A DNA stretch of 64,000 nucleotides from Acidobacteriota bacterium (GTDB taxonomy: Bacteria > Acidobacteriota > Blastocatellia > UBA7656): positions 1-64,000 of the forward strand of contig JBFMDH010000026.1 in NCBI GenBank assembly GCA_040754075.1, read 5' to 3'. The notes beneath the pieces are model-generated. The model saw only the letters and a program-made list of their open reading frames with translations, did no database searches and had not been told where the DNA came from. Below are positions 1-64,000 of this stretch, piece by piece. The translations under genes and the position numbers were made by a program. Position 1 is the first letter of the stretch. Each line of letters opens with the position of its first letter.

Positions 1-108
1 GAACAGTTTCTGGAGATGATTATTTCAAAGTTAGCTCTGGAGCCAAGTTTGATAAAAAATCATCCTGAATACGATTCGTTACGAAATTATGCGGTTATTG
101 CCGCTTAG
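1..108 (+). CDS. 3' end of an unidentified gene (partial)
   Basis: The window opens in an uninterrupted reading frame of 35 codons that ends at a TAG (106-108). The translated tail includes LEMIISKLALEPSLIK and NHPEYDSLRN and is composed like real protein. No family could be recognised from so short a piece. A chance open frame of this length is possible, so the call is tentative. It is followed by 124 bp of non-coding DNA before the aldo/keto reductase. Confidence 0.4.
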   Translation, partial: EQFLEMIISKLALEPSLIKNHPEYDSLRNYAVIAA

Positions 109-189
109 TTTTGTCCGAACCATTGGTAAATAATATTGCCTGAGCGCGAAAAAGCCTGTGACAAGGGTGGCAGCGATTTTCCGCGCTTG

Positions 190-195
190 TATAAT
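190..195 (+). promoter_or_regulatory. Possible -10 box of the aldo/keto reductase gene
   Basis: A perfect TATAAT lies 38 bp upstream of the ATG at 233. No convincing -35 hexamer stands at normal spacing; the nearest candidate, GTGACA at 158-163, is too far away. Purely a motif call. Confidence 0.35.
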
Positions 196-232
196 CACTT
201 CTATATTTCACCACCAAAAAGGAGCAAGCAAT

Positions 233-1222
<990 letters not shown>

Positions 1223-1224
1223 TT

Positions 1225-1370
1225 CAGTAGGCAGAAGGCAGAAGGCAGTAGGCAGCTCTTCATGATTTATAGCTATAAGTTTTTGAGTGTAGATATTTTT
1301 TATTTGAATTTACTTTACTTCAAAAACATTGGAAACTTTTTCCTTTAACTGCCTACTGCCTACTGCCTAC
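1225..1370. repeat. Inverted pair of heptamer tandem arrays
   Basis: Left arm 1225-1256 holds four 7-nt units of the form CAGTAGG or CAGAAGG. Right arm 1349-1369 holds three exact copies of CTGCCTA, the reverse complement of the left units in shifted phase. The arms could pair in RNA around an AT-rich loop of about 90 nt. The left arm starts 2 nt after the aldo/keto reductase stop, and the right arm ends 11 nt before the histidine kinase ATG, just upstream of where its ribosome binding site should be. Confidence 0.85.
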
Positions 1371-1380
1371 TTATTCTCTT

Positions 1381-2685
1381 ATGAGTTTGCGACTCAAATT
1401 CATTGCTTATCTGATTATCATTCATCTGCTGTTTGCCGGAGTGGCGATTTATCTGCTTTTGCAAAATCGCATCTGGCTTTTGGCGGTCGAAGCGGTCTTT
1501 GTGATTTCGCTGCTCATCGGCATTGCGATTATTAAAAATTTCTTTGGCACCATCGAACTCATCAATACCGGCGCGCAATTTTTAAGTGACAGCGATTTTA
1601 CCGCGCGGTTTCGCGAAGTCGGGCAAAAAGAACTCGACCAACTCATTCACATCTACAATCGCATGATTGACCACCTGCGCGATGAACGCATCAAATTGCA
1701 GGAGCAGAATTATTTTCTCGATAAAATCATGAAGGCTTCGCCCTCAGGCATTATCACTTTCGATTTCGATAAACGCATCGCTATGGTGAATCCTTGCGCT
1801 GAGCAGATGTTGCAATCCGCGACGGCGAATCTCCTGGGCAAAAAACTCAATGAAATTCAGACGCCGTTTACCGATGAACTCGATGAATTGAGCATCGGTG
1901 AAGCGCGGGTGATGAATTTAACCGGCAGGCGGCGCATCAAATGTCAACGGTCGCAATTTCTGGATAGAGGGTTTACCCGCGATTTTATTTTAATGGAAGA
2001 ACTCACAGAGGAATTGCGCCAATCGGAAAAGACCGCTTATGAAAAACTGATTCGCCTGATGAGCCACGAAGTCAATAACTCGGTAGGCTCGGCAAATTCG
2101 CTGCTGCATTCCTGTTTGCTCTATAAAGACCAACTCGCGGAAGATGACCGCAGAGATTTTGAAACGGCGTTAAGCGTGGTGATTTCGCGCACCGACCAAC
2201 TCAACCGCTTTATGAAAAGTTTCGCCGATGTGGTGCGGCTCAGCGAGCCGCATCGCGCCGTGTGCGATGTCGTCCAACTGGTAAAAGGCATCACGGTTTT
2301 TATGCGCGAAGATTTGGCGCGCCGCCACATCAAATTGAACTGGGAAATGCAAACGCCGATAGCAGACATTGCGCTTGACCGCACGCAGATGGAGCAGGTT
2401 TTCGTCAATGTTTTGAAAAATGCGATGGAAGCGATTGGCGAGCGCGGCGTTATTACGATTCGCACAGGCATGGCAGCCGGTCGCTGGTTCATTGCCATCG
2501 AAGATACGGGAAGCGGCATTGCGCCCGAAGTGCAATCACAATTGTTCACGCCGTTTTTCAGCACCAAAGAGAATGGACAAGGCATAGGACTTACGATGGT
2601 GCAGGAAATTTTGGATAATCACCGGTTCGATTTTTCGTTGGTAAGCGAACCGGGCAAAGCGACACAGTTTACGATTTGGTTTTAG
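1381..2685 (+). CDS. NtrY-like membrane sensor histidine kinase
   Basis: A 434-residue sensor kinase. Two membrane segments (about 7-27 and 31-52) leave almost no periplasmic loop, so it probably senses in or near the membrane. A HAMP-like stretch (about 60-105) and a PAS domain (about 108-190) follow. The H box LMSHEVNN has the phosphoacceptor H229. The ATPase boxes are N (NVLKNAMEAI, N347), G1 (DTGSGI), F (PFFSTK) and G2 (GQGIGLTM), all intact. The arrangement resembles NtrY-type kinases. No response regulator gene is adjacent, so its partner is encoded elsewhere. The next operon begins 133 bp downstream after a palindrome. Confidence 0.9.
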   Translation: MSLRLKFIAYLIIIHLLFAGVAIYLLLQNRIWLLAVEAVFVISLLIGIAIIKNFFGTIELINTGAQFLSDSDFTARFREVGQKELDQLIHIYNRMIDHLRDERIKLQEQNYFLDKIMKASPSGIITFDFDKRIAMVNPCAEQMLQSATANLLGKKLNEIQTPFTDELDELSIGEARVMNLTGRRRIKCQRSQFLDRGFTRDFILMEELTEELRQSEKTAYEKLIRLMSHEVNNSVGSANSLLHSCLLYKDQLAEDDRRDFETALSVVISRTDQLNRFMKSFADVVRLSEPHRAVCDVVQLVKGITVFMREDLARRHIKLNWEMQTPIADIALDRTQMEQVFVNVLKNAMEAIGERGVITIRTGMAAGRWFIAIEDTGSGIAPEVQSQLFTPFFSTKENGQGIGLTMVQEILDNHRFDFSLVSEPGKATQFTIWF

Positions 2686-2710
2686 ATGATTCGCACCTGA
2701 CGACAACTGA

Positions 2711-2736
2711 TTGTGACACTTCAGAAAGTGTCACAA
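2711..2736. promoter_or_regulatory. Perfect 11-bp palindrome before the lipid operon
   Basis: TTGTGACACTT (2711-2721) and AAGTGTCACAA (2726-2736) are exact reverse complements with a 4-nt loop. The element lies 25 bp after the histidine kinase stop and 82 bp before the GTG of the lipid operon. There is no T-run after it, so a classical terminator is less likely than an operator or an mRNA 3'-end hairpin. Confidence 0.6.
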
Positions 2737-2818
2737 CCCACCATACTCCGATTACTCGACTATTGTAAGCTTTCCGGGCAGGCAGCCGGAAACCATCTCG
2801 GCGCTGCCGGAGGATAGT

Positions 2819-3445
2819 GTGCCAAGTGTTTACAACCTCAAGCCTGCTTTTCAGAGTTGTCTGAGACCCGCAGCTCGCTGGCTCGCGCGGCATTCCATCA
2901 CCGCCAATGAGGTGACCGTTGCGGCGGTGATGATTTCCTCAATTCAAGGGGCGTTCATTGTGTGGCAACCGGCAGTTGCGTGGCCGTTAATCCTGATGCC
3001 GGTGACGCTCTTTATCCGCCTGTCGCTTAATGCGATTGATGGCATACTGGCGCGTGAGCACGGTTTGGCAAGCAATCTTGGCGTCGTACTCAACGAATTC
3101 GGCGACCTCGCATCGGACATGATGCTCTACCTCCCGCTTGCCCTTGTGCCGGAAGTGTCGACGCCCCTCCTGGTTGTTGTCGTCTGTCTGGCACTGGTAA
3201 GCGAGGCGATGGGGTTAGTCGCTTTACAGATTAGCGGGGCGCGAGGCAATGAAGGTCCAATGGGTAAGAGCGACCGTGCAGTGCTATTTGGTGCGCTCGC
3301 TTTCGCGCTTGGACTTGGGGTCGCGTCACAGGCTTGGAGTACCGGGCTGTTAATTCTCACGATGATGTTGCTCATCGCGACGATTGCAAACCGCGCCGGT
3401 AGCGCATTGCGGCGTGCAAAGCGAACCCGGAAAAATTGTATTTAG
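2819..3445 (+). CDS. YnbA-like CDP-alcohol phosphatidyltransferase family protein
   Basis: A 208-residue membrane protein expected to move a phosphatidyl group from a CDP-linked lipid onto an alcohol. The family pattern D-x2-DG-x2-AR-x8-G-x3-D-x3-D is readable as N71, D74, G75, A78, R79, G88, N92, D96. Two of the four usual aspartates are therefore asparagine. GTG 2819 is preceded by a GGAGGAT ribosome binding site. It opens a four-gene operon whose order (this gene, a CdsA-like protein, an acyltransferase, a hydrolase-methyltransferase fusion) matches E. coli ynbA-ynbB-ynbC apart from the inserted acyltransferase. The product lipid is unknown. Confidence 0.8.
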   Translation: MPSVYNLKPAFQSCLRPAARWLARHSITANEVTVAAVMISSIQGAFIVWQPAVAWPLILMPVTLFIRLSLNAIDGILAREHGLASNLGVVLNEFGDLASDMMLYLPLALVPEVSTPLLVVVVCLALVSEAMGLVALQISGARGNEGPMGKSDRAVLFGALAFALGLGVASQAWSTGLLILTMMLLIATIANRAGSALRRAKRTRKNCI

Positions 3446-3494
3446 GTTTGGGGGCTGAAATTTTCCTGTTGATTTTTTAAAACAGGATGGCTTC

Positions 3495-4451
3495 GTGGAA
3501 ATCGCCATGTCACCATCAGCAGCACTTGCAAGCGACATCTTTCGTTTCTTCGCGATTCTCACGACGAGTCTCATCGTGAGTGGCGGGGTGAGTTTGGCTA
3601 TTCTCAGGTTTGGCTTCTCAAAAAATGTCTCACAAGCCTGGAATGCCTATCTCGGCTGGGTTGCAATGGTGCCGGTCATTGGCGCGAGTCTGCTGGCAGG
3701 GCGCGTTGTGGCAATCGGTTTTTTCGCGATAATCGCTATCTTTGCGTTCACCGAATATGCTCGCGCAACTGGTCTGCATCGCGACTTTGTCATGACATTA
3801 ATTAGCCTTGCCGGGATTGTCGGTCTGGGAATTGCCGCTCTGGCGCGCGACCCGGCAACCGGCGCTTCCGGCTGGTACGGGCTTTTTATGACTGTGCCGG
3901 TCTTGGTATGTGCAGCACTGATGCTCGCGGCAATTTTGCGAAACCAGCCCGAAGGGCAGTTAAAGATCGTTGCGCTATCGCTCTTCGGATTTCTCTATAT
4001 CGGGTGGATGTTCGCACACATTCTATTTCTAACCAATACGCGCAACCCTTACGGCTATTTGCTCTATCTGCTCTTCGCCGTTGAACTCAATGATATTGCC
4101 GCATTCGTCTGCGGCAAGCTTTTTGGTCGCCGACCGCTCTGCACGAATGTGAGCCCGGGAAAGACCCGCGAAGGGGCGTTTGGCGCAGTCGTCATCTCAG
4201 CGTTGTTCCCGCTCACTGTGCGCTTCGCGTTACCGGATTTCTCAATGTTGGAATGTGTCCTCGCCGGTTTAATCGTTGGCATTGGCGGACACCTTGGCGA
4301 TCTTTCAATCAGTGTTATTAAACGCGACCTTGGGATAAAGGACATGGGGACGCTCATTCGCGGTCACGGAGGTATCCTTGACCGTATCGACAGTTTGCTC
4401 TACACCGCACCGCTTTTTTTCCATTTCACACGCTACACACACGGCTGGTAA
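3495..4451 (+). CDS. YnbB-like phosphatidate cytidylyltransferase (CdsA family)
   Basis: A multi-spanning membrane enzyme of 318 residues, expected to make a CDP-activated lipid from a phosphatidate and CTP. The C-terminal CdsA signature is complete: SVIKRDLGIKD followed shortly by HGGILDRID. It sits 49 bp after the YnbA-like gene and 15 bp before the acyltransferase gene. This suggests a dedicated donor synthesis step for the lipid made here, distinct from any housekeeping CdsA. The listed start is GTG 3495; ATG 3507 is an in-frame alternative with similar spacing to AGGATGG. Confidence 0.85.
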   Translation: MEIAMSPSAALASDIFRFFAILTTSLIVSGGVSLAILRFGFSKNVSQAWNAYLGWVAMVPVIGASLLAGRVVAIGFFAIIAIFAFTEYARATGLHRDFVMTLISLAGIVGLGIAALARDPATGASGWYGLFMTVPVLVCAALMLAAILRNQPEGQLKIVALSLFGFLYIGWMFAHILFLTNTRNPYGYLLYLLFAVELNDIAAFVCGKLFGRRPLCTNVSPGKTREGAFGAVVISALFPLTVRFALPDFSMLECVLAGLIVGIGGHLGDLSISVIKRDLGIKDMGTLIRGHGGILDRIDSLLYTAPLFFHFTRYTHGW

Positions 4452-4466
4452 TGGAGGCATGAGCAG

Positions 4467-5225
4467 ATGGATTGGAACTATGCAATCGTCACAGACAGCA
4501 ATCGCTCCTTGGTTGAGCGACTCAAAACCTGTAGACGAAAATCTGACTCACTTGTCTATGCCGCACGCCTCATCATAGCGGTGGCGATTCGCATCGCTTT
4601 AAGACTCTATAACCGCTTCGACATTGTCGGTCGCGAACATCTTCCCCGCGATGGTTCATTCGTGCTGGTGGCGAATCACGCGAGCCATCTTGACGCTGTT
4701 GCGCTCCTTGCCGCGCTACCATTGCGGTCGCTGCACTCAGCCTATCCGCTTGCGGCGCGCGATTACTTTTGTGCGAATCGTTTGCGTCTTGCCCTCACTA
4801 CGATTATTGCGAATGTGATGTTGTTTGACCGTGACGCCAGGGGGAAGCAGACGTTGAAACTCTGCCAACAGATGCTCGCGAAACCAAACAACATTTTCTT
4901 GATATTCCCGGAGGGCACGCGCTCAATAGATGGTCGCATTGGCAGGTTCAGGCGCGGCGTCGGTTTGCTGCTTGCAGGCACCGCTTACCGAGTCGTGCCT
5001 TGCTACCTTGATGGGACAGGCAGAGCCTTACCTAAAGGAGCCTGGATTCCTCGTCCTGAGCGAATACGACTGACCATCGGAGAAGCGCGCACCTATGAGC
5101 GAATCGAGCAGACGGACGACGGTGCGCTCCGGGTTTGCGCAGACCTTCGTAGCGCGGTTCTCGCGCTCTCATCCGAAAACTGGTTGCCTGCGACGCAACC
5201 CATCTCACAGGAGTTCAATCGATGA
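4467..5225 (+). CDS. PlsC-like 1-acylglycerol-phosphate acyltransferase
   Basis: A 252-residue lysophospholipid acyltransferase. The two catalytic blocks are intact: N70-H71-ASHL-D76 (the HX4D box) and FPEGTRS (147-153, binding the phosphate). A hydrophobic stretch near 30-47 would anchor it to the inner membrane. ATG 4467 follows GGAGG (4453-4457) at good spacing. The TGA stop overlaps the next ATG in an ATGA junction (5222-5225), so it is translationally coupled to the YnbC-like gene. It plausibly supplies the phosphatidate used by the CdsA-like protein next to it. As far as recalled, E. coli ynb loci lack this gene. Confidence 0.88.
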   Translation: MDWNYAIVTDSNRSLVERLKTCRRKSDSLVYAARLIIAVAIRIALRLYNRFDIVGREHLPRDGSFVLVANHASHLDAVALLAALPLRSLHSAYPLAARDYFCANRLRLALTTIIANVMLFDRDARGKQTLKLCQQMLAKPNNIFLIFPEGTRSIDGRIGRFRRGVGLLLAGTAYRVVPCYLDGTGRALPKGAWIPRPERIRLTIGEARTYERIEQTDDGALRVCADLRSAVLALSSENWLPATQPISQEFNR

Positions 5226-7003
5226 TCAATACCCGGACACCCTCCGACACAATTTCCGAAATTACGCCGACCGAGCATTCAATGACGCTTGCGGATGGCA
5301 CAGAATTGTTCTACCGGGCGTGGATTTCACGGCAACCAACACCGAAATCGCTCATCCTTTTTCACAGAGGGCACGAGCATTCGGGTCGGCTGGAAGATGT
5401 TGTGCGAGACCTTCGACTGGGCGATGTTGATGTCTTTGCCTGGGATGCACGTGGTCACGGACACTCTTTCGGCGCGCGCGGTTATGCGCCGAGTTTTGGT
5501 CGCTTCGCGAAAGATATGGACGATTTTGTTCAGCACATTTCGCAAACCTACGGGAAGCGACTTGAAGACATGATTGTTCTTGGACACAGCGTAAGCGCGG
5601 TAATGGTTGCCGCCTGGATTCACGACTATGCCCCGCCTGTGCGCGCGATGATTATGGTGACGCCTGCGCTACGTGTAAGACTCTATGTGCCCTTCGCGCG
5701 TTTTATGCTGCGCCTGATGCACAGGCTCATTCGACGCCGCACTTTGTATGTGTCGAGTTATGTCAAAGGGCGTTTGCTGACGCATGACCGAAAGGAAGCG
5801 CGCCGCTACGACAACGACCCACTAATCTCGCGCAGGATTGCCGTGAACGTTCTGCTTGGATTGCACGATACGGCAATGCGTCTAATCGCCGATGCCGGCG
5901 CAATCCAAACTCCTGTACTGATGCTTGCGGGCGGCGCAGACTATGTGGTGTCGCTTTCAGCCGAATGCCAGTTTTTTGACCGGCTCGGCTCACAGGAAAA
6001 GCGTATGCGCGTCTTCGCTGGGATGTACCACGACATCCTGCATGAGAAGGATCGGCAATCTGTCCTTGATGAAATCCATCGCTTCATTCATACCTCCTTT
6101 GCCCGCCAGGAAGTGCCACGCAGCGATGCAGAGGTGACGACTACTCGCGACGAATATGAACGATTGCAAAGACCGCTGCCTGGGTTTTCGCTGCGGCGTT
6201 TCTGGTTCGCAACGCAACGCGCATTCATGAAGACTTACGGCAGGCTCAGCAAAGGGATTCGACTCGGCTGGCAGATGGGGTTCGATTCAGGCCAGTCGCT
6301 CGATTATATCTACGAAAATCGCGCACGCGGCTCATTGCTCATCGGACGCCTTATAGACTGGTTTTACCTCAACAATTCTGCCTGGGTAGGCATTCGTCAG
6401 CGTAAAGCGAATCTTCAAAAATTGCTGCATGAGTCTATCGAGCGAGTGAGCGAATCGGGCACGCAGATATACATTCTCGATGTCGCAACTGGACAAGGAC
6501 GGTATGTGCTCGAAACTCTCGCAATACTCGATGCTCAAAATATGACGGCTAAATTGCGGGATTATAGGGATGAGAATATTGAGGCAGGTCGCGCGCTTGC
6601 AGCGCAGTTTGGTTTAAAAGGGGTTACCTTTGAAAAGGCAGACGCTTTCGACGATGCATCTTACGCTGCGCTCGACCCGCACCCGAACATTGCAATTGTT
6701 TCGGGATTATTTGAACTTTTCGCAGATAACGCATTGGTGCGGCGATGTCTTCGGGGAATCGCCTCAACGATGGAAGAAGGCGGCTATCTCATCTATACGA
6801 ATCAGCCGTGGCATCCTCAGATTGAGATGATTGCGCGCGTATTGACGAATCGTAATGGCGAACCTTGGGTCATGCGGCGTCGCACGCAATGGGAACTTGA
6901 TGAACTTGTACGCGAAGCAGGTTTCAGGAAAATCAGAACAGCGGTCGGCGGTAGAGGAATCTTCACGGTGTCAATCGCGCAGCGAGACCGCAAAAGCCCG
7001 TAG
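5222..7003 (+). CDS. YnbC-like alpha/beta hydrolase-methyltransferase fusion
   Basis: A 593-residue two-domain protein. Residues about 20-300 form a serine hydrolase of the monoglyceride-lipase type with GHSVSA (S123), a GGADYV aspartate (D240) and H270 in MYHDILHE as the likely triad. Residues about 330-590 form a class I methyltransferase with SAM motif ILDVATGQG (418-426). The same fusion is known in E. coli YnbC. Together with the three upstream genes it points to synthesis and then deacylation or methylation of an unusual phospholipid head group, but the reaction is not established. It ends the operon; the next gene is convergent. Confidence 0.85.
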   Translation: MINTRTPSDTISEITPTEHSMTLADGTELFYRAWISRQPTPKSLILFHRGHEHSGRLEDVVRDLRLGDVDVFAWDARGHGHSFGARGYAPSFGRFAKDMDDFVQHISQTYGKRLEDMIVLGHSVSAVMVAAWIHDYAPPVRAMIMVTPALRVRLYVPFARFMLRLMHRLIRRRTLYVSSYVKGRLLTHDRKEARRYDNDPLISRRIAVNVLLGLHDTAMRLIADAGAIQTPVLMLAGGADYVVSLSAECQFFDRLGSQEKRMRVFAGMYHDILHEKDRQSVLDEIHRFIHTSFARQEVPRSDAEVTTTRDEYERLQRPLPGFSLRRFWFATQRAFMKTYGRLSKGIRLGWQMGFDSGQSLDYIYENRARGSLLIGRLIDWFYLNNSAWVGIRQRKANLQKLLHESIERVSESGTQIYILDVATGQGRYVLETLAILDAQNMTAKLRDYRDENIEAGRALAAQFGLKGVTFEKADAFDDASYAALDPHPNIAIVSGLFELFADNALVRRCLRGIASTMEEGGYLIYTNQPWHPQIEMIARVLTNRNGEPWVMRRRTQWELDELVREAGFRKIRTAVGGRGIFTVSIAQRDRKSP

Positions 7004-7146
7004 GATGAAAAAACAGCAAACGCATTTTGTGTGCGGTCAGCAATCGGGCTTGCCGCACATTCATTCGCAAATCGTTATCGGCAGTAATTCGCTTTTGCCG
7101 GTTGAACGGAATGCCACGCAATTTTATTGATGAATTCTTGAGTTGC

Positions 7147-8088
7147 TTATTGCCAGGCAAGGGAGGCGAGACCTGCTGCGCCTGCGAGATGGTCGAACCA
7201 GACCGGCGCGTCTTCCAAATCCAGACCGAATTCCGAAACGTCCACAAGGCGCGGGCGATTTTCCAGCGCATCGCTGATGGCGTTTTGCGCTTCGCCTAAA
7301 TCAATATTGCCGATAACCAAAACGCTTTCAAGATAGGGCGCGGTTCCCGACGAGCTTGCCATTTTTTCGCGGTAATAGAGGGCAAAGCGGTGTAAATCGT
7401 CGGTGCGTGATTCCGGTTCGCAAACATAATTGCGCACCAGAACGGGTTCGCCATGACTTAAAACAACAGCGGTAAATCCCGAACGGTTAGCCGAAACCAG
7501 CATTTTATCGCCCGGCGATTTATCCATCATCAACCATTGAATTTCGCCCATATGTCGCGGCAGCATCAGTCCAACCTGCCAGCCCAGTTGATTGAAAACA
7601 ATTTCGTATTCATTGAGCACGGCGTGACGGGCGACCGCAACCAGGTAACGTTCCTGTTTGCTATCCTGATGCAGTTTTTGCCGACTGATGAAAAGTTCTG
7701 TAGCGGGCGTGCCGATGAGCCGTTCGATTTTCCAGGACATGATTTCGTTGAGTTCTTTGCGGCTCGCGGGTTTGCTCTCTAAGTTGACCACCAAAGAACG
7801 CGCTGCGCCTTCCGGTAGCGCCAGACTCCACTGCTTTTTATTTGCCAGCCCCGCGGCTTCGGCGGTTTGTCCAATCAGTGAAGCGAGCGTGTGGGGGTCG
7901 TGAATGTTGGTCAAATCAAAATTCGGGGTCACCAGACCTTCAGGTATTGGCGACACGGCGCTTGAAGCGATGCCAAAACCCCGACGCACGCGGCGCAAAT
8001 CCACGACCACGAAATTGTTATCAACGAATCCGCCAGCCGTGTGCGGAACTCTCGGCGCTAAAAAATATCTCTGTATTGCTGATGCCAT
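7147..8088 (-). CDS. PilM/GspL-like pilus assembly protein
   Basis: A 313-residue cytosolic protein with weak actin-like features of PilM/GspL. An early beta-hairpin (NNFVVVDLRRVRRGFG) stands where PilM has its nucleotide-binding strand, and a middle block contains KASRKELNEIMSWKIERLI-type sequence (in this protein around residues 121-140). It is the last gene of the pilus/secretion operon, 35 bp after the second prepilin gene. In type IV pilus systems PilM links the cytosolic ATPase to the inner membrane PilN/PilO proteins, neither of which is visible here. The glycine-rich motif usual in PilM is not preserved, so ATP binding is uncertain. Confidence 0.65.
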   Translation of the reverse strand: MASAIQRYFLAPRVPHTAGGFVDNNFVVVDLRRVRRGFGIASSAVSPIPEGLVTPNFDLTNIHDPHTLASLIGQTAEAAGLANKKQWSLALPEGAARSLVVNLESKPASRKELNEIMSWKIERLIGTPATELFISRQKLHQDSKQERYLVAVARHAVLNEYEIVFNQLGWQVGLMLPRHMGEIQWLMMDKSPGDKMLVSANRSGFTAVVLSHGEPVLVRNYVCEPESRTDDLHRFALYYREKMASSSGTAPYLESVLVIGNIDLGEAQNAISDALENRPRLVDVSEFGLDLEDAPVWFDHLAGAAGLASLAWQ

Positions 8089-8123
8089 GTTTTCGGAGTG
8101 AAATTTAGAAATTTATAAACCAA

Positions 8124-8582
8124 TCAATAGTCGCTATAAGCCTTGCCGTCTGAACTTTCGCCGCTTGCCGAACTGAAAACATCAACGACGCCGGTGCCGC
8201 CGGTTCGCGAAATGGTGTCTTCGTCGGTTTCAACTTTCCAATCGGCTTCGCCGGTTATCGGGTCAATCGGAACTTCGCGAAGATAACCGGCGCTGACCAA
8301 ATCTTCGAGCGATTGCGGCAAGGCTTCTTTGTCGGCAGCATACTGGTCTATGGCTTTGCGCATATCGTGGAGGTCTTGTTTAAGGACGGTTTCGCGGGCG
8401 TGTATCTGCAACTTCTGATAGTTGACCACACCGATTGCCGCGAGGATAACGATAATCGTCATCACAATGACCAATTCGAGCATGGTAAAACCGGATGCGC
8501 CGGTAGTCGGTCGCCGGTCGCCGGTCGCCAGTAGTTGCTTTTGTGGACTTACTAAATTTTTAATCTTTTCGTAAAACTTCAT
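8124..8582 (-). CDS. Type IV prepilin / GspG-like pseudopilin with repeat-bearing leader
   Basis: A 152-residue prepilin. The prepilin-peptidase site is ASG|FTMLELV, with E at mature position 5, followed by the hydrophobic helix VIVMTIIVILAAIGVV. The C-terminal part resembles GspG: LPQSLEDLVSAGYL, PIDPITGEADW and a disordered acidic end. The leader of about 31 residues is unusually long. Its last codons are written in a run of five 7-nt units (8499-8533), so this part of the leader is repeat sequence rather than family sequence. The gene lies 135 bp downstream of the other prepilin gene. Confidence 0.85.
   Translation of the reverse strand: MKFYEKIKNLVSPQKQLLATGDRRPTTGASGFTMLELVIVMTIIVILAAIGVVNYQKLQIHARETVLKQDLHDMRKAIDQYAADKEALPQSLEDLVSAGYLREVPIDPITGEADWKVETDEDTISRTGGTGVVDVFSSASGESSDGKAYSDY
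8499..8533. repeat. Heptamer array inside the prepilin leader codons
   Basis: Five consecutive 7-nt units of consensus GCCGGTC (plus strand) lie wholly inside the coding sequence of the prepilin at 8124-8582 and encode its leader residues LLATGDRRPTTG on the minus strand. Because 35 nt is not a multiple of three, the whole insertion cannot have been a clean set of units without neighbouring adjustment. Confidence 0.85.
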
Positions 8583-8717
8583 AACCTATACATCGATTGT
8601 CCGTTTACTTATTTCAAGAAAGCGCGCGAGGTCAAAGACCGCTTGCTCAACAGAAAATTGCACTATGCTTCTGACCAGGTTGCATGCTGGTCTCAGACCA
8701 ACGAAGCGGTATTCCAA

Positions 8718-9299
8718 TTACCAGTCTTTATACTTCGTGCCGTTTAATGCTGTGTCATCACTTGTCGTATAAACATCGAAAACATCTTCGCCGCCCCAAG
8801 AGGTCGAATCGGGTTCATCTTTGTAAGATTTCATGCCCCATTCGGCTTTGCCGGTCATCGGGTCAATCGGCAAACGACGCAAGAAGCGTATGCGATTGCC
8901 GGTTGTGCCAACCGTATTTGCCGGGATGAAGCCTTCGACGAGAATTTCCAGATTTTTCGGATAATAGCTATCGGTCTTCCACTCAATCGGAATGGCATTC
9001 CGGTTAAGTTCGGCAAAACGTTTGTAGGCATCAATCGCCTGACGCAATTGTCGCAGATTCAACCGCAATTCACTTTCACGTTCACGTTTGACGGAATTGC
9101 GAACCAGCGGAATCGTGACGCTCGTCAAAATCGAAAGAATCGTGATGGTGATGATGAGTTCAAGTAGGGTGAAGCCCTTTGATTGCGGATTGCGGATTGC
9201 GGATTGTTGCAATTGCGGATTGCGGATTGCAGATTGTGGATTGCTGGAAAAATTTTTCACAATCAAATTCAAAAAACTATTTGTTGCTTTCGTCATCAT
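8718..9299 (-). CDS. Type IV prepilin / pseudopilin with long repeat-derived leader
   Basis: A 193-residue prepilin. The cleavage site is SKG|FTLLELI with E at mature position 5, then the helix ITITILSILTSVTIPLV. The mature part has GspG-like features: a helix LRQLRQAIDAYKRF, the block LPIDPMTGKAEWG and a terminal TSWGGEDVFDVYT. The leader is about 42 residues, far beyond the usual 6-25. Roughly half of it (SNPQSAIRNPQ and QQSAIRNPQS) is the translation of a tandem heptamer array, in which 21 nt give a 7-residue period. The first two codons are both ATG; 9299 and 9296 are equally possible starts. Confidence 0.85.
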   Translation of the reverse strand: MMTKATNSFLNLIVKNFSSNPQSAIRNPQLQQSAIRNPQSKGFTLLELIITITILSILTSVTIPLVRNSVKRERESELRLNLRQLRQAIDAYKRFAELNRNAIPIEWKTDSYYPKNLEILVEGFIPANTVGTTGNRIRFLRRLPIDPMTGKAEWGMKSYKDEPDSTSWGGEDVFDVYTTSDDTALNGTKYKDW

Positions 9300-9361
9300 A
9301 ACTTCAAATTCACTTTATCAAATTCAAAATCAACAATCCGCAATCCGCAATTCGCAATTTG
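9181..9361. repeat. Complementary heptamer arrays flanking a prepilin start
   Basis: Arm one (9181-9245) holds nine units close to GATTGCG, one of them lengthened by two bases, and lies in the leader codons of the prepilin gene. Arm two (9334-9361) holds four units close to CAATCCG, the reverse complement, placed 1 nt after the secretin stop codon. In the minus-strand transcript the arms can pair and would enclose the prepilin ribosome binding site and start codon in the loop. Confidence 0.9.
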
Positions 9362-9362
9362 T

Positions 9363-11963
9363 TTAGCGTACTTCAACCTGGGTTGATTGGAACTTCAACG
9401 ATGCCACCTGTCCGCTGCCTGTGCGAATGAAGGTTTGCGCTTCATTCAACTGTAAGGGGGATTGTCCCTGTCCTTTGACATTAAAAATCAACAGCAACAG
9501 CATGCCGCGCGCCGGTACGCCTGCGGTTGCGCCCTGCCGACTCATCTGCACATTCAACACCCCGTTGTCAGCGGTGAATTGAATATCAGGTGTGCCGCTT
9601 CCCGAACGCAACAACCCGCCATCGCGGACGCTTTTTACTTCCAAAATATTGGGGTCGAAATTCAATGACAGATTCGCCGACGAAATTGTTGAATTGCCGC
9701 TCAGGTTGATTGCCACATAGAGGTCTTGCCCACGGGTGGCAAGGGTTCCCGCGCTTCGCACCGTAACCGTAATGGGACTCTGATCGCTTGAACCTGCCGC
9801 TTGTCCGGCTTGCGGCGTATCCGCATCGTCATCATCATCGTCGTCATCATTGAGATTGCCGCCTTTATCATTGGCTGGCGGTACTTTGTCGAGCGGTTTC
9901 GCCTGCACATTGGGTTTCAGCGCCGGCGGTTGATTAGGTGAAACATTATTCACCGGGCTAACCACGACGCCGGGTTGATTCAGGTTGCCTTGTTGCGATG
10001 CCGGAGTCGTATTGGTGATGGGCTGTGACGGTTGCATTTGCGGAGTTGTCGGACTGCCCGCAACCTGTGATTGTTGCGCGTCAATCATATCCGCCAGATC
10101 GATGATTTGTTGAATGGATAATTGCGCGCTCGGGTCTTGCGCGTAACCGGAATTGATTGCAAAGTGGTCGTCTTCTTTAATATCGGCGCGGCGCAACACG
10201 TGCGGGGTCACGGTAATGACCACATCGTTTTGCGAATTCTTGGTATCGGGCGTTGAGAAGAATCGTCCGAGTATCGGAATCAATCCGATAACCGGTATGC
10301 CTTTGACCGTCTTGCTCTCTTCGTTTTGACTGACCCCGGCAATCAACGTCGGTTGCCCGTCCTTCACCCGCGCAAAGGATGACAACTGGCGCTGGCTGAA
10401 AATTGGCGTCAACGTGCTGGTGCTGGAATCCACCGAAGACGATTCAATCTTCATCTGCATCTGCACTTCGTCCTCGAAGACCTGCGGCTTCATATCAATG
10501 TTGAGACCGACGTTCTCGTATTGAATTTGCGGGATGCCGACGCCGAAAGCATTGATGAAACTGCTGTCGAGATTGTTTACGTTGGTGCCGTTTCTTCCGG
10601 TATTGGGCTGAGTGTAAGACGGCAGCGAGGCGGTCTGAATCGGAATTCTTCGACCAATTTTGATGCTTTGTTGTTCGCCGTCGAGAATGTGAACCTGAGT
10701 TGACGCCAAGAGTTTCGCTTTACCGCGACTCTGGAAGAAACTGATTTGGCTGGGCGCAAGTCCTAACGCAAAACCGAGAACATTGCTGTTTAAGAGGATA
10801 TGGGTATTCGGTCTAAAAGGTGTATCGCCATTTTGTCCAAATCCGCCGAAGAAAGGAATCTGATTGCCGTTTTTATCTGCATTGCCAAATTGGTTACCAA
10901 ACGCCGTCAGGTCATTGCGCGAAACTTCGTAAATGCTCACATCAATCAACACTTCGGCTTTGGCTTTATCGAGCGAAGAAATCATGCGTTCGATCATTTC
11001 AAGGTTTGCCGGGGTATCGCGAACCACCAGAGCATTGAGTTGTTTGATCGGGGTTGCAGATTTGGTTTGCAGGGCGCTTGACAGGGCGTTTTTCACCTGA
11101 TCAACGTCTGCATATTTGATGTAAAACGTGCGCACCGCATAAGGCTCGTATTTCATTCTCGATTGCAAACCATCCATCGCAACCACGATGGTGCGGGTGT
11201 CCTGTTGCGAGTACATCAGATTGTTGGTCTTGAGAATCATTTCCAACGCTTTCGGATAAGTCACATTGCGAAGTTCAAGCGATTGGATGCGTTGATTGCG
11301 ATATTGCGCGGCAACCTGTTGATCGAAAATAACGTTCAGGTTCATCGACTGGGCGATTTGTTCGATGGTTGATAAAAGCCCGGCATCACGCAAAATCACA
11401 TTGGTCGGTTGAAATTTCCGGCTGCCGGTGGTTGGCACATTGACCGCTCTGGTGACCGTATTTTTGCCTGATGGTAAAACAACTTTCGAGGTATAGGATG
11501 CTTTGGTGTTGGGATTGTCATCATCCTGAGGTTTATATTGCGGTCCGGCTTTGTCATTTGTTGTTGGCAAATCGTTGGTCGGTAGCCCTTGCGCTTCAAG
11601 CATCCGGCGGGCTTTGATCAAAGCGAGTTCGTTGCCCGGGTCGTAGGCATAAGCCTGACGGTATGCCTGATAAGCCGCGTTAAAGTCCTTCTGGTCGGCA
11701 AGCTTATCGCCGCGTTCAACCAACTGAAACGCCGCATTCACCAGCGCCCGGCTGTAATAGGCGACGTATTCATAACTATCGGGTTTTTCAGAAGCGGCCA
11801 GAGCATACTCTTGAGCGGCTTTGTCCCATTGCCGCGCGGCTTCGGCTTTCTGTCCTTCTTTGAAATGTTTTTTGTGATCGGCAAACACCGCAAAGGGAAC
11901 GCCAAGCGTAAAGACGAGCAATAGAACCCAAGCTCTTTGCATTTTTATGGAGCGCGTAAGCAT
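9363..11963 (-). CDS. Secretin (GspD/PilQ type) with C-terminal cohesin-like domain
   Basis: An outer-membrane secretin of 866 residues forming the exit pore of a type II secretion or type IV pilus machine. In order: signal peptide (1-28), TPR-like repeats (about 30-125), an N0/STN-type domain (about 183-260), an N1 ring domain (about 270-335), the secretin domain (about 340-590, with VPVIG-like GIPVIGLIPILGRFF near 555-569), a Pro/Gln-rich linker with eight aspartates in a row (706-713) and a cohesin-like beta domain (about 730-866: SANLSLNFDPNILEV). The start at 11963 has TGAGGT upstream; codon 8 is a second ATG. The cohesin tail is unusual for a pore protein. Confidence 0.9.
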   Translation of the reverse strand: MLTRSIKMQRAWVLLLVFTLGVPFAVFADHKKHFKEGQKAEAARQWDKAAQEYALAASEKPDSYEYVAYYSRALVNAAFQLVERGDKLADQKDFNAAYQAYRQAYAYDPGNELALIKARRMLEAQGLPTNDLPTTNDKAGPQYKPQDDDNPNTKASYTSKVVLPSGKNTVTRAVNVPTTGSRKFQPTNVILRDAGLLSTIEQIAQSMNLNVIFDQQVAAQYRNQRIQSLELRNVTYPKALEMILKTNNLMYSQQDTRTIVVAMDGLQSRMKYEPYAVRTFYIKYADVDQVKNALSSALQTKSATPIKQLNALVVRDTPANLEMIERMISSLDKAKAEVLIDVSIYEVSRNDLTAFGNQFGNADKNGNQIPFFGGFGQNGDTPFRPNTHILLNSNVLGFALGLAPSQISFFQSRGKAKLLASTQVHILDGEQQSIKIGRRIPIQTASLPSYTQPNTGRNGTNVNNLDSSFINAFGVGIPQIQYENVGLNIDMKPQVFEDEVQMQMKIESSSVDSSTSTLTPIFSQRQLSSFARVKDGQPTLIAGVSQNEESKTVKGIPVIGLIPILGRFFSTPDTKNSQNDVVITVTPHVLRRADIKEDDHFAINSGYAQDPSAQLSIQQIIDLADMIDAQQSQVAGSPTTPQMQPSQPITNTTPASQQGNLNQPGVVVSPVNNVSPNQPPALKPNVQAKPLDKVPPANDKGGNLNDDDDDDDDADTPQAGQAAGSSDQSPITVTVRSAGTLATRGQDLYVAINLSGNSTISSANLSLNFDPNILEVKSVRDGGLLRSGSGTPDIQFTADNGVLNVQMSRQGATAGVPARGMLLLLIFNVKGQGQSPLQLNEAQTFIRTGSGQVASLKFQSTQVEVR

Positions 11964-12294
11964 CGTTAAACCTCAATGATTGATTTCGGGTCGCAACAGT
12001 TCACTTCTCGAATACCTTGTAAACGCCTTTGTGGGAGACGCCGTTTTCGATTAACAGCTTTCCGGTGCAACTTAAACAGGTCAGCTTTTCCCAATCAACC
12101 GACCGCCCTAAACAGGGTATAAGAGCATTCAAAATTTATTCGGGCAACCTAAACAGAAGATGCTTTATGTTATGCTATGTCCGTACATAAGACAATATAA
12201 AGATTGCTGTTTTGGCTCCGGGAACGGAAGCGATTCGTGACCTTCCGAAGGGTTTAAACCGCTGCCATTTCCTACAGTTTCAAAATATTTCGCT
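11964..12294. promoter_or_regulatory. Gap between ATPase and secretin genes with three direct repeats
   Basis: This 331-bp stretch has no supported gene. It contains three copies of YYTAAACAGR: CTTAAACAGG (12071-12080), CCTAAACAGG (12107-12116) and CCTAAACAGA (12148-12157), spaced 36 and 41 bp. They lie 110-190 bp upstream of the secretin start, where an activator or repressor could bind. The repeats may be chance. Confidence 0.4.
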
Positions 12295-13986
12295 TTATTC
12301 GACAAACGTTACCCGATTGATTTCGTGCAGCGTGGTATTTCCCGCAAAAACTTTCGCTAATGCCGATTCGCGTAGCGACGTTAGACCTTCGGCGCGGGCG
12401 GCGCGGCGCACTTCCGAACCCGGTCGGCGTTCGAGAATAATTTCACGAATATTGTCGGTTACATCGAGCAATTCGTGAATCGCGCTTCTGCCGCGATAGC
12501 CTGTAAAATTGCAGACTTCGCAACCCACCGATTGATAAAACGGTTCATTGCGATAGCGTTCGGGACTGAGTCCCGATTCTGAAAGTTCCTGATCCGCCGG
12601 TTTATATCGGCGTTTGCAATGCACGCACAGTAAACGCACCAACCGTTGCGCCAGCACGCAGTTCAAAGAGGAAACGAAGTTATAGGGTTCAACCCCCATA
12701 TTCAAAAATCGCCCGATGACGTCAATAACATTGTTGGCGTGAACCGTGGTGAAAACCAGGTGACCGGTGAGCGCCGATTGAATGGCGATTTGCGCCGTTT
12801 CATTATCGCGGATTTCACCGACCATGATTTTATCGGGGTCGTGACGCAGGATGGAACGCAAACCGCGCGCAAAGGTTAAGCCTTTCTTTTCATTGACGGG
12901 AATCTGCGTGATGCCCTGCAACTGATATTCGACAGGGTCTTCGATGGTGATGATTTTGTCTTCATCGTTTTTGATTTCATTCAAAGCGCCGTAAAGCGTC
13001 GTGGTTTTACCGGAACCCGTGGGACCGGTGACCAGCACCATGCCGTAAGGCTCGGCAATGAATTTGCGGAACTTGCGTAAATCATGCGGGTCAAAGCCGA
13101 CGACTTCGAGATTGAGTTCGCGAAACGATTCGTTGATTTGTTCTTTGTCGAGAATACGAATGACGCAGTTTTCGCCGTGAATTGCCGGCATAATCGAAAC
13201 ACGAAAATCGATTTTGCGACCGCGCACCAGAATTCTAAACCTGCCGTCTTGGGGCACGCGGCGTTCGGCAATGTCCAATTCGGACATAACCTTGATGCGT
13301 TGAATGATGGTTTGATGATGTTGAATGTCAATCGGGTCGGCAGCGCGATAGAGCGCGCCGTCAATACGATATTTGACGACCACATCATTATCGCGGGTTT
13401 CGATATGAATATCAGAGGCGCGGCGTTCGAGGGCGTTTAAGACGATGGTGTAAACCAGTTTGATAATCGGCGACATTTCATCTTCGCCGGTGAGTTTTTC
13501 AAGGTCTAAAACCTCTTCGCCCTGTTCGGTCTCTCTTAACAGCGTCATGCCATCGGCGCGAAACCCTGCGGTCGCGTCTTGCAAAATTCGCGCAGAAGTA
13601 TCGCCGCGTTTCAAGGCGTCTTCAATGGCGGTGAGGGTTGCAACCGAGGGTTTCAAACGAACCTTCAACTGCCCTTCGATTTCATCAATCACTTCAAAAT
13701 TCGTCGGGTCAGCCATGGCGACATAGAGCACATCGCCGTCGCGTTTAAACGGCACGAAACTATGGCGCACCATCAAATCAACCGGCAATTCGTGAATCAG
13801 GTGATAATTGATTTCTTCCGCGCCTTCGCCGCGCAAATCGACATATTTGAGACGGTAGCGTTTGGCTTTTTCCCGCGCCAGAATTTCTTCTTGCGACATT
13901 TCGCCGCGTCCATTGCCACTCGCTTGCGGTGGCATAACCGGAGCGGCTGTTTCATTGCCGCCTGCTTGTTCCATCGTTTCTGCCAT
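12295..13986 (-). CDS. Type IV pilus/type II secretion assembly ATPase (PilB/GspE)
   Basis: A 563-residue hexameric ATPase that drives pilin or pseudopilin assembly at the inner membrane. It has an N-terminal GspE-N domain (about 55-125), the Walker A GPTGSGKTT (321-329), an Asp box IIKLVYTIVLNAL region, Walker B around IMVGEIRD (387-394), the His box LTGHLVFTTVHAN, and a tetracysteine zinc motif (C454, C457, C489, C492) typical of assembly rather than retraction ATPases. It lies between the PilC/GspF gene and the secretin gene in one direction. A disordered Gln/Gly/Pro-rich N-terminus (1-30) is an add-on. Confidence 0.95.
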   Translation of the reverse strand: MAETMEQAGGNETAAPVMPPQASGNGRGEMSQEEILAREKAKRYRLKYVDLRGEGAEEINYHLIHELPVDLMVRHSFVPFKRDGDVLYVAMADPTNFEVIDEIEGQLKVRLKPSVATLTAIEDALKRGDTSARILQDATAGFRADGMTLLRETEQGEEVLDLEKLTGEDEMSPIIKLVYTIVLNALERRASDIHIETRDNDVVVKYRIDGALYRAADPIDIQHHQTIIQRIKVMSELDIAERRVPQDGRFRILVRGRKIDFRVSIMPAIHGENCVIRILDKEQINESFRELNLEVVGFDPHDLRKFRKFIAEPYGMVLVTGPTGSGKTTTLYGALNEIKNDEDKIITIEDPVEYQLQGITQIPVNEKKGLTFARGLRSILRHDPDKIMVGEIRDNETAQIAIQSALTGHLVFTTVHANNVIDVIGRFLNMGVEPYNFVSSLNCVLAQRLVRLLCVHCKRRYKPADQELSESGLSPERYRNEPFYQSVGCEVCNFTGYRGRSAIHELLDVTDNIREIILERRPGSEVRRAARAEGLTSLRESALAKVFAGNTTLHEINRVTFVE

Positions 13987-14130
13987 TAGTTACATCCTTA
14001 AAAAATTAAATCGTCAATTTAAAAATATCTCAGCATACTCTGAAAACTGTTGAAAGACGGTCTCTGACCGCAACGCAACAGCCTTTGAAATGATTGAGAG
14101 GTTCAATGCCAATGGGTAATTCACCTCTTT

Positions 14131-15360
14131 CTAATGTCCGCCGCCCGAACCCATGCTGCCAATCATGTAGAAAAGCGGCAAATACATCGCCAGCAATATG
14201 GTCATCACCAGGCTGCCCATCACCACGAGAATGACGGGTTCAATAAATGTGGTGATGGCGTTTAATCTGACATCAATTTCCGCATCATAAAAATTCGCCA
14301 CCTCATCAAGCATTTCACGTAGCGCCCCCGAACGTTCACCGACGCCAATCATGTCAATCGCGAGTTCCGATACCCAACCGGATTGTTCGAGACTATCGGT
14401 AAACGGTTTGCCTTCGCGTATGCCTGTGAGTACGCCTTGACTGGCTTTGTTGAGCGCCCGGTTGGTGATTGATTCACCGGCAATTTCTACGGATTCGGGC
14501 AGCGTGATACCGCCGGCAAGCAGGGTCGCGAGACTGCGGGTAAATTGCGCGATGGTAATCTGGCGAACCGTTTCACCGACAATCGGAGTTTTCAAAATCC
14601 ATTTATCAACCGTATATCTGCCACTGGGTGTGCGCCGCCAAATCAAAATGGCAATGATCGAAATGATAATCGTTGGCAACAGCCAGATCAGGTTGTCGCG
14701 AATGAATTGCGCCGTATCGACGACGGCAATGGTTAAAAAAGGCAGTTGATTACTGCCTTCGTACAACTTCATGAAATTCGGGATGACATAGGTTGCCAGA
14801 ATCATCACCAGAATAATGGAGGCGCTGATGAGCACCATCGGATACGAAAGCGATTTTTTGATTTTGCGGCGCGCGTCCTGCAAGGTCTGTTGATATTTGA
14901 CGTAACGCAGCAACACTTCATCAAGCGCGCCTGAGCGTTCACCGGCAAGAATCGAGGCGATGTAGATGCGCGGAAAAGCGTCGCCCTGTGCCGCGAAGGC
15001 TTGTGATAAAGCCTGCCCGGCGCGAACCTTTTCTTCGACATCTTCAAGCACCAGACGCAGGCGTTCGTTTTGCACACGTTTTCTGAGAATGCCGATGGCT
15101 TGCAAAATCGGAAGTCCGGCGCGCAAGAGGGCGGAAAGTTGTTGATTGAAGAGCAGAAAATCCGCGAGTTTGATTTTTTTCGCGCCGCTTTCAGAGCCGA
15201 ACGATAAATTGAAAGTTCTGCCTTTTGAAGAGGAGATAGCAAAGACGCGAAAGCCTTCACGTTCAAGTCTGAGGCGCAGGTCGCGCTCTGCGGTTGCTTC
15301 CATCGTGCGGGTGATCACTTCGCCCGTCGGTGTGCCTAAACGACAAATATATTCAGCCAT
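14131..15360 (-). CDS. Pilus/type II secretion inner-membrane platform protein (PilC/GspF)
   Basis: A 409-residue platform protein of the inner membrane that works with the PilB/GspE ATPase encoded downstream. Two T2SSF repeats are visible: LADFLLFNQQLSALLRAGLPILQAI (about 66-90) and the later FTRSLATLLAGGITLPESVEIA. Three membrane helices lie near 170-192, 215-238 and 375-400. It opens the minus-strand pilus/secretion operon. No PilT retraction ATPase or prepilin peptidase gene is present in the window, so the system cannot be assigned firmly to pilus or secretion duty. Confidence 0.92.
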   Translation of the reverse strand: MAEYICRLGTPTGEVITRTMEATAERDLRLRLEREGFRVFAISSSKGRTFNLSFGSESGAKKIKLADFLLFNQQLSALLRAGLPILQAIGILRKRVQNERLRLVLEDVEEKVRAGQALSQAFAAQGDAFPRIYIASILAGERSGALDEVLLRYVKYQQTLQDARRKIKKSLSYPMVLISASIILVMILATYVIPNFMKLYEGSNQLPFLTIAVVDTAQFIRDNLIWLLPTIIISIIAILIWRRTPSGRYTVDKWILKTPIVGETVRQITIAQFTRSLATLLAGGITLPESVEIAGESITNRALNKASQGVLTGIREGKPFTDSLEQSGWVSELAIDMIGVGERSGALREMLDEVANFYDAEIDVRLNAITTFIEPVILVVMGSLVMTILLAMYLPLFYMIGSMGSGGGH

Positions 15361-15611
15361 GTTTTGAACCTAACAAAATGAACCCAACTGAAAGACCTGC
15401 TCGGTTTTGGTCGTCAATCTGGGGGAAATATTTTGCGAAAAAAATGATACCACAACAATTGGAACGCAAACCACCGTGGTAAATTCAGGTTGGCGTTCGT
15501 TTTTATCCGGCGGGGGATTACACGCAAATCATTGCAGTTGGTTTCAAATACTCATCTCAAGAAGCAACTGTGAAGAAAGGGAAGGCGCGTTCATTAAACC
15601 ATAGCGGTTAA

Positions 15612-16499
15612 TCAAATGCCATACAAACCGCCTTTGTAGACGCTGCGCCAGACGCCTTTCACCTTTTTATAAATGGTGAAATCGGTGCTCTCGTAATAGC
15701 CGCTCTCAACAAATACTTCGCCGACACCATCGCCGTCAATATCCAACTGGTCAATGTAGCGGCGCGATTCCCGCATTTCTTCATCATTGTTTTGCGCAAA
15801 CCAACTCAAGCCGATTTTAAAATCGTTTGCTTGCGGCTCGACGATTAACAAGAGCGCGTGCGGCGCGTCCTTGTAACCATTCACTTGAAAGCTGCCGATG
15901 AGTTCCGCTTTGCCGTCGCCATCAAGGTCTGTGGCGGTGAGGTTATGAGTGGTGATGTTGGCTAAAAAACCGGCGGGGACTTTGTTCTGTTTGAATGCCT
16001 GCTTCGCAAGGTTCATCACCGCGGCGCGCTCTTCCGGGGTCGGGGCGCGCCGCGAACTCTGTTTCGCGCCAAGGGTTGATGAAGTGGTCGCCAAAGCGCG
16101 CACCTCGCCGCCGAGTTTCGCTGTGGTTTGCGCTTCTGCGCCTGCGGTCAAACAGATACATTCGGTGTAACGCTCTTTGACGGTGACGGAACCGTTTTCC
16201 GCGCCGCCGAAAAGCAGACGATACTTTTGCCCGACGCGCAGATATTTTGTCGTGAAGGCTTTGAGACTCGCTTCATCATCTTTCGCCATCGGATTGATGA
16301 ATCGCCCGCCGCTCAACATCACCACAGGGTCAATCGAGGTGTTGCCGCCTTCGTATTTATTCACCGCAAAAATCACGGTGTTTGCCGCAGGTTTTGCCGT
16401 CGTCGTTGGCTTTTTCTGCGTCTGACTCTGTGACGTTGAGAAAAGCGCCAGCGGAGTTGCCAGCGCCAAGGCGAGATAAACCACACGGCGAAAATTCAT
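15612..16499 (-). CDS. Secreted protein of unknown function with VCBS/EF-hand-like loops
   Basis: A 295-residue exported protein with a clear signal peptide (FRRVVYLALALATPLALF). Two calcium-loop motifs, DLDGDGKAEL and DIDGDGVGEV, resemble FG-GAP/VCBS or EF-hand loops and mark a C-terminal region around 195-280. The N-terminal half has a beta-rich stretch with two cysteines (ECICLTAG) and is not recognised. The frame is open to 16565, but ATG 16499 is chosen for its AAGGAG ribosome binding site and because the signal peptide begins there. It stands between the pilus operon and the toxin-antitoxin pair with no clear operon. Confidence 0.7.
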   Translation of the reverse strand: MNFRRVVYLALALATPLALFSTSQSQTQKKPTTTAKPAANTVIFAVNKYEGGNTSIDPVVMLSGGRFINPMAKDDEASLKAFTTKYLRVGQKYRLLFGGAENGSVTVKERYTECICLTAGAEAQTTAKLGGEVRALATTSSTLGAKQSSRRAPTPEERAAVMNLAKQAFKQNKVPAGFLANITTHNLTATDLDGDGKAELIGSFQVNGYKDAPHALLLIVEPQANDFKIGLSWFAQNNDEEMRESRRYIDQLDIDGDGVGEVFVESGYYESTDFTIYKKVKGVWRSVYKGGLYGI

Positions 16500-16628
16500 A
16501 GCGGTCTCCTTCGATTTGTTGAAAAGGATTTGTGTACAGCCCGAAATCGCCCGACGAAATTTCAACGCGGCGATTTTTCTTTGCTATAATCACACAGAAA
16601 TTTTCTTTAAGCAAAAGGACTGTAGGTT

Positions 16629-16856
16629 ATGCAACAAGTGACCATTGAGGAAGCGAAAACCCGCTTACCGGATTTAATCGAAGCGGCTTTAAATGGCGCA
16701 GAGGTCATCATCGAAAAAGATGAAAAGACGTTAATCAAACTGGTGCCGCTAACAAAGACTAAGCCGCGTCCGCAATTCGGCAGCGCCAAAGGGTTAATCA
16801 CAATGTCTGAGGATTTTGATGAACCATTGGAAGAGTTCAAAGAGTATATGGAATAA
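16629..16856 (+). CDS. Phd/YefM-type antitoxin
   Basis: A 75-residue antitoxin. MQQVTIEEAKTRLPDLIEAA is the usual Phd/YefM N-terminal DNA-binding fold, and the acidic C-terminus (SEDFDEPLEEFKEYME) is the toxin-wrapping tail. It precedes a PIN-domain toxin gene whose start overlaps this gene's stop (16853-16856). It would neutralise the toxin and autorepress the pair. An AAAAGGA ribosome binding site lies at 16612-16619. Confidence 0.85.
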   Translation: MQQVTIEEAKTRLPDLIEAALNGAEVIIEKDEKTLIKLVPLTKTKPRPQFGSAKGLITMSEDFDEPLEEFKEYME

Positions 16857-17239
16857 AACTATTACTTGATACGCACACCTTTATCTGGTTCATTATGGGA
16901 AGTTCTAATCTGAGTGCGGCGGCGCGGAGCTTGATTGAAGATTTGGCAAATGAAAAATTTATTAGTACGGCAAGTCTTTGGGAAATGGCGATCAAATGCA
17001 GCATCGGTAAACTGAATTTGAATACACCTTTCTCATGGTTAATTCCAAGCCAAATTACAAACAACGGCTTCGATTTTTGTCCGATAGAAATAGCGCATTT
17101 ACACACGGTTGCCACATTACCGTTTCATCACCGCGACCCGTTCGACAGAATGCTCATCGCACAAGCCATCGTTGAAAACCTGCCAATCATCAGCGCCGAT
17201 ATAACATTCGACGGCTATCCAATCAAACGGCTGTGGTGA
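16853..17239 (+). CDS. VapC-type PIN-domain toxin lacking a normal start codon
   Basis: A 128-residue PIN ribonuclease if read from position 16853. All four acidic residues are in place: D in LLLDTHTFIW, E in SLWEMAIK, D in DPFDRMLIAQA and D in IISADITF. No ATG, GTG or TTG exists in this frame between the in-frame stop at 16820-16822 and ATG 16895, and starting at 16895 would remove the first catalytic aspartate. The codon at the expected start is ATA (16853-16855), overlapping the antitoxin TAA. One G-to-A change at 16855 of an ATGA junction would give this state. Translation would need an ATA start or readthrough coupling, so the toxin may be silent. Confidence 0.75.
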   Translation: MKLLLDTHTFIWFIMGSSNLSAAARSLIEDLANEKFISTASLWEMAIKCSIGKLNLNTPFSWLIPSQITNNGFDFCPIEIAHLHTVATLPFHHRDPFDRMLIAQAIVENLPIISADITFDGYPIKRLW

Positions 17240-17251
17240 AATCGTTTTCGC

Positions 17252-20200
17252 TTATTTACTGGCAGCCTTCGCGTGATATTCCTGCAAACTTTGCACCGTG
17301 AGTTTTTCTTCGCGCAGCGATTTGATTGCCGCGACCGTGGCAATCGCCCCGGTCATCGTCGTCACGCAGGGCACGCCGTATTGCATGGCGGCACGGCGAA
17401 TCGCGCGCTCATCGTAAAACGATATCCGCCCTAAAGGCGTGTTGATGATTAAGTGAATCTGTTTGCTCTTAATCATATCGGCAATATGCGGGCGACCTTC
17501 GTTGACTTTGTAAACGAAATCACAGGCGATGCCGGCGCTTTCAATCAACTTCTGGGTGCCGCGCGTGGCAACCAGCTTAAAGCCCAATTCCGTGAGTTCT
17601 TTTGCCAGTTCAATGGCATGGCGTTTGTCCTGGTCATTGACCGAAATGAAAATCGCGCCTTCGCGTGGCAACTTCATTCCCGCGCCCTGCTGCGCTTTCA
17701 AATACGCGCCGCCGAAATTTTCCGCAACCCCCATCACTTCGCCCGTCGAACGCATTTCGGGTCCTAGAATCGGGTCAACGCCGGGAAACTTCACAAACGG
17801 AAAGACCGGCGCTTTGATATAAAACCGCTCAACCGCCAGTTCATCCGGTAAATTGAACTCCGAGAGTTTACGCCCGGTCATGAGCTTCGCGGCAATCTTC
17901 GCAAGCGGCACCCCCGTCGCCTTCGAGACAAACGGCACGGTGCGCGAGGCTCGCGGATTGACTTCAAGCACATAAACTTTATCGTCGTGAATGGCGAATT
18001 GAATGTTCACCAGTCCGACAACTTTCAACGCTAATGCCAGTTCCCGCGTGTAGCGACGCATGGCATCGAGATGCTCGTCTTTTACGGCATACGGCGGCAG
18101 CACGCAACTTGAATCGCCCGAATGAATGCCCGCCTCTTCGATGTGTTGTTGAATACCGGCAATCACCACGCGCTCGCCGTCGCTCAAAGCGTCAACATCT
18201 ATCTCGCTGGCGTTTTCCAAAAACGAATCAATCAACACCGGATGTTCGGGCGAAGCTTCAACGGCGTGCGTCATGTAATTATCGAGACTGGTTTCATCAT
18301 AAACGATTTGCATGGCGCGACCGCCGAGCACATAGCTTGGACGCACCAGCACCGGATAACCAATCTCCGCCGCAACATCGCGCGCTTCATCAATCGACGT
18401 CGCGTAACCATTCGGCGGTTGCGGAATGTCGAGTTTTGCTAATAAATTGCCAAATAATTCGCGGTCTTCCGCAAGGTCAATGGATTCGGGCGAGGTGCCG
18501 ATGATCGGAACACCAGCCGCCAAGAGTCGCATTGAAAGATTCAGCGGTGTTTGTCCACCGAACTGCACAATCACCCCGTCGGGTTTTTCCGCGTCCACGA
18601 TTTCCATCACATCTTCAAAAGTCACCGGCTCGAAATACAACCGATCCGAAGTGTCGTAATCGGTCGAGACAGTCTCAGGGTTGCAGTTGACCATGATGCT
18701 CTCAAAGCCGTCTTCTTCCAGCGCAAACGAAGCATGACAACAGCAATAATCGAATTCGATGCCTTGCCCGATGCGATTCGGACCCGAACCGAGAATGATG
18801 ACTTTCTTGCGCGACGACACCATCGCTTCGTCCTCTTCTTCGTAGGTCGAATAGAGATAGGGCGTAAAAGACTCAAACTCCGCGCCGCAGGTGTCAACCC
18901 GTTTGAAGACCGGGCGAATGCCGAGTCGTATACGTTTGTTGCGCACATCGTTTTCGGTCGTCGGTTCGTCTTTGCTGGTCTTCAAAAGCGTAGCGAGTCG
19001 CTGGTCGGAAAAGCCCATGCGTTTAGCGGCAAGCAACTCTTCTTTTGAAATCGTGCCGAGTGATTTGGTCGCCAGTTCGCGTTCGGTTTCGATAATCTCG
19101 GAAAGGTTATCTAAAAACCAGCAGTCGATTTTCGTGAGTTCGTGAATTTCATCAATCGAAAAATTTCTGGTGAGCGCGTGCAATACGAAATACATTCGTT
19201 CAGCCGAGGGCACCACCAGACGACGACGCAACTCTGTATCATCAATGTCTTCGGGAACGCGGAAACCGCCGCGCACTTCGAGCGAACGCAAGCCTTTTTG
19301 AAAAGCTTCTTTGAAGGTGCGCCCGATTGCCATCGCTTCACCGACGGATTTCATCTGCACGCCAAGCGTTGGGTCGGACGCCGGGAATTTTTCAAACGCC
19401 CATTTCGGAATCTTCACCACACAATAATCAATCGTCGGCTCGAAACTCGCCGGCGTTTTGCGGGTGATGTCGTTGGGGATTTCATCAAGCGTATAACCGA
19501 CCGCGAGTTTTGCGGCAATCTTGGCAATCGGAAACCCTGTGGCTTTTGAAGCGAGCGCCGATGAACGCGACACGCGCGGGTTCATTTCGATGACAATCAT
19601 ATCGCCGTTTGCCGGGTTCAAAGCGAATTGAATATTCGAGCCGCCGGTTTCGACGCCGACTTTGCGAATGATTTTAAGCGCCGCATCACGCATCACCTGA
19701 TATTCGCGGTCGGTGAGTGTCTGTGCAGGCGCAACCGTAATCGAATCGCCTGTGTGGATGCCCATCGGGTCGAAATTTTCAATCGAACAGATGATGACGA
19801 CATTGTCCGCGAGGTCGCGCATCACTTCGAGTTCATACTCTTTCCAGCCGATGACTGATTGTTCAATCAAGGTTTCGTGCAAGGGTGACGCCGCCAAAGC
19901 GCGACTGACAATCTCTTCGTACTCTTCGGCGTTGTAAGCGATACCGCCGCCTGTACCACCAAGCGTAAATGACGGGCGAATGATGGCAGGGAAACCGACA
20001 AAGCTGATTAACTCGCGCGCTTCGTCTAATGATTTGACGTAGCCCGAACGCGGCATGGCAACGCCAATCTCTTCCATCGCTTTTTTGAAAAGCTGGCGGT
20101 CTTCGGCGATTTTGATGGCATCGAGTTTCGCGCCGATGAGTTCGACATTGAACTCTGCAAGCGTGCCGTTTTCGGCTAAGGCGACTGCAATGTTCAAAGC

Positions 20201-20482
20201 CGTTTGTCCGCCGACGGTCGGTAAAATCGCCTCAGGTCGCTCGCGTTCAATGCAGGCGCGCACCGCTTCGGGGGTGAGCGGTTCAACATAAGTTCTATCG
20301 GCAAGCTCAGGGTCGGTCATAATGGTCGCGGGATTCGAGTTGATTAACACGACCTCGAAGCCTTCGCTCTTGAGGGCTTTGCAAGCCTGGGTTCCCGAAT
20401 AATCGAATTCGCAAGCCTGACCAATGACGATAGGTCCTGAGCCGATGATTAAGATTTTTTTGATGTCTGTTCGTTTTGGCAT
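17252..20482 (-). CDS. carB: Carbamoyl-phosphate synthase large subunit
   Basis: A 1076-residue enzyme that makes carbamoyl phosphate from bicarbonate, ammonia and two ATP for pyrimidine and arginine synthesis. The two homologous halves are seen from their starts, [20 protein letters not shown] and [19 protein letters not shown], each followed by an ATP-grasp domain. The C-terminal allosteric MGS-like domain (about 935-1070) carries [13 protein letters not shown]. Length and motifs are those of the full-length family. The glutaminase subunit gene carA is not adjacent. It begins 3 bp after the stop of the zinc-ribbon protein gene, so the two are probably co-transcribed. Confidence 0.98.
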
Positions 20483-20485
20483 TCT

Positions 20486-21040
20486 TTAATTGGAAATTTT
20501 TTGAGGGATAGGAACTTTTTCTTCGAGTTGTCGGGTTGTCTGTTCGGTGACGCTCGCCGCTTCTTTAGGTAAATCGGTATTTAAATTTTTCACCACCATC
20601 ACCGTTGACGGTTCGGGCAATGCGGCTGGCTCGCGCCTGGTTTTCGGCAGCGCGTCTTGCGGATTATCAAATCCCAAAGCTTGCAGTTCGCTGCTCGTAT
20701 TGTTCCACTTCGCAAGCCCCAATAGCATCCAGACGATGCCGAAAATAAATAGCGAAGCAAACACGCTGTTGAATATGATCATGAACAGATTGACCGGCGT
20801 ATCAAGAAGCGCCGCGATGCCAAGTTTGCTTGCGCCAATCACGCCGAGCGCAAAACCGATGGCGGCATTGCGACGACCGCGAAAATAATTTTTAAGCAAA
20901 CGCACCAAGCGTTCATCGATTTTCGCGGGCGCGTCGAACTTGCCAGTTAAAGCATCAGAGACGATTCCTAAATTGGTTCCGCAACGGGTGCAGAATTTTA
21001 ATTCATCCTGATTTTGCGAACCGCAGCTTGGGCAGTACAT
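20486..21040 (-). CDS. Zinc-ribbon membrane protein of unknown function
   Basis: A 184-residue protein with an N-terminal zinc ribbon (C3, C6, C17, C20 in YCPSCG and KFCTRCG) followed by two hydrophobic segments (about 58-80 and 84-110) and a polar tail. Such zinc-ribbon plus membrane proteins are common in Acidobacteriota and lack a defined role. It is only 3 bp upstream of carB, which may be incidental. Confidence 0.75.
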   Translation of the reverse strand: MYCPSCGSQNQDELKFCTRCGTNLGIVSDALTGKFDAPAKIDERLVRLLKNYFRGRRNAAIGFALGVIGASKLGIAALLDTPVNLFMIIFNSVFASLFIFGIVWMLLGLAKWNNTSSELQALGFDNPQDALPKTRREPAALPEPSTVMVVKNLNTDLPKEAASVTEQTTRQLEEKVPIPQKISN

Positions 21041-21380
21041 AGTTTAATACCTCTGATGAAGGTACGCTTTTGTTTCGGCAGAAAGTTCTAAGAGATGAGT
21101 GAAATGTCAGCCGTGCCGACAGTTCATATTACAGGTTAGGCGTGAGCCTTTCAACGTAAGGCGAGAATTGATAAAAGCGCGATGGGCATTGAAAAGCTAA
21201 ACGTAAAATTCAAAAGCTCATTGGTAAATGTTTAAAATTTATTCCCGGATTGAGCGGATGAGGCGGATTGGTTGAGATTGTCCCGATCCGTCCAATCCGC
21301 TTCATCCGAGAATAATTTTTCACTTTGGCAAAAGCGCGATTTTATTTTTCAAGCATAGTTGAATTGAAAACATCGCCGGT
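21041..21380. other. Intergenic stretch with a 9-mer inverted repeat
   Basis: No gene is supported in this 340-bp stretch. It holds the inverted repeat at 21246-21310 and otherwise AT-rich sequence. A promoter for the zinc-ribbon/carB pair should lie close to 21041-21130, but no convincing hexamers were seen. Confidence 0.6.
21246..21310. repeat. Inverted repeat built of 9-nt units
   Basis: Three 9-nt units starting CGGAT (21246-21272) face three units ending in ATCCG (21285-21310). CGGATTGG and CCAATCCG are exact complements, and the flanks continue with mismatches, so a long imperfect hairpin with a loop of about 12 nt can form. It lies about 70 bp after the uxaC stop codon. Confidence 0.75.
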
Positions 21381-22808
21381 TCAATCAAACTTGTAGGCGC
21401 GTTTCGCCAGACGATAAGCCAGGTCGTGAATCAGGTCTTCGGCATCGCTCATATCAATGATGCCGCGCGCGATGAGTCCCGCAAGCCAGTTGGCATCCAC
21501 ACGTCGCGCTAAATCGTGACGCGCCGGAATCGACGGAAAGGCGCGCGTGTCATCATTGAATCCGACGGTGTTATAAAGCCCTGCGGTTTCCATTACATAA
21601 TCTTTATAACGACGCATGCCGTTTAAGCTATCGAAAAACCACCACGGAGGACCGAGTTTCACCGCCGGGTAATGCCCGGCAAGCGGCGCAAGTTCACGCC
21701 CATAAGTTGATTCATCAAGCGTGAACAGAATCAGTGTGAGCCGCCGATCATTGCCGTATTTATTCAACAGCGGCAATAAACTTCGCGTGTATTCGACAGG
21801 GATGGGAATATCCGCGCCTTTGTCCGCGCCGAAGCGTTCAAAGATTGACGGATTGTGATTGCGATATGAACCCGGATGAAATTGCATCACCAGACCATCT
21901 TCGATGCTCATACGGGCATTCTCAATCAGCATATGACCGGTAAAGCATCTGGCATCTTCATCGGTTGCTTCATCTTTCAATGCGCGCGCTAAAATCGCAT
22001 CGGCTTGCGCTTCGCTGAGTTCACAGGTGAAAGGCGTAAGCGCCGCGTGGTCGGTCGAGGTCGCGCCAAGCGATTTAAAGTAAGCCCGGCGTGCTTCAAG
22101 GGCTTGAATCAAAGCGCGAACACCGGTGATTTCTTTTCCACAGAGTTCGCCAAGCGCGCGCATATTTGCAAGCCAATCGGGGCGATCAATGTTGATGACG
22201 CCATCGGGACGAAAGGTCGGAACGATGCGTCCGCGCCACCCCGAGGCGCGAATCGCCTGATGATGTTCCAACGCATCGGTTGCGGCATCGGTAGTCGCCA
22301 GGACTTCGATATTGAATCGCTCAAACAAACGGCGCGGGCGAAATTCGGGTTTTGCGAGTTGCGCGCTGATGTGGTCATAAATTGCCTGCGCCGATGCGCC
22401 CGTGAGTTTTTCTTCAATGCCGAAAACATCTCTCAGTTCATGGGTAAGCCACATGCCTGTCGGCGTGCCGCGAAACAGAAAAAAATTGTCGGCAAAAATC
22501 TGCCAGATGCGGCGATGGTCGGTTTCAACGGCGCTGCCATCAACTGTGGGAATGCCCAACTGTTCAAGGGTGTAGCCTTGCGAATAGAGCATTCGGAAAA
22601 CGTAGTGGTCGGGAATCAAAAGCAGCGCCGTCGGGCTGCCGAAATCATAATCGGGATCGGCAAACATTTGCGGGTCAACGTGACCATGCGGACAGATGAG
22701 CGGCGCATCAGCAACCTGGATGTATAACGATTGAGCAATCTCTTTTTGTCGCGGGTCACCATCGAAATAGCGATCCGACGGCAAAAAGGCTTTTGCACTT
22801 TTGACCAT
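21381..22808 (-). CDS. uxaC: Glucuronate/galacturonate isomerase
   Basis: A 475-residue uronate isomerase that converts D-glucuronate to D-fructuronate or D-galacturonate to D-tagaturonate in the cytosol. The metal-binding start CPHGHVDP (H41, H43) and the later PTFRPDG, TGHMLIENARM, HPGSYRNHN and WWFFDSLNGM blocks are typical. ATG 22808 (GAGGT upstream) is preferred over the longer frame to 22898. It is the last gene of the minus-strand uronate region. The next steps (UxaB/UxuB and UxaA/UxuA) are not in the window. Confidence 0.96.
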   Translation of the reverse strand: MVKSAKAFLPSDRYFDGDPRQKEIAQSLYIQVADAPLICPHGHVDPQMFADPDYDFGSPTALLLIPDHYVFRMLYSQGYTLEQLGIPTVDGSAVETDHRRIWQIFADNFFLFRGTPTGMWLTHELRDVFGIEEKLTGASAQAIYDHISAQLAKPEFRPRRLFERFNIEVLATTDAATDALEHHQAIRASGWRGRIVPTFRPDGVINIDRPDWLANMRALGELCGKEITGVRALIQALEARRAYFKSLGATSTDHAALTPFTCELSEAQADAILARALKDEATDEDARCFTGHMLIENARMSIEDGLVMQFHPGSYRNHNPSIFERFGADKGADIPIPVEYTRSLLPLLNKYGNDRRLTLILFTLDESTYGRELAPLAGHYPAVKLGPPWWFFDSLNGMRRYKDYVMETAGLYNTVGFNDDTRAFPSIPARHDLARRVDANWLAGLIARGIIDMSDAEDLIHDLAYRLAKRAYKFD

Positions 22809-22869
22809 TAACTTAACCTCACTAAAAAAATGATTACTCACTGGGCAAATTATGATGACGAACCTTGCG

Positions 22870-23790
22870 TCATTTATGAGAACGCGCAGGCTCGGCAAGC
22901 GTCGTCTCTGGCGGATAGGACAGCGATGACAAAGTGATCTGTGGCGGAAGCGGTTTATCCATACTCCAGGCTGTGGCGATTAATTCGACTGCTGGCCCGC
23001 CGGTGGATGGAATGATAACGGTTGCCGCCAGCTCACCTTCGCGTACCAGTTTTTGACCAACATGCACTACCCCATCGCATCCTGTCACCGGAATTTTGGC
23101 AATCTCCGGTTGACCCAGGTACGCGGCAACCGATTGTAATGCTTTTAACGCGCCGATTGCCATCGCATCATTTTGACAGCCAATCAGGTCGATTTGCGAA
23201 TTGCCTAACAGAGCGATGCGTAACCAACTGCTGATCACCCGTTCCGCATCCTGAGTAGACCAGTTGCCATCAAGTGTTCCCGCCAGTTCGATTTTCGTTC
23301 CTTGAATAACTTCTCGCAGCCCCTCGATACGCCCTTGCGCGGATGGGTTGGTGGCTTCGCCCTGCACGTAAAGGAGGTGCCCGCCATCCGGCAACAGCGC
23401 ACAAAATTGTCGCCCCTGTATATGACCGATTTCACGTTGATCGGGACTGACCAGACAGGTCGGAAGGTGACGATAGGCTTGCCGAAAATTTTCAAAATCG
23501 TCAATCTGCCGATTTAAACATATCCAACCGATACCGGCGCGTAAAACATCGTGCGCCACCCGATGGAGCGCGCCAACCCGCACCGGCATGATGAGAAGCG
23601 CCGCCGGGCGGCTGAAAGCGTCGCGATGCAAACATCCGTAAATTTGTTTGATTTGTTCGGTAATTTTGTCATTGGCAAAATAGATTTCTAATTTGATTCC
23701 CAACCGATTAGCTGTTGCCAGCGCGTCTTCGCACACCGCCTTCTGATACTCGTTTGCCTCGTTGGCAAGACAGAGCGCTAAGGTCTTCAT
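22870..23790 (-). CDS. Periplasmic-binding-protein-like sugar sensor without signal peptide
   Basis: A 306-residue protein with the two-lobed type 1 periplasmic binding fold (MKTLALCLANEANEYQKAV; DQREIGHIQGRQFCALLP; LIGCQNDAMAIGALKAL; VTGCDGVVHVGQKLV). It has no signal peptide, lipobox or N-terminal HTH, unlike transport binding proteins and LacI regulators. It may be a cytosolic ligand sensor or a decayed regulator. It lies 61 bp upstream of uxaC in the same direction. No ABC permease or ATPase gene is near. Confidence 0.7.
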   Translation of the reverse strand: MKTLALCLANEANEYQKAVCEDALATANRLGIKLEIYFANDKITEQIKQIYGCLHRDAFSRPAALLIMPVRVGALHRVAHDVLRAGIGWICLNRQIDDFENFRQAYRHLPTCLVSPDQREIGHIQGRQFCALLPDGGHLLYVQGEATNPSAQGRIEGLREVIQGTKIELAGTLDGNWSTQDAERVISSWLRIALLGNSQIDLIGCQNDAMAIGALKALQSVAAYLGQPEIAKIPVTGCDGVVHVGQKLVREGELAATVIIPSTGGPAVELIATAWSMDKPLPPQITLSSLSYPPETTLAEPARSHK

Positions 23791-23994
23791 ATTTACGTTA
23801 CCCCCGCTTCGTAAAAATTCACCTTACTGTATTGTTGATTTTCTGCCGCTCGGCGCGCTCTCAGGAAATGCTACAAGCTGCGGCATTCGCGCATATCATC
23901 TGCTTTGATGTCACGGAAATCAATACTTAATGGATTAATCCGCTGATAATCGACCCTCTATGGGTGATGAACCGATTGTCGTTCAATGAATTTT

Positions 23995-25029
23995 TCATTC
24001 GTCCGCTGTAAGTTTAACCGGTTGTCCGGTGCGCGACGATTGATAGATGGCTTCAATCAACTCGACGCTGCGGCGCGCCTGTCGTCCATCGCATAAAGGC
24101 ATCCCGTTCGTGGCAATGGCGCGCAAGAAATCTTCGATAATCATTCGATGCCCGCGTGTATTTGAAATGGTTGGCGACGTTGAGCGTTCATCTTCTGCGG
24201 AATTATTTTCTCTCATCAATTCCGCAATCGGTGTGCGCAGATTAGCCGAACGAATGCCCTGATTTTCTAAAATAACCGTGCCTTGTGAACCGGTGATTTC
24301 AAGTCGCCGGGCAAAGCCGGGATAGGCAGCCGTGGTAGCTTCCAGAGTGCCAATCGCGCCATTTGCAAACTGCAAAGTTGCAACCACGGTGTCTTCGACC
24401 TCAATGTCATGGATTGCGGTAATCGCTCTTGCGGAAACTTCGCTGACCGCCCCCATCAACCATAAAAGCAAATCGACGCTATGAATGCCCTGATTCATGA
24501 GCGCCCCGCCGCCATCCATCGCCCAGGTGCCGCGCCAGTGTGAATCGCCGTAATATTCGGGCGGGCGAAACCATTTCACCTGAGCCGTTGAGAGAAAAAG
24601 TTTTCCGAATTTTCCCGCATCAATCCATTCTTTGAGTTTCACAATATCAGTCGCGACGCGATCTTGAAAAAAGACGCCGAGTTTCACCTTTGCTTTTTCA
24701 CACGCGGCGATTAAGGCGTCAGTCTGTTCAGTCGTAATCGCGATAGGTTTTTCAATCAGCAGGTGCAAGCCGCGCCCGGCTGCCGCGATGCCTTGTTCGG
24801 CATGAAGACCGGATGGCGAGCCAATCAACACCACATCCATCGGTTGGTGATTGAGAAAGCGGTCGAGATTTTCGTAAGCCGCCGCGTCAAAAGTTTCCGC
24901 CAACTGTTTGACCTTTTCGCGATTTTGCCCGCAGAAGGCGACAATTTTTGCGCCATCGATTTCCGCAGCGGCGCGCGCGTGGGTGTTGCTGATATTGCCG
25001 CCGCCAAGAATTCCCAGATGAAAGGTCAT
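23995..25029 (-). CDS. Gfo/Idh/MocA family oxidoreductase (cytosolic)
   Basis: A 344-residue NAD(P)-dependent sugar dehydrogenase. The Rossmann start LGILGGGNIS, the EKP motif (E93-K94-P95) and NQGIHSVDLLLWLMG with the conserved histidine are intact. It has no export signal, so it acts in the cytosol, unlike the Tat-exported paralogue at 26305-27669. The gene is in the uronate region and separated from the DUF6807 gene by a strong inverted repeat. The substrate is not predictable. Confidence 0.88.
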   Translation of the reverse strand: MTFHLGILGGGNISNTHARAAAEIDGAKIVAFCGQNREKVKQLAETFDAAAYENLDRFLNHQPMDVVLIGSPSGLHAEQGIAAAGRGLHLLIEKPIAITTEQTDALIAACEKAKVKLGVFFQDRVATDIVKLKEWIDAGKFGKLFLSTAQVKWFRPPEYYGDSHWRGTWAMDGGGALMNQGIHSVDLLLWLMGAVSEVSARAITAIHDIEVEDTVVATLQFANGAIGTLEATTAAYPGFARRLEITGSQGTVILENQGIRSANLRTPIAELMRENNSAEDERSTSPTISNTRGHRMIIEDFLRAIATNGMPLCDGRQARRSVELIEAIYQSSRTGQPVKLTADE

Positions 25030-25065
25030 GCCACGTTCCTAAAAATTAATTTCATCAATTCAAGG

Positions 25066-25172
25066 AGAGAGTACGGAACAAACGGAAATAACGGAATAGA
25101 CGGAAACTGCGAAAAGTATTGTTGATTGGGTTGATACCCTGCATTTGATTTTCCGTTTGTTCCGTACTCTCT
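25066..25172. repeat. 23-bp perfect inverted repeat with 9-nt units
   Basis: Arm 25066-25088 and arm 25150-25172 are exact reverse complements over 23 bp, with a 61-nt loop. The left arm runs on into 9-nt units of the type ACGGAAAYA (25073-25108). It lies between the DUF6807 gene and the cytosolic Gfo/Idh gene. Closely related sequence recurs at 56126-56160 and 60989-61077. Confidence 0.9.
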
Positions 25173-25211
25173 ATTCCTTCAAACTGTATTCAATGAAGGC
25201 TAAATCTATCG

Positions 25212-26285
25212 TTACTTCATTTCACTGGTGAAGCGTTGGTACTGGGATTCCAATTCATCAGCGGTCGCCTTGCCCGACAAAATTAAAATGCGATGCCTGA
25301 ACGTTGTTGACTGTTTCGGTTCGAGGGTGAAGTTCAATTTCTCTTTGCCATTGCTGAAGACTTGTTGCCCCAGCGGGTTGGCGGCAAACAGTCCATAACC
25401 GCGCGCGTGCCAATAAGTCGGAAAGCCCGCATTTTTCGGGTGGTCGAGAATGGCAAGCGTGATGGCTTCTTGTTCAATCGTGCCCGTAAGCATTGTCCAT
25501 CTGCCGCGCGTTCCCCACACACTGTCACCGGTTTTGCCTTCGCTGCTTTGATAGCGACCGCTGACGCCCGCGTTATCGAGTTTGGCAACCGTTGTCGCTT
25601 TGCCGCTCGCGTCGGTGAAAACTTCGGGCTTGTCCGATGGTTGCTCTAACTGGCGGGCGACACGTATACCTAAGACGCCTTCTTTGTTATCGGCGAAAAT
25701 GACGCGCTCGTTTAAAGCCGTAAGCTTAGTGATGCGGTCGATGGTGCGCGCATTTTCACTGGCATGAAAAATGAACGTGGTGTTTTCGCGCAGCAAAATT
25801 TTGCCACTGGATGTGAGCCATTCCATTTCGACTTCGAGTTCGCCGCGCCGGTTGCCGCTTTTTACGCGCTTGATTTTGGTGTGACGAATGCTGCCGTATT
25901 TCTGGCGTTCTTCGGCTTTGATGGCATCCGAGTTGTTCCAGAAATCGAGCTTGTTGACATCGCCGTAATTGAACCACAAACCGACGTGATGCGGGTGGTC
26001 GACGCGCTCGCCCGCCCGTGGTTCAAGCGGAAAACCGCGCGTCACCAAATTGCCTTGAGCGGTTTTTAACGGATAAAGCACAGGTTTTTTAATGGTGTCA
26101 GTCCAGATGTACGAAGTGAATAATTTGCCATCAACGGTTACATCCACACGACGATGGGCTTCATTCACTACGACGCGCACCATTGCTTTCGACGATGTGC
26201 TTTGCGCAAATATTGGCAGACCCCCGATGACCATGACGCAGAGAAAAACAAGCAAACGCGCGCCAACGCTTTGCTGCCTGAACAT
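25212..26285 (-). CDS. DUF6807 (PmoA-family) exported protein
   Basis: A 357-residue exported protein with signal peptide RLLVFLCVMVIGGLPIFAQS. The motif VDHPHHVGLWFNYGDVN and later FPTYWHARGYGLFAANP are typical of DUF6807, often annotated PmoA-like though unrelated to methane oxidation function here. The family recurs beside Gfo/Idh and TIM-barrel genes in polysaccharide regions. ATG 26285 is chosen for an AAGGAGG ribosome binding site and because the signal peptide starts there. The 19-bp gap to the upstream Tat-exported Gfo/Idh gene suggests one operon. The function is unknown. Confidence 0.85.
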   Translation of the reverse strand: MFRQQSVGARLLVFLCVMVIGGLPIFAQSTSSKAMVRVVVNEAHRRVDVTVDGKLFTSYIWTDTIKKPVLYPLKTAQGNLVTRGFPLEPRAGERVDHPHHVGLWFNYGDVNKLDFWNNSDAIKAEERQKYGSIRHTKIKRVKSGNRRGELEVEMEWLTSSGKILLRENTTFIFHASENARTIDRITKLTALNERVIFADNKEGVLGIRVARQLEQPSDKPEVFTDASGKATTVAKLDNAGVSGRYQSSEGKTGDSVWGTRGRWTMLTGTIEQEAITLAILDHPKNAGFPTYWHARGYGLFAANPLGQQVFSNGKEKLNFTLEPKQSTTFRHRILILSGKATADELESQYQRFTSEMK

Positions 26286-26304
26286 GGAATTCCTCCTTGG
26301 TGCA

Positions 26305-27669
26305 TTAGCCAATGACAATGTCTTGTTTGGCATCATTGAAGGTCACGCGCTTGCCGGTTTGCAAAGCGGCGATGGTCATACAAAGCGCCACCGAATGATT
26401 GTATGCCGCGTGAATATCGGCATTCGGGGTTTTGCGCGACCGCACACATTCCATCCAGTTACGCATGTGTGCAAGCGTAGAGCTATCGACGCCGGTGCTT
26501 GCCGCGGTTTCGGCTTTGGCGGTCTCTTCGGTAAGCGACATTTCCGGCAGTAAAAACGGCTGCATTCCCATCGCTTTGGCATAATTTTCTCTGAGTCCGC
26601 CTTGCGGGCCAATCTTGTTGGTGTCGAGGTTGAGGCTGCCGCCATTTGAATAATAAATTTCTTTGACATCGCCTGCGCTATTGGTCTGCCGCGATGAATA
26701 GACCACCTGAAATCCTTTGCCGCCGCGCGCCGCATCGCCGTAATCGAAAACTGCGGTCATGGTATCGAAATTCTTGCGCCCATCGCGCCACAGATAAATG
26801 CCGCCGTTGGCAACTACACTCGTCGGATGATTGTAGCCGGTAAACCAATGCACCGTGTCAATCTGATGAACCATCCATTGATCGGGTATGCCAGATGAAT
26901 AGGGCCAGAACAATCGGAATTCGAGATATTTTCTCGCATCGAATGGTTCGTATGGACGATTGATGAGAAAACGTTTCCAGTCGGTGTCCTGCTCTTTAAG
27001 TTGCGGCACGAGACTGGGTCTTCGCCAGCGCCCCGGTTGATTCACGTTCCAGGTCATCTCCGCCATCACAATGTCGCCGAATTTGCCCGATTTAATGAAA
27101 TCGTAAGCCCGCATATAGCTTGGCGTCGAACGCCTCTGGGTGCCGACCTGAACGATTTGTTTTGAGGCTTTCACCAGTTTCAGGGCATTGCGCGCGTCGG
27201 TCATGGTGTTGGCGAAAGGCTTTTCGACATAAACATCTTTGCCGGCGCGCACCCCTTCCATGCAATGCACCGCGTGTTGAAAATCGGCAGTCGCGATGAT
27301 GACCGCATCAATGTTTTTCATTGCATAGAGTTCATCAGTGTTGCGCGCCTTTGCCAGTTGTTCGCCGCCGACCGGAACCTTTAATTTGTCAGCCTGCCTG
27401 GTCACGAAAGCCGCGCTCTCTTCGAGCCGTTTATTCCAGATGTCACAAACCGCCGCGGGTTCAAAATTCAACTCGCGCGAGAGTTGTAAAAAAGCTGGAA
27501 TCAAGGCATCGCGGGCGCGGTCGCCGGGACCGACGAAAGCCACGCGCACGCGGTCATTGGCTCCGAGAATCCTTGCATAACTTGCAGCCGTCGAACTGAA
27601 AGCCAGACCGGCAGCCCCGACAATCGAAGTCTTCATAAACTCCCGACGATGCTGATTTTTTGTTGCCAT
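26305..27669 (-). CDS. Tat-exported Gfo/Idh/MocA oxidoreductase
   Basis: A 454-residue oxidoreductase exported folded, with cofactor, through the Tat pathway. The signal holds R8-R9 in HRREFMKTS followed by AAGLAFSSTAA. The nucleotide-binding start is VRVAFVGPGDRARD, and the catalytic motif is YVEKPFANT. The C-terminal part has the insertion common in Bacteroidetes/Acidobacteria secreted members (DQWMVHQIDTVHWFTGYNHP). A GGGAGGAG ribosome binding site lies before ATG 27669. Periplasmic members are linked to oxidation of glycosides at C3 before cleavage by partner lyases; that link is an inference here. Confidence 0.9.
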   Translation of the reverse strand: MATKNQHRREFMKTSIVGAAGLAFSSTAASYARILGANDRVRVAFVGPGDRARDALIPAFLQLSRELNFEPAAVCDIWNKRLEESAAFVTRQADKLKVPVGGEQLAKARNTDELYAMKNIDAVIIATADFQHAVHCMEGVRAGKDVYVEKPFANTMTDARNALKLVKASKQIVQVGTQRRSTPSYMRAYDFIKSGKFGDIVMAEMTWNVNQPGRWRRPSLVPQLKEQDTDWKRFLINRPYEPFDARKYLEFRLFWPYSSGIPDQWMVHQIDTVHWFTGYNHPTSVVANGGIYLWRDGRKNFDTMTAVFDYGDAARGGKGFQVVYSSRQTNSAGDVKEIYYSNGGSLNLDTNKIGPQGGLRENYAKAMGMQPFLLPEMSLTEETAKAETAASTGVDSSTLAHMRNWMECVRSRKTPNADIHAAYNHSVALCMTIAALQTGKRVTFNDAKQDIVIG

Positions 27670-27890
27670 AAACTCCTCCCTTTCTCACAGGCGTTTTCGG
27701 TTGCCCGTTTTAAACCAACCATAAAAACCTGCCTCGTTAAAATTTCAGGTCACAGATTCCACTGAAAAAAACTGAACACCAACTCGGTGAATGAATCGCA
27801 TATCCGATGAATATGGAACGCCACTTTGACTGTTGCTTATTTTTGACTCGCAAAAAACTGTAATTGAATGTAAGACCAACTCGCGCCGTT

Positions 27891-27918
27891 CAATCCGCAA
27901 TTCGCAATCCGCAATTCA
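27891..27918. repeat. Heptamer array abutting a stop codon
   Basis: Four 7-nt units alternating CAATCCG and CAATTCG (27891-27918), the same units as in the array at 9334-9361. The last unit overlaps the TGA (plus-strand TCA, 27916-27918) of the TIM-barrel gene. In that transcript the array begins at the stop codon. Confidence 0.85.
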
Positions 27919-28785
27919 AAGCGCGTCGGCGCGTTTGAGCAAATCTTTCATTCCCGCCATGCTTTGTCGCGTCGATTCTTCCGCGATGCCCGCGCCGCGC
28001 CAATGAGTTTCCAACACCACTGCGCCGCGATAGCCATCTTTTTTTAAGGCTTTGAATTGCCCGACAAAATCAATGATGCCGCGTCCCATCGCCATCCACG
28101 CAAAGCCGCCTTCCGGTTTGCGCGCGACATCTTTGCAATGCACATGACCGATGCGATTTTTCGGAAGCAGACGGTAGCCATCAGGAAAAGGCACCTCTGA
28201 GCGAAATGCCGAATTGCCGGGGTCCCAGTTCAATTTGAAACTCGAAACTCGAACCGCCGCCAGCGTCCTTGCGGCTTCGGCAGCGGTCGCCGTGTTGCAG
28301 GCGTATTCGTTTTCCATCACCAACGTCACGCCGCGCTTTCCTGCTTTGGTTGCCGCTTCAATCAGCTTTTCATCAATCGCCGCGCGATAAGGTTTCTGGT
28401 CTTCGAGTCGCCAGAAATCGAAACAACGCAGATGGTCGGTGTTGAAGGCGCGCGCCAGTTCAATGCCGCGTTCAAGCACTTCCGCTTGCTGCTCGAAAGT
28501 GTAGTTTGCGCCGAACTGGTCACGCTGGCTGAATTTGGAAACCGGCGCGCCAAGCCAATCGACTTTAAACAGTGGCCCAGCTATCGAACTCACGCGCAGC
28601 TTGTATTTTTCGAGCAAACGCCGCGCTTCGGCAATCTCTTTGCCGTCAAGTTGCATGATGTTCTTGTTCCACATGCCGCGTATTTCAACATAAGCGAGTC
28701 CGAATTCCTGCGACGCGATTTCCAGCGCCCGCCCGAAATCGTGAGTGATTTCATCTGTGAAAACCGATAGTTTGAAGGTTGACAT
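27916..28785 (-). CDS. Xylose-isomerase-like TIM-barrel protein (cytosolic)
   Basis: A 289-residue TIM-barrel of the sugar phosphate isomerase/epimerase (AP endonuclease 2) family. Metal-site blocks are readable: LVMENEYAC, SFKLNWDPGNSAF, GHVHCKDV and VVLETHWRG. No signal peptide is seen. ATG 28785 is used; a TTG two codons earlier is possible. With the neighbouring exported paralogue and Gfo/Idh genes it probably isomerises or cleaves an oxidised sugar. The substrate is unknown. Confidence 0.85.
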   Translation of the reverse strand: MSTFKLSVFTDEITHDFGRALEIASQEFGLAYVEIRGMWNKNIMQLDGKEIAEARRLLEKYKLRVSSIAGPLFKVDWLGAPVSKFSQRDQFGANYTFEQQAEVLERGIELARAFNTDHLRCFDFWRLEDQKPYRAAIDEKLIEAATKAGKRGVTLVMENEYACNTATAAEAARTLAAVRVSSFKLNWDPGNSAFRSEVPFPDGYRLLPKNRIGHVHCKDVARKPEGGFAWMAMGRGIIDFVGQFKALKKDGYRGAVVLETHWRGAGIAEESTRQSMAGMKDLLKRADAL

Positions 28786-28791
28786 AAGCAA

Positions 28792-28914
28792 GGATTCAGG
28801 ATTCAGGGGAGAAGAAACGATGAAGGCTGAAGTATGAAGGATGAACAGAAAGCGTTTTGTAGTTGTTCATCGTTCATCGTTCCTACTTCATACTTTCCTT
28901 TCCCTGAATCCTGA
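28792..28914. repeat. Long inverted repeat made of heptamers
   Basis: The left arm has two GGATTCA units (28792-28805) and then units of the type GATGAAG (28819-28846). The right arm has GTTCATC units (28865-28881), then CTTCATACTT and CCCTGAATCCT (28902-28912). AGGATTCAGGG and CCCTGAATCCT match exactly, and the inner parts match with gaps. The right arm ends at the stop codon of the gene at 28915. Confidence 0.85.
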
Positions 28915-29895
28915 TTAAATTTTCAACTTTAATTTTTCTTCCACGTACTTTTTGCTCATCATTGCCGAAGCTTTTGGCGTGCCGCTTTTATCGGGCACGC
29001 TGTCGAGTTCAATGATAGCCCAGCCGCGAAATTTAATCTCTTTAAGCGCCGCAAACACCGCTGGCAAATCGACTCTGCCGCGACCGAGTTCAACGAAACG
29101 ATAGTTGCCGGTTTGATTGCCGCCTGGCGTAATGGTTTCGACATCCTTGATGTGCAGAAAGAGAATGCGGTCGCGATATTTTTTAATGGCTTTGACCGGG
29201 TCGCCGCCGCCTTGCGCATAGTGCGCGATGTCGAGTTCGAGTTTAACGTAGCGCGCATCAGTCGCATCCATAATGGCATCGACTTCATCGGGCGCTTCGC
29301 CGAGACTGTTCATGTGATTGTGATAGCCGAGTTGAATGCCTGAATCAGCGATGCGTTTGCCAACTTCTGTGAGCGTGCGCGCCAGTTTTTTGAAATCCTC
29401 TGCCGAAGGTTTGCGCTCTTTCGGGCGCGAGGAATCGGTCATCTGTAAATAAAGCCCGCCGGCATCGCGCAGAAAAGTTGCCTGTTTGACCTGTAAAGCA
29501 ACGGCTTCCGCTTCGTTGTAATCGGTGCCGCGCGGTCCGCCGCCCGATAGCGCCACGAATTGCAGTTTGTGTTGCTGCAAAATCTCTTTGATGGCTTGCG
29601 GTTTGTCGCCATACTCTTTTAGGAGATTGGAGCGCAATTGTATGCCGCGAAACCCAAGCTCACTCACTTCTTTGATGGCGGTCATATCGTCGCCGCCCCA
29701 GGTGATTGCCGCATAACCAAAACGAATGTCTGCGGCAGCGGGGGGTATCGGAGTGTCGAAGTAAGAGAGGTCAACCGATGGATAGAGTGGCGGTTCAACA
29801 TTGCCGGCAAGCGTGCTGAGAGGCAAACAGGCAGAGGCAGCAGCAAATGAACCGAGACTTAAAATAAATCCGCGCCGAGAAGTTTGTGATGTCAT
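28915..29895 (-). CDS. Tat-exported xylose-isomerase-like TIM-barrel protein
   Basis: A 326-residue TIM-barrel protein with a twin-arginine signal ([17 protein letters not shown]). Family blocks: [50 protein letters not shown] and [13 protein letters not shown] 29895 is chosen for GGAAGGGAG upstream, and it overlaps the stop of the DUF4861-GH88 gene as ATGA (29892-29895), so the two are translationally coupled. This coupling suggests that it works in the periplasm on sugars released or modified by the GH88 protein. The reaction is not known. Confidence 0.88.
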
Positions 29896-32468
29896 TGTAT
29901 TGCTCCCTTCCTTGTCGGGTTCGCTTCCAACCATAACAACGCTTCGAGCAAATAATAATCGCCGTAAATGAGCATCCCGTCATGCGGGCGCGTGCTCGAA
30001 CCATGACGCAAAACACCGGGCGGCGTTTTATCGTCGGCTGCGACGGGTGTGAGATAACCGTCAATCAACGATTGAACGATGCGCTCACCTTCGCGTCTGT
30101 ACATTGCCGCGCGAGTCGAATCATCGGTTAATTCAGAGAGCCGAAGTAATGCGCCCGCGATGAGTGCTGCCGCCGATGTGTCGCGGTTACGAAAATGCAC
30201 GCCTTCGTCGTGAAAGTCGTACCACGTTACGCCATCTTCGGGCAACCGGTCGATGACAAATGCGGCAATCTTTTCGGCGGTTTTCAGCAAACGCGCGTCC
30301 TGGGTTTCTCGAAATGCTGTCGTAAAACCATAGAGCGCCCACGCAGTGCCGCGCCCCCAACCGGTGTCTGCGGCAAAACCTTGATGGGTGTGATAAAAAA
30401 CCCGCTCACCCGAATGCGCCTGATTGGCAAGCGGCGTTTTATTGCCAGCCGAAGCAAATTCCTGACGGTTATCGCCGGGATTATAATGCACTGACTGGAT
30501 GATTGACCCGTCTTCGCGCACCAACCACTCTGCGGATTTGAGCGCGTGACTCACACCCATCGCGCGCCATTCGTTGTTATTCGTTTCGCGCGCCGCCCAC
30601 CACCAGATTTGCAAATTCATCATCGTATCAATGATGGTGTCGTCGCCGTTCACATCCCACGAAGCCGCCATGCTGGTCTTGGGGTTGAAATGCTGTTTCA
30701 AGCGCTCGGCAGCGCGCAGGGCGCTCACGCGATATTTCGGGTCTTTGGTCAGTTCATAAGCAAAGACCGAAGTGTAGTAATTCAAAAAGCCTGTGTCATG
30801 ATTTTGCGTCATCTCTTTGCCGAGCAAGCGCGCGTGCCACAATTCTGCCCAGCGGCGAAAACGTTCATCTTTGGTTTTGTCGTAAAGCTTCCACAACTCG
30901 CCAATCCAGAAACAGCCCGTCCAAAAATAGCCTTTCTGCTCTTTCCATTCGCCGGTTTGATTGTTGCCTTCGGTGAAAAATCCCGCGCCAGTGGATTTAT
31001 TGACAACCTCCGGGGGAGTCGCTGCGATGAGGGGTTCCCATTTTTGCGCATTGCCTTCTACCGCTTGACGAATGAGCGCGATGGCTTGCGCATAGGTTTT
31101 ACGCTGCGCCGGATGAAGCGTATCGGGCGGCGCAGACTCAGGCGCGCCGCGACTTGAAAGCAATCGCACATCAGCGGGTCGCGAAAGACGCGCGCTCAAC
31201 TCTTCAACAAAACTCGCGAAACCTTGTCGTGTGTTGATAGCTGTAGCGGCAAACCCAAGTGTGCCGCTTTGATTGCGGGTTGCCGCATGATCAGCGTTGA
31301 TTTGCAAAGTCTCCGTACCTTCCTGATCCCACAAGGCGGCAACATACCACCACGCCGCGCCGTCTTTCAGAGAGAGGCGAGCGAGATGATTGGCGGGGTT
31401 ATTCAATGATGCGTCGTTATCGCGTTCTGATTGCGGCACAACGAGCGCGAGTCCGAGATTTTGGTCAGATAATGACTCGGTCGCGGTTGCGCCGGTTTTA
31501 AGTACCTGATGTCCCCAGGTGCAAATGATGCGCGCGTGTTTATCAGCCTTCACCTCGGCGCTCAGCTCTTCGACGCCGGGTTTTTGCGGCAAGCCGGTTA
31601 CGAGGGTCAGTCCTTCGGCATTCTTTGCAATGATGCGATGAATAAAACCGTGCTCTCCCGCCCACTGAGTTATGCGACTTGTCAAATCAACCGCGCGTCC
31701 ACCAACTTTCCAACCGTTGTATTCGAGTTCGACAATTGCCCGCACCGGTCCTGTGCTGATGACGCGCTGACGGCGTTCTGCGACATCGGCTACTTTGACG
31801 ACTTTGCCATCAACCAACGCGCCGATTGCGCCAATGCCGAGCGCCTCGCCGATTTTGTAAATGTCGCGCCCATAAGGCGACTCTTCGTGATAGTCGTATT
31901 CGGGCGAGCCGAAGAGTTCAAGATAAAGTCCGACTCGCCGCTTGCCGAATAAATCAATGGCATTGCGCGCGTCGAAATAAAGTCGCCAGGCGGTGAGTTC
32001 CGATTCCCATCCCATGCCTTCGTATTTGGTGGTGAATTTTGCGGATGTGCGGCGCGGGTAATGGCTGCGCAATCGTTGCAAAGTTGCCGCGTCACCATAG
32101 GCAATCGTCACGATGCGCGTTTGCTTTGGCGCGAGCGCGATTTGAAAAGCTAACTCATCATATTTACCATCACCATCCAAATCGTCTGCTTGCGACGGCA
32201 GTTCGACGGTTTGCAAAGTGCGGGCGTCTTCTTCAAGGGTTGCCGCATCACTCGTGGTAATGATGACCGTGCCGGCTTTGAAATCCCAAGCGAGGCGTTT
32301 GAGTTCGCTGACGCTGACAATGATGTTTTCTTGCGGGCGTGATTGATTGGTCGGATTGGTCACCGCCAACTTAATGACTTTAATGCGCGGCGTCGCTTGC
32401 AAATTGCTTATGGGCGCAAAGAGCAAAAGCGCGAGGGTAGCCAGTAGTGACGATAGGTTTTTGGGCAT
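29892..32468 (-). CDS. DUF4861-GH88 fusion: exported unsaturated uronyl hydrolase
   Basis: An 858-residue exported protein. After a signal peptide (1-25), residues about 30-440 match DUF4861 ([18 protein letters not shown]; a calcium-type loop [11 protein letters not shown]). Residues about 455-850 are a GH88/GH105-like (alpha/alpha)6 barrel with the catalytic aspartates D558 in NHDTGFLNY and D614 in [11 protein letters not shown], plus [11 protein letters not shown]. The reaction is hydration and release of 4,5-unsaturated uronic acid from lyase products of pectin-like or glycosaminoglycan-like chains. Full-length family members usually lack the DUF4861 part or have it as a separate gene. 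No polysaccharide lyase gene is present nearby. Confidence 0.9.
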
Positions 32469-32561
32469 AACTGCTGTTCCTTACCTGGAGAATGAAAACG
32501 TGGCTGATGAAGCGCGGTTACTTGACGAATATGACGAGGCAACTATCATTAGCTTATACGG

Positions 32562-32619
32562 GGTGAAGAAAGAAGGATGAGACCTGGTTAATATTGTTAT
32601 TCATCCTTCCCCCTTCACC
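32562..32619. repeat. 19-nt imperfect inverted repeat after kduD
   Basis: GGTGAAG...GAAGGATGA (32562-32580) pairs with TCATCCTTC...CTTCACC (32601-32619); only three central positions mismatch and the loop is 20 nt. The right arm lies 4 nt beyond the kduD stop codon. It may be a terminator-like or mRNA-end structure between kduD and the GH88 gene. Confidence 0.75.
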
Positions 32620-32623
32620 TTTC

Positions 32624-33385
32624 TCAACGACCCATCCAGCCGCCATCCACGACTAGAACATGGCCATAAATGTAATCGCTCGCCGATGACGAAAGGAAAA
32701 CCGCTGCTCCGGCTAAATCATCCGGTTCGCCCCATCGTCCGGCAGGAATGCGTTCAAGTATCTGCCGGTTGCGCGTCGCGTCGCGTTGTAACGCCAGCGT
32801 GTTATCCGTAGCGATATAGCCCGGCGCAATGGCGTTGACATTTATTCCTCTCGCCGCCCATTCATTCGCTAAGGCTTTCGTGAGTCCTGCAACACCGGCT
32901 TTAGACGCCGCATAAGCGGGCACTGTGATACCGCCTTGAAACGAGAGCAGAGAAGCGATGTTGATAATTTTGCCGCGACCTCGCTCCATCATGTGTTTGC
33001 CTGCAAGTTGTGAAAGCCGAAAGACGCTCGATAGATTCACTTCGATAACCGCCGCCCAATCCGCTTCCGCATAATCAACCGCAGGGGCGCGGCGAATCAT
33101 CCCGGCGTTGTTTACGAGGATGTCAATCGCGCCAAGCTCTTGAACGGTGTTTTCAATCAACCGACGCGGCGCGTTGCAATCTTGCAAATCGCCTCTGATG
33201 GCAAGCGCGCGCCGACCGAGGTTAGCAATGGCTTCGCAGGTTGCATCCGGGGCGTGTGAGTTACCGTGACAGGCGACCTCTGCGCCTGCCTGAGCAAGCG
33301 CAATGGCAATTCGAGCGCCCAGCCCTGCCGAAGCGCCAGTCACCAGCGCCACTTTGCCGTTCAGTTTGAAAGCCTCTAAAATCAT
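32624..33385 (-). CDS. kduD: 2-keto-3-deoxygluconate dehydrogenase (KduD-like SDR)
   Basis: A 253-residue short-chain dehydrogenase. TGASAGLG binds NAD(P), S145 with Y158 and K162 (PAYAASKAG) form the catalytic set, and the N-terminus FKLNGKVALVTG and C-terminus VVDGGWMGR are those of KduD. It would reduce 3-deoxy-D-glycero-2,5-hexodiulosonate to 2-keto-3-deoxygluconate. Its ATG overlaps the MFS stop by one base (33385). Gene context (KdgF-like, isomerase, GH88) supports the pathway, but gluconate 5-dehydrogenase is a close alternative. Confidence 0.85.
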   Translation of the reverse strand: MILEAFKLNGKVALVTGASAGLGARIAIALAQAGAEVACHGNSHAPDATCEAIANLGRRALAIRGDLQDCNAPRRLIENTVQELGAIDILVNNAGMIRRAPAVDYAEADWAAVIEVNLSSVFRLSQLAGKHMMERGRGKIINIASLLSFQGGITVPAYAASKAGVAGLTKALANEWAARGINVNAIAPGYIATDNTLALQRDATRNRQILERIPAGRWGEPDDLAGAAVFLSSSASDYIYGHVLVVDGGWMGR

Positions 33386-34914
33386 TAACTCTGTTTCGCC
33401 TGACTCAGTTTGGTTAGCAGATTACCGGCGACGATTCCCACTAAAATGCCCGTCACCGCGCCGCCCAACATATATTTCAACAACGCCCCGCCGGTTTGCC
33501 TGGCGATTAATCCCAGACACCAGCCTGCGAATGAGCCGAGAATAGAGCCGACAAAACCGAAACCTAAAAATCCGCCAACCGACATCGGATTCGGTTCAAG
33601 CAAGGCGCTTTCATCGACGGGTTGGAATTTCGGCGCGAGCAGGTGAATGATGCCAAGCGCCACGAGATAGGCTGGACCCACGGTGAAAAAGATAATCATG
33701 TAATTGCCGCCTGTGCGCTCCAGAATGTAGCCTGTGGCAACCGCCATGATGGCTCCGCCGATTGCGCCCGCCATGCCGCCGACACCGACCACCGAACCGA
33801 CCGCGCGACGCGGGAACATATCGCTCGACATGGTGAAGATATTCGCTGACCAGCCTTGATGCGCCGCCGCCGCTATGCCAAAGAGCAACACGGCAAGCCA
33901 TAGATGATTGATGTAGGGCATATAGACCATCGGCAAAACGGATACAGCGCAGATGAGCATGGCGGTCTTGCGCGCCCGATTGACCGTCCAGCCGCGTTTG
34001 ATAAAAGCCGAAGAGAGCCAACCGCCGCCGATGCTGCCAATGTCAGCAATGAGATAAATGGCAATTAAAGGCAAGCCGACTTGTGTGAGGTCTAGCCCAT
34101 GCTTTTCTCTGAGAAAACTCGGTATCCAATACAGGTAGAACCACCAGACCGGGTCGGTCATATATTTGCCAATCGCAAAGGCGGTGGTCTGTTTATGCGG
34201 CAGCAATTGAATCCAGGGAACCTTGGCGGCTGGCGGGTCAGGCGGATCGCTTTGAATATAAGCAAGTTCAGTTGGTGATAATTTCGGATGGGCTTCGGGT
34301 TTGCGATACATCGGCAGCCAGAACAACAGCCACAGAAAACCGAGCGCGCCGGTTAAAATAAATGCCCATTGCCAGCCCCAGTGAATAAAAATCCAGGGCA
34401 CAGCAAGCGGCGCGACAATCGCGCCGACATTGGTGCCTGCATTGAAAATCCCGGTTGCTAAGGCGCGTTCTTTTTTGGGAAACCATTCGGCAACCGTTTT
34501 AATTGCCGCAGGAAAGTTTGCCGCTTCACCGACGCCAAGCGCGGCTCTGGCGCTGCCAAAGCCGAACGGTGTGCGGGCAAGCGCAGCAGCCATTCCCGCA
34601 AGGCTCCAGACAACAATAGCGAGCGCGTATCCGAGTTTTGTCCCGAAGCGATCAATTAACCGACCGGAGACCAGTAGTCCAAGCGCATAGGCGGCATTAA
34701 AGGCGGCAACGATATTGCCATAGTCAACCGGCGACCAACCGATGATGGTGCGCAAATCTTTTTCGAGGATGCCAATCACCTGCCGGTCTACATAGTTAAT
34801 CGTGGTGGCGAAAAACAGCAACGCACAAATCACCCAGCGGTAACGCCCGACGCGGGTTGCAATCGTTTGTGGCGCAGCGACAGTTGTGCCCAGACTTGGA
34901 GGAGGTGATGACAT
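33385..34914 (-). CDS. ACS-type MFS transporter (hexuronate-like) with C-terminal membrane extension
   Basis: A 509-residue proton-coupled transporter of the anion:cation symporter branch that includes ExuT. Twelve membrane segments are readable, with the usual early FATTINYVDRQVIGIL, FNAAYALGLLVSGRLIDRFG and AALGVGEAANFPAAIK blocks. Past about residue 440, where ExuT-like proteins end, it has an additional glycine-rich stretch (GGFLGFGFVGSILGSFAGWC and GGAVTGILVGIVAGN) that would add two membrane helices. Context between KdgF and KduD suggests uptake of uronates or their deoxy derivatives. Confidence 0.9.
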   Translation of the reverse strand: MSSPPPSLGTTVAAPQTIATRVGRYRWVICALLFFATTINYVDRQVIGILEKDLRTIIGWSPVDYGNIVAAFNAAYALGLLVSGRLIDRFGTKLGYALAIVVWSLAGMAAALARTPFGFGSARAALGVGEAANFPAAIKTVAEWFPKKERALATGIFNAGTNVGAIVAPLAVPWIFIHWGWQWAFILTGALGFLWLLFWLPMYRKPEAHPKLSPTELAYIQSDPPDPPAAKVPWIQLLPHKQTTAFAIGKYMTDPVWWFYLYWIPSFLREKHGLDLTQVGLPLIAIYLIADIGSIGGGWLSSAFIKRGWTVNRARKTAMLICAVSVLPMVYMPYINHLWLAVLLFGIAAAAHQGWSANIFTMSSDMFPRRAVGSVVGVGGMAGAIGGAIMAVATGYILERTGGNYMIIFFTVGPAYLVALGIIHLLAPKFQPVDESALLEPNPMSVGGFLGFGFVGSILGSFAGWCLGLIARQTGGALLKYMLGGAVTGILVGIVAGNLLTKLSQAKQS

Positions 34915-35000
34915 GGAAAAATCCTTTTTATAAAAAATTCAAGTACGCGATCTTCACAAATGACACCTGGCTCGAAAGCCGTACCGCGCGCCTGCGCTTC

Positions 35001-35366
35001 TCACGCGGGCAGATTAAGAAAGTCCTCGCGCACCGGCGTGAAAATATCAATGAGGACAACCTCTTCATCCAGCATGGTTGCGCCGTGCCAGCATCCCGAT
35101 GGGAAATGCAGCACATCACCGGCTTCGGCGATGCGTTCCTGACTGCCGATGATAAAACGCACCCGCCCACGTTCGACGATGGTGATCTGTTCGTGCGGAT
35201 GATCGTGCGCCGGGGTGACGATAAACGGCTCAAAGCGCAAGCGACAAACCATTAACTGATTGCCAATAATCATCTGCCGCTCAACGCCTTCTTCGATGCA
35301 TTCAACGGGCACGCTTCCCCAATTCAAATGCTGTACGGCGAGACTCAAATTTGATGGTCGTTGCAT
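35001..35366 (-). CDS. kdgF: KdgF-like cupin
   Basis: A 121-residue single-domain cupin with the metal ligands in HDHPHEQITIVERG and the second block FPSGCWHGA. KdgF opens 4,5-unsaturated galacturonate or mannuronate to 4-deoxy-L-threo-5-hexosulose uronate, the step between GH88 and KduI. The size and the order with the isomerase 6 bp upstream fit. GGGAG precedes the ATG. Other small cupins share this fold, so the symbol rests partly on context. Confidence 0.75.
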   Translation of the reverse strand: MQRPSNLSLAVQHLNWGSVPVECIEEGVERQMIIGNQLMVCRLRFEPFIVTPAHDHPHEQITIVERGRVRFIIGSQERIAEAGDVLHFPSGCWHGATMLDEEVVLIDIFTPVREDFLNLPA

Positions 35367-35372
35367 GCCTGG

Positions 35373-36209
35373 TTATCTCCCTGCCCCTGATGCCTCAAGC
35401 CCGGAACCACCCGTGGCATATTCAGGCTGCACATTGACGACACCAAACTGCCGATCTTCACCTTCACGATTGGCTGCCATCATCCACAAAAAATTGATTT
35501 GCCCGCCGGGCGCGGCAACATTCGGATGATAGCCTCCGGGCATCAACACCACATCGCCTTCGCGCACGATGGTTGCCACTTCCGGTTCCTGCGGATTGGT
35601 GTAAACCAGTTGAATGCCAAAGGCGGGCGACGGCATATCAATGTAGAGATAGGCTTCTTCGAGCATGGCTGCGTGTTCATGCGGGGGCCAGGAAGTCCAG
35701 TTTCCCGGTTTACTGAAGGTCACACCGGCAAGCAATCTTCCGGCTTCGACGTTTTTGCCGATTAAAATATTCAATTCGCGTTCAGCCCCTTGCCCGCCGG
35801 TTTTGAAATGCAAAGCCGGGTCGCGTTGCACATCTGCGAATGAAACCTGTTGTAAAGGGTAGCGACCGGCAACCGGCGCGGAAATTTCCGCGAGGTCACA
35901 GCTTGCCGTTGCTGCTGTGACTGCGACATCACAGTCGCGCGGAATGTAGAGTGCATCATAGCGCCCCAACTCGAATGCGTTGCCGTTGGCTTGAACCGTC
36001 GCCCGCCCGTTTAAACAAATCAAGCTGGTTTCCCGTTCGCCGGTTGCAAAATGAATCGGTTCATCTGTGGCGTTGAGGATGATGCGTCCGTAGTAGAGAT
36101 GGCGCGCGGCGGTCGCCCCCGGCGCGACTGCCAATGTGCGACCTTTGCGGGCGTGCGTCTGGCGCACAATACAGCTTTCAGCAGTGATTGGGTGTTGTGT
36201 GGTTTCCAT
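35373..36209 (-). CDS. KduI/IolB-family isomerase (IolB-type sequence)
   Basis: A 278-residue bicupin of the KduI/IolB family. The C-terminal half reads NWTSWPPHEH, MLEEAYLYIDMPSPAFGIQ, REGDVVLMPGGYHPNVAAPG and LWMMAA, which follow 5-deoxy-glucuronate isomerase (IolB) more closely than E. coli KduI. Its neighbours are pectin-pathway genes, not inositol genes, so its job is probably KduI's conversion of 4-deoxy-5-hexosulose uronate to 3-deoxy-2,5-hexodiulosonate. That is an inference. It lies 6 bp upstream of kdgF and 17 bp downstream of the unknown secreted protein gene. Confidence 0.78.
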   Translation of the reverse strand: METTQHPITAESCIVRQTHARKGRTLAVAPGATAARHLYYGRIILNATDEPIHFATGERETSLICLNGRATVQANGNAFELGRYDALYIPRDCDVAVTAATASCDLAEISAPVAGRYPLQQVSFADVQRDPALHFKTGGQGAERELNILIGKNVEAGRLLAGVTFSKPGNWTSWPPHEHAAMLEEAYLYIDMPSPAFGIQLVYTNPQEPEVATIVREGDVVLMPGGYHPNVAAPGGQINFLWMMAANREGEDRQFGVVNVQPEYATGGSGLEASGAGR

Positions 36210-36226
36210 AGGTAAACAATTTCTCC

Positions 36227-38152
36227 TTAGTTCTCTCCATGCTTCATGAGTGGCAAAGTCTCCGGTCGGCTGGCAGCCGCCGCGCGCAAGGCAATACGCC
36301 AGCGCAGCGGACGACGGGATTCGAGTTGCAGGTTGTGCGATTCGTAAAGCAAATACATCGGCACCGCGCCGCGCGCGCCGCGTCCAAGCGGACTATCACC
36401 ATTGGCAATCAGCGATTCCGAGATTGTCCAATCAGCGACAGGCGCGAGCACTTCCAAAATGCCATCTGCCGATTCCAGGCGCGTCCACTTCTGCGCATCG
36501 CCAGAGGCTTGAAGGTAACGCCTGGCAGTCGTCGGAATCGCCATCCACCATCTGCGAATCGAAAGCGGTTCGCTTGCCGTCAAGGTCTCTTCACGCTGTA
36601 GAGTTGCTCCCTCAAGTCGAAAGCTGACTTCACTGGTTAAGTGTGGGTCAACGAATTCGCCTGACTTGCTGCCGATAAGCGCCCAACGTCGCCAGATGAC
36701 TTTCAGTGAACGACCGTCCGCAGCCGGTTCAATCTCATCTGCGCCATCGGTTGCTGCAATCACCCGACCGTCCTGAAGTTCAAGGTAAGGGACAAGCGCC
36801 GGGAAACGTTGCTCGACCGGCGCAGCAAATCCCGCCAGACCATGCGGCGCGGGCAGGTAATCGGAAACCCCCGGTTGTGTGCCGGTGGTAATCGGCAAGG
36901 TGAAACTCAGCGACCCCTGACGCACCAGCCACACGCCCGCGCTTCTTGCGCCGCGCCGGAAAAATTCAAACCGCGCAACATTGGGAAGTGAAAGCTGCGT
37001 TGGAATCTCCGTGAGCTTTTCGCGTTCAAGCACGGGCATCAACTTCATGTATGAATCAGCGACTTTGCCAAACCAACCAACCGTCTGCTGCCATTCGCGT
37101 TCGCGTGTGATGTAACGATAGTTGCCGCGCCCGAAAGCGAAGACCGATAGCTGATGCGTGTCGTTGTGATAATCACTACGCAACCAACGCCAGGCAAGCA
37201 GGTAGGCAGTTGCCAGATGGGTGAGCGGCGCGGGGCGAAATTCAGGATGTGCGGCTAAAAAGCCGACAATCTCCATCGTATCCATGTAACTGATAGCGCC
37301 GAGGCTGCGCCCCCATGCGTAACCGTAACCGTCATCTTTAACGAGGTCCCACCACAACTTCATCTGTGCTGCGATACTTGGTTTTAATGCTTCGAGAATA
37401 TCTTTGCGCCCGGCGGTCTCGGCAGCGTCGCAAATGAAGCGCGCATATTCGTTCGAGTAGCGGTCAAATCTGCCGGTCGGCGGCGCATCGTCGGCATAGA
37501 GCCTGCCTTTGGTGAAAGGCTCAGCCGCGCGGTCGAGTAATTCATCAAGCAGTTTGCGGTCATCGAGTATGCCGAGTTGATAATCAATGGCGGCAAGGCG
37601 AGCCGCAACGCCCAGATAATTTTCAGCGAGCTTGATAACCTTGCGCGTCTTCGGGTCATAGAAGCGCCGCACATCAAGCAGTTCACGCCAGGCAATGCGT
37701 TCGGCTTCGCTTAAGCCTTGCCATACAGGATTGGTCTTCAGGTCGCGCCCGAAATGGCGTAGCGTCTGTGCGGCGTATAACTGAGAGAAGGCTTTGCTGC
37801 CGAGTTTGTGTTCCCAAAGTCCCGCTTGCCCGACCAGTTTTGCAAGGTCATGCTCGGCTAATGCCTGCTGCCTTGCCATCTCCGCATAAGCGCCGACCGC
37901 GCGCATGAAAGTTCCCCAGGTGTATTCGCCGGTTGTTCCTGCGCCGAGCACGCGCTCAGGTGGTGGGTTGAGCGATTGAATGGCGCGAATGTGGGCTGCC
38001 ATCTCGTCGTTAAGAAATCGGCTAATCTCTGTGCGCAAGCTCTGGCGTTCAACGAACTGAACCGTAGGTGAAGCATTGGCGCGCAGGCTCGCGCTTGCCG
38101 TGGTTACCAACAGCAGAGCGAAAGCCAGGTGTTGTGTTTTCTTACGCATCAT
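36227..38152 (-). CDS. Secreted protein of unknown function, probable (alpha/alpha)-barrel carbohydrate enzyme
   Basis: A 641-residue exported protein (signal peptide MRKKTQHLAFALLLVTTASA). Residues about 60-400 are helical and carry the blocks RFDRYSNEYARFICDAAE, YGYAWGRSLGAISYMDTME and LRSDYHNDTHQLSVFAFGRG. The rest is beta-rich, with EEPLSIRRWW-like segments and an end that resembles the beta-sandwich of lyases. This layout suggests an alpha/alpha toroid plus beta-sandwich polysaccharide lyase or hydrolase. The DUF2264 family was considered but the start does not fit. It lies between the ROK regulator and the isomerase gene in one direction. Confidence 0.6.
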   Translation of the reverse strand: MMRKKTQHLAFALLLVTTASASLRANASPTVQFVERQSLRTEISRFLNDEMAAHIRAIQSLNPPPERVLGAGTTGEYTWGTFMRAVGAYAEMARQQALAEHDLAKLVGQAGLWEHKLGSKAFSQLYAAQTLRHFGRDLKTNPVWQGLSEAERIAWRELLDVRRFYDPKTRKVIKLAENYLGVAARLAAIDYQLGILDDRKLLDELLDRAAEPFTKGRLYADDAPPTGRFDRYSNEYARFICDAAETAGRKDILEALKPSIAAQMKLWWDLVKDDGYGYAWGRSLGAISYMDTMEIVGFLAAHPEFRPAPLTHLATAYLLAWRWLRSDYHNDTHQLSVFAFGRGNYRYITREREWQQTVGWFGKVADSYMKLMPVLEREKLTEIPTQLSLPNVARFEFFRRGARSAGVWLVRQGSLSFTLPITTGTQPGVSDYLPAPHGLAGFAAPVEQRFPALVPYLELQDGRVIAATDGADEIEPAADGRSLKVIWRRWALIGSKSGEFVDPHLTSEVSFRLEGATLQREETLTASEPLSIRRWWMAIPTTARRYLQASGDAQKWTRLESADGILEVLAPVADWTISESLIANGDSPLGRGARGAVPMYLLYESHNLQLESRRPLRWRIALRAAAASRPETLPLMKHGEN

Positions 38153-38176
38153 CAATTTCTTAATCGTTGATCACCT

Positions 38177-39397
38177 TCAGGCGACGGCGGGCGCTGCAAA
38201 CGCCGGCGCGACAACCAGCGCCGCCGCGCCGCGCAATCGCGGATAATCGCTAGCCGAAACGATACAAATGTCGGGATTAGAGGCGGCGGGCGTTAAGGCG
38301 CGTTCGGCGAGCGCCGCGCGCACCGTCGTTTCAATCAAATCCCACGCCGTTGTAATTTCACCGCCGATGTAAATGCGCCCCGGATCGATTGCATTAATAA
38401 TTGAAGCCAGTCCGAGACCGAGATAGCGTGCTGTTGATTGCACTGCCGCCGTGGCTTTCGCATCACCGGCGCGGGCGCGCGCAATCAGGTCATCAATGGT
38501 GAAGGCGGCAATTTCAGCGGGAATCAAGGTCATCTCCTGCAAATTGCGACCGAAATAACGCGATAAAGTTGCGAGGTTTGAGATGTAGGCTTCCCAACAA
38601 CCGGTCGCTCCGCAAGAGCAGCGCGGGCCATCAATGTTAAGCGGGACGTGCCCGAACTCGCCTGCGATATTATGTCGCCCACGCAAAACCTCACCGCCCG
38701 CAATGATGCCGACGCCGACGCCATCCGAGACCGTCACAAAAGCCAGGTCGCTCATTGATGCGGCATCGCCGCGTGTTGCCCAGACCTGTGCCAGCGCACA
38801 CGCTTTACCGGAATTTTCCAGATGAATGGGTAGCCCGGTGGCGGCGGCAAGCGATTCACGAAGCTCGACGTCGCGCCAACCGAGCGTCGGCGCAAGAATG
38901 ATGCGACTGGTACTTTGCTCAACCATTCCCGGCACGACGACGCCTACCCCTTCACAGTCGCCGATTTCAGGATGGTCGGCGAGTATTTGCTTGATGCGTT
39001 TGCTCAGTTCAAGGGTCAAAGTTTTCGGATTATGGTCGGTCGGAAAATTGATGGGTCCAACCAGTGGACGACCCAGACGGTCGGTGATTAGAATGTAAGT
39101 TCGCGTCACGCGAATATCGACAGCAATGATTGATTTTCCTCTTGAATCAATGTACAGGAAAGTGGGTTTGCGTCCGCGTTCAGCCTCGCCCGTCATGCCC
39201 TCGAAGATTGCGCCTTCTTCCAATAATTCATTGACAATAAGACTGACCGCGCCGCGCCTGAGTCCCATCATCCGCGCCAGGTCAGCGCGCGACATCGGTT
39301 GATGGGTGCGAATCAGATTCAGCGCAATCTGTCGGTTAATGTCGCGCGACGTTCCGCGTTTGGCGATTTGAAATTTGTGTGGGTTGATTCTTCGCAT
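38177..39397 (-). CDS. ROK-family transcriptional regulator
   Basis: A 406-residue regulator. The N-terminal winged helix (MSRADLARMMGLRRGAVSLIV) is followed by a ROK domain with VGVVVPGMVEQSTSRI, the zinc site GHVPLNI...CSCGATGCWE and the sugar-binding LENSGKACALA. ROK regulators bind a sugar or sugar acid and repress catabolic operons. It precedes the uronate genes in the same direction, so it is the likely local regulator. ATG 39397 is preferred to the TTG at 39412 because the family starts at RINPHKF. Confidence 0.88.
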   Translation of the reverse strand: MRRINPHKFQIAKRGTSRDINRQIALNLIRTHQPMSRADLARMMGLRRGAVSLIVNELLEEGAIFEGMTGEAERGRKPTFLYIDSRGKSIIAVDIRVTRTYILITDRLGRPLVGPINFPTDHNPKTLTLELSKRIKQILADHPEIGDCEGVGVVVPGMVEQSTSRIILAPTLGWRDVELRESLAAATGLPIHLENSGKACALAQVWATRGDAASMSDLAFVTVSDGVGVGIIAGGEVLRGRHNIAGEFGHVPLNIDGPRCSCGATGCWEAYISNLATLSRYFGRNLQEMTLIPAEIAAFTIDDLIARARAGDAKATAAVQSTARYLGLGLASIINAIDPGRIYIGGEITTAWDLIETTVRAALAERALTPAASNPDICIVSASDYPRLRGAAALVVAPAFAAPAVA

Positions 39398-39463
39398 AAT
39401 GCAAATTACCAAAAGCTGTCGAAAATGACAGGAAATAAGCTCCAGCGCGCCAACCTCAATTCC

Positions 39464-42400
39464 TCAGAAAGTCAACTTCAATGCCAACTGAATATTGCGC
39501 CCCGGCGCAGCCCCTGTAATCGAACCGAAACTGCTGGTCTTAATATTTTGTCGCGGGTCAGCGCCTGCTGTAGTCACCAGTGCCGGCATTGAGGTATTCG
39601 GATTATTGAAATTGGTATGATTAAAGGCATTGAAAAAATCTGCCTGAACCAACAGCTTGATGTCTTCTGTGATGCCGAAACGCTTGCGCATCGACAAATC
39701 CCACAGGTTACGACCGGGGCCAACGATGATGCCGCGACCACTGGTGCCGGGACGGGTTTCGGCTGCCGGGGCGAATGCCTCTTCGTTGAACCAACGGTCG
39801 AGGGTGCGCTCAAAGCGGAAGAGTTTGACATCGCCACCAAGATAATCGGCGCGACGATTACCGATTCCTGTGGTTCCTAAAACGGTTAATAATTGACCTG
39901 TCTGAAAGCGTGTGATGCCGCTCAGTTCCCAACCCGATAAAAGCGCTCCGCCGATGCCTTTCCAGGAGTGGAAAAACGGGATTCTGTAGGTATAGGTGGT
40001 GACGAAGATGTGGCGGCGATCAAAGCTGGTCGGCCCATAGTTGGCTCTGCGATTGAAAGGCTCCTCTCCGGCATCCACGCCATCACCATTGCCGCTGGCG
40101 TCAGCTAAGGATTTCGACCAGGTGTAACTGACGGTCATGGTCAGGTCGCCTTTACGTTTTGCCCCAAAAAGCTGTAAGGCGTGATAGTTGGAATTGGCAT
40201 CCGAAAGGCGGAAATTGATTGCTGCAAATCCCTTGTATGGACGTAGCGCATTGGTTGCTTTGCGCTGCGCTGTAGGGAGTTGCGAATTGGCTAAGAGGTC
40301 GGCAAAAGATGGCGCGTTAATATCGGGCTGGCGCAACAAATGCCTGCCCAGATTGGATACATAAGCCACTTCGCCAAAGACGCCACCCGGCAGTTCACGC
40401 TGTACACTGATACTCCAATTCATTGTGTAAGGGAGCTCGAGATTTGGGTCTATAGCCAGCATATTGGCAAACGGAGCCAGCGCACCGGCAGTGCCGCCTG
40501 CGATGTTGCCGATGTTGCCGTTTTCAAAGCTGGCGCTGGTAAGAAATGGCGGGATGTTGACCTGTGAAAAAATCAGATTGCCTTCGGGCTTGTCGTAGAA
40601 TATGCCGAAGCCACCACGAACCGCTGTTTTACCATCACTGGTTGGTGACCAGGCAAAACCAAAACGCGGCATGAAGATATGTTGAGCGTCATACAGTCCG
40701 CGTGGCGCACCCGCGGGCACTGCACCCAAGCCGCTGGCATTGCGTACCCGGGCAATTTCCTTTTCGGGAACCCCATCACCGGCGCGAATCAAGCCATTAA
40801 AGCGATTGCCTGAATTCGGCACGATGGTGCCATTGTTATTAAGCCTGACGGCTTGCGCCGGGTCGTAGAGACTGGGATCGAAATTCACGATGTTGTTGGC
40901 TTGCGTATAGGTGGGCTGTCCGTACTGATAGCGCATGCCGATTTCAAGCGACAACCTGGGGCTGACTTTCCAACTGTCAGAGACAAAGGCGTCAACCTGA
41001 GAGAAGCGGAAGAACCCGATGGGGTCGTCTTCAAACTCCGTGTAGGTGCGGAAATTGCCAAGCAGGGCATCGGCAAAAGCGTTGCCGGTCGAATTCGGAT
41101 TGCCGCTGCTGTTAAAGGTCACCTGCCCTGTATATCGCGACCGCCCGTTCTGGTCTTTGCGATTGCGAATGTAGGTGCCGCCGGTTTTGATGGAGTGCTT
41201 TTGATAGTTCAACGAAACCGTATCGCTCAGGGCAATGTCGGTTGTAGGAGATAGCAGCGAACGCGATGGCCCATCCCAGCTTGCGAACCCATTGATGGCG
41301 GTATCGGGAATGCCGTTATCGAATCGCCCGCCTGAAAACAATTGCTGAAAAGCAAAGCCGTAGGTTTCCCTTTTCCAGTTATCGCCAACCGGTGGAATCC
41401 GCTGACCGTTCCAGGAGGTATTGACCTTGGCTTCGTTGACCAACCGGGCATTAATGAGCCAGAGGTGACCAACTTGATAACTGAAACTCGGACGCCGACG
41501 GTTGGTCGGAATGGTCGGCAATTGTGAATCGATGAAGGTTCCGAAAGGCGCGGTCAAATTATAATCATCATGAATATAGCGACCATAGATGCTGTGGCTA
41601 TCATTAAAGCGATAATCCAGGCGCACAATTTCCTGTCTGACATCAAAGGGATTGGGTTGTTGATAAAGCGCATTGTTAGCCGTTGGCGTATCTGTATAAG
41701 CCGCAGCCAGCGCTTCCATAGCCGTATAGACGGTAGCGAAGGCTTTGCCATCGGCGGTGATGCGGCTTGCCGGAATGATGTTTCCGGGAAAACAAGCGGC
41801 GCGATTTGTCGTGCTACAGGTGCCGGTTCGTTGCGGGTCTCTGATGACCCCATCATCAGCGGTTCCGACGATGCCATCCGCCCCGCGCAGCCTGAATGAA
41901 AAATCGCCGAGTCGCTCGGCGCGTGTTGGCAGGGTTCGTGGTGTTGAGGCGGTAAACCGGCGTATGGACTTCCATTCAATGCCGCCGAAGAAGAAAAATT
42001 TATCTCTTTGGATTGGCCCGCCAAAACTGAAGCCATAATTGTTATAGCGCAGCGCCGGACGCGAGACGACCTCTTTGCCCAGTCGCGGATCAGTCGAAGC
42101 GACTTTGACATCCGGAGCTTTGGCGGTCGGATTATCTGTAAAGCGACCTCTGGCATTGTTGAAAAAATTGTTGGCATCGAACTTGTTGTTGCGCACAAAC
42201 TCAAAGAGGCTGCCGTGAAATTGGTTGCCGCCGCTGCGTGTCACCACATTGATTGCCGCGCCCGATGTGCGCCCATATTCGGCAGAGAAATTTGAAGTCT
42301 GAATTTTTACTTCCTGAATAAAATCAATGCCGACGTTATTAATCTGGCTGTTGTTGCTGCCCGAATCCAGATTGAAACCGCCATCAACCGTGAGCATATT

Positions 42401-43000
42401 GGTATTGCCGCGATTGCCATTGATGGGCTGATTGACTCCGAGGTCGGTCATTAAAGCAAGCGGATCATCGGTGAGCAACGGCGCGCCGGGAATCAGCGTT
42501 GTCAGTTGCAGGTAGTTGCGTCCATTGAGCGCCAGATTTTGTACCTGTTCGGTATCGATGACGCGCGCCACTTCACCCGAAGTTTTATTGATGGTCTCGG
42601 AATTGACCGAAGTGACGAGCACGCTTTCGGAAATCGCTCCGGGTTCAAGCGGAACGTCTACCGTCAATCGTCCATCGGCAACTAGCGTATGATTGGATTG
42701 AATCGCTTTTTTGAAACCCTGATGCTCGACAGAAACCGTGTAATTACCGGGCAGCAGATTGGTAATCACATAAAAACCGTTATCATCGGTTTTTGTAGTC
42801 CGCGACAAACCCGTCGCATCGTTGGTCACTTTGACAAGACTACCTTGGAGCGTTGCCCCCGACGTATCGGTTACGGTTCCTGAGATACGACCGGTATTGG
42901 TCTGTCCATATACGATGGAATTAGTTGTTCGCAAGGGTAAAAACCCAAATAAAAAAGACAAAATGACGTATAAAGCAAGCAGCTTGAAAGTTTTTTTCAT
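39464..43000 (-). CDS. TonB-dependent receptor, Oep/SusC-like with CarboxypepD_reg-like domain
   Basis: A 1178-residue outer-membrane receptor. After a signal peptide (LLALYVILSFLFGFLPL) comes a carboxypeptidase regulatory-like domain (GRISGTVTDTSGATLQGSLV), then a plug region (VARVIDTEQVQNLALNGRNY), then a beta-barrel ending in LALKLTF with terminal phenylalanine. Receptors of this build import oligosaccharides and are expanded in Acidobacteriota. ATG 43000 has an AGGAGG ribosome binding site. It belongs with the uronate region by position and direction, though its own promoter is 43001 and beyond. The substrate is not predictable. Confidence 0.92.
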   Translation of the reverse strand: MKKTFKLLALYVILSFLFGFLPLRTTNSIVYGQTNTGRISGTVTDTSGATLQGSLVKVTNDATGLSRTTKTDDNGFYVITNLLPGNYTVSVEHQGFKKAIQSNHTLVADGRLTVDVPLEPGAISESVLVTSVNSETINKTSGEVARVIDTEQVQNLALNGRNYLQLTTLIPGAPLLTDDPLALMTDLGVNQPINGNRGNTNMLTVDGGFNLDSGSNNSQINNVGIDFIQEVKIQTSNFSAEYGRTSGAAINVVTRSGGNQFHGSLFEFVRNNKFDANNFFNNARGRFTDNPTAKAPDVKVASTDPRLGKEVVSRPALRYNNYGFSFGGPIQRDKFFFFGGIEWKSIRRFTASTPRTLPTRAERLGDFSFRLRGADGIVGTADDGVIRDPQRTGTCSTTNRAACFPGNIIPASRITADGKAFATVYTAMEALAAAYTDTPTANNALYQQPNPFDVRQEIVRLDYRFNDSHSIYGRYIHDDYNLTAPFGTFIDSQLPTIPTNRRRPSFSYQVGHLWLINARLVNEAKVNTSWNGQRIPPVGDNWKRETYGFAFQQLFSGGRFDNGIPDTAINGFASWDGPSRSLLSPTTDIALSDTVSLNYQKHSIKTGGTYIRNRKDQNGRSRYTGQVTFNSSGNPNSTGNAFADALLGNFRTYTEFEDDPIGFFRFSQVDAFVSDSWKVSPRLSLEIGMRYQYGQPTYTQANNIVNFDPSLYDPAQAVRLNNNGTIVPNSGNRFNGLIRAGDGVPEKEIARVRNASGLGAVPAGAPRGLYDAQHIFMPRFGFAWSPTSDGKTAVRGGFGIFYDKPEGNLIFSQVNIPPFLTSASFENGNIGNIAGGTAGALAPFANMLAIDPNLELPYTMNWSISVQRELPGGVFGEVAYVSNLGRHLLRQPDINAPSFADLLANSQLPTAQRKATNALRPYKGFAAINFRLSDANSNYHALQLFGAKRKGDLTMTVSYTWSKSLADASGNGDGVDAGEEPFNRRANYGPTSFDRRHIFVTTYTYRIPFFHSWKGIGGALLSGWELSGITRFQTGQLLTVLGTTGIGNRRADYLGGDVKLFRFERTLDRWFNEEAFAPAAETRPGTSGRGIIVGPGRNLWDLSMRKRFGITEDIKLLVQADFFNAFNHTNFNNPNTSMPALVTTAGADPRQNIKTSSFGSITGAAPGRNIQLALKLTF

Positions 43001-43513
43001 AGACAACCTCCTGTAAGCATGCCAGGTCACACGCCTTTGAATGACAAGCCGGAAGCATCCGGTAAAGTGAGCGATCTGCGTTAAAACGGATGAGACATTA
43101 AATGCTCATCTTCGCTAGAGAGCTTGGGCACCCGCGAATCGTTTGCCGATAAATGAACTATGCAGCCTGAAAACCGCACGATTCGATGGCTCTTTGATTT
43201 TTGATTTTTCTGAGCGCTTCTTGATTTGCCCTAATATAGGACAAATTAGCGTCGCGATTTGCCACTTGAGACACTTAAACAATAATTAATCAGCTGTAGT
43301 TGAGTGAGGTGTCACCCACACTGATTCATTAGGAAAAAACAGAATCAAACTGGCTAATTGATTAAAAACTGATAATCTCTAAAATAATTGCCTGATTGCA
43401 GAGCTTCAACAAAAAAATCAAATCTTCTTAAGCCATATGGTCTGCAAATCTAAAATCTGGCAACGCTAAACTGTTAGATTCGCTGACAGGCGTTATACCA
43501 GAGCTTACTATTT

Positions 43514-43540
43514 AATTTGTTCAATGTTGGGACAAATTAT
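43514..43540. promoter_or_regulatory. Inverted repeat TAATTTGT-N11-ACAAATTA
   Basis: Perfect 8-bp arms around 11 nt. The right arm is part of a 10-bp sequence, GGACAAATTA, that also occurs at 43239-43248, where it sits in a weaker CTAAT/ATTAG palindrome. It could be an operator for the ROK regulator or another factor controlling the receptor gene; there is no direct proof. Confidence 0.45.
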
Positions 43541-43733
43541 CATCTTCGCCATTTTGAGTCAACAAAAATCTATCTGCGGCGGCGAAATATTTCGCCGCGT
43601 GGTGATGAAAGAGGAGAAAACCGGCATTACTGACTTCCGGTTTGAATGCGCTACGGGGGTAGTGGCGGTGAATTGCAAAAACCTTCCGGAGCCGAAGAAA
43701 ACGGAGTCATTGAACGCATAATCGCCTTGGTTT

Positions 43734-43749
43734 TTGTTATCGATAACAA
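43734..43749. promoter_or_regulatory. Probable LacI-type operator
   Basis: TTGTTATCGATAACAA is a perfect 16-bp palindrome with the central CG step seen in LacI/PurR-type operators. It lies 167 bp upstream of the LacI-family gene and recurs in variant form at 46037-46050, which suggests autoregulation plus control of the divergent SDR and receptor genes. Confidence 0.7.
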
Positions 43750-43916
43750 TTAAAATGTGGCGGGCTATAGCAAACCTGAAGCGTCAGGCGCTTAAATTTC
43801 AGACAATCTGAAATCGAAAAACTGCTGTCAAATTAGCATTGGCTTGAATGACGAAAATTGTGAGGGTAGAGGCAAATCAGGCTGCGCCTCAAAACAGAAT
43901 TCATTGATGGAAGGTT

Positions 43917-44972
43917 ATGGCGGTAACACTTGCAGATATTGCGCGCGAATTGGGCGTATCGAAGATGACGGTCTCGCGTGCCATTAATAATCATCCGCTG
44001 ATTCACCCGGAAACCCGCGCGCGGGTCTTGGAGGTCGCACGCCGAAAAAATTATCAACCCAATCAACATGCGCGTGCGCTGGTTACCAACCGCTCGTATC
44101 TAATCGGTATTGTGGTGCCGGATTTGATGAACCTCTATTTTGCAGAGGTCGCCCGCGCCATTGAATCGATTGCCAGACCCGCTGGCTTTCAACTGCTGAT
44201 TTGTAGCACAGACGAAGACGCCGAAAGAGAAATCGGTGAAGTGGAAGCTCTGCTCCACCGCACGGATGGCTTGATCATCAGTTCGGTGCTGCCACCAACT
44301 GAAACCAGGGTCTATCGCAAGATGCTCAAAAACGACGCCAAAATCGTGCTGGTTGATCGCACCATGAAGAATTTACGTTGTCCGACTGTCACCACAGACA
44401 ATGTGCAGGTTGGCAGGTTGGCGACAGAACATTTGATTCAGCTTGGTAAGCGCCGCATCGGCTACCTGCTTGGTGATGCTTCATCTGTGAGTGTCGAACG
44501 GCTCGAAGGTTATCAGCAAGCCTTAGCCCAACACAAAATCCGCTATGACGAATCGCTGGTACGCGATTGCGGTTTTCTTGAATCGGAGGGGTATGAGGCA
44601 ATGCGCGCGTGGCTTATGCAAGGAGATATGCCGGAAGCGGTTTTTGCGGTCAACGACCCGGCGGCGATTGGCGCCATAAAAGCCTTGGAAGAATTCGGTG
44701 TGCGGGTGGGCAGGGACATCGCCATTGTCGGTGCCGGCAATATTCATTACAGCGACATGCTTCGTGTACCGCTCACCACGGTTTCCTGGTCGAGGAGTGA
44801 AATGGGCGAGCAGGCAGCCCGCTTATTGATGCAACTCATTAATGGCGAGTCTGCGGTTGCGAAAGCAAAAAACATCGTTCTTTCACCGGAACTGATTGTG
44901 CGAAACTCCTGTGGGGAGACTTCAACTTCTCCGGTGCGCAGGCGGTCGCGGGTTCGGGTCGGCAAGAATTGA
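43917..44972 (+). CDS. LacI-family transcriptional regulator
   Basis: A 351-residue sugar-responsive repressor. The N-terminal HTH VTLADIARELGVSKMTVSRA and hinge helix NQHARALVTNRS are typical, followed by the periplasmic-binding-like ligand domain (IGIVVPDLMNLYFAEVARAIE to VNDPAAIGAIKALEEFG). It faces the L-fucose-type genes on the right and has a matching operator on each side of it and the SDR gene. The effector is probably a fucose-related sugar, inferred from context. Confidence 0.92.
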   Translation: MAVTLADIARELGVSKMTVSRAINNHPLIHPETRARVLEVARRKNYQPNQHARALVTNRSYLIGIVVPDLMNLYFAEVARAIESIARPAGFQLLICSTDEDAEREIGEVEALLHRTDGLIISSVLPPTETRVYRKMLKNDAKIVLVDRTMKNLRCPTVTTDNVQVGRLATEHLIQLGKRRIGYLLGDASSVSVERLEGYQQALAQHKIRYDESLVRDCGFLESEGYEAMRAWLMQGDMPEAVFAVNDPAAIGAIKALEEFGVRVGRDIAIVGAGNIHYSDMLRVPLTTVSWSRSEMGEQAARLLMQLINGESAVAKAKNIVLSPELIVRNSCGETSTSPVRRRSRVRVGKN

Positions 44973-45012
44973 TAGTTGGTTCAGCGCAAGCCGCTCCACT
45001 CATCGAACAGGT

Positions 45013-45828
45013 TTAGAGCGTATCATCAATAGCGCTTTTTCGTCCGTAACCCAATTCTGCCCCGCCAGAGATAAAATGATCCACGCCGGTTGTAAACGTA
45101 GCTTCGGCGGCGATAAACAAACATAACCGCCCGACCTCTTCGCTGGTTCCCATCCGTCCCAACACTTGCGCCGCTTCACCATCAGCACGGCACTGCTGAG
45201 GGTCAGGCGCAGCATCAATGGCTTCCTGCCAGAGCGGCGTATAAATGTTGCCCGGAGAAACCGAATTGACGCGAACCCCATTGGGGGCTTCATCAATGGC
45301 AAGGGCTTTGGTCAATGCCACAACCGCGCCTTTGGTTGCCACATAAGTCGAAGCCCAGTGTTGCCCCATATGACCGACCAGGCTTGCCATATTGATGATA
45401 TTGCCCCTGGTTTCTCGCAGGTAAGGCAGCGCCAATTTACAGGTTGTGAAGACGCTGAGGAGGTTCAGATTAATCAACTCGCGAAATTCATCAACGGAAA
45501 AATCATCAATCGGTTTATGCGGCGGATGCCATCCCGCATTATTGATCAGGCAATCAATTCTTCCAAAACGCGAGACCGAAACTGCAATCAGATTTTCAAT
45601 ATCCGCGGCGTTTCTGACATCGCAGTAAATAAAATCGGCATTGCCTGCCGGTTGCTCACTGGCGAGGTTTTTTAAAGCTGCGACCGCAGCCGAGCCTTCC
45701 TGTTCGTCATTCGAGCAAATCATCACCTGCGCGCCAGCTTTGACAAATTCCCGGGCGCAACCATAACCGATGCCTCTGCTGCCTCCGGTAATCACTACCA
45801 CTTTGTCCGCGTATCGTAAGTTTGCCAT
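45013..45828 (-). CDS. SDR, L-fucose-dehydrogenase-like
   Basis: A 271-residue short-chain dehydrogenase. TGGSRGIG binds the cofactor; the catalytic set is in NMASLVGHMGQ and STYVATKGA. The C-terminus HFISGGAELGYGRK matches that of human HSD17B14, which acts as an L-fucose dehydrogenase. With GH29, a lactonase and an IlvD-type dehydratase nearby, oxidation of L-fucose to the lactone is a reasonable guess. ATG 45828 has GGAGG upstream; the longer frame begins with TTG 45840. It is divergent from the receptor gene. Confidence 0.8.
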   Translation of the reverse strand: MANLRYADKVVVITGGSRGIGYGCAREFVKAGAQVMICSNDEQEGSAAVAALKNLASEQPAGNADFIYCDVRNAADIENLIAVSVSRFGRIDCLINNAGWHPPHKPIDDFSVDEFRELINLNLLSVFTTCKLALPYLRETRGNIINMASLVGHMGQHWASTYVATKGAVVALTKALAIDEAPNGVRVNSVSPGNIYTPLWQEAIDAAPDPQQCRADGEAAQVLGRMGTSEEVGRLCLFIAAEATFTTGVDHFISGGAELGYGRKSAIDDTL

Positions 45829-46314
45829 TGAGACCTCCAAAGATTTAAGCCCAGGTCTTCACAAGAGCTGTTGAAATCGATAGCCGATATGTCGATTTGC
45901 CCGTTCATAGTGGCAGAACGACAAGGAACAAACAAGAACTTGAATTTGCCCGATTGCCTTATCGTCATCACCTGGGCTGAAAAGGCGACCGTTCTTCTTT
46001 TTTCGGTTGATTAATGTTACCGCTAAAAATACTACTTGTTATCGGTAACATAATCAAATATAATCCCGCTGACCTGGTTAGCTGCCCATAGCGAAAAGCT
46101 ATGAATGGGCTGTGACTCAACGCAGCCGGCAAAAAATCAAAACCCCTAACCGTACTCTCTAATTGATCCAGCAAAAAAAGTGCGGGCCTAGGCACTTACT
46201 TTAAGAGGCTTTATTCATCGTCAGGGACGCGCCTATCCGAATCCGAGTGACGCGCCGCATCAGTTAAGGGCACTTCAGCCCTCTACGAGGATAATTGCCG
46301 GAGGAGAAAGTAGC
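45829..46314. other. Divergent promoter region between SDR and TonB receptor genes
   Basis: No gene is supported in this 486-bp region. It carries the two LacI-type operator copies at 46015-46028 and 46037-46050 and a GGAGGAG ribosome binding site just before ATG 46315. Promoter hexamers were not assigned. Confidence 0.6.
46015..46050. promoter_or_regulatory. Tandem LacI-type operator sites
   Basis: TGTTATCGGTAACA (46037-46050) differs from the perfect palindrome at 43734-43749 at one core base. A degenerate copy, TGTTACCGCTAAAA (46015-46028), matches 11 of 14 positions. The centres are 22 bp apart, about two helical turns, which fits cooperative dimer binding between the SDR and receptor genes. 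Confidence 0.6.
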
Positions 46315-49300
46315 ATGGCTTACTTCAGGAATAACTGCTTATCAGGTCTCATGGTAGTGTTGCTGAGCTTAATTCCTTGCAGCACGGCTTTCAGTCAAAC
46401 GATTACCGGCACGATTACCGGCACCATAGTTGATTCTTCGGGTGCCATCATTGCCGGAGCCACCATCCGATTGGTCAACGAACAAACCGGAAATGTTCGC
46501 ACCTTGACTGCCAACGATGAAGGTAGATTCAGTTTCGCGGCGCTCCAACCAAGCACCTATACGGTTAAGATCGAACAACAGGGTTTTCAGACGCTCGAAC
46601 AAAAGCAGGTTGTCTTGAGCGCCAATGAAGTCCTGGCACTCGGCAATCTCGAATTGAAACCCGGACAGGTGAGCGAAACCGTCAGCATCACGACCGAAGG
46701 GGCGCGAATCGAAACGCAATCGAGCGACCTCACGGCGCGGCTGACGGCAGATCAAATTGCTTTGATTTCAACCAAAGGTCGCGATGTTACCTCTCTGTTG
46801 CGGCTGATACCGGGAACCTCTAATAACGACGATATAGAAGCGGTAGGCGAAGGGTTCGGCACCGATTTGCCGAACATCTCCGGTCAGCGCGGTCGTTCGA
46901 CGGTTGCCTCAGTTGATGGGTTGAATGCCAGTGAGCCGAGCGGCTCAAACAAACTGAGCATGACGATCAACCAGGATGCCGTCGCCGAAGTCAAGGTCTT
47001 GCGTAATAACTATGACGCAGAGTACGGCAATAATGGCGGCGCATTGATCAACCTGGTCTCTAAAGGCGGCAATAAAAACTATGCCGGTTCAGCCTACTAC
47101 TTCGTCCGCAATGAAGCATTCAATGCCACGCCGTTTTTCAATAATAAAGCGGAACTCGGCAAGCCGCTCTATCGCCATAACATCTGGGGGTTCAATTATG
47201 GCGGGCCGGTACAGATACCCAAACTCTTTCCCAACAAAAACCGCGACAAACTTTTCTTCTTCTACTCCTATGAAAGACCGCACCAGATTACCCCGCAAGA
47301 CCCGCGTTTCGTAACCATGCCGTCAACCTTGGAACGAACAGGGGATTTCTCGCAGTCGGTCAATTCAACCGGCGCTAAAGTTTTCATTCGCGACCCGCTG
47401 ATTACCACGGGCAATTGCAACGCGACTGACCAAAGCGCCTGCTTTCGTGACCCCTCGCGCGCCACCCCCGGCAATCCGCTCGGTTTGAATATCATTCCGC
47501 AATCGCGCATCAATAAAAGCGGACAGGCGTTGCTCAGTTACTTTCCGTTGCCGAATACGCCGGGCGGGCTTACCGCCACCGGCGGCGCGTTTAATTATGT
47601 TGTTCAAAGCCCGGTTGATGTTCCCAAGCGCAGCCAGATTATCCGCTTTGATGTGAAGCCATCAAATAAAGACAGCATCTATGTGAAGGCGCAATGGTGG
47701 ACTTCAGATAATGAAGGAACCGGCACCTCGGGTTGGCCCGGCAATGATGAAAATCGCTGGGGCATCAGCTCGCATTATCTGTATAAAGATAACGGATGGT
47801 CGGCAAACTGGGTGCATATCTTCAGCCCCACTGTGGTCAACGAATTTAATTTCGGTATGCGCCACGACTCGGAAGGCTTCGTGCCCTCCGATGGTGAGAT
47901 TGACCGCTTGCAACGAAGCGCCTTGAATTACACTGCGCCGCAACTCTTCCCTGATAACAATCGGCTGGGCACCATCCCCAGAGTAACGAATTGGAGTGGC
48001 GTTCAAGGCAGACCAGCCAATATCAACTGGCTTGATCGTTGGGGCGAAACCGGCAATGACTATATTCGCCCTTCGTTTGCCGATAATCTTTCGATCATTC
48101 GCGGCAACCACAGCTATAAATTCGGTGCCTATTACGAGCGCGTGCTGAACGGCGAAGCGCCGGGCGGGCAATGGTCTGGGGTGTTCAATTTCAGCGGCAC
48201 CGATAGTAATTTCTCGGCTTCTCTTGGCAACAGCGGTTATGCCTATGCCAATGCGCTCTTAGGAAATTTCAGGAGCTATCAAGAGTCGAGTTCGCGTCCG
48301 TTCACCAATCTTGAGATTGTCCTTCTGCAATGGTATGCCCAGGATCAATGGAAAGTGAATCGGCGGTTGACCTTGAATTATGGCTTGCGAATGGGCTATC
48401 ACACGCAATGGCGGCAGCGCGATAATCTGGCTTCAAACTTTGATCCGGCGCTCTACGACCCCGCCAAAGCGCCTTTGCTCTATCGTCCGTTTTGCGTTGG
48501 CGGCACGCCTGCGACCGCTGCTTGCGCAACCGCGAATCGTCGCGCCCAAGACCCGCGCACCGGGCAACTGTTTACCAACCTGAACCTCGTCGGCACCTTG
48601 GTTCCCGGAACCGGCGACCCCAATAATGGATTAGCCATAGCCGGTGAGCCGGGTACGCCCAAAGGCTTCAAAGATGTGCAGCCGGTTGATTGGGAACCGC
48701 GTTTCGGTTTAGCCTGGGACCTTTCCGGCAAAGGCAAAACCGTGCTTCGGGCGATGGGTGGCGTCTATCATGCGCCGCGCGCCGGTGGCGGGACGACGGG
48801 CGGCAACCTGGTCAACAATCAACCGTTCCAACGCAATCTGACGATTGATTTTGGCAACATCGATAATCTGGTTAATCTGGTGGGCACGGCGCTCAGTTCG
48901 CCGAGTTCCGTTAATGCGGTTGAGAGCCAATCGCATACGCCGACAACTTACAATTTTTCACTCGGCATTCAGCAAGATATTGGTTTGCAGACAGTGATGG
49001 AAATCAGTTATGTCGGTTCGCTCACCCGGCATCTTGGCGAGCGCCGCGACATCAATCAGGTTCCCGATGGCGCAAAATTCTTGAATCTCAATCCTCAAAA
49101 TCGCAATCCGTTTTCCGCCGTCGGCACCAACGGACCAAATCGAACCGGCGCGTTAGCCGATAATTTTCTGCGTCCCTATCAAGGGTACGGTTCGATCACC
49201 ACCGTCGTTTATGCGGGTTCGTCAAATTATAACGGGCTGCAAATTCAAGTGAATCGCCGCTACACGCATGGCTTCCAATACGGCATCGCCTACACCTGGT

Positions 49301-50001
49301 CGAAAACTTTCGACTATGCCAATGACGATTCTTCGGATGTCTTTCACGGACGACCTTACAAGGCGTTTAATTATAGTCCGGCGGATTTCGACCAGACGCA
49401 CATCTTTACCATCAACTATATCTGGGATGTGCCGGGACTCAGCCGAGTCTGGGAGAATGGCGCAATCAAAGCGGTCTTTGATGGTTGGCAAATTTCCGGT
49501 ACGACCTCTTACGCGAGCGGCAAACCGAAAGTCTTTGGCACCGGAACCGGATTGAACTGGACGTATGCAGGGACAGCCGGAGCCGCAAATATCACAGACT
49601 TCACCGGCGGTTCGATCAATGCGCGCCCGAATGCGGTTTGCGACCCCAATAAGAAAACCTATTTGAAAGACCCCACCGGAACCCCATACTTGATTGATAG
49701 GTCGTGTTTTGCCAAACCCACGACTGCCGGGAGTATCGGTAATTTAGGCAGAAATCTGATTCGTTTGCCTTCGATATTTAATACCGATTTGGCGTTTTTC
49801 AAAAACATTCCACTCGGCGAGAAGTATCGCTTGCAGTTTCGCTGGGAGACTTACAATCTTTTCAATCGCGTGAATTTCCGTGATATTGACGGAGCCATGA
49901 CATTCGACGCGACAGGCAAACAGACCAACACGCGCTTTGGCGCGCCTATCTCAGCCCGCGCGCCGCGCATTATGCAAGGCTCATTGAGGATTAACTTCTA
50001 A
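46315..50001 (+). CDS. TonB-dependent receptor, Oep/SusC-like with CarboxypepD_reg-like domain
   Basis: A 1228-residue outer-membrane receptor. The signal peptide (LMVVLLSLIPCSTAFS) leads to a carboxypeptidase regulatory-like domain (GTIVDSSGAIIAGATIRLV), a plug with LTADQIALISTKGRDVTSLL and a beta-barrel ending RINF. It would import fuco-oligosaccharides into the periplasm for the GH29 and GH97 enzymes encoded just downstream (16-bp gap to GH29). The early TITGTITGTI comes from a short coding direct repeat. Control by the LacI protein is suggested by upstream operators. Confidence 0.92.
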   Translation: MAYFRNNCLSGLMVVLLSLIPCSTAFSQTITGTITGTIVDSSGAIIAGATIRLVNEQTGNVRTLTANDEGRFSFAALQPSTYTVKIEQQGFQTLEQKQVVLSANEVLALGNLELKPGQVSETVSITTEGARIETQSSDLTARLTADQIALISTKGRDVTSLLRLIPGTSNNDDIEAVGEGFGTDLPNISGQRGRSTVASVDGLNASEPSGSNKLSMTINQDAVAEVKVLRNNYDAEYGNNGGALINLVSKGGNKNYAGSAYYFVRNEAFNATPFFNNKAELGKPLYRHNIWGFNYGGPVQIPKLFPNKNRDKLFFFYSYERPHQITPQDPRFVTMPSTLERTGDFSQSVNSTGAKVFIRDPLITTGNCNATDQSACFRDPSRATPGNPLGLNIIPQSRINKSGQALLSYFPLPNTPGGLTATGGAFNYVVQSPVDVPKRSQIIRFDVKPSNKDSIYVKAQWWTSDNEGTGTSGWPGNDENRWGISSHYLYKDNGWSANWVHIFSPTVVNEFNFGMRHDSEGFVPSDGEIDRLQRSALNYTAPQLFPDNNRLGTIPRVTNWSGVQGRPANINWLDRWGETGNDYIRPSFADNLSIIRGNHSYKFGAYYERVLNGEAPGGQWSGVFNFSGTDSNFSASLGNSGYAYANALLGNFRSYQESSSRPFTNLEIVLLQWYAQDQWKVNRRLTLNYGLRMGYHTQWRQRDNLASNFDPALYDPAKAPLLYRPFCVGGTPATAACATANRRAQDPRTGQLFTNLNLVGTLVPGTGDPNNGLAIAGEPGTPKGFKDVQPVDWEPRFGLAWDLSGKGKTVLRAMGGVYHAPRAGGGTTGGNLVNNQPFQRNLTIDFGNIDNLVNLVGTALSSPSSVNAVESQSHTPTTYNFSLGIQQDIGLQTVMEISYVGSLTRHLGERRDINQVPDGAKFLNLNPQNRNPFSAVGTNGPNRTGALADNFLRPYQGYGSITTVVYAGSSNYNGLQIQVNRRYTHGFQYGIAYTWSKTFDYANDDSSDVFHGRPYKAFNYSPADFDQTHIFTINYIWDVPGLSRVWENGAIKAVFDGWQISGTTSYASGKPKVFGTGTGLNWTYAGTAGAANITDFTGGSINARPNAVCDPNKKTYLKDPTGTPYLIDRSCFAKPTTAGSIGNLGRNLIRLPSIFNTDLAFFKNIPLGEKYRLQFRWETYNLFNRVNFRDIDGAMTFDATGKQTNTRFGAPISARAPRIMQGSLRINF

Positions 50002-50017
50002 TTCAGGAGAGCAACCG

Positions 50018-51337
50018 ATGTACAATCATTTATCACGACGCGAATATCTCAAGTTACTCGGAGCCGGGGCGGCGCTTGCCGCCTCCGATTTATCAATCAA
50101 TGCCGCCTCACCAAATCCCGACGAACCAGGCGACCGCGCGCGTCGCATGCGATGGTGGCACGAAGCCAAGTTCGGTATGTTCATCCATTGGGGACTCTAT
50201 AGCGTCCTCGGTCGTCACGAATGGGTCATGGAAATGGAAGGCATTCCGGTCAGCGAATACGAGTCGCTGGCAAAGCAGTTCAAACCGAAACCGAATGCGG
50301 CACGCGAGTGGGCACGCCTGGCGCGGCGCGCAGGCATGAAGTATATGGTGATGACCACCAAACATCACGAAGGCTTTTGCCTGTTCGATACCAAAACCAC
50401 CAATTACTGCGCTCCGAAACAGGCTGCCGGTCGCGACCTGGTTAAAGAGTATGTCGAAGCGGCGCGAGCCGAAGGCTTGCGCGTCGGTTTTTATTATTCA
50501 TTGATGGACTGGCATCACCCGGATGGCGCGCGCTCGGCAGAAGATGAAGCGGCGCGTCGTCGCTTCGTTGATTACATTCACACCCACCTGCGGGAACTGC
50601 TGACCAATTACGGAAAGATAGACATTCTCTGGTACGACGTTTCGTGGCCCTTAGACGCGAAAGGTTGGGAGTCCGAGAAGATGAATCAGATGGTCTTTCA
50701 ATTACAGCCCGACATCATCGTTAATAACCGCAACAAACTGCCCGGCGATTTTGCCACACCCGAACAACGCATCGAAGCTGCCGAAGGCGGCAAAGCCTGG
50801 GAAGCCTGCATGACGATGAATGACAGTTGGGGTTATCACAAAAACGATGATGCGTGGAAGACGCCTAAGCAGGTCATTCGCAACCTGATTACCTGCGCGC
50901 ACGATGGCGGCAATTATCTTATCAACATCGGGCCAATGCCGGATGGCTCGGTGCCCGAAGAATCTGTGCGTATTCTCAACACCGTGGGCGCGTGGATGGA
51001 TAAGAACGGGCAGTCGCTTTACGGCGCTGACCGTTGCCAACCGCGCCGTTGTCGCTTTGGCAGTTTCTCGCGCAAAGGCAACACGCTTTACCTGCACGTA
51101 CACTTTTGGCCTGGCAATACGGTAGCGATTGCCGGATTACAGAACAAAATCAAATCCGCAAGTTTACTTGCCACCGGGCAGAAAGTGGCTTTCAAACAGG
51201 ACACCTATCGCGTGCAATTTACCGGCTTGCCGGAAAGAGCGCCTGATGACCCGATGACGACGCTCGCCATTGAATGCGACGCGGAGCCGAAACAGGATGA
51301 ACTCTTCGTTCGCCGAAGAGCGCGCGACCAGGTTTAA
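50018..51337 (+). CDS. Alpha-L-fucosidase (GH29)
   Basis: A 439-residue retaining GH29 enzyme with a Tat-like signal (SRREYLKLLGAGAALAA). The family start WWHEAKFGMFIHWGLYSVLG, the block MTTKHHEGFCLFDT and the nucleophile D207 in ILWYDVSW are clear; GGNYLINIGPMPDG follows. The short C-terminal beta domain is present. It removes alpha-L-fucose from glycans in the periplasm. It has a ribosome binding site (CAGGAGAG) and lies 16 bp after the receptor gene. Confidence 0.95.
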   Translation: MYNHLSRREYLKLLGAGAALAASDLSINAASPNPDEPGDRARRMRWWHEAKFGMFIHWGLYSVLGRHEWVMEMEGIPVSEYESLAKQFKPKPNAAREWARLARRAGMKYMVMTTKHHEGFCLFDTKTTNYCAPKQAAGRDLVKEYVEAARAEGLRVGFYYSLMDWHHPDGARSAEDEAARRRFVDYIHTHLRELLTNYGKIDILWYDVSWPLDAKGWESEKMNQMVFQLQPDIIVNNRNKLPGDFATPEQRIEAAEGGKAWEACMTMNDSWGYHKNDDAWKTPKQVIRNLITCAHDGGNYLINIGPMPDGSVPEESVRILNTVGAWMDKNGQSLYGADRCQPRRCRFGSFSRKGNTLYLHVHFWPGNTVAIAGLQNKIKSASLLATGQKVAFKQDTYRVQFTGLPERAPDDPMTTLAIECDAEPKQDELFVRRRARDQV

Positions 51338-51360
51338 CCTTATTGACAGGTGAAATGAAG

Positions 51361-51384
51361 AGGTGACGAGGTGACGAGGTGACA
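51361..51384. repeat. Tandem 8-nt repeat after the GH29 gene
   Basis: Three units AGGTGACG, AGGTGACG, AGGTGACA, starting 23 nt past the stop codon. No complementary array was found close by, unlike at most other junctions. Confidence 0.7.
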
Positions 51385-51459
51385 ATTTGATTGCCACTTG
51401 TTTCTTTGACGTCAGATAATTGTGAAGTCAGATTTTGACTTTAGATAATTGCGAAGACC

Positions 51460-51493
51460 GATTGGAAAACGATTTATATTTTGTTTTCCAATC
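51460..51493. repeat. 11-bp hairpin before the GH97 gene
   Basis: GATTGGAAAAC (51460-51470) and GTTTTCCAATC (51483-51493) are exact complements with a 12-nt AT-rich loop. It is preceded by a direct repeat, AGATAATTGYGAAG, near 51413 and 51443. There is no T-run, so a terminator is not certain; it may delimit the GH29 and GH97 messages. Confidence 0.55.
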
Positions 51494-51593
51494 ACCTCCA
51501 CACCTCTACATCGGTCAACGGGTATTCGATTCCAAAATCCGCTATGAGAAAACTGGAGAGTTGCATATATTCGTCTGCCCTCAGGAAAAATGT

Positions 51594-53540
51594 ATGAGAA
51601 AAACCCAACGTCATCAGCAAGTCTATTCGCGTCGCACTTTTCTTGTTGCAACCCTGGCAACCCCTATCGGAGCATTTGCTTTGCATCCCCGCAAAGGCTT
51701 TGCCGCAAACCCAGTCAAGCTGGTCAGCCCCGACGGCAAGGTGCGCTTTGAACTGCTCTGGCGAGCCGGGTCGCGCCTCGGCTATCAAATCTCATTCAAT
51801 AATCAAATGGTGATAGAAGCATCGCTGCTCGGCATCCTCGTCAACAATGTCAATCTCTGTCAGGATGTTGAACTCGTTAAAACCGAAAGCTATCGCTTGA
51901 ATGAAAGCTATGCCACGCGCGGCGTACACAGTGAAGCGATTAATCACGCGAACGGCGCGAAATTTTCCGTGGTGCATCGGGAAAGCAAAACGCCTTGCAC
52001 ACTTGAAGTGCGCGCCTTCAATAACGGCATCGCCTTTCGCTATGTCGTACACGGCAGTGGAGAGCGCGTGCCCGATGAAGCAACCGGTTTCAGGATTCCA
52101 GCCGGAAGTATCATTTGGTCTCACGATTTTGAAGGGCATTACGAAGGCATTCACACACGCAAAATGATTGGCGAAGTTAAACCCGGCGAATGGGCTGCGC
52201 CGCCTTTAACCATCAAATTACCAAACGGTCTGGGCTATGCGGCAATCACCGAAGCGGCGCTTGTGGGTTACAGTGGGATGGGACTACAAGCCGACGGGCA
52301 GCGTGGTTTTCAAGTTCAACTCGGACACGCGCATCCGGTCAGCTATCCGTTCAGACTGCGTTATGAGAGCGATGTTAATCGTTTGGCGCGACCCGCAATT
52401 ATTACCGGAACCATTACCACTCCCTGGCGCGTGGTGATGATTGGCGCGGACTTAAATGCGCTGGTCAATTGCGACATCATTGACAGCCTTTCGCCACCAC
52501 CTGACAAAAAACTTTTACCCCAGGGAATTCATACCGATTGGATTAAACCCGGTCGCGCGGTGTGGAAATATCTCGATGGCGGTGAGAACACGCTTGCAGA
52601 AATGAAGAATTTTTCCAGCCTCGCGGGTAAACTGGGTTTTGAATATAACCTCGTCGAAGGCTTCTGGCAGAAATGGAGCGAAGATGAAATGCGCGAATTG
52701 GTGGCGCATTCCAGGCAACACAATGTCGGCGTGTGGTTTTGGAAACACAGCCGCGATTTGCGAACCGCCGAATCACGTCAACAATTTTTCCAACTCTGCA
52801 ACCGCGTCGGTGTGGTCGGCGTCAAGATTGATTTTTTCGACCACGAAGCGAAAGAGATTATCGACCTCTATCAAACGCTGCTCAAAACTGCGGCTGAGCA
52901 TCGCCTCATGGTCAACTTTCACGGAGCCAATAAACCCGCAGGCGAGTCGCGCACTTTTCCGAATGAGATGACCCGCGAAGGAATTCGCGGCTTGGAGTAT
53001 CGCAATATGCAGACGCGCGCCGTTCACAATACGACCTTGCCGTTTACACGTATGCTTGCCGGGCACGCCGATTACACGCCTGTGCATTTCGGCGAACGTC
53101 GTCGTGAAACTTCATGGGCGCACCAGATTGCGAGCGCCGCCATCTTCACGTCGCCGGTGTTGATTTACGGCGCGCATCCGAAAAATATTTTAGAGAATCC
53201 GGCGGTTGAGTTGATTAAAACGATTCCGAGCACTTGGGATGAAACGATGGCGCTGCCGGTTTGTGAGATTGGTGAACTGGCTGCCTTTGCCCGTCGCAAG
53301 GGCGACAGTTGGTTTCTCGCGGTGATGAATGGTTCGCAGGCAAAGACCATCAAGGTCGCGCTTTCATTTCTCGGCAGAAGTAAATATCAAGCTCTGCTGG
53401 CGCGCGATAAATTGGATGAGGCGGCAGCCATCAATCTCGAACAAATTACCGTAAGTCCAACAGAAATTTTGCCCCTTGAATTACGAGCCGGGGGCGGTTT
53501 TATTGGCAGATTTTCCAAACTATCGAACCATCTTACTTGA
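51594..53540 (+). CDS. Retaining GH97 glycoside hydrolase
   Basis: A 648-residue exported GH97 enzyme with a Tat-type signal (YSRRTFLVATLATPIGAFAL). The N-terminal beta-sandwich (about 40-280) is followed by the barrel with QGIHTDWIKPG and VVGVKIDFFDHEAKE. D413 stands at the nucleophile position of the retaining branch (alpha-galactosidase type), and E468 in RGLEYRN fits the acid/base by spacing. SusB-type inverting members lack this aspartate. It probably works with GH29 on branched glycans. ATG 51594 is chosen for AGGAAAA upstream and the signal peptide. Confidence 0.88.
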   Translation: MRKTQRHQQVYSRRTFLVATLATPIGAFALHPRKGFAANPVKLVSPDGKVRFELLWRAGSRLGYQISFNNQMVIEASLLGILVNNVNLCQDVELVKTESYRLNESYATRGVHSEAINHANGAKFSVVHRESKTPCTLEVRAFNNGIAFRYVVHGSGERVPDEATGFRIPAGSIIWSHDFEGHYEGIHTRKMIGEVKPGEWAAPPLTIKLPNGLGYAAITEAALVGYSGMGLQADGQRGFQVQLGHAHPVSYPFRLRYESDVNRLARPAIITGTITTPWRVVMIGADLNALVNCDIIDSLSPPPDKKLLPQGIHTDWIKPGRAVWKYLDGGENTLAEMKNFSSLAGKLGFEYNLVEGFWQKWSEDEMRELVAHSRQHNVGVWFWKHSRDLRTAESRQQFFQLCNRVGVVGVKIDFFDHEAKEIIDLYQTLLKTAAEHRLMVNFHGANKPAGESRTFPNEMTREGIRGLEYRNMQTRAVHNTTLPFTRMLAGHADYTPVHFGERRRETSWAHQIASAAIFTSPVLIYGAHPKNILENPAVELIKTIPSTWDETMALPVCEIGELAAFARRKGDSWFLAVMNGSQAKTIKVALSFLGRSKYQALLARDKLDEAAAINLEQITVSPTEILPLELRAGGGFIGRFSKLSNHLT

Positions 53541-53563
53541 CGACAAAACGCACAGGGTGTATT

Positions 53564-53612
53564 CACACGGCAGTTGATGTGAATGCCCGTGCCGTGTGTT
53601 GCAGGACACGGG
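53564..53612. promoter_or_regulatory. Two overlapping inverted repeats (alternative hairpins)
   Basis: CACACGGCA (53564-53572) pairs with TGCCGTGTG (53590-53598). CCCGTG (53586-53591) pairs with CACGGG (53607-53612). The two hairpins share bases 53590-53591, so forming one strains the other. The element lies between GH97 and ApbE, 80-130 bp before the latter; an attenuator or simply a terminator is possible. Confidence 0.45.
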
Positions 53613-53693
53613 TTATTGCCGTTGACAGGCGCATTGTCCGCCCGTTAATGCAAGCGTTATGGACTTGAATGCCAGTGCGCGCAGATAAAAATC

Positions 53694-54689
53694 ATGATGA
53701 AAGTTTTCGTTTTATGCATTGCGGTAATGTTTAGCGGGTTGCCGTTTAATTTATCGGCGCAACAACCGGTCAGGTATCAGGAAGCCCGGCGCTTGATGTG
53801 GACGACGTTCGAGATTGTCGCCTATGGAGAAAATCAAACGCGACTCGCCGAAGCTGCCGAAGCCGCATTTGAAGAGATTGAACGCCTGGATCATCAGTTG
53901 AGCAATTACTCGGAAACCAGTGAACTCACCTATATCAATCGCAATGCGGCGCACCGGGAAATCACTTGCGAAAAAGAGTTGTTCGATTTGTTGCAATACG
54001 CGCTCGACTACAGCCGCGCGACTGATGGCGCATTCGATATTACCGTCGGGCCATTGATGAAAGCCTGGGGATTTTTCAAAGGTCAGGGGCGCGTGCCTGA
54101 TGCAAAAGCGTTGCAAGCGGTGATGGCAAACGTTGGCTATGAACATGTCAAACTTCATAGCGCAAAACGCGCCATACGATTTGACCGCGAGGGCATAGAG
54201 CTTGATTTAGGCGGCATTGCCAAAGGTTATGCGGTGGATAAAGCAGCAGAGATTTTGCGCGCCAGCGGCGTGCAATCGGCGCTCATCACTGCGGGCAGCA
54301 GTTCGATTTACGCCATCGGCACACCGCCCAATCAAACGTCCTGGAAAATCGCCGTCAACGACCCGACCAGTCGCGCGCGTCAGGTGACGACTCTCGAACT
54401 CAAAGACCAATCCATTTCGACCTCCGGTTGTCACGAAAAATCCTTTGAGATTGGCGAAAAAACTTATTGTCACATTATGAATCCGCGAACCGGCTATCCG
54501 GTTGACGGCATCCTGAGCGCGACGATTATCACGCCGCGCGGCGTTGACGCAGAGGTTTTCTCGAAAGTCGTGATGGTCTCAGGCATTGATAAAGCAAGGG
54601 CGTTTTTTAAAGACCGCAAAGAAACCCGCGCCTTGATTTTTTATCGACAGGCGGATGGCAGTGCTGGCACTGTTAGATTGAATTTTTGA
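53694..54689 (+). CDS. apbE: ApbE-type FAD:protein FMN transferase
   Basis: A 331-residue exported flavin transferase (signal peptide VFVLCIAVMFSGLPFNLSA) that attaches FMN to a threonine or serine of a periplasmic partner. Family blocks: FEIVAYGE, ATDGAFDITVGPLMKAWGFF, LDLGGIAKGYAVDKAAEIL, STSGCHEKSF, HIMNPRTGYPVDGILSATII and a magnesium-binding aspartate in RGVDAEVFSKVVMVSG. No obvious flavinylation target (RnfG, NqrC or similar) lies in the window. It ends 11 bp before the Tat-exported Gfo/Idh gene, so an operon link is likely. Confidence 0.9.
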   Translation: MMKVFVLCIAVMFSGLPFNLSAQQPVRYQEARRLMWTTFEIVAYGENQTRLAEAAEAAFEEIERLDHQLSNYSETSELTYINRNAAHREITCEKELFDLLQYALDYSRATDGAFDITVGPLMKAWGFFKGQGRVPDAKALQAVMANVGYEHVKLHSAKRAIRFDREGIELDLGGIAKGYAVDKAAEILRASGVQSALITAGSSSIYAIGTPPNQTSWKIAVNDPTSRARQVTTLELKDQSISTSGCHEKSFEIGEKTYCHIMNPRTGYPVDGILSATIITPRGVDAEVFSKVVMVSGIDKARAFFKDRKETRALIFYRQADGSAGTVRLNF

Positions 54690-54700
54690 AGGAAGCAAGT

Positions 54701-55945
54701 ATGACGGAAAAGAGATTATCGAGACGCAATTTTTTGGAAGGCTCAACCGTTGGCGCGGCGAGCCTGTTGCTCACCTCGGCGGGCAAAAATATTTTCGCCG
54801 CCAGCGCCAATGAACAGGTCAACGTCGGGGTTATCGGAGTCGGCGGTCAAGGCAGTGGACTGACGCGCAATCTGGCAACCGTGCCGAACGCCCGCATCAC
54901 GGCGATCTGCGACATCTTTGAACCAAATTTAAAAAGAGCCGTGGGGCTTGCCGCAAGCGCGCCGAAAACCTTTAACGATTACCGCAAGCTCATCGAAAGT
55001 AAAGAGGTGGATGCAGTAGTCATTGCCACGCCGCTTCACCTGCATGCAGAAATCGCGCTTGCCGCGCTCGCCGCCGAAAAACATGCCTTCGTTGAAAAGA
55101 CGATGGCTTATTCGGTGGCGCAATGCGACCAGATGCTTAAAGCCGCGCGTGCGCATCCTAAGCTTGTCGTGCAGGTCGGTCATCAACACCGCTTTGACCC
55201 GGTGATTCATAAGGTTTTGGCGATGTCGAGCGATGGGGCGCTTGGCAAGATTACCCACATTCGTTGTCACTGGCATCGCAACGGCAACTGGCGGCGACCG
55301 GTTCCGAAAAGCGATTTCGACCCGCGCCCGTGGGGTTACGAAGACCTTGAACACTTAATCAACTGGCGCATGTACAAACGCTATTCGCAAGGGCTGATGG
55401 CTGAACTCGGCTCGCACATGATTGAAATCGTCAATCTTATCTACGGTTCAATCCCTGCGGCAGTCACCGGCATGGGCGGCATCGATTATTGGAAAGACGG
55501 ACGCGAAACTTACGATAACGTTTCGGTCATCTACACCTATCCCGCCGGACAAAAAGCCCTGTTTACGTCAACCACGACCAATGCCCACGACGGCGAAAAG
55601 ATTGTCATTATGGGCACCGAAGGAACCATCGAAATGGGTTGGAATCAGGCGCTCTATTTCCGCGAAAAAGAGTCTCCCGAACTGGTCAAAGCCGAGGGCG
55701 CGACCGTCATCACCGCAACCGGCGAAACCATGAAAGCTTCGCAACAAACTCAAAAAGAAGGCACTCAGGTTGATACCCAGAGCAGACAGCGGTTGAGCGC
55801 GGTCTATCGGGAGTTGGAATCGTTCATCTCCTGCATTCGTTCGGGTAAAAAAGCCGAAGTTGATTTTCAAGTGGGGCGCAACGCGGCAATATCCGTGCTG
55901 CTTGCCAATCGCGCCATCGAAACCGGACAAGTGATTAAAATTTAA
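54701..55945 (+). CDS. Tat-exported Gfo/Idh/MocA oxidoreductase
   Basis: A 414-residue oxidoreductase with a twin-arginine signal (LSRRNFLEGSTVGAASLLL). VNVGVIGVGGQGSGL binds the cofactor. The usual EKP motif reads FVEKTMAYS, with T for P. Later blocks are LVVQVGHQHRFDPV and ELGSHMIEIVNLIYG. ATG 54701 is chosen for GAAGGAAG upstream. Its position in the fucoside region suggests oxidation of a sugar or lactol in the periplasm; the ApbE neighbour hints at a flavin-linked electron acceptor. The reaction is unknown. Confidence 0.88.
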   Translation: MTEKRLSRRNFLEGSTVGAASLLLTSAGKNIFAASANEQVNVGVIGVGGQGSGLTRNLATVPNARITAICDIFEPNLKRAVGLAASAPKTFNDYRKLIESKEVDAVVIATPLHLHAEIALAALAAEKHAFVEKTMAYSVAQCDQMLKAARAHPKLVVQVGHQHRFDPVIHKVLAMSSDGALGKITHIRCHWHRNGNWRRPVPKSDFDPRPWGYEDLEHLINWRMYKRYSQGLMAELGSHMIEIVNLIYGSIPAAVTGMGGIDYWKDGRETYDNVSVIYTYPAGQKALFTSTTTNAHDGEKIVIMGTEGTIEMGWNQALYFREKESPELVKAEGATVITATGETMKASQQTQKEGTQVDTQSRQRLSAVYRELESFISCIRSGKKAEVDFQVGRNAAISVLLANRAIETGQVIKI

Positions 55946-56275
55946 ATTCGCAAACGGCAGAACACCATCAAGCGGAAAGAACAAAGCCTTTGTCTCAATC
56001 AACAGCCCGACGAATGAAAATGCGATTGCTCTGGTGTTTGCAGGGGTGACGACCTCTGCTATTGCTTCAGAGTTCCTGCGTTTGTGACTCGGAATAAATA
56101 GAAAATATTCAGTTTTTGCTTCTTGTCTATTCCGTTATTGCCGTTTGTTCCGTATGCTCTCTGTTGCTCGTTTAACTTTGCAGCACTCAATTCACTTGCA
56201 GGCGGTTGATGTATCGCCTGCGCCTTACGGTTCCCTTGCAGTTCATAAACACATACTTGGAGTTTCCATAAATCT
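55946..56275. other. Intergenic stretch with a dispersed repeat copy
   Basis: No gene is supported in this 330-bp stretch. It contains a copy of the 9-mer repeat family (56126-56160) related to 25066-25108 and reads in the opposite orientation to that copy. No clear promoter was assigned upstream of the SMP-30 gene. Confidence 0.55.
56126..56160. repeat. Copy of a dispersed 9-mer repeat
   Basis: Units of the type TTATTGCCG/TTTGTTCCG, ending near a TATGCTCT segment. The reverse complement matches the left part of 25066-25108 with few changes, so the two loci share a longer element of about 38 nt than the 9-nt unit alone. No complementary arm was found close by. Confidence 0.75.
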
Positions 56276-57385
56276 ATGGAGCGAAAAAAATATTTAACCG
56301 ACGACCTTAACCTGACGTCATCCACGCGACTCAGTCGCCGCGCTTTTGTCGCCGCAACCGCCGCGTCGACTTTCGCATTGACGACCTTTGGGCAGCAACG
56401 CAACTACGCGCCGGACGCGCCGCCTGTGCGTTATCCAGATTCAGACATCGTGGTGCTTGACCCGCGCTTCGACAAATATAAAATCGGCAATGCGGCGATT
56501 CAACGTCTGCACACAGGTATGCTCTGGGCGGAGGGTCCGGCGTGGAATGGCAACGGGCAGTATCTGGTGTGGAGCGACATTCCCAATAATATTCAATGTC
56601 GCTGGCTCGCCGAAGACGGGCACGTCAGCACCTTTCGCAACTCATCGAACAACAGTAACGGCAACACCTTTGATTATGAAGGGCGGCAAATTTCTTGCGA
56701 ACACGCGACCCGGCGCATGGTGCGTTATGAACCCAACGGCACGGTGACGGTGCTTGCAGACAAATGGCAGGGCAAACCCTTCAACGCGCCCAATGATGTC
56801 GTGGTTCACCCGGACGGCGGCATATGGTTTACAGACCCCGGTTACGGCACGATGAAAGCTTACGAAGGCAACAAAGGTGAACTCTACATCAAAGAAGCGG
56901 TCTATCGCATTGACGCGAAGACGGCGAAGATAGATATGGTGACAGACGAACTCTTCAAACCCAACGGACTTTGTTTCTCGCCGGATTACAAAAAGCTCTA
57001 TATCGTCGACACAGGGGTTTCGCCAAGCGGCGAAGCGCCACGCCACATCAAAGTCTGGGATGTGGTCGATGGTAAAAAATTAACTAACGGTCGAGTGTTT
57101 ACGTCCATGAAACTCAAGACCAAAAATGGAGAGTTAGCGGGCGGCTCCGACGGTGTGCGTGCTGATGTCGATGGCAACATCTGGGCAAGCGGCGGTTGGG
57201 CGGGCGCAGGCTTTGACGGCGTGCACATCTTCGCGCCCGATGGCGAGCGCATCGGACAAATCTTGCTGCCGGAAATCTGTAGCAACATCTGTTTCGGCGG
57301 CGCAAAACGCAATCGCTTGTTTATGACCGCGAGCCAATCGCTATATGCTGTGTATGTCGAAACCCAGGGCGCGCATATCGCCTGA
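56276..57385 (+). CDS. SMP-30/gluconolactonase-family protein, Tat-exported
   Basis: A 369-residue beta-propeller lactonase with a twin-arginine signal (LSRRAFVAATAASTFAL). Family blocks: TGMLWAEGPAWNG, PFNAPNDVVVHPDGGIWFTDP, FKPNGLCFSPDYKKLYIVDT and GGSDGVRADVDGNIWAS, with the metal-site Glu, Asn and Asp of SMP-30. It would hydrolyse a sugar lactone. The export signal is unusual for a lactonase serving a cytosolic dehydrogenase, so it may act on a lactone made by the exported Gfo/Idh protein. Confidence 0.88.
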   Translation: MERKKYLTDDLNLTSSTRLSRRAFVAATAASTFALTTFGQQRNYAPDAPPVRYPDSDIVVLDPRFDKYKIGNAAIQRLHTGMLWAEGPAWNGNGQYLVWSDIPNNIQCRWLAEDGHVSTFRNSSNNSNGNTFDYEGRQISCEHATRRMVRYEPNGTVTVLADKWQGKPFNAPNDVVVHPDGGIWFTDPGYGTMKAYEGNKGELYIKEAVYRIDAKTAKIDMVTDELFKPNGLCFSPDYKKLYIVDTGVSPSGEAPRHIKVWDVVDGKKLTNGRVFTSMKLKTKNGELAGGSDGVRADVDGNIWASGGWAGAGFDGVHIFAPDGERIGQILLPEICSNICFGGAKRNRLFMTASQSLYAVYVETQGAHIA

Positions 57386-57405
57386 ACTCACCAACAGAGA
57401 AAGCC

Positions 57406-58860
57406 ATGTCAAGCACAGTGCAAAACGAAGACCGACAAACATCCGCAGAAACTCAGGTGAAGGATGTGGACTTGCCGCCGCTTCCCGATGCGCCGCGCGG
57501 GTGGGCGTTATTGATGATGATTGGCCCGGCATTTGTCTGGATGGGCGAAGCCATCGGCTCAGGCGAAGTCATCCTGTCAACCCGCTTTGGCGCAGTGCTC
57601 GGCACGGCTGTGTTATGGGTGCCGGCGCTCGCGATATTTTTGAAGTATTGGGTTGGCATGGCGGGTGCGCGTTATACGGTTTCGACGGGCGAAGGGATGA
57701 TGGATATGTTCAGCCGTCTTCCGGGCCCGCGAAACTGGGCGGTCTGGATTGTGTTGCTGGCGCAAACTTTTGCCGCGACGATTTCGACAGGTGGACTCGC
57801 AGTTGCCGCGGGAACCTTTGCCCATGCGTTGGTTCCGGCGCTTCCCGCCTTTGCCTGGAGTTGGATGCTTGCGGCGCTGGCGATGGCTGTGGTCTGGTCG
57901 GGTCGCTTCGATGCGCTCAAGCGTGTGATGAGCTTGCTGGTGCTGGTCATGATTATCGGTGTCGGGTATGTTGCCTTGAAAACCTCGCCTGAACTCGGCG
58001 CAGTGCTGCAAGGACTCTTAGGTTTTCAAATTCCCGATATTCCCGATTGGGCTGTGCAAACCGGAAAGATTGATGCCAACCCGTGGCGCGAGATGGCTCC
58101 GATTATGGGTTGGGCGGCGGGCGGCTTCGCTTCGCAAGTCTGGTACACCTACTGGGTACTCGGAGCCGGATACGGCATGACACATGGACGCCCGTATGGA
58201 AAGCCAGGCGAGGTTGCGGCGCTCAAACAAATGAGTTCGGAGACTGCGAGCAAAGTGCGCGGCTGGTGTCGCGTGGTTTACGCCGATGCAACAGTGGCAT
58301 TGGTGATTGGTATGGCAACCACGCTCGGTTTTATGCTTGCGGGCGCGACCATTCTTCGCCCGCTTCAAGTGGTTCCCGAAGGTCCTCGCGTGGCGTTCGA
58401 GCTTGCCGCTGTCTTCGGTTCGCATTGGGGCAAGACCGGAGAAATTTTATTCATCCTCGCGGGCTGGGCGGCGCTCTTCAGCACGTTGCTCGGACAACTG
58501 GCGGGATGGCCCAGGCTGCTCTCGGACGGCTACCGGATTTGTGTGCCGCGTTTTGGGCGGCTCGCCTGGGAAAAGCAATTCCGGCTCTTTTTAATTGCGC
58601 TTGTCGGCGTCAATTTTCTCATCACCTATGCGCTCGGTTTGCAACCTGTGCGGTTGATTCAAACGGCAGCCTTTACCGAAGGTGTGCTTTTGGTTCCGTT
58701 GCAGGCGCTGGCAATTTTTCTGGCGCTTTATTTCGTGCTGCCCCGGTTGTTGTCAGCGGATGCCAGGCAAATACTTAAACCGCACAAACTCTTTGGCGTT
58801 CCGCTATTGGTGTGCGCGATTGTTTACCTATTTTTTATTGTGATACGGTTCACCCTATGA
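57406..58860 (+). CDS. Nramp-related membrane transporter with altered motifs
   Basis: A 484-residue protein with about 11 membrane helices, related to Nramp metal transporters. The first helix, where Nramp proteins carry a DPGN metal-binding motif, reads FVWMGEAIGSGEV here, and no MPH motif is found in helix 6 (MGWAAGGFASQVW). A Lys/Glu-rich N-terminus of about 30 residues precedes the first helix. Genes around it handle sugar acids, so a non-metal substrate is plausible. It overlaps the next gene by ATGA (58857-58860). The substrate is unknown. Confidence 0.7.
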   Translation: MSSTVQNEDRQTSAETQVKDVDLPPLPDAPRGWALLMMIGPAFVWMGEAIGSGEVILSTRFGAVLGTAVLWVPALAIFLKYWVGMAGARYTVSTGEGMMDMFSRLPGPRNWAVWIVLLAQTFAATISTGGLAVAAGTFAHALVPALPAFAWSWMLAALAMAVVWSGRFDALKRVMSLLVLVMIIGVGYVALKTSPELGAVLQGLLGFQIPDIPDWAVQTGKIDANPWREMAPIMGWAAGGFASQVWYTYWVLGAGYGMTHGRPYGKPGEVAALKQMSSETASKVRGWCRVVYADATVALVIGMATTLGFMLAGATILRPLQVVPEGPRVAFELAAVFGSHWGKTGEILFILAGWAALFSTLLGQLAGWPRLLSDGYRICVPRFGRLAWEKQFRLFLIALVGVNFLITYALGLQPVRLIQTAAFTEGVLLVPLQALAIFLALYFVLPRLLSADARQILKPHKLFGVPLLVCAIVYLFFIVIRFTL

Positions 58861-59882
58861 AAGTTCTACTTTACCCCGACTATGAACAATTGAAGATTGC
58901 CGAACAGAGCGAACCGCGTCCCGACGCTGGTGAAGTGCTGTTGCGCGTCGAGGCTTGCGGCATCTGTGGCAGTGAACTTGAAGCCTTCAAAAAGCGCAGC
59001 CCGCGCCGGGTTCCGCCGCTGGTGATGGGACATGAATTCTGCGGCATCATTGAAGAGGTTGGCGCGAAGGTCCGCTTGTTCACACGCGGTCAACGGGTGG
59101 TATCGCATTCGTTGTACGGTTGCGGCGAATGTGTGCGTTGTTTGCGCGGCAATAGCCACCTGTGCGCCAGGCGACAATTATTCGGCATGAACCGGCAAGG
59201 TGGTTTTGCTGAACTGGTCTCGGTTCCTGAAAAGTGTCTGGTCGCCTGGCCTGAGTCGTTGCCTGCGGCAGCGGCGAGTTTAGCGGAACCCTTGGCAAAC
59301 GGCGTTCACGTTGTTGGCTTGACGTGGCAACTCATCCCCAGCCGGGTTGCCATTGTCGGCGCGGGACCCATCGGGCTGCTCTGTCAACAGGCATTTCAAT
59401 GTTTGACGACTGCCGAAACCATCGTTGCCGATTTGATTCAGGAACGCCTGAATGTCGCCAACCGACTTGGCGCGAAACACACCATCAATTCGAGCTACAG
59501 CAATTTTCTGGAAGAGATATTGGCGCTGACCAGAGGCGAGGGCGCGGATGTAGTGGTGGATGCGGTCGGCAGCAGCGTGTCCAAGCAACAGGCTTTGGAA
59601 GCGACGCGCCCCGGCGGTATCACGGTTTGGATTGGCACGCGCGAAAACACCATCTCCATGAACTCTTACGATGTGACGCTCACCGAAAGGCGCGTGCAGG
59701 GCAGTTATGCAGCGTCGTTGGACGAATTGAAAGTTGCCGTAGATTTGCTGGCGACCGGTCGCGTAGAGACGATGAGTTGGGTGAAGACCTTTCCGCTTGT
59801 GGAAGGCGTCGATGCCTTTCGCCGCATGATGGCAGCCCAGGGCGATGACATCAAAGCCGTGTTGTTGCCAACGCTGTCTTAA
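58857..59882 (+). CDS. Zinc-dependent alcohol dehydrogenase
   Basis: A 341-residue medium-chain dehydrogenase. Catalytic zinc ligands are C34 in EACGICGSE and H59-E60 in VMGHEF; a structural zinc cluster follows in GCGECVRCLRGNSHLC. The NAD site is VAIVGAGPIGLL. It follows the Nramp-like gene with a 4-bp overlap and precedes an SDR gene, so both may oxidise or reduce the same sugar-acid intermediate, e.g. 2-keto-3-deoxy-L-fuconate. ATG 58857 is preferred over the longer frame at 58812. Confidence 0.88.
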   Translation: MKVLLYPDYEQLKIAEQSEPRPDAGEVLLRVEACGICGSELEAFKKRSPRRVPPLVMGHEFCGIIEEVGAKVRLFTRGQRVVSHSLYGCGECVRCLRGNSHLCARRQLFGMNRQGGFAELVSVPEKCLVAWPESLPAAAASLAEPLANGVHVVGLTWQLIPSRVAIVGAGPIGLLCQQAFQCLTTAETIVADLIQERLNVANRLGAKHTINSSYSNFLEEILALTRGEGADVVVDAVGSSVSKQQALEATRPGGITVWIGTRENTISMNSYDVTLTERRVQGSYAASLDELKVAVDLLATGRVETMSWVKTFPLVEGVDAFRRMMAAQGDDIKAVLLPTLS

Positions 59883-59896
59883 AACATTTAATCGTT

Positions 59897-60706
59897 ATGA
59901 GCAATAACCAAAGTATGCCGTCGGAATTTATCATGCCGAGTTTTCGCCTTGACGGGCGCGTTGCGCTGGTTACGGGCGGAAGTCGTGGACTAGGGTTAGG
60001 GATGGCGCTGGCGCTTGCCCACGCCGGTGCCGATGTCGCTTTAGCGGCGCGCACCGCCAGTGAACTCGAAGCCGCTGCCGCGATGATTCAAGCAATCGGG
60101 CGGCAAACATTTTTTCTGCCCACGGACGTCAGCGATGTGACCGGCATCCAGACGATGGTGCAAATCACCGCCGCGCGTTTCGGGCGCTTGGATATATTGG
60201 TGAACGCCGCAGGCATCAACATTCGTCAACCGGTTGACGAATTTACCGAAGACGATTGGGAACAGTTAATGGCGGTTAATTTGAAGGGCGCGTTTTTTGC
60301 CGCTCAGGAAGCAGCGCGGATTATGCGCTCTCAGGGCAAAGGCAAAATCATTAATGTCGGCTCGGTGGCATTTGAAATCATCGTTCCCAATATTGCGCTC
60401 TATGCCATCAGCAAAGGCGGGATGCGACAGATGACCCGCAGCCTCGCTGTTGAACTCGCGCGCGATAACATCTGCGTGAATGCCATTGCGCCCGGCAGAT
60501 TTTGGACGAAGATGACCGATGCGGTTTTTTCCGACCCCGAACTTTACGAAAGCGCGGTTGCGCCGATTCCGCTTGGTCGCCCGGGCACGGCTGCGGATTT
60601 AGCCGGAGCCACCGTTTTACTGGCTTCGGATGCCAGCGACTACATCACCGGACAGACCATCTTTGTGGATGGCGGTTGGTTGGTCAACGGCGGTGTTAAG
60701 GCATAA
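59897..60706 (+). CDS. SDR, gluconate-5-dehydrogenase/KduD-like
   Basis: A 269-residue short-chain dehydrogenase. TGGSRGLG, INVGSVAFEI and ALYAISKGGM (YxxxK) are intact, and it ends IFVDGGWLVNGG. The family normally starts a few residues before RLDGRVALVTGG, so ATG 59933 may be the true start; ATG 59897 has no ribosome binding site. In the non-phosphorylative L-fucose route an SDR oxidises 2-keto-3-deoxy-L-fuconate, a fitting role beside the dehydratase. KduD-like activity is an alternative. A heptamer array starts directly after its stop codon. Confidence 0.85.
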   Translation: MSNNQSMPSEFIMPSFRLDGRVALVTGGSRGLGLGMALALAHAGADVALAARTASELEAAAAMIQAIGRQTFFLPTDVSDVTGIQTMVQITAARFGRLDILVNAAGINIRQPVDEFTEDDWEQLMAVNLKGAFFAAQEAARIMRSQGKGKIINVGSVAFEIIVPNIALYAISKGGMRQMTRSLAVELARDNICVNAIAPGRFWTKMTDAVFSDPELYESAVAPIPLGRPGTAADLAGATVLLASDASDYITGQTIFVDGGWLVNGGVKA

Positions 60707-60709
60707 GTA

Positions 60710-60737
60710 AAAAGGCAAAAGGTAAAAGTAAAAAGGC
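60710..60737. repeat. Heptamer array after SDR stop
   Basis: Four units AAAAGGC, AAAAGGT, AAAAGTA, AAAAGGC begin 4 nt past the TAA of the SDR gene at 60704-60706. No complementary arm was found close by. Confidence 0.75.
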
Positions 60738-60811
60738 AAATTGCGCAGGTGTGAGCGGGCGGGTCTTCTTCAATTTATAAATCACAGAAAATCTTTGGAT
60801 TGAATGAGCAG

Positions 60812-60952
60812 ATGATGAATTCCCACATGACACCGCAACGATTGCGCCATCATTTTTCAGGCGTGATGGCTTTTCCGGTCACGCTTTTTAAAAACGATTT
60901 GTCGCTTGACCTCGCGGGGATTGGCGGCGCAGACACCTACTGCTTTGATTGA
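60812..60952 (+). pseudogene. Truncated DapA-family (dihydrodipicolinate synthase-like) gene
   Basis: An open frame of 46 residues begins with MMNSHMTPQRLRHHFSGVMA, then FPVTLFKNDLSLDL, which is the N-terminus of the DapA-like aldolase/dehydratase family (normally about 300 residues). After about 33 matching residues the frame runs into unrelated sequence and a TGA. The remaining roughly 260 codons are absent, and a 9-mer repeat element stands 37 bp further on. A DapA-family aldolase would split a 2-keto-3-deoxy sugar acid, so its loss fits reliance on the dehydrogenase branch. Confidence 0.7.
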
Positions 60953-60988
60953 GTGGAATTCAGCTAAAGGGAAATAGAAAGCTGACAA

Positions 60989-61077
60989 AACCAACGGAAA
61001 TAACGGAACAGACGGAAACCGCGCCAGCAAAATCTGCCGGTGTCTTTGCCAATTTTCAGATGTTCCGTTTGTTGCGT
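60989..61077. repeat. Third copy of the 9-mer repeat family
   Basis: Left part (60989-61019) has units AACGGAAAT, AACGGAACA, GACGGAAAC, as at 25073-25108. Right part TGTTCCGTTTG at 61061-61071 is complementary to the middle of the left part. The loop is about 45 nt. It stands between the truncated DapA-family gene and the dehydratase gene. Confidence 0.8.
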
Positions 61078-61117
61078 GAGACTTTTGAATTAATTCAAGG
61101 CTTCATCGGAGGAATCG

Positions 61118-62845
61118 ATGTCTTCAAAGAAAGCCCCTGAACAATTGCGCAGTCATCGCTGGTTTGGCGCGACAGACCTGCGCTCATTCGGTCATCGCGC
61201 CCGCGCCAAACAGATGGGCTATGAGGTGAACGATTTTGCGGGCAAACCGGTCATTGCCATCGTCAATACGTGGAGCGACCTGACCACCTGCCACAGCCAT
61301 TTCCGCACCCGCGCCGACGAAGTCAAACGCGGTGTGTGGCAGGCGGGTGGCTTCCCGGTTGAACTCCCGGCAATGCCGGTCAACGAAACCTACATGAAGC
61401 CAAGCCCGATGATGTATCGCAATTTTCTGGCGATGGAAACCGAAGAGTTACTGCGCAGTCAACCCGTCGATGGCGTGGTGCTGATGGGCGGTTGCGATAA
61501 AACGACACCGGGATTGCTGATGGGCGCAATCAGCATGAATTTGCCCGCCATCTATTTGCCCGCAGGTCCGATGCTTCGCGGCAACTGGAACGGGCAGACG
61601 CTTGGCAGTGGCACGGATATGTGGAAATACTGGGCGGAAAAATCCGCCGGTAATATCAGTGATTGTGAATGGTCGGAAATGGAAAGCGGCATTGCGCGTT
61701 CGGCAGGTCATTGCATGACGATGGGCACGGCTTCGACGATGACCGCGATTGCCGAAGCTTTGGGCATGACGCTTCCGGGCGCTTCTTCGATTCCTGCGGT
61801 TGACGCCAGCCATCAACGTATGGCGACCGCCTGCGGACGACGCATCGTTGAAATGGTCTGGGAAGATTTGAAACCGCGCGACATTTTAACCGAAGGCGCT
61901 TTTGAAAATGCCATCACTGTTGATATGGCAATCGGCGGTTCGACCAATGCGATTATTCATTTCGTCGCTCTCGCAGGTCGCGTCGGGTTGAAATTGGAGT
62001 TAAACAAATTCGATGCCATTTCCCAACATACGCCGATGATTGCCAACCTGCGCCCGTCAGGTGAATACCTGATGGAAGATTTTTATTATGCCGGGGGACT
62101 TCGCGCCTTGATGCATGAGATTAGCGAACTCCTGAATCTTGATTGCCTGACGGTATCGGGCAAGACGATGGGCGCGAATATTGAATCCGCAAAGGTGTTC
62201 AAACCGGAAATCATTCGCCCGCTCAGTAATCCGGTTTCAGCAAAAGGCGGCACGGCGATTCTTTATGGCAACCTTGCGCCTGATGGTGCGGTAATTAAAC
62301 CGACTGCTGCCGAAGCGCATTTGCTCAAACATAGCGGACGCGCCGTGGTTTTCAAAGATTATAATGACCTGGCAGCGCGGGTGAATGACGAGGATTTAAC
62401 GGTTGATGAAACCTCTGTGCTGGTGTTGCAAAATGCCGGGCCGCTTGGCGGTCCCGGTATGCCGGAATGGGGAATGTTGCCGATTCCGCAAAAACTTTTG
62501 AAGAAAGGCGTGCGCGATATGGTGCGGATTTCCGATGCCCGCATGAGCGGCACCTCTTATGGGGCGTGCGTCTTGCACGTCTCGCCGGAATCCTACATCG
62601 GCGGGCCGCTGGCGTTGGTGCGCGATGGCGATGTGATAGAGATGGATGTGCCCGGTCGCCGACTGCATCTACAAGTCAGTGAGGCAGAGTTGGAAAAGCG
62701 CCGAAGCGAGTGGCGTCCGCCGCAGTTGAGGTACGCGCGCGGATTCAGCGCCCTCTACACCACGCATGTCACGCAGGCGCACCAGGGTTGTGATTTCGAT
62801 TTTCTGCACGAGGGCGCGGAAACCCCGGAACCGGAGATTCATTAA
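61118..62845 (+). CDS. IlvD/Edd-family sugar-acid dehydratase (L-arabinonate/L-fuconate type)
   Basis: A 575-residue iron-sulfur dehydratase. The start [20 protein letters not shown] is typical of the pentonate/hexonate branch (L-arabinonate dehydratase) rather than IlvD itself. Cluster cysteines are in [19 protein letters not shown] and [14 protein letters not shown]. It would remove water from an aldonate to give the 2-keto-3-deoxy acid. With a lactonase and an L-fucose-dehydrogenase-like SDR in the same region, L-fuconate is the favoured substrate, though L-arabinonate cannot be excluded. Confidence 0.9.
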
Positions 62846-63133
62846 AAAATTGCCTCAAATTGAAGAGGTGAAAAGGTAAGAAAATAGTTTGTTGATGCAC
62901 AGACGGCTCACATTTTTAATGAATGAAGAGCAGGGTTTGATATTTGGTTGCCGATTGCACTACTGTTCGCGCTATTCTTGAAAACCGGATGAACAGCAGA
63001 CTAGCGCACAGGCGACAATACGAGTTGCCGTGAGTGCTTTTTATTTTTTGCCTTGCAGGAATATTTTTGCGCGACCTGAAAGTGGATGCTTCATTGTGTG
63101 GGTTTTCAGGCTTTTTCAAGATAAAGAGGAATT

Positions 63134-64000
63134 ATGAATAAATTTAAACTGATTGTACTTGTATTGCTGGTTTCAGTCTGTTGCTTTGCGCCCGGATGTC
63201 GTCGCGAAGCGAGCACCAAGCGGGTCATTGCAGTGATTCCGAAAGGCGTGTCGCATTTCTTCTGGCAAAGCGTTCACGCGGGCGCAGAAGCTGCCGGTAA
63301 AGAATTGAATGTAGAAATCATCTGGAAAGGTCCCGCGCAGGAGACCGATTACACAGGGCAAATCAACATGGTCGAAGACGCGATTAACCGCCGCGTCGAT
63401 GGCATCGTGCTTGCCCCTTCGCATGGCGATGCTTTGGTGCCGGTGGTTGAACGCGCTCAGAAAGAAGGCATCCCCGTAACCATTTTCGATTCCGGCATCA
63501 ATACCGAAAAATATCTTTCATATGTTGCCACCGATAATCGTCAAGGTGGCGTGGTCGCGGCTGAACGGCTGGCAGAAAAACTCGGCGGCAAAGGTAAAGT
63601 GGCAATCCTTGGCGTCAAAGCCGGTTCAGTTTCGACCGACGAGCGTGAACAAGGGTTTCAGGAAACCATCAAGCAGAAATATCCCGGCATTGAAATCGTC
63701 GCTTTTCAATATGGTGAAGCTGACCGCGCCAAATCGCTTGATCGCGCGACCGACATCATGACGGCGCACAGCGATTTGAACGGCTTTTTCGCCTCGAATG
63801 AATCTTCGACAGTAGGTGCCGTGCAGGCGATTAAACAGAAGGGTCTGGCAGGCAAAGTCATATTGGTGGGTTTCGATTCCAGCCCCAATTTGATTGACGA
63901 TTTGAATGCCGGAGCGATTGATTCGCTGGTGTTACAAAACCCTTTCAAGATGGGTTACGAAGGCGTCAAAAGTATGGTCAATAAATTAAATGGTCAGGAA
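63134..64000 (+). CDS. Sugar-binding lipoprotein of an ABC transporter (RbsB-like), partial
   Basis: The frame runs from ATG 63134 (AAAGAGGA upstream) to the window edge, 289 residues with no stop. The signal region [17 protein letters not shown] ends in a lipobox-like cysteine. [46 protein letters not shown] and [13 protein letters not shown] are those of ribose/galactose-type binding proteins. It lies 288 bp after the dehydratase gene. The permease and ATPase would be beyond the window. Confidence 0.9.

Follow-up and report, generated by a model that had tools for sequence, protein, structure and literature searches.

The window, by which we mean the whole 64,000-nucleotide stretch of contig JBFMDH010000026.1 (an Acidobacteriota bacterium of the Blastocatellia) that was analysed here, carries on its minus strand a secretin gene followed by a type IV prepilin gene, and the two probably form an operon. 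The prepilin has a class III leader, with a G|FTxxE motif followed by a hydrophobic stretch. The C-terminal Cohesin match of the secretin is to Pfam PF00963 (E 2.6e-08). Arrays of 7-nt repeats face one another around the prepilin start codon, and further heptamer arrays lie elsewhere in the window:

8718–9299, minus strand: type IV prepilin open reading frame (Pfam N_methyl, E 1.2e-07), with the G codon of the cleavage site at 9174–9176
9181–9206, minus strand: heptamer run a, GCAATCC on the coding strand, read as approximately QSAIRNPQS directly ahead of KG|FTLLEL
9210–9212, minus strand: in-frame TTG that separates runs a and b and would give a 12-residue leader if used
9212–9243, minus strand: heptamer run b, of the same GCAATCC family as run a and likewise encoded in the leader
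9245–9333, minus strand: loop of 89 nt, with ATGs at 9297–9299 and 9294–9296
9334–9359, minus strand: partner arm, AATTGCG/GGATTGC on the coding strand, 3.6 units, about 3–4 nt past the secretin stop (9363–9365)
9363–11963, minus strand: secretin (Pfam Secretin and Secretin_N, with a C-terminal Cohesin match)
8501–8529, minus strand: second heptamer array, ACCGGCG/ACCGACT, in the leader of the next prepilin (8124–8582), ending just ahead of SGFTMLEL
1225–1371, no strand assigned: inverted pair, AGGCAGT type then ACTGCCT, with a loop of 92 nt, separating two co-directional genes and placed 2 nt past the stop of one and 9 nt ahead of the called start of the other

The leader array (9181–9244) consists of about nine heptamers, full or partial, in two runs, and takes up 64 of the 126 nt that encode the leader, whose 42 residues include the cleavage-site G. 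The prepilin open frame offers no ATG start other than the two adjacent ones, both of which lie in the loop. Translation probably begins at 9297–9299, and the leader is presumably then removed. A sequence-only reading of the window had described facing arrays that bracket the start codon, a loop of roughly 90 nt and a leader about half encoded by repeats, all of which we find, together with a gap of 1 nt to the secretin stop, which is in fact about 3–4 nt. That reading also placed the ribosome binding site in the loop, and inspection of the sequence upstream of the prepilin ATG revealed no clear Shine-Dalgarno sequence. The 182-nt stretch containing both arms has a predicted folding energy of −63.5 kcal/mol (z −8.2 against 60 mononucleotide shuffles), and the window gave no match to known RNA families at the gathering score. 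When the prepilin loop was compared with 772 kb of loci from the same genome (E 1e-4), the only match was a 30-nt stretch near an array in another locus (L030). Elsewhere in the window, at 28786–28914, lies a composite junction hairpin in which an inner GATGAAC-type pair sits inside an outer AGGATTC-type pair.

A dispersed family of heptamer arrays with fixed polarity and position

The facing arrays at the prepilin are one copy of a genome-wide set and not a device specific to the prepilin. The genome contains 84 exact copies of the dimer CAATCCGCAATCCG and none of the reversed pattern; the dimer is present in 26 of the 58 genomes of our search of relatives, the genome under study counted. We analysed an array-selected sample, comprising 46 stretches around dimer matches, and an unselected sample of 40 stretches of 20 kb each that were picked regardless of content (800 kb). 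At one threshold, the unselected sample contained 48 arrays of period 7 and between 1 and 5 arrays for each of the periods 5, 6 and 8–13, and with the period-7 threshold unchanged a control of 150 kb from Escherichia coli contained none. First-order Markov shuffles of 208 kb likewise yielded no array of the GGATTGC family. A chance origin of the arrays was excluded by the shuffles, the comparison of periods and the E. coli control. After a low-complexity filter, 47 arrays with 24 distinct units remained in the unselected 800 kb; arrays have a median length of 31 bp in the one sample as in the other. Three consecutive G (or C) are found in 0 of 47 units in the unselected sample and 3 of 117 in the selected one, and GGATTGC itself has two G.

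Neighbouring arrays are arranged with a fixed polarity. Among arrays 8–400 nt apart in the array-selected loci, a G-rich array is followed by a C-rich one in 44 of 49 cases (one is reversed, three are C-rich twice and one is G-rich twice), and in the unselected sample in 9 of 11 (two G-rich twice, none reversed). Across the class Blastocatellia, a pattern with loops of 10–40 nt was matched G-first in 6 of 147 genomes and C-first in none of the 147; the genome under study is not among the six, its loops being longer or its arms varied. Complementarity between arms averages 0.79 within pairs versus 0.57 across unrelated pairs, and is 0.71 or less in 9 of the 18 pairs that are not purely GGATTGC. 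The loops of inverted pairs span 8 to 890 nt. A shared interior was considered and set aside, since an all-against-all comparison of loops of at least 30 nt gave one loop-to-loop match, and no sequence core common to all copies was found. A palindrome of the GAGGCTAAAGCCTGCC type is seen between or beside GGATTGC heptamers at five places (L006 7952–8049, L020 8014, L023 5669–5716, L025 8043 and L039 7971–8029).

Polarity extends to the neighbouring genes, whose boundaries here are the calls of a simple purpose-made gene caller. In the unselected 800 kb, 29 arrays lie within 30 nt of a gene, and 27 of these have their G-rich strand directed away from the gene closest to them; of the remaining arrays, 11 lie farther off and 7 lie within genes. 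Within 60 nt of a gene, the same orientation holds for all 34 GGATTGC arrays and, for other units, for 33 arrays against 5, with 4 ties. The outer edges of 37 pairs lie −2 to +4 nt from the stop codon in 26 of 35 cases on the stop side, and 5–17 nt ahead of the called start in 21 of 39 on the start side.

Taking both samples, there are 53 G-then-C pairs, with 45 intergenic, 6 inside a single gene and 2 unplaceable. Once the pair is removed, the gap measures 40 nt or less for 31 of the 45 intergenic pairs (the gaps of two pairs in L014 being overstated, as the gene caller missed S14 there), whereas among 992 other gaps the share is 18% (p 9e-14). Co-directional genes flank every one of the 31 short-gap pairs; background gaps of such size are co-directional in 161 cases and convergent in 17. 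Uniform insertion into intergenic DNA is therefore rejected, because the inserts prefer gaps that are short without them. For gaps of 60–400 nt in the array-selected loci, arrays occur in 58 of 270 gaps between co-directional genes, in 2 of 36 between divergent genes and in none of the 28 between convergent genes. In the unselected sample the corresponding excess (20 of 250 co-directional versus 3 of 81 other gaps) is not significant (p 0.22), and 1 of 38 convergent gaps holds an array.

Repeats within proteins and prepilin leaders

Arrays recur in other leaders and proteins. Among 38 arrays within called genes, 8 begin no more than 20 residues from the N-terminus and 1 ends at the C-terminus. 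In 6 of the 53 pairs of this genome the called start lies in the loop and an arm is read as the N-terminus of the protein, the genes concerned being the prepilin and those in L011, L012, L015, L044 and L211. An 85-bp block comprising the start codon, MSDN and an arm is found, with 83 of 85 positions identical, ahead of a dihydroorotate dehydrogenase gene and a HAD hydrolase gene; the two genes (L011 7029–8125 and L012 2013–2933) are unrelated and about 10 kb apart. Relative to the best solved homolog, QueA (L202) has about 25 extra residues at its array and PrmC (L013) about 17. An insert in an AMP-ligase (L038) was set aside as proof of capture, as it is not clear against the best solved homolog. 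The repeated heptamer GGATTGC is free of stop codons in all six reading frames. The sequence-only reading had held that a repeat was captured into coding sequence without breaking the frame; that it is read through as leader agrees with what we see, but keeping the frame is nothing special, given a stop-free heptamer and a similar layout in 6 of 53 pairs.

The arrangement at the prepilin junction is not conserved among orthologs. We assembled 110 loci (30 loci for 56 matching genomes plus the best 80 of 544), from which 7 duplicate contigs were dropped to leave 103 prepilin orthologs. Cleavage sites were assigned by alignment position, motif search alone having placed 57 of 110; the motif pattern fits 82 of the 103, and the other 21 were kept, 20 of them beginning with G and one (L078) being offset by one residue. 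In 7 of 103 orthologs, the window included, the open frame carries a period-7 array ahead of the cleavage site, and this detector found no leader array in the other 96 of those sampled. The heptamers of the seven are CAATCCG (the window and L144), AATCCAA (L053), CAATTCG (L054), GGGCCTC (L111), ACGTGCG (L122) and a GAACG type (L136). In three of the seven (L111, L122 and L136) the G-rich strand is the coding strand, contrary to the polarity rule, and in L122 and L136 the open frame has no ATG. The shortest leader in orthologs with an ATG has quartiles of 9, 14 and 20 residues, and thus long leaders occur.

Comparison of leaders in relatives, which the sequence-only reading had put forward as a check and which here covered genomes of other genera, showed that the layout with the ATG in the loop is not kept. 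In L053 (genome G004) and L054 (G006), the only ATGs of the frame precede both arms, which puts the start outside the loop; the detector missed the 5′ arm of L053, which is visible to the eye and in the predicted fold. For the sister genus (G001, L050), decayed arrays can be recognised by eye at both places, and the stretch folds no better than shuffled sequence (z −0.6). The start-region hairpin is accordingly not conserved in relatives.

Hairpins at ribosomal operon junctions

Junctions within ribosomal operons can be compared across genomes. In the genome under study, pairs were detected at L23–L2 and S17–L14 (both GGATTGC) and at L5–S14 and S14–S8 (other heptamers), and by eye further pairs are seen at L2–S19 and S3–L16 and a single array at L6–L18. 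The L14–L24 junction measures 73–280 nt in six of seven family genomes and 3 nt in the seventh, and 0–43 nt in 22 other genomes, 15 of which have fewer than 6 nt. Arrays were detected in four of the six filled junctions. Four of the six fold clearly better than shuffled sequence (z −3.6 to −15.6), and those of the genome under study (z −0.6) and of L163 (z −1.3) do not. A hairpin together with its loop can thus be added to a tight junction. The longest of these, the 280-nt junction in L165 (G005), consists mostly of 7-nt repeats in both arms and has the lowest fold energy (−133.9 kcal/mol).

For the edges of junctions in the spc part of the operon, the predicted pairing within a genome has a median of −26.8 kcal/mol (n=32) in the seven family genomes, as against −15.9 (n=146) when edges from different genomes are combined at the same junction (p 4e-8). 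In the 22 other genomes the values are −19.0 (n=48) within and −15.5 (n=434) swapped (p 9e-4). L24–L5 is the exception in the family, with −18.6 within and −17.6 swapped. By eye, heptamers at matching junctions often differ between genera, and G000 and G001 have heptamers in common at S17–L14 and S14–S8. Two histories would explain this: independent insertion of hairpins that differ in heptamer, or a change of heptamer with pairing kept.

Other motifs are seen at these loci. At the rplX–rplE (L24–L5) junction a motif resembling GCTGAAGGC...GCATCAGC is visible by eye in six of the seven family genomes (L160, L161 and L163–L166). The S8–L6 junction of L163 and L164 holds a long, near-perfect palindrome of the GGGCGTCC..GGACGCCC type that is not heptameric, and a second hairpin family may thus occupy the same junction sites. 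Searches of seven ribosomal loci against Rfam gave 20 matches with E up to 0.5, all under the gathering score and mostly to microRNA hairpins.

Origin of the prepilin leader array and relation to known repeats

We consider it probable that an insert at the junction extends over the 5′ end of the prepilin gene and that a leader which is cleaved and variable tolerates it. Both facing arrays would then be the arms of one heptamer-armed inverted-repeat insert from a large dispersed set, whose members mostly separate a stop codon from the start region of the next gene in the same direction, and the copy at the secretin–prepilin junction would overlay the 5′ end of the prepilin gene. Because the insert would cover this end, translation would start in the loop and read through the downstream arm, which the prepilin may tolerate because prepilin peptidase removes the leader, leader length varies among orthologs and the heptamer is free of stop codons. 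The effect of the insert on pilin synthesis would likely be small. The leader arrays of L111, L122 and L136, which breach the polarity rule, speak against this interpretation, as does the failure to find a transposase linked to the arrays at the five Y1_Tnp loci of the genome. In addition, the better pairing within genomes at ribosomal junctions suggests that some hairpins may be under selection, something that passive insertion does not need. We also offer, tentatively and with the expectation that it may well be wrong, a wider interpretation: operon junctions of the family might carry a hairpin that is free in sequence, its heptamer exchanged between genera with the arms complementary, and the arms with their edges might act as copyable cassettes that hand genes a new start codon and an N-terminal tag, as for the prepilin, the dihydroorotate dehydrogenase and the HAD hydrolase.

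Several other explanations bear on the same observations. Junction hairpins may have been selected as intercistronic mRNA elements (acting in segment stability, processing or insulation) in which the heptamer is free, the prepilin copy being one of them; this idea is compatible with an insert origin. The advantage of within-genome edge pairing over swaps, in the family and in the other genomes alike, argues for it, as does the preference of arrays for co-directional gaps in the array-selected loci. Independent insertion of different hairpins predicts an identical pattern, however, the co-directional excess does not reach significance in the unselected sample, half of the pairs that are not purely GGATTGC are of low complementarity, and some junctions that one genome has filled are empty in another or fold badly there; we regard such selection as a real but somewhat doubtful possibility. 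A narrower proposal, that of the sequence-only reading, is that the arms would pair in the mRNA, hold the start region in the loop and thereby tune prepilin translation. It draws on the strong predicted fold, on the ATG within the loop and on a weak GAAG upstream of the ATG that is paired in an inner stem of that fold. Tuning at the prepilin is possible but unsupported, and we judge it distinctly unlikely in view of the genome-wide family, the scarcity of leader arrays among orthologs, the arms downstream of the ATG in L053 and L054 and the poor fold in the sister genus. Moreover, the other genes with a start in the loop are functionally unrelated where inspected (dihydroorotate dehydrogenase, HAD hydrolase, Asp/Glu racemase and ABC transporter).

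The true start of the prepilin could instead be the in-frame TTG (9212) or lie elsewhere past the first run, leaving most of the array in the 5′ untranslated region. The resulting leader would be near the ortholog median for ATG starts (14–16 residues), but no Shine-Dalgarno sequence precedes the TTG, ATG starts in the open frame are limited to the adjacent pair, and the only ATGs of L053 and L054 lie upstream of both arms, so that this start seems unlikely. REPIN/RAYT doublets are, like the present pairs, inverted and dispersed, and mobilisation of REPIN-like elements by a Y1 (RAYT-type) transposase would fit inverted doublets of fixed polarity and the five Y1_Tnp matches in the genome. Unlike in that system, we found no linked transposase, none of the five Y1_Tnp loci being bracketed by a heptamer pair within 1.5 kb on each side (L231 and L233 have weak arrays 1.0–1.4 kb off, and L232 has a nearby inverted repeat that is not heptameric). 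The elements also lack a shared interior, with one loop-to-loop match and widely varying loop sizes, and their arms are of many unrelated heptamers, all of which makes this origin very improbable. Least credible, to the point of being nearly dismissed, is a G-quadruplex function of the kind considered for G-rich heptamers in Xanthomonas and Nostoc: position and strand rule relative to genes match in the two cases, but runs of three G or C are almost absent from our units and the architecture persists without G-tracts.

Rickettsia palindromic elements resemble the present arrays as palindromic inserts captured in frame in proteins; they form sequence families and are not built from heptamer arms. 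We found no account of heptamer arrays in Acidobacteriota or in prepilin leaders among the matches listed in our search of the open-licence literature.

Heptamers are known to be over-represented in bacteria, with no consensus on function or mechanism (PMC4692102). Rehm et al. 2015 described heptameric repeats GGGAATC in Xanthomonas and GGGGA(C/T)T in Nostoc that are mostly intergenic, the majority with four units, and that form convergent inverted pairs (70 cases in Xcc and 75 in Xac); near open reading frames, the G-rich strand is the coding strand downstream and the non-coding strand upstream (PMC4692102). The present arrays are alike in their tandem 7-nt units, convergent inverted pairs and strand rule; strand rule, unit number and inverted pairs are already known from Xanthomonas and Nostoc (PMC4692102). 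The differences are these: one G-tract motif is treated per genus, whereas 24 units mostly without G-tracts occur here in 800 kb; convergent gaps hold 16% of the repeats there, in contrast to arrays in 0 of 28 and 1 of 38 such gaps here; and capture in prepilin leaders and enzymes is a feature of the present genome set (PMC4692102). In the P6b stem of the Nostoc trnL intron, complementary heptamers of two repeat classes form the stem, and one class has repeatedly replaced the other with the stem kept; that is a single structural site in an intron, whereas the present arrays lie at gene junctions (PMC4476775). The TAACTGA repeats of Beggiatoaceae adjoin start codons and in some cases lie in open reading frames, mostly near protein ends (MacGregor 2015; PMC4679880). 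They are direct and almost never inverted, and their forward copies stop all three frames, unlike the inverted arms described here (PMC4679880).

Because the same junctions are available in genera that differ in heptamer, one can test whether it is the hairpin or the sequence that is preserved, or neither of them, and the prepilin provides a case of how repeat DNA could serve to rebuild a start codon and a leader. As far as our literature searches go, what is new relative to these known systems is the variety of heptamers mostly without G-tracts, their placement at tight co-directional junctions, pairing despite a change of heptamer, and repeated capture in prepilin leaders and enzymes.
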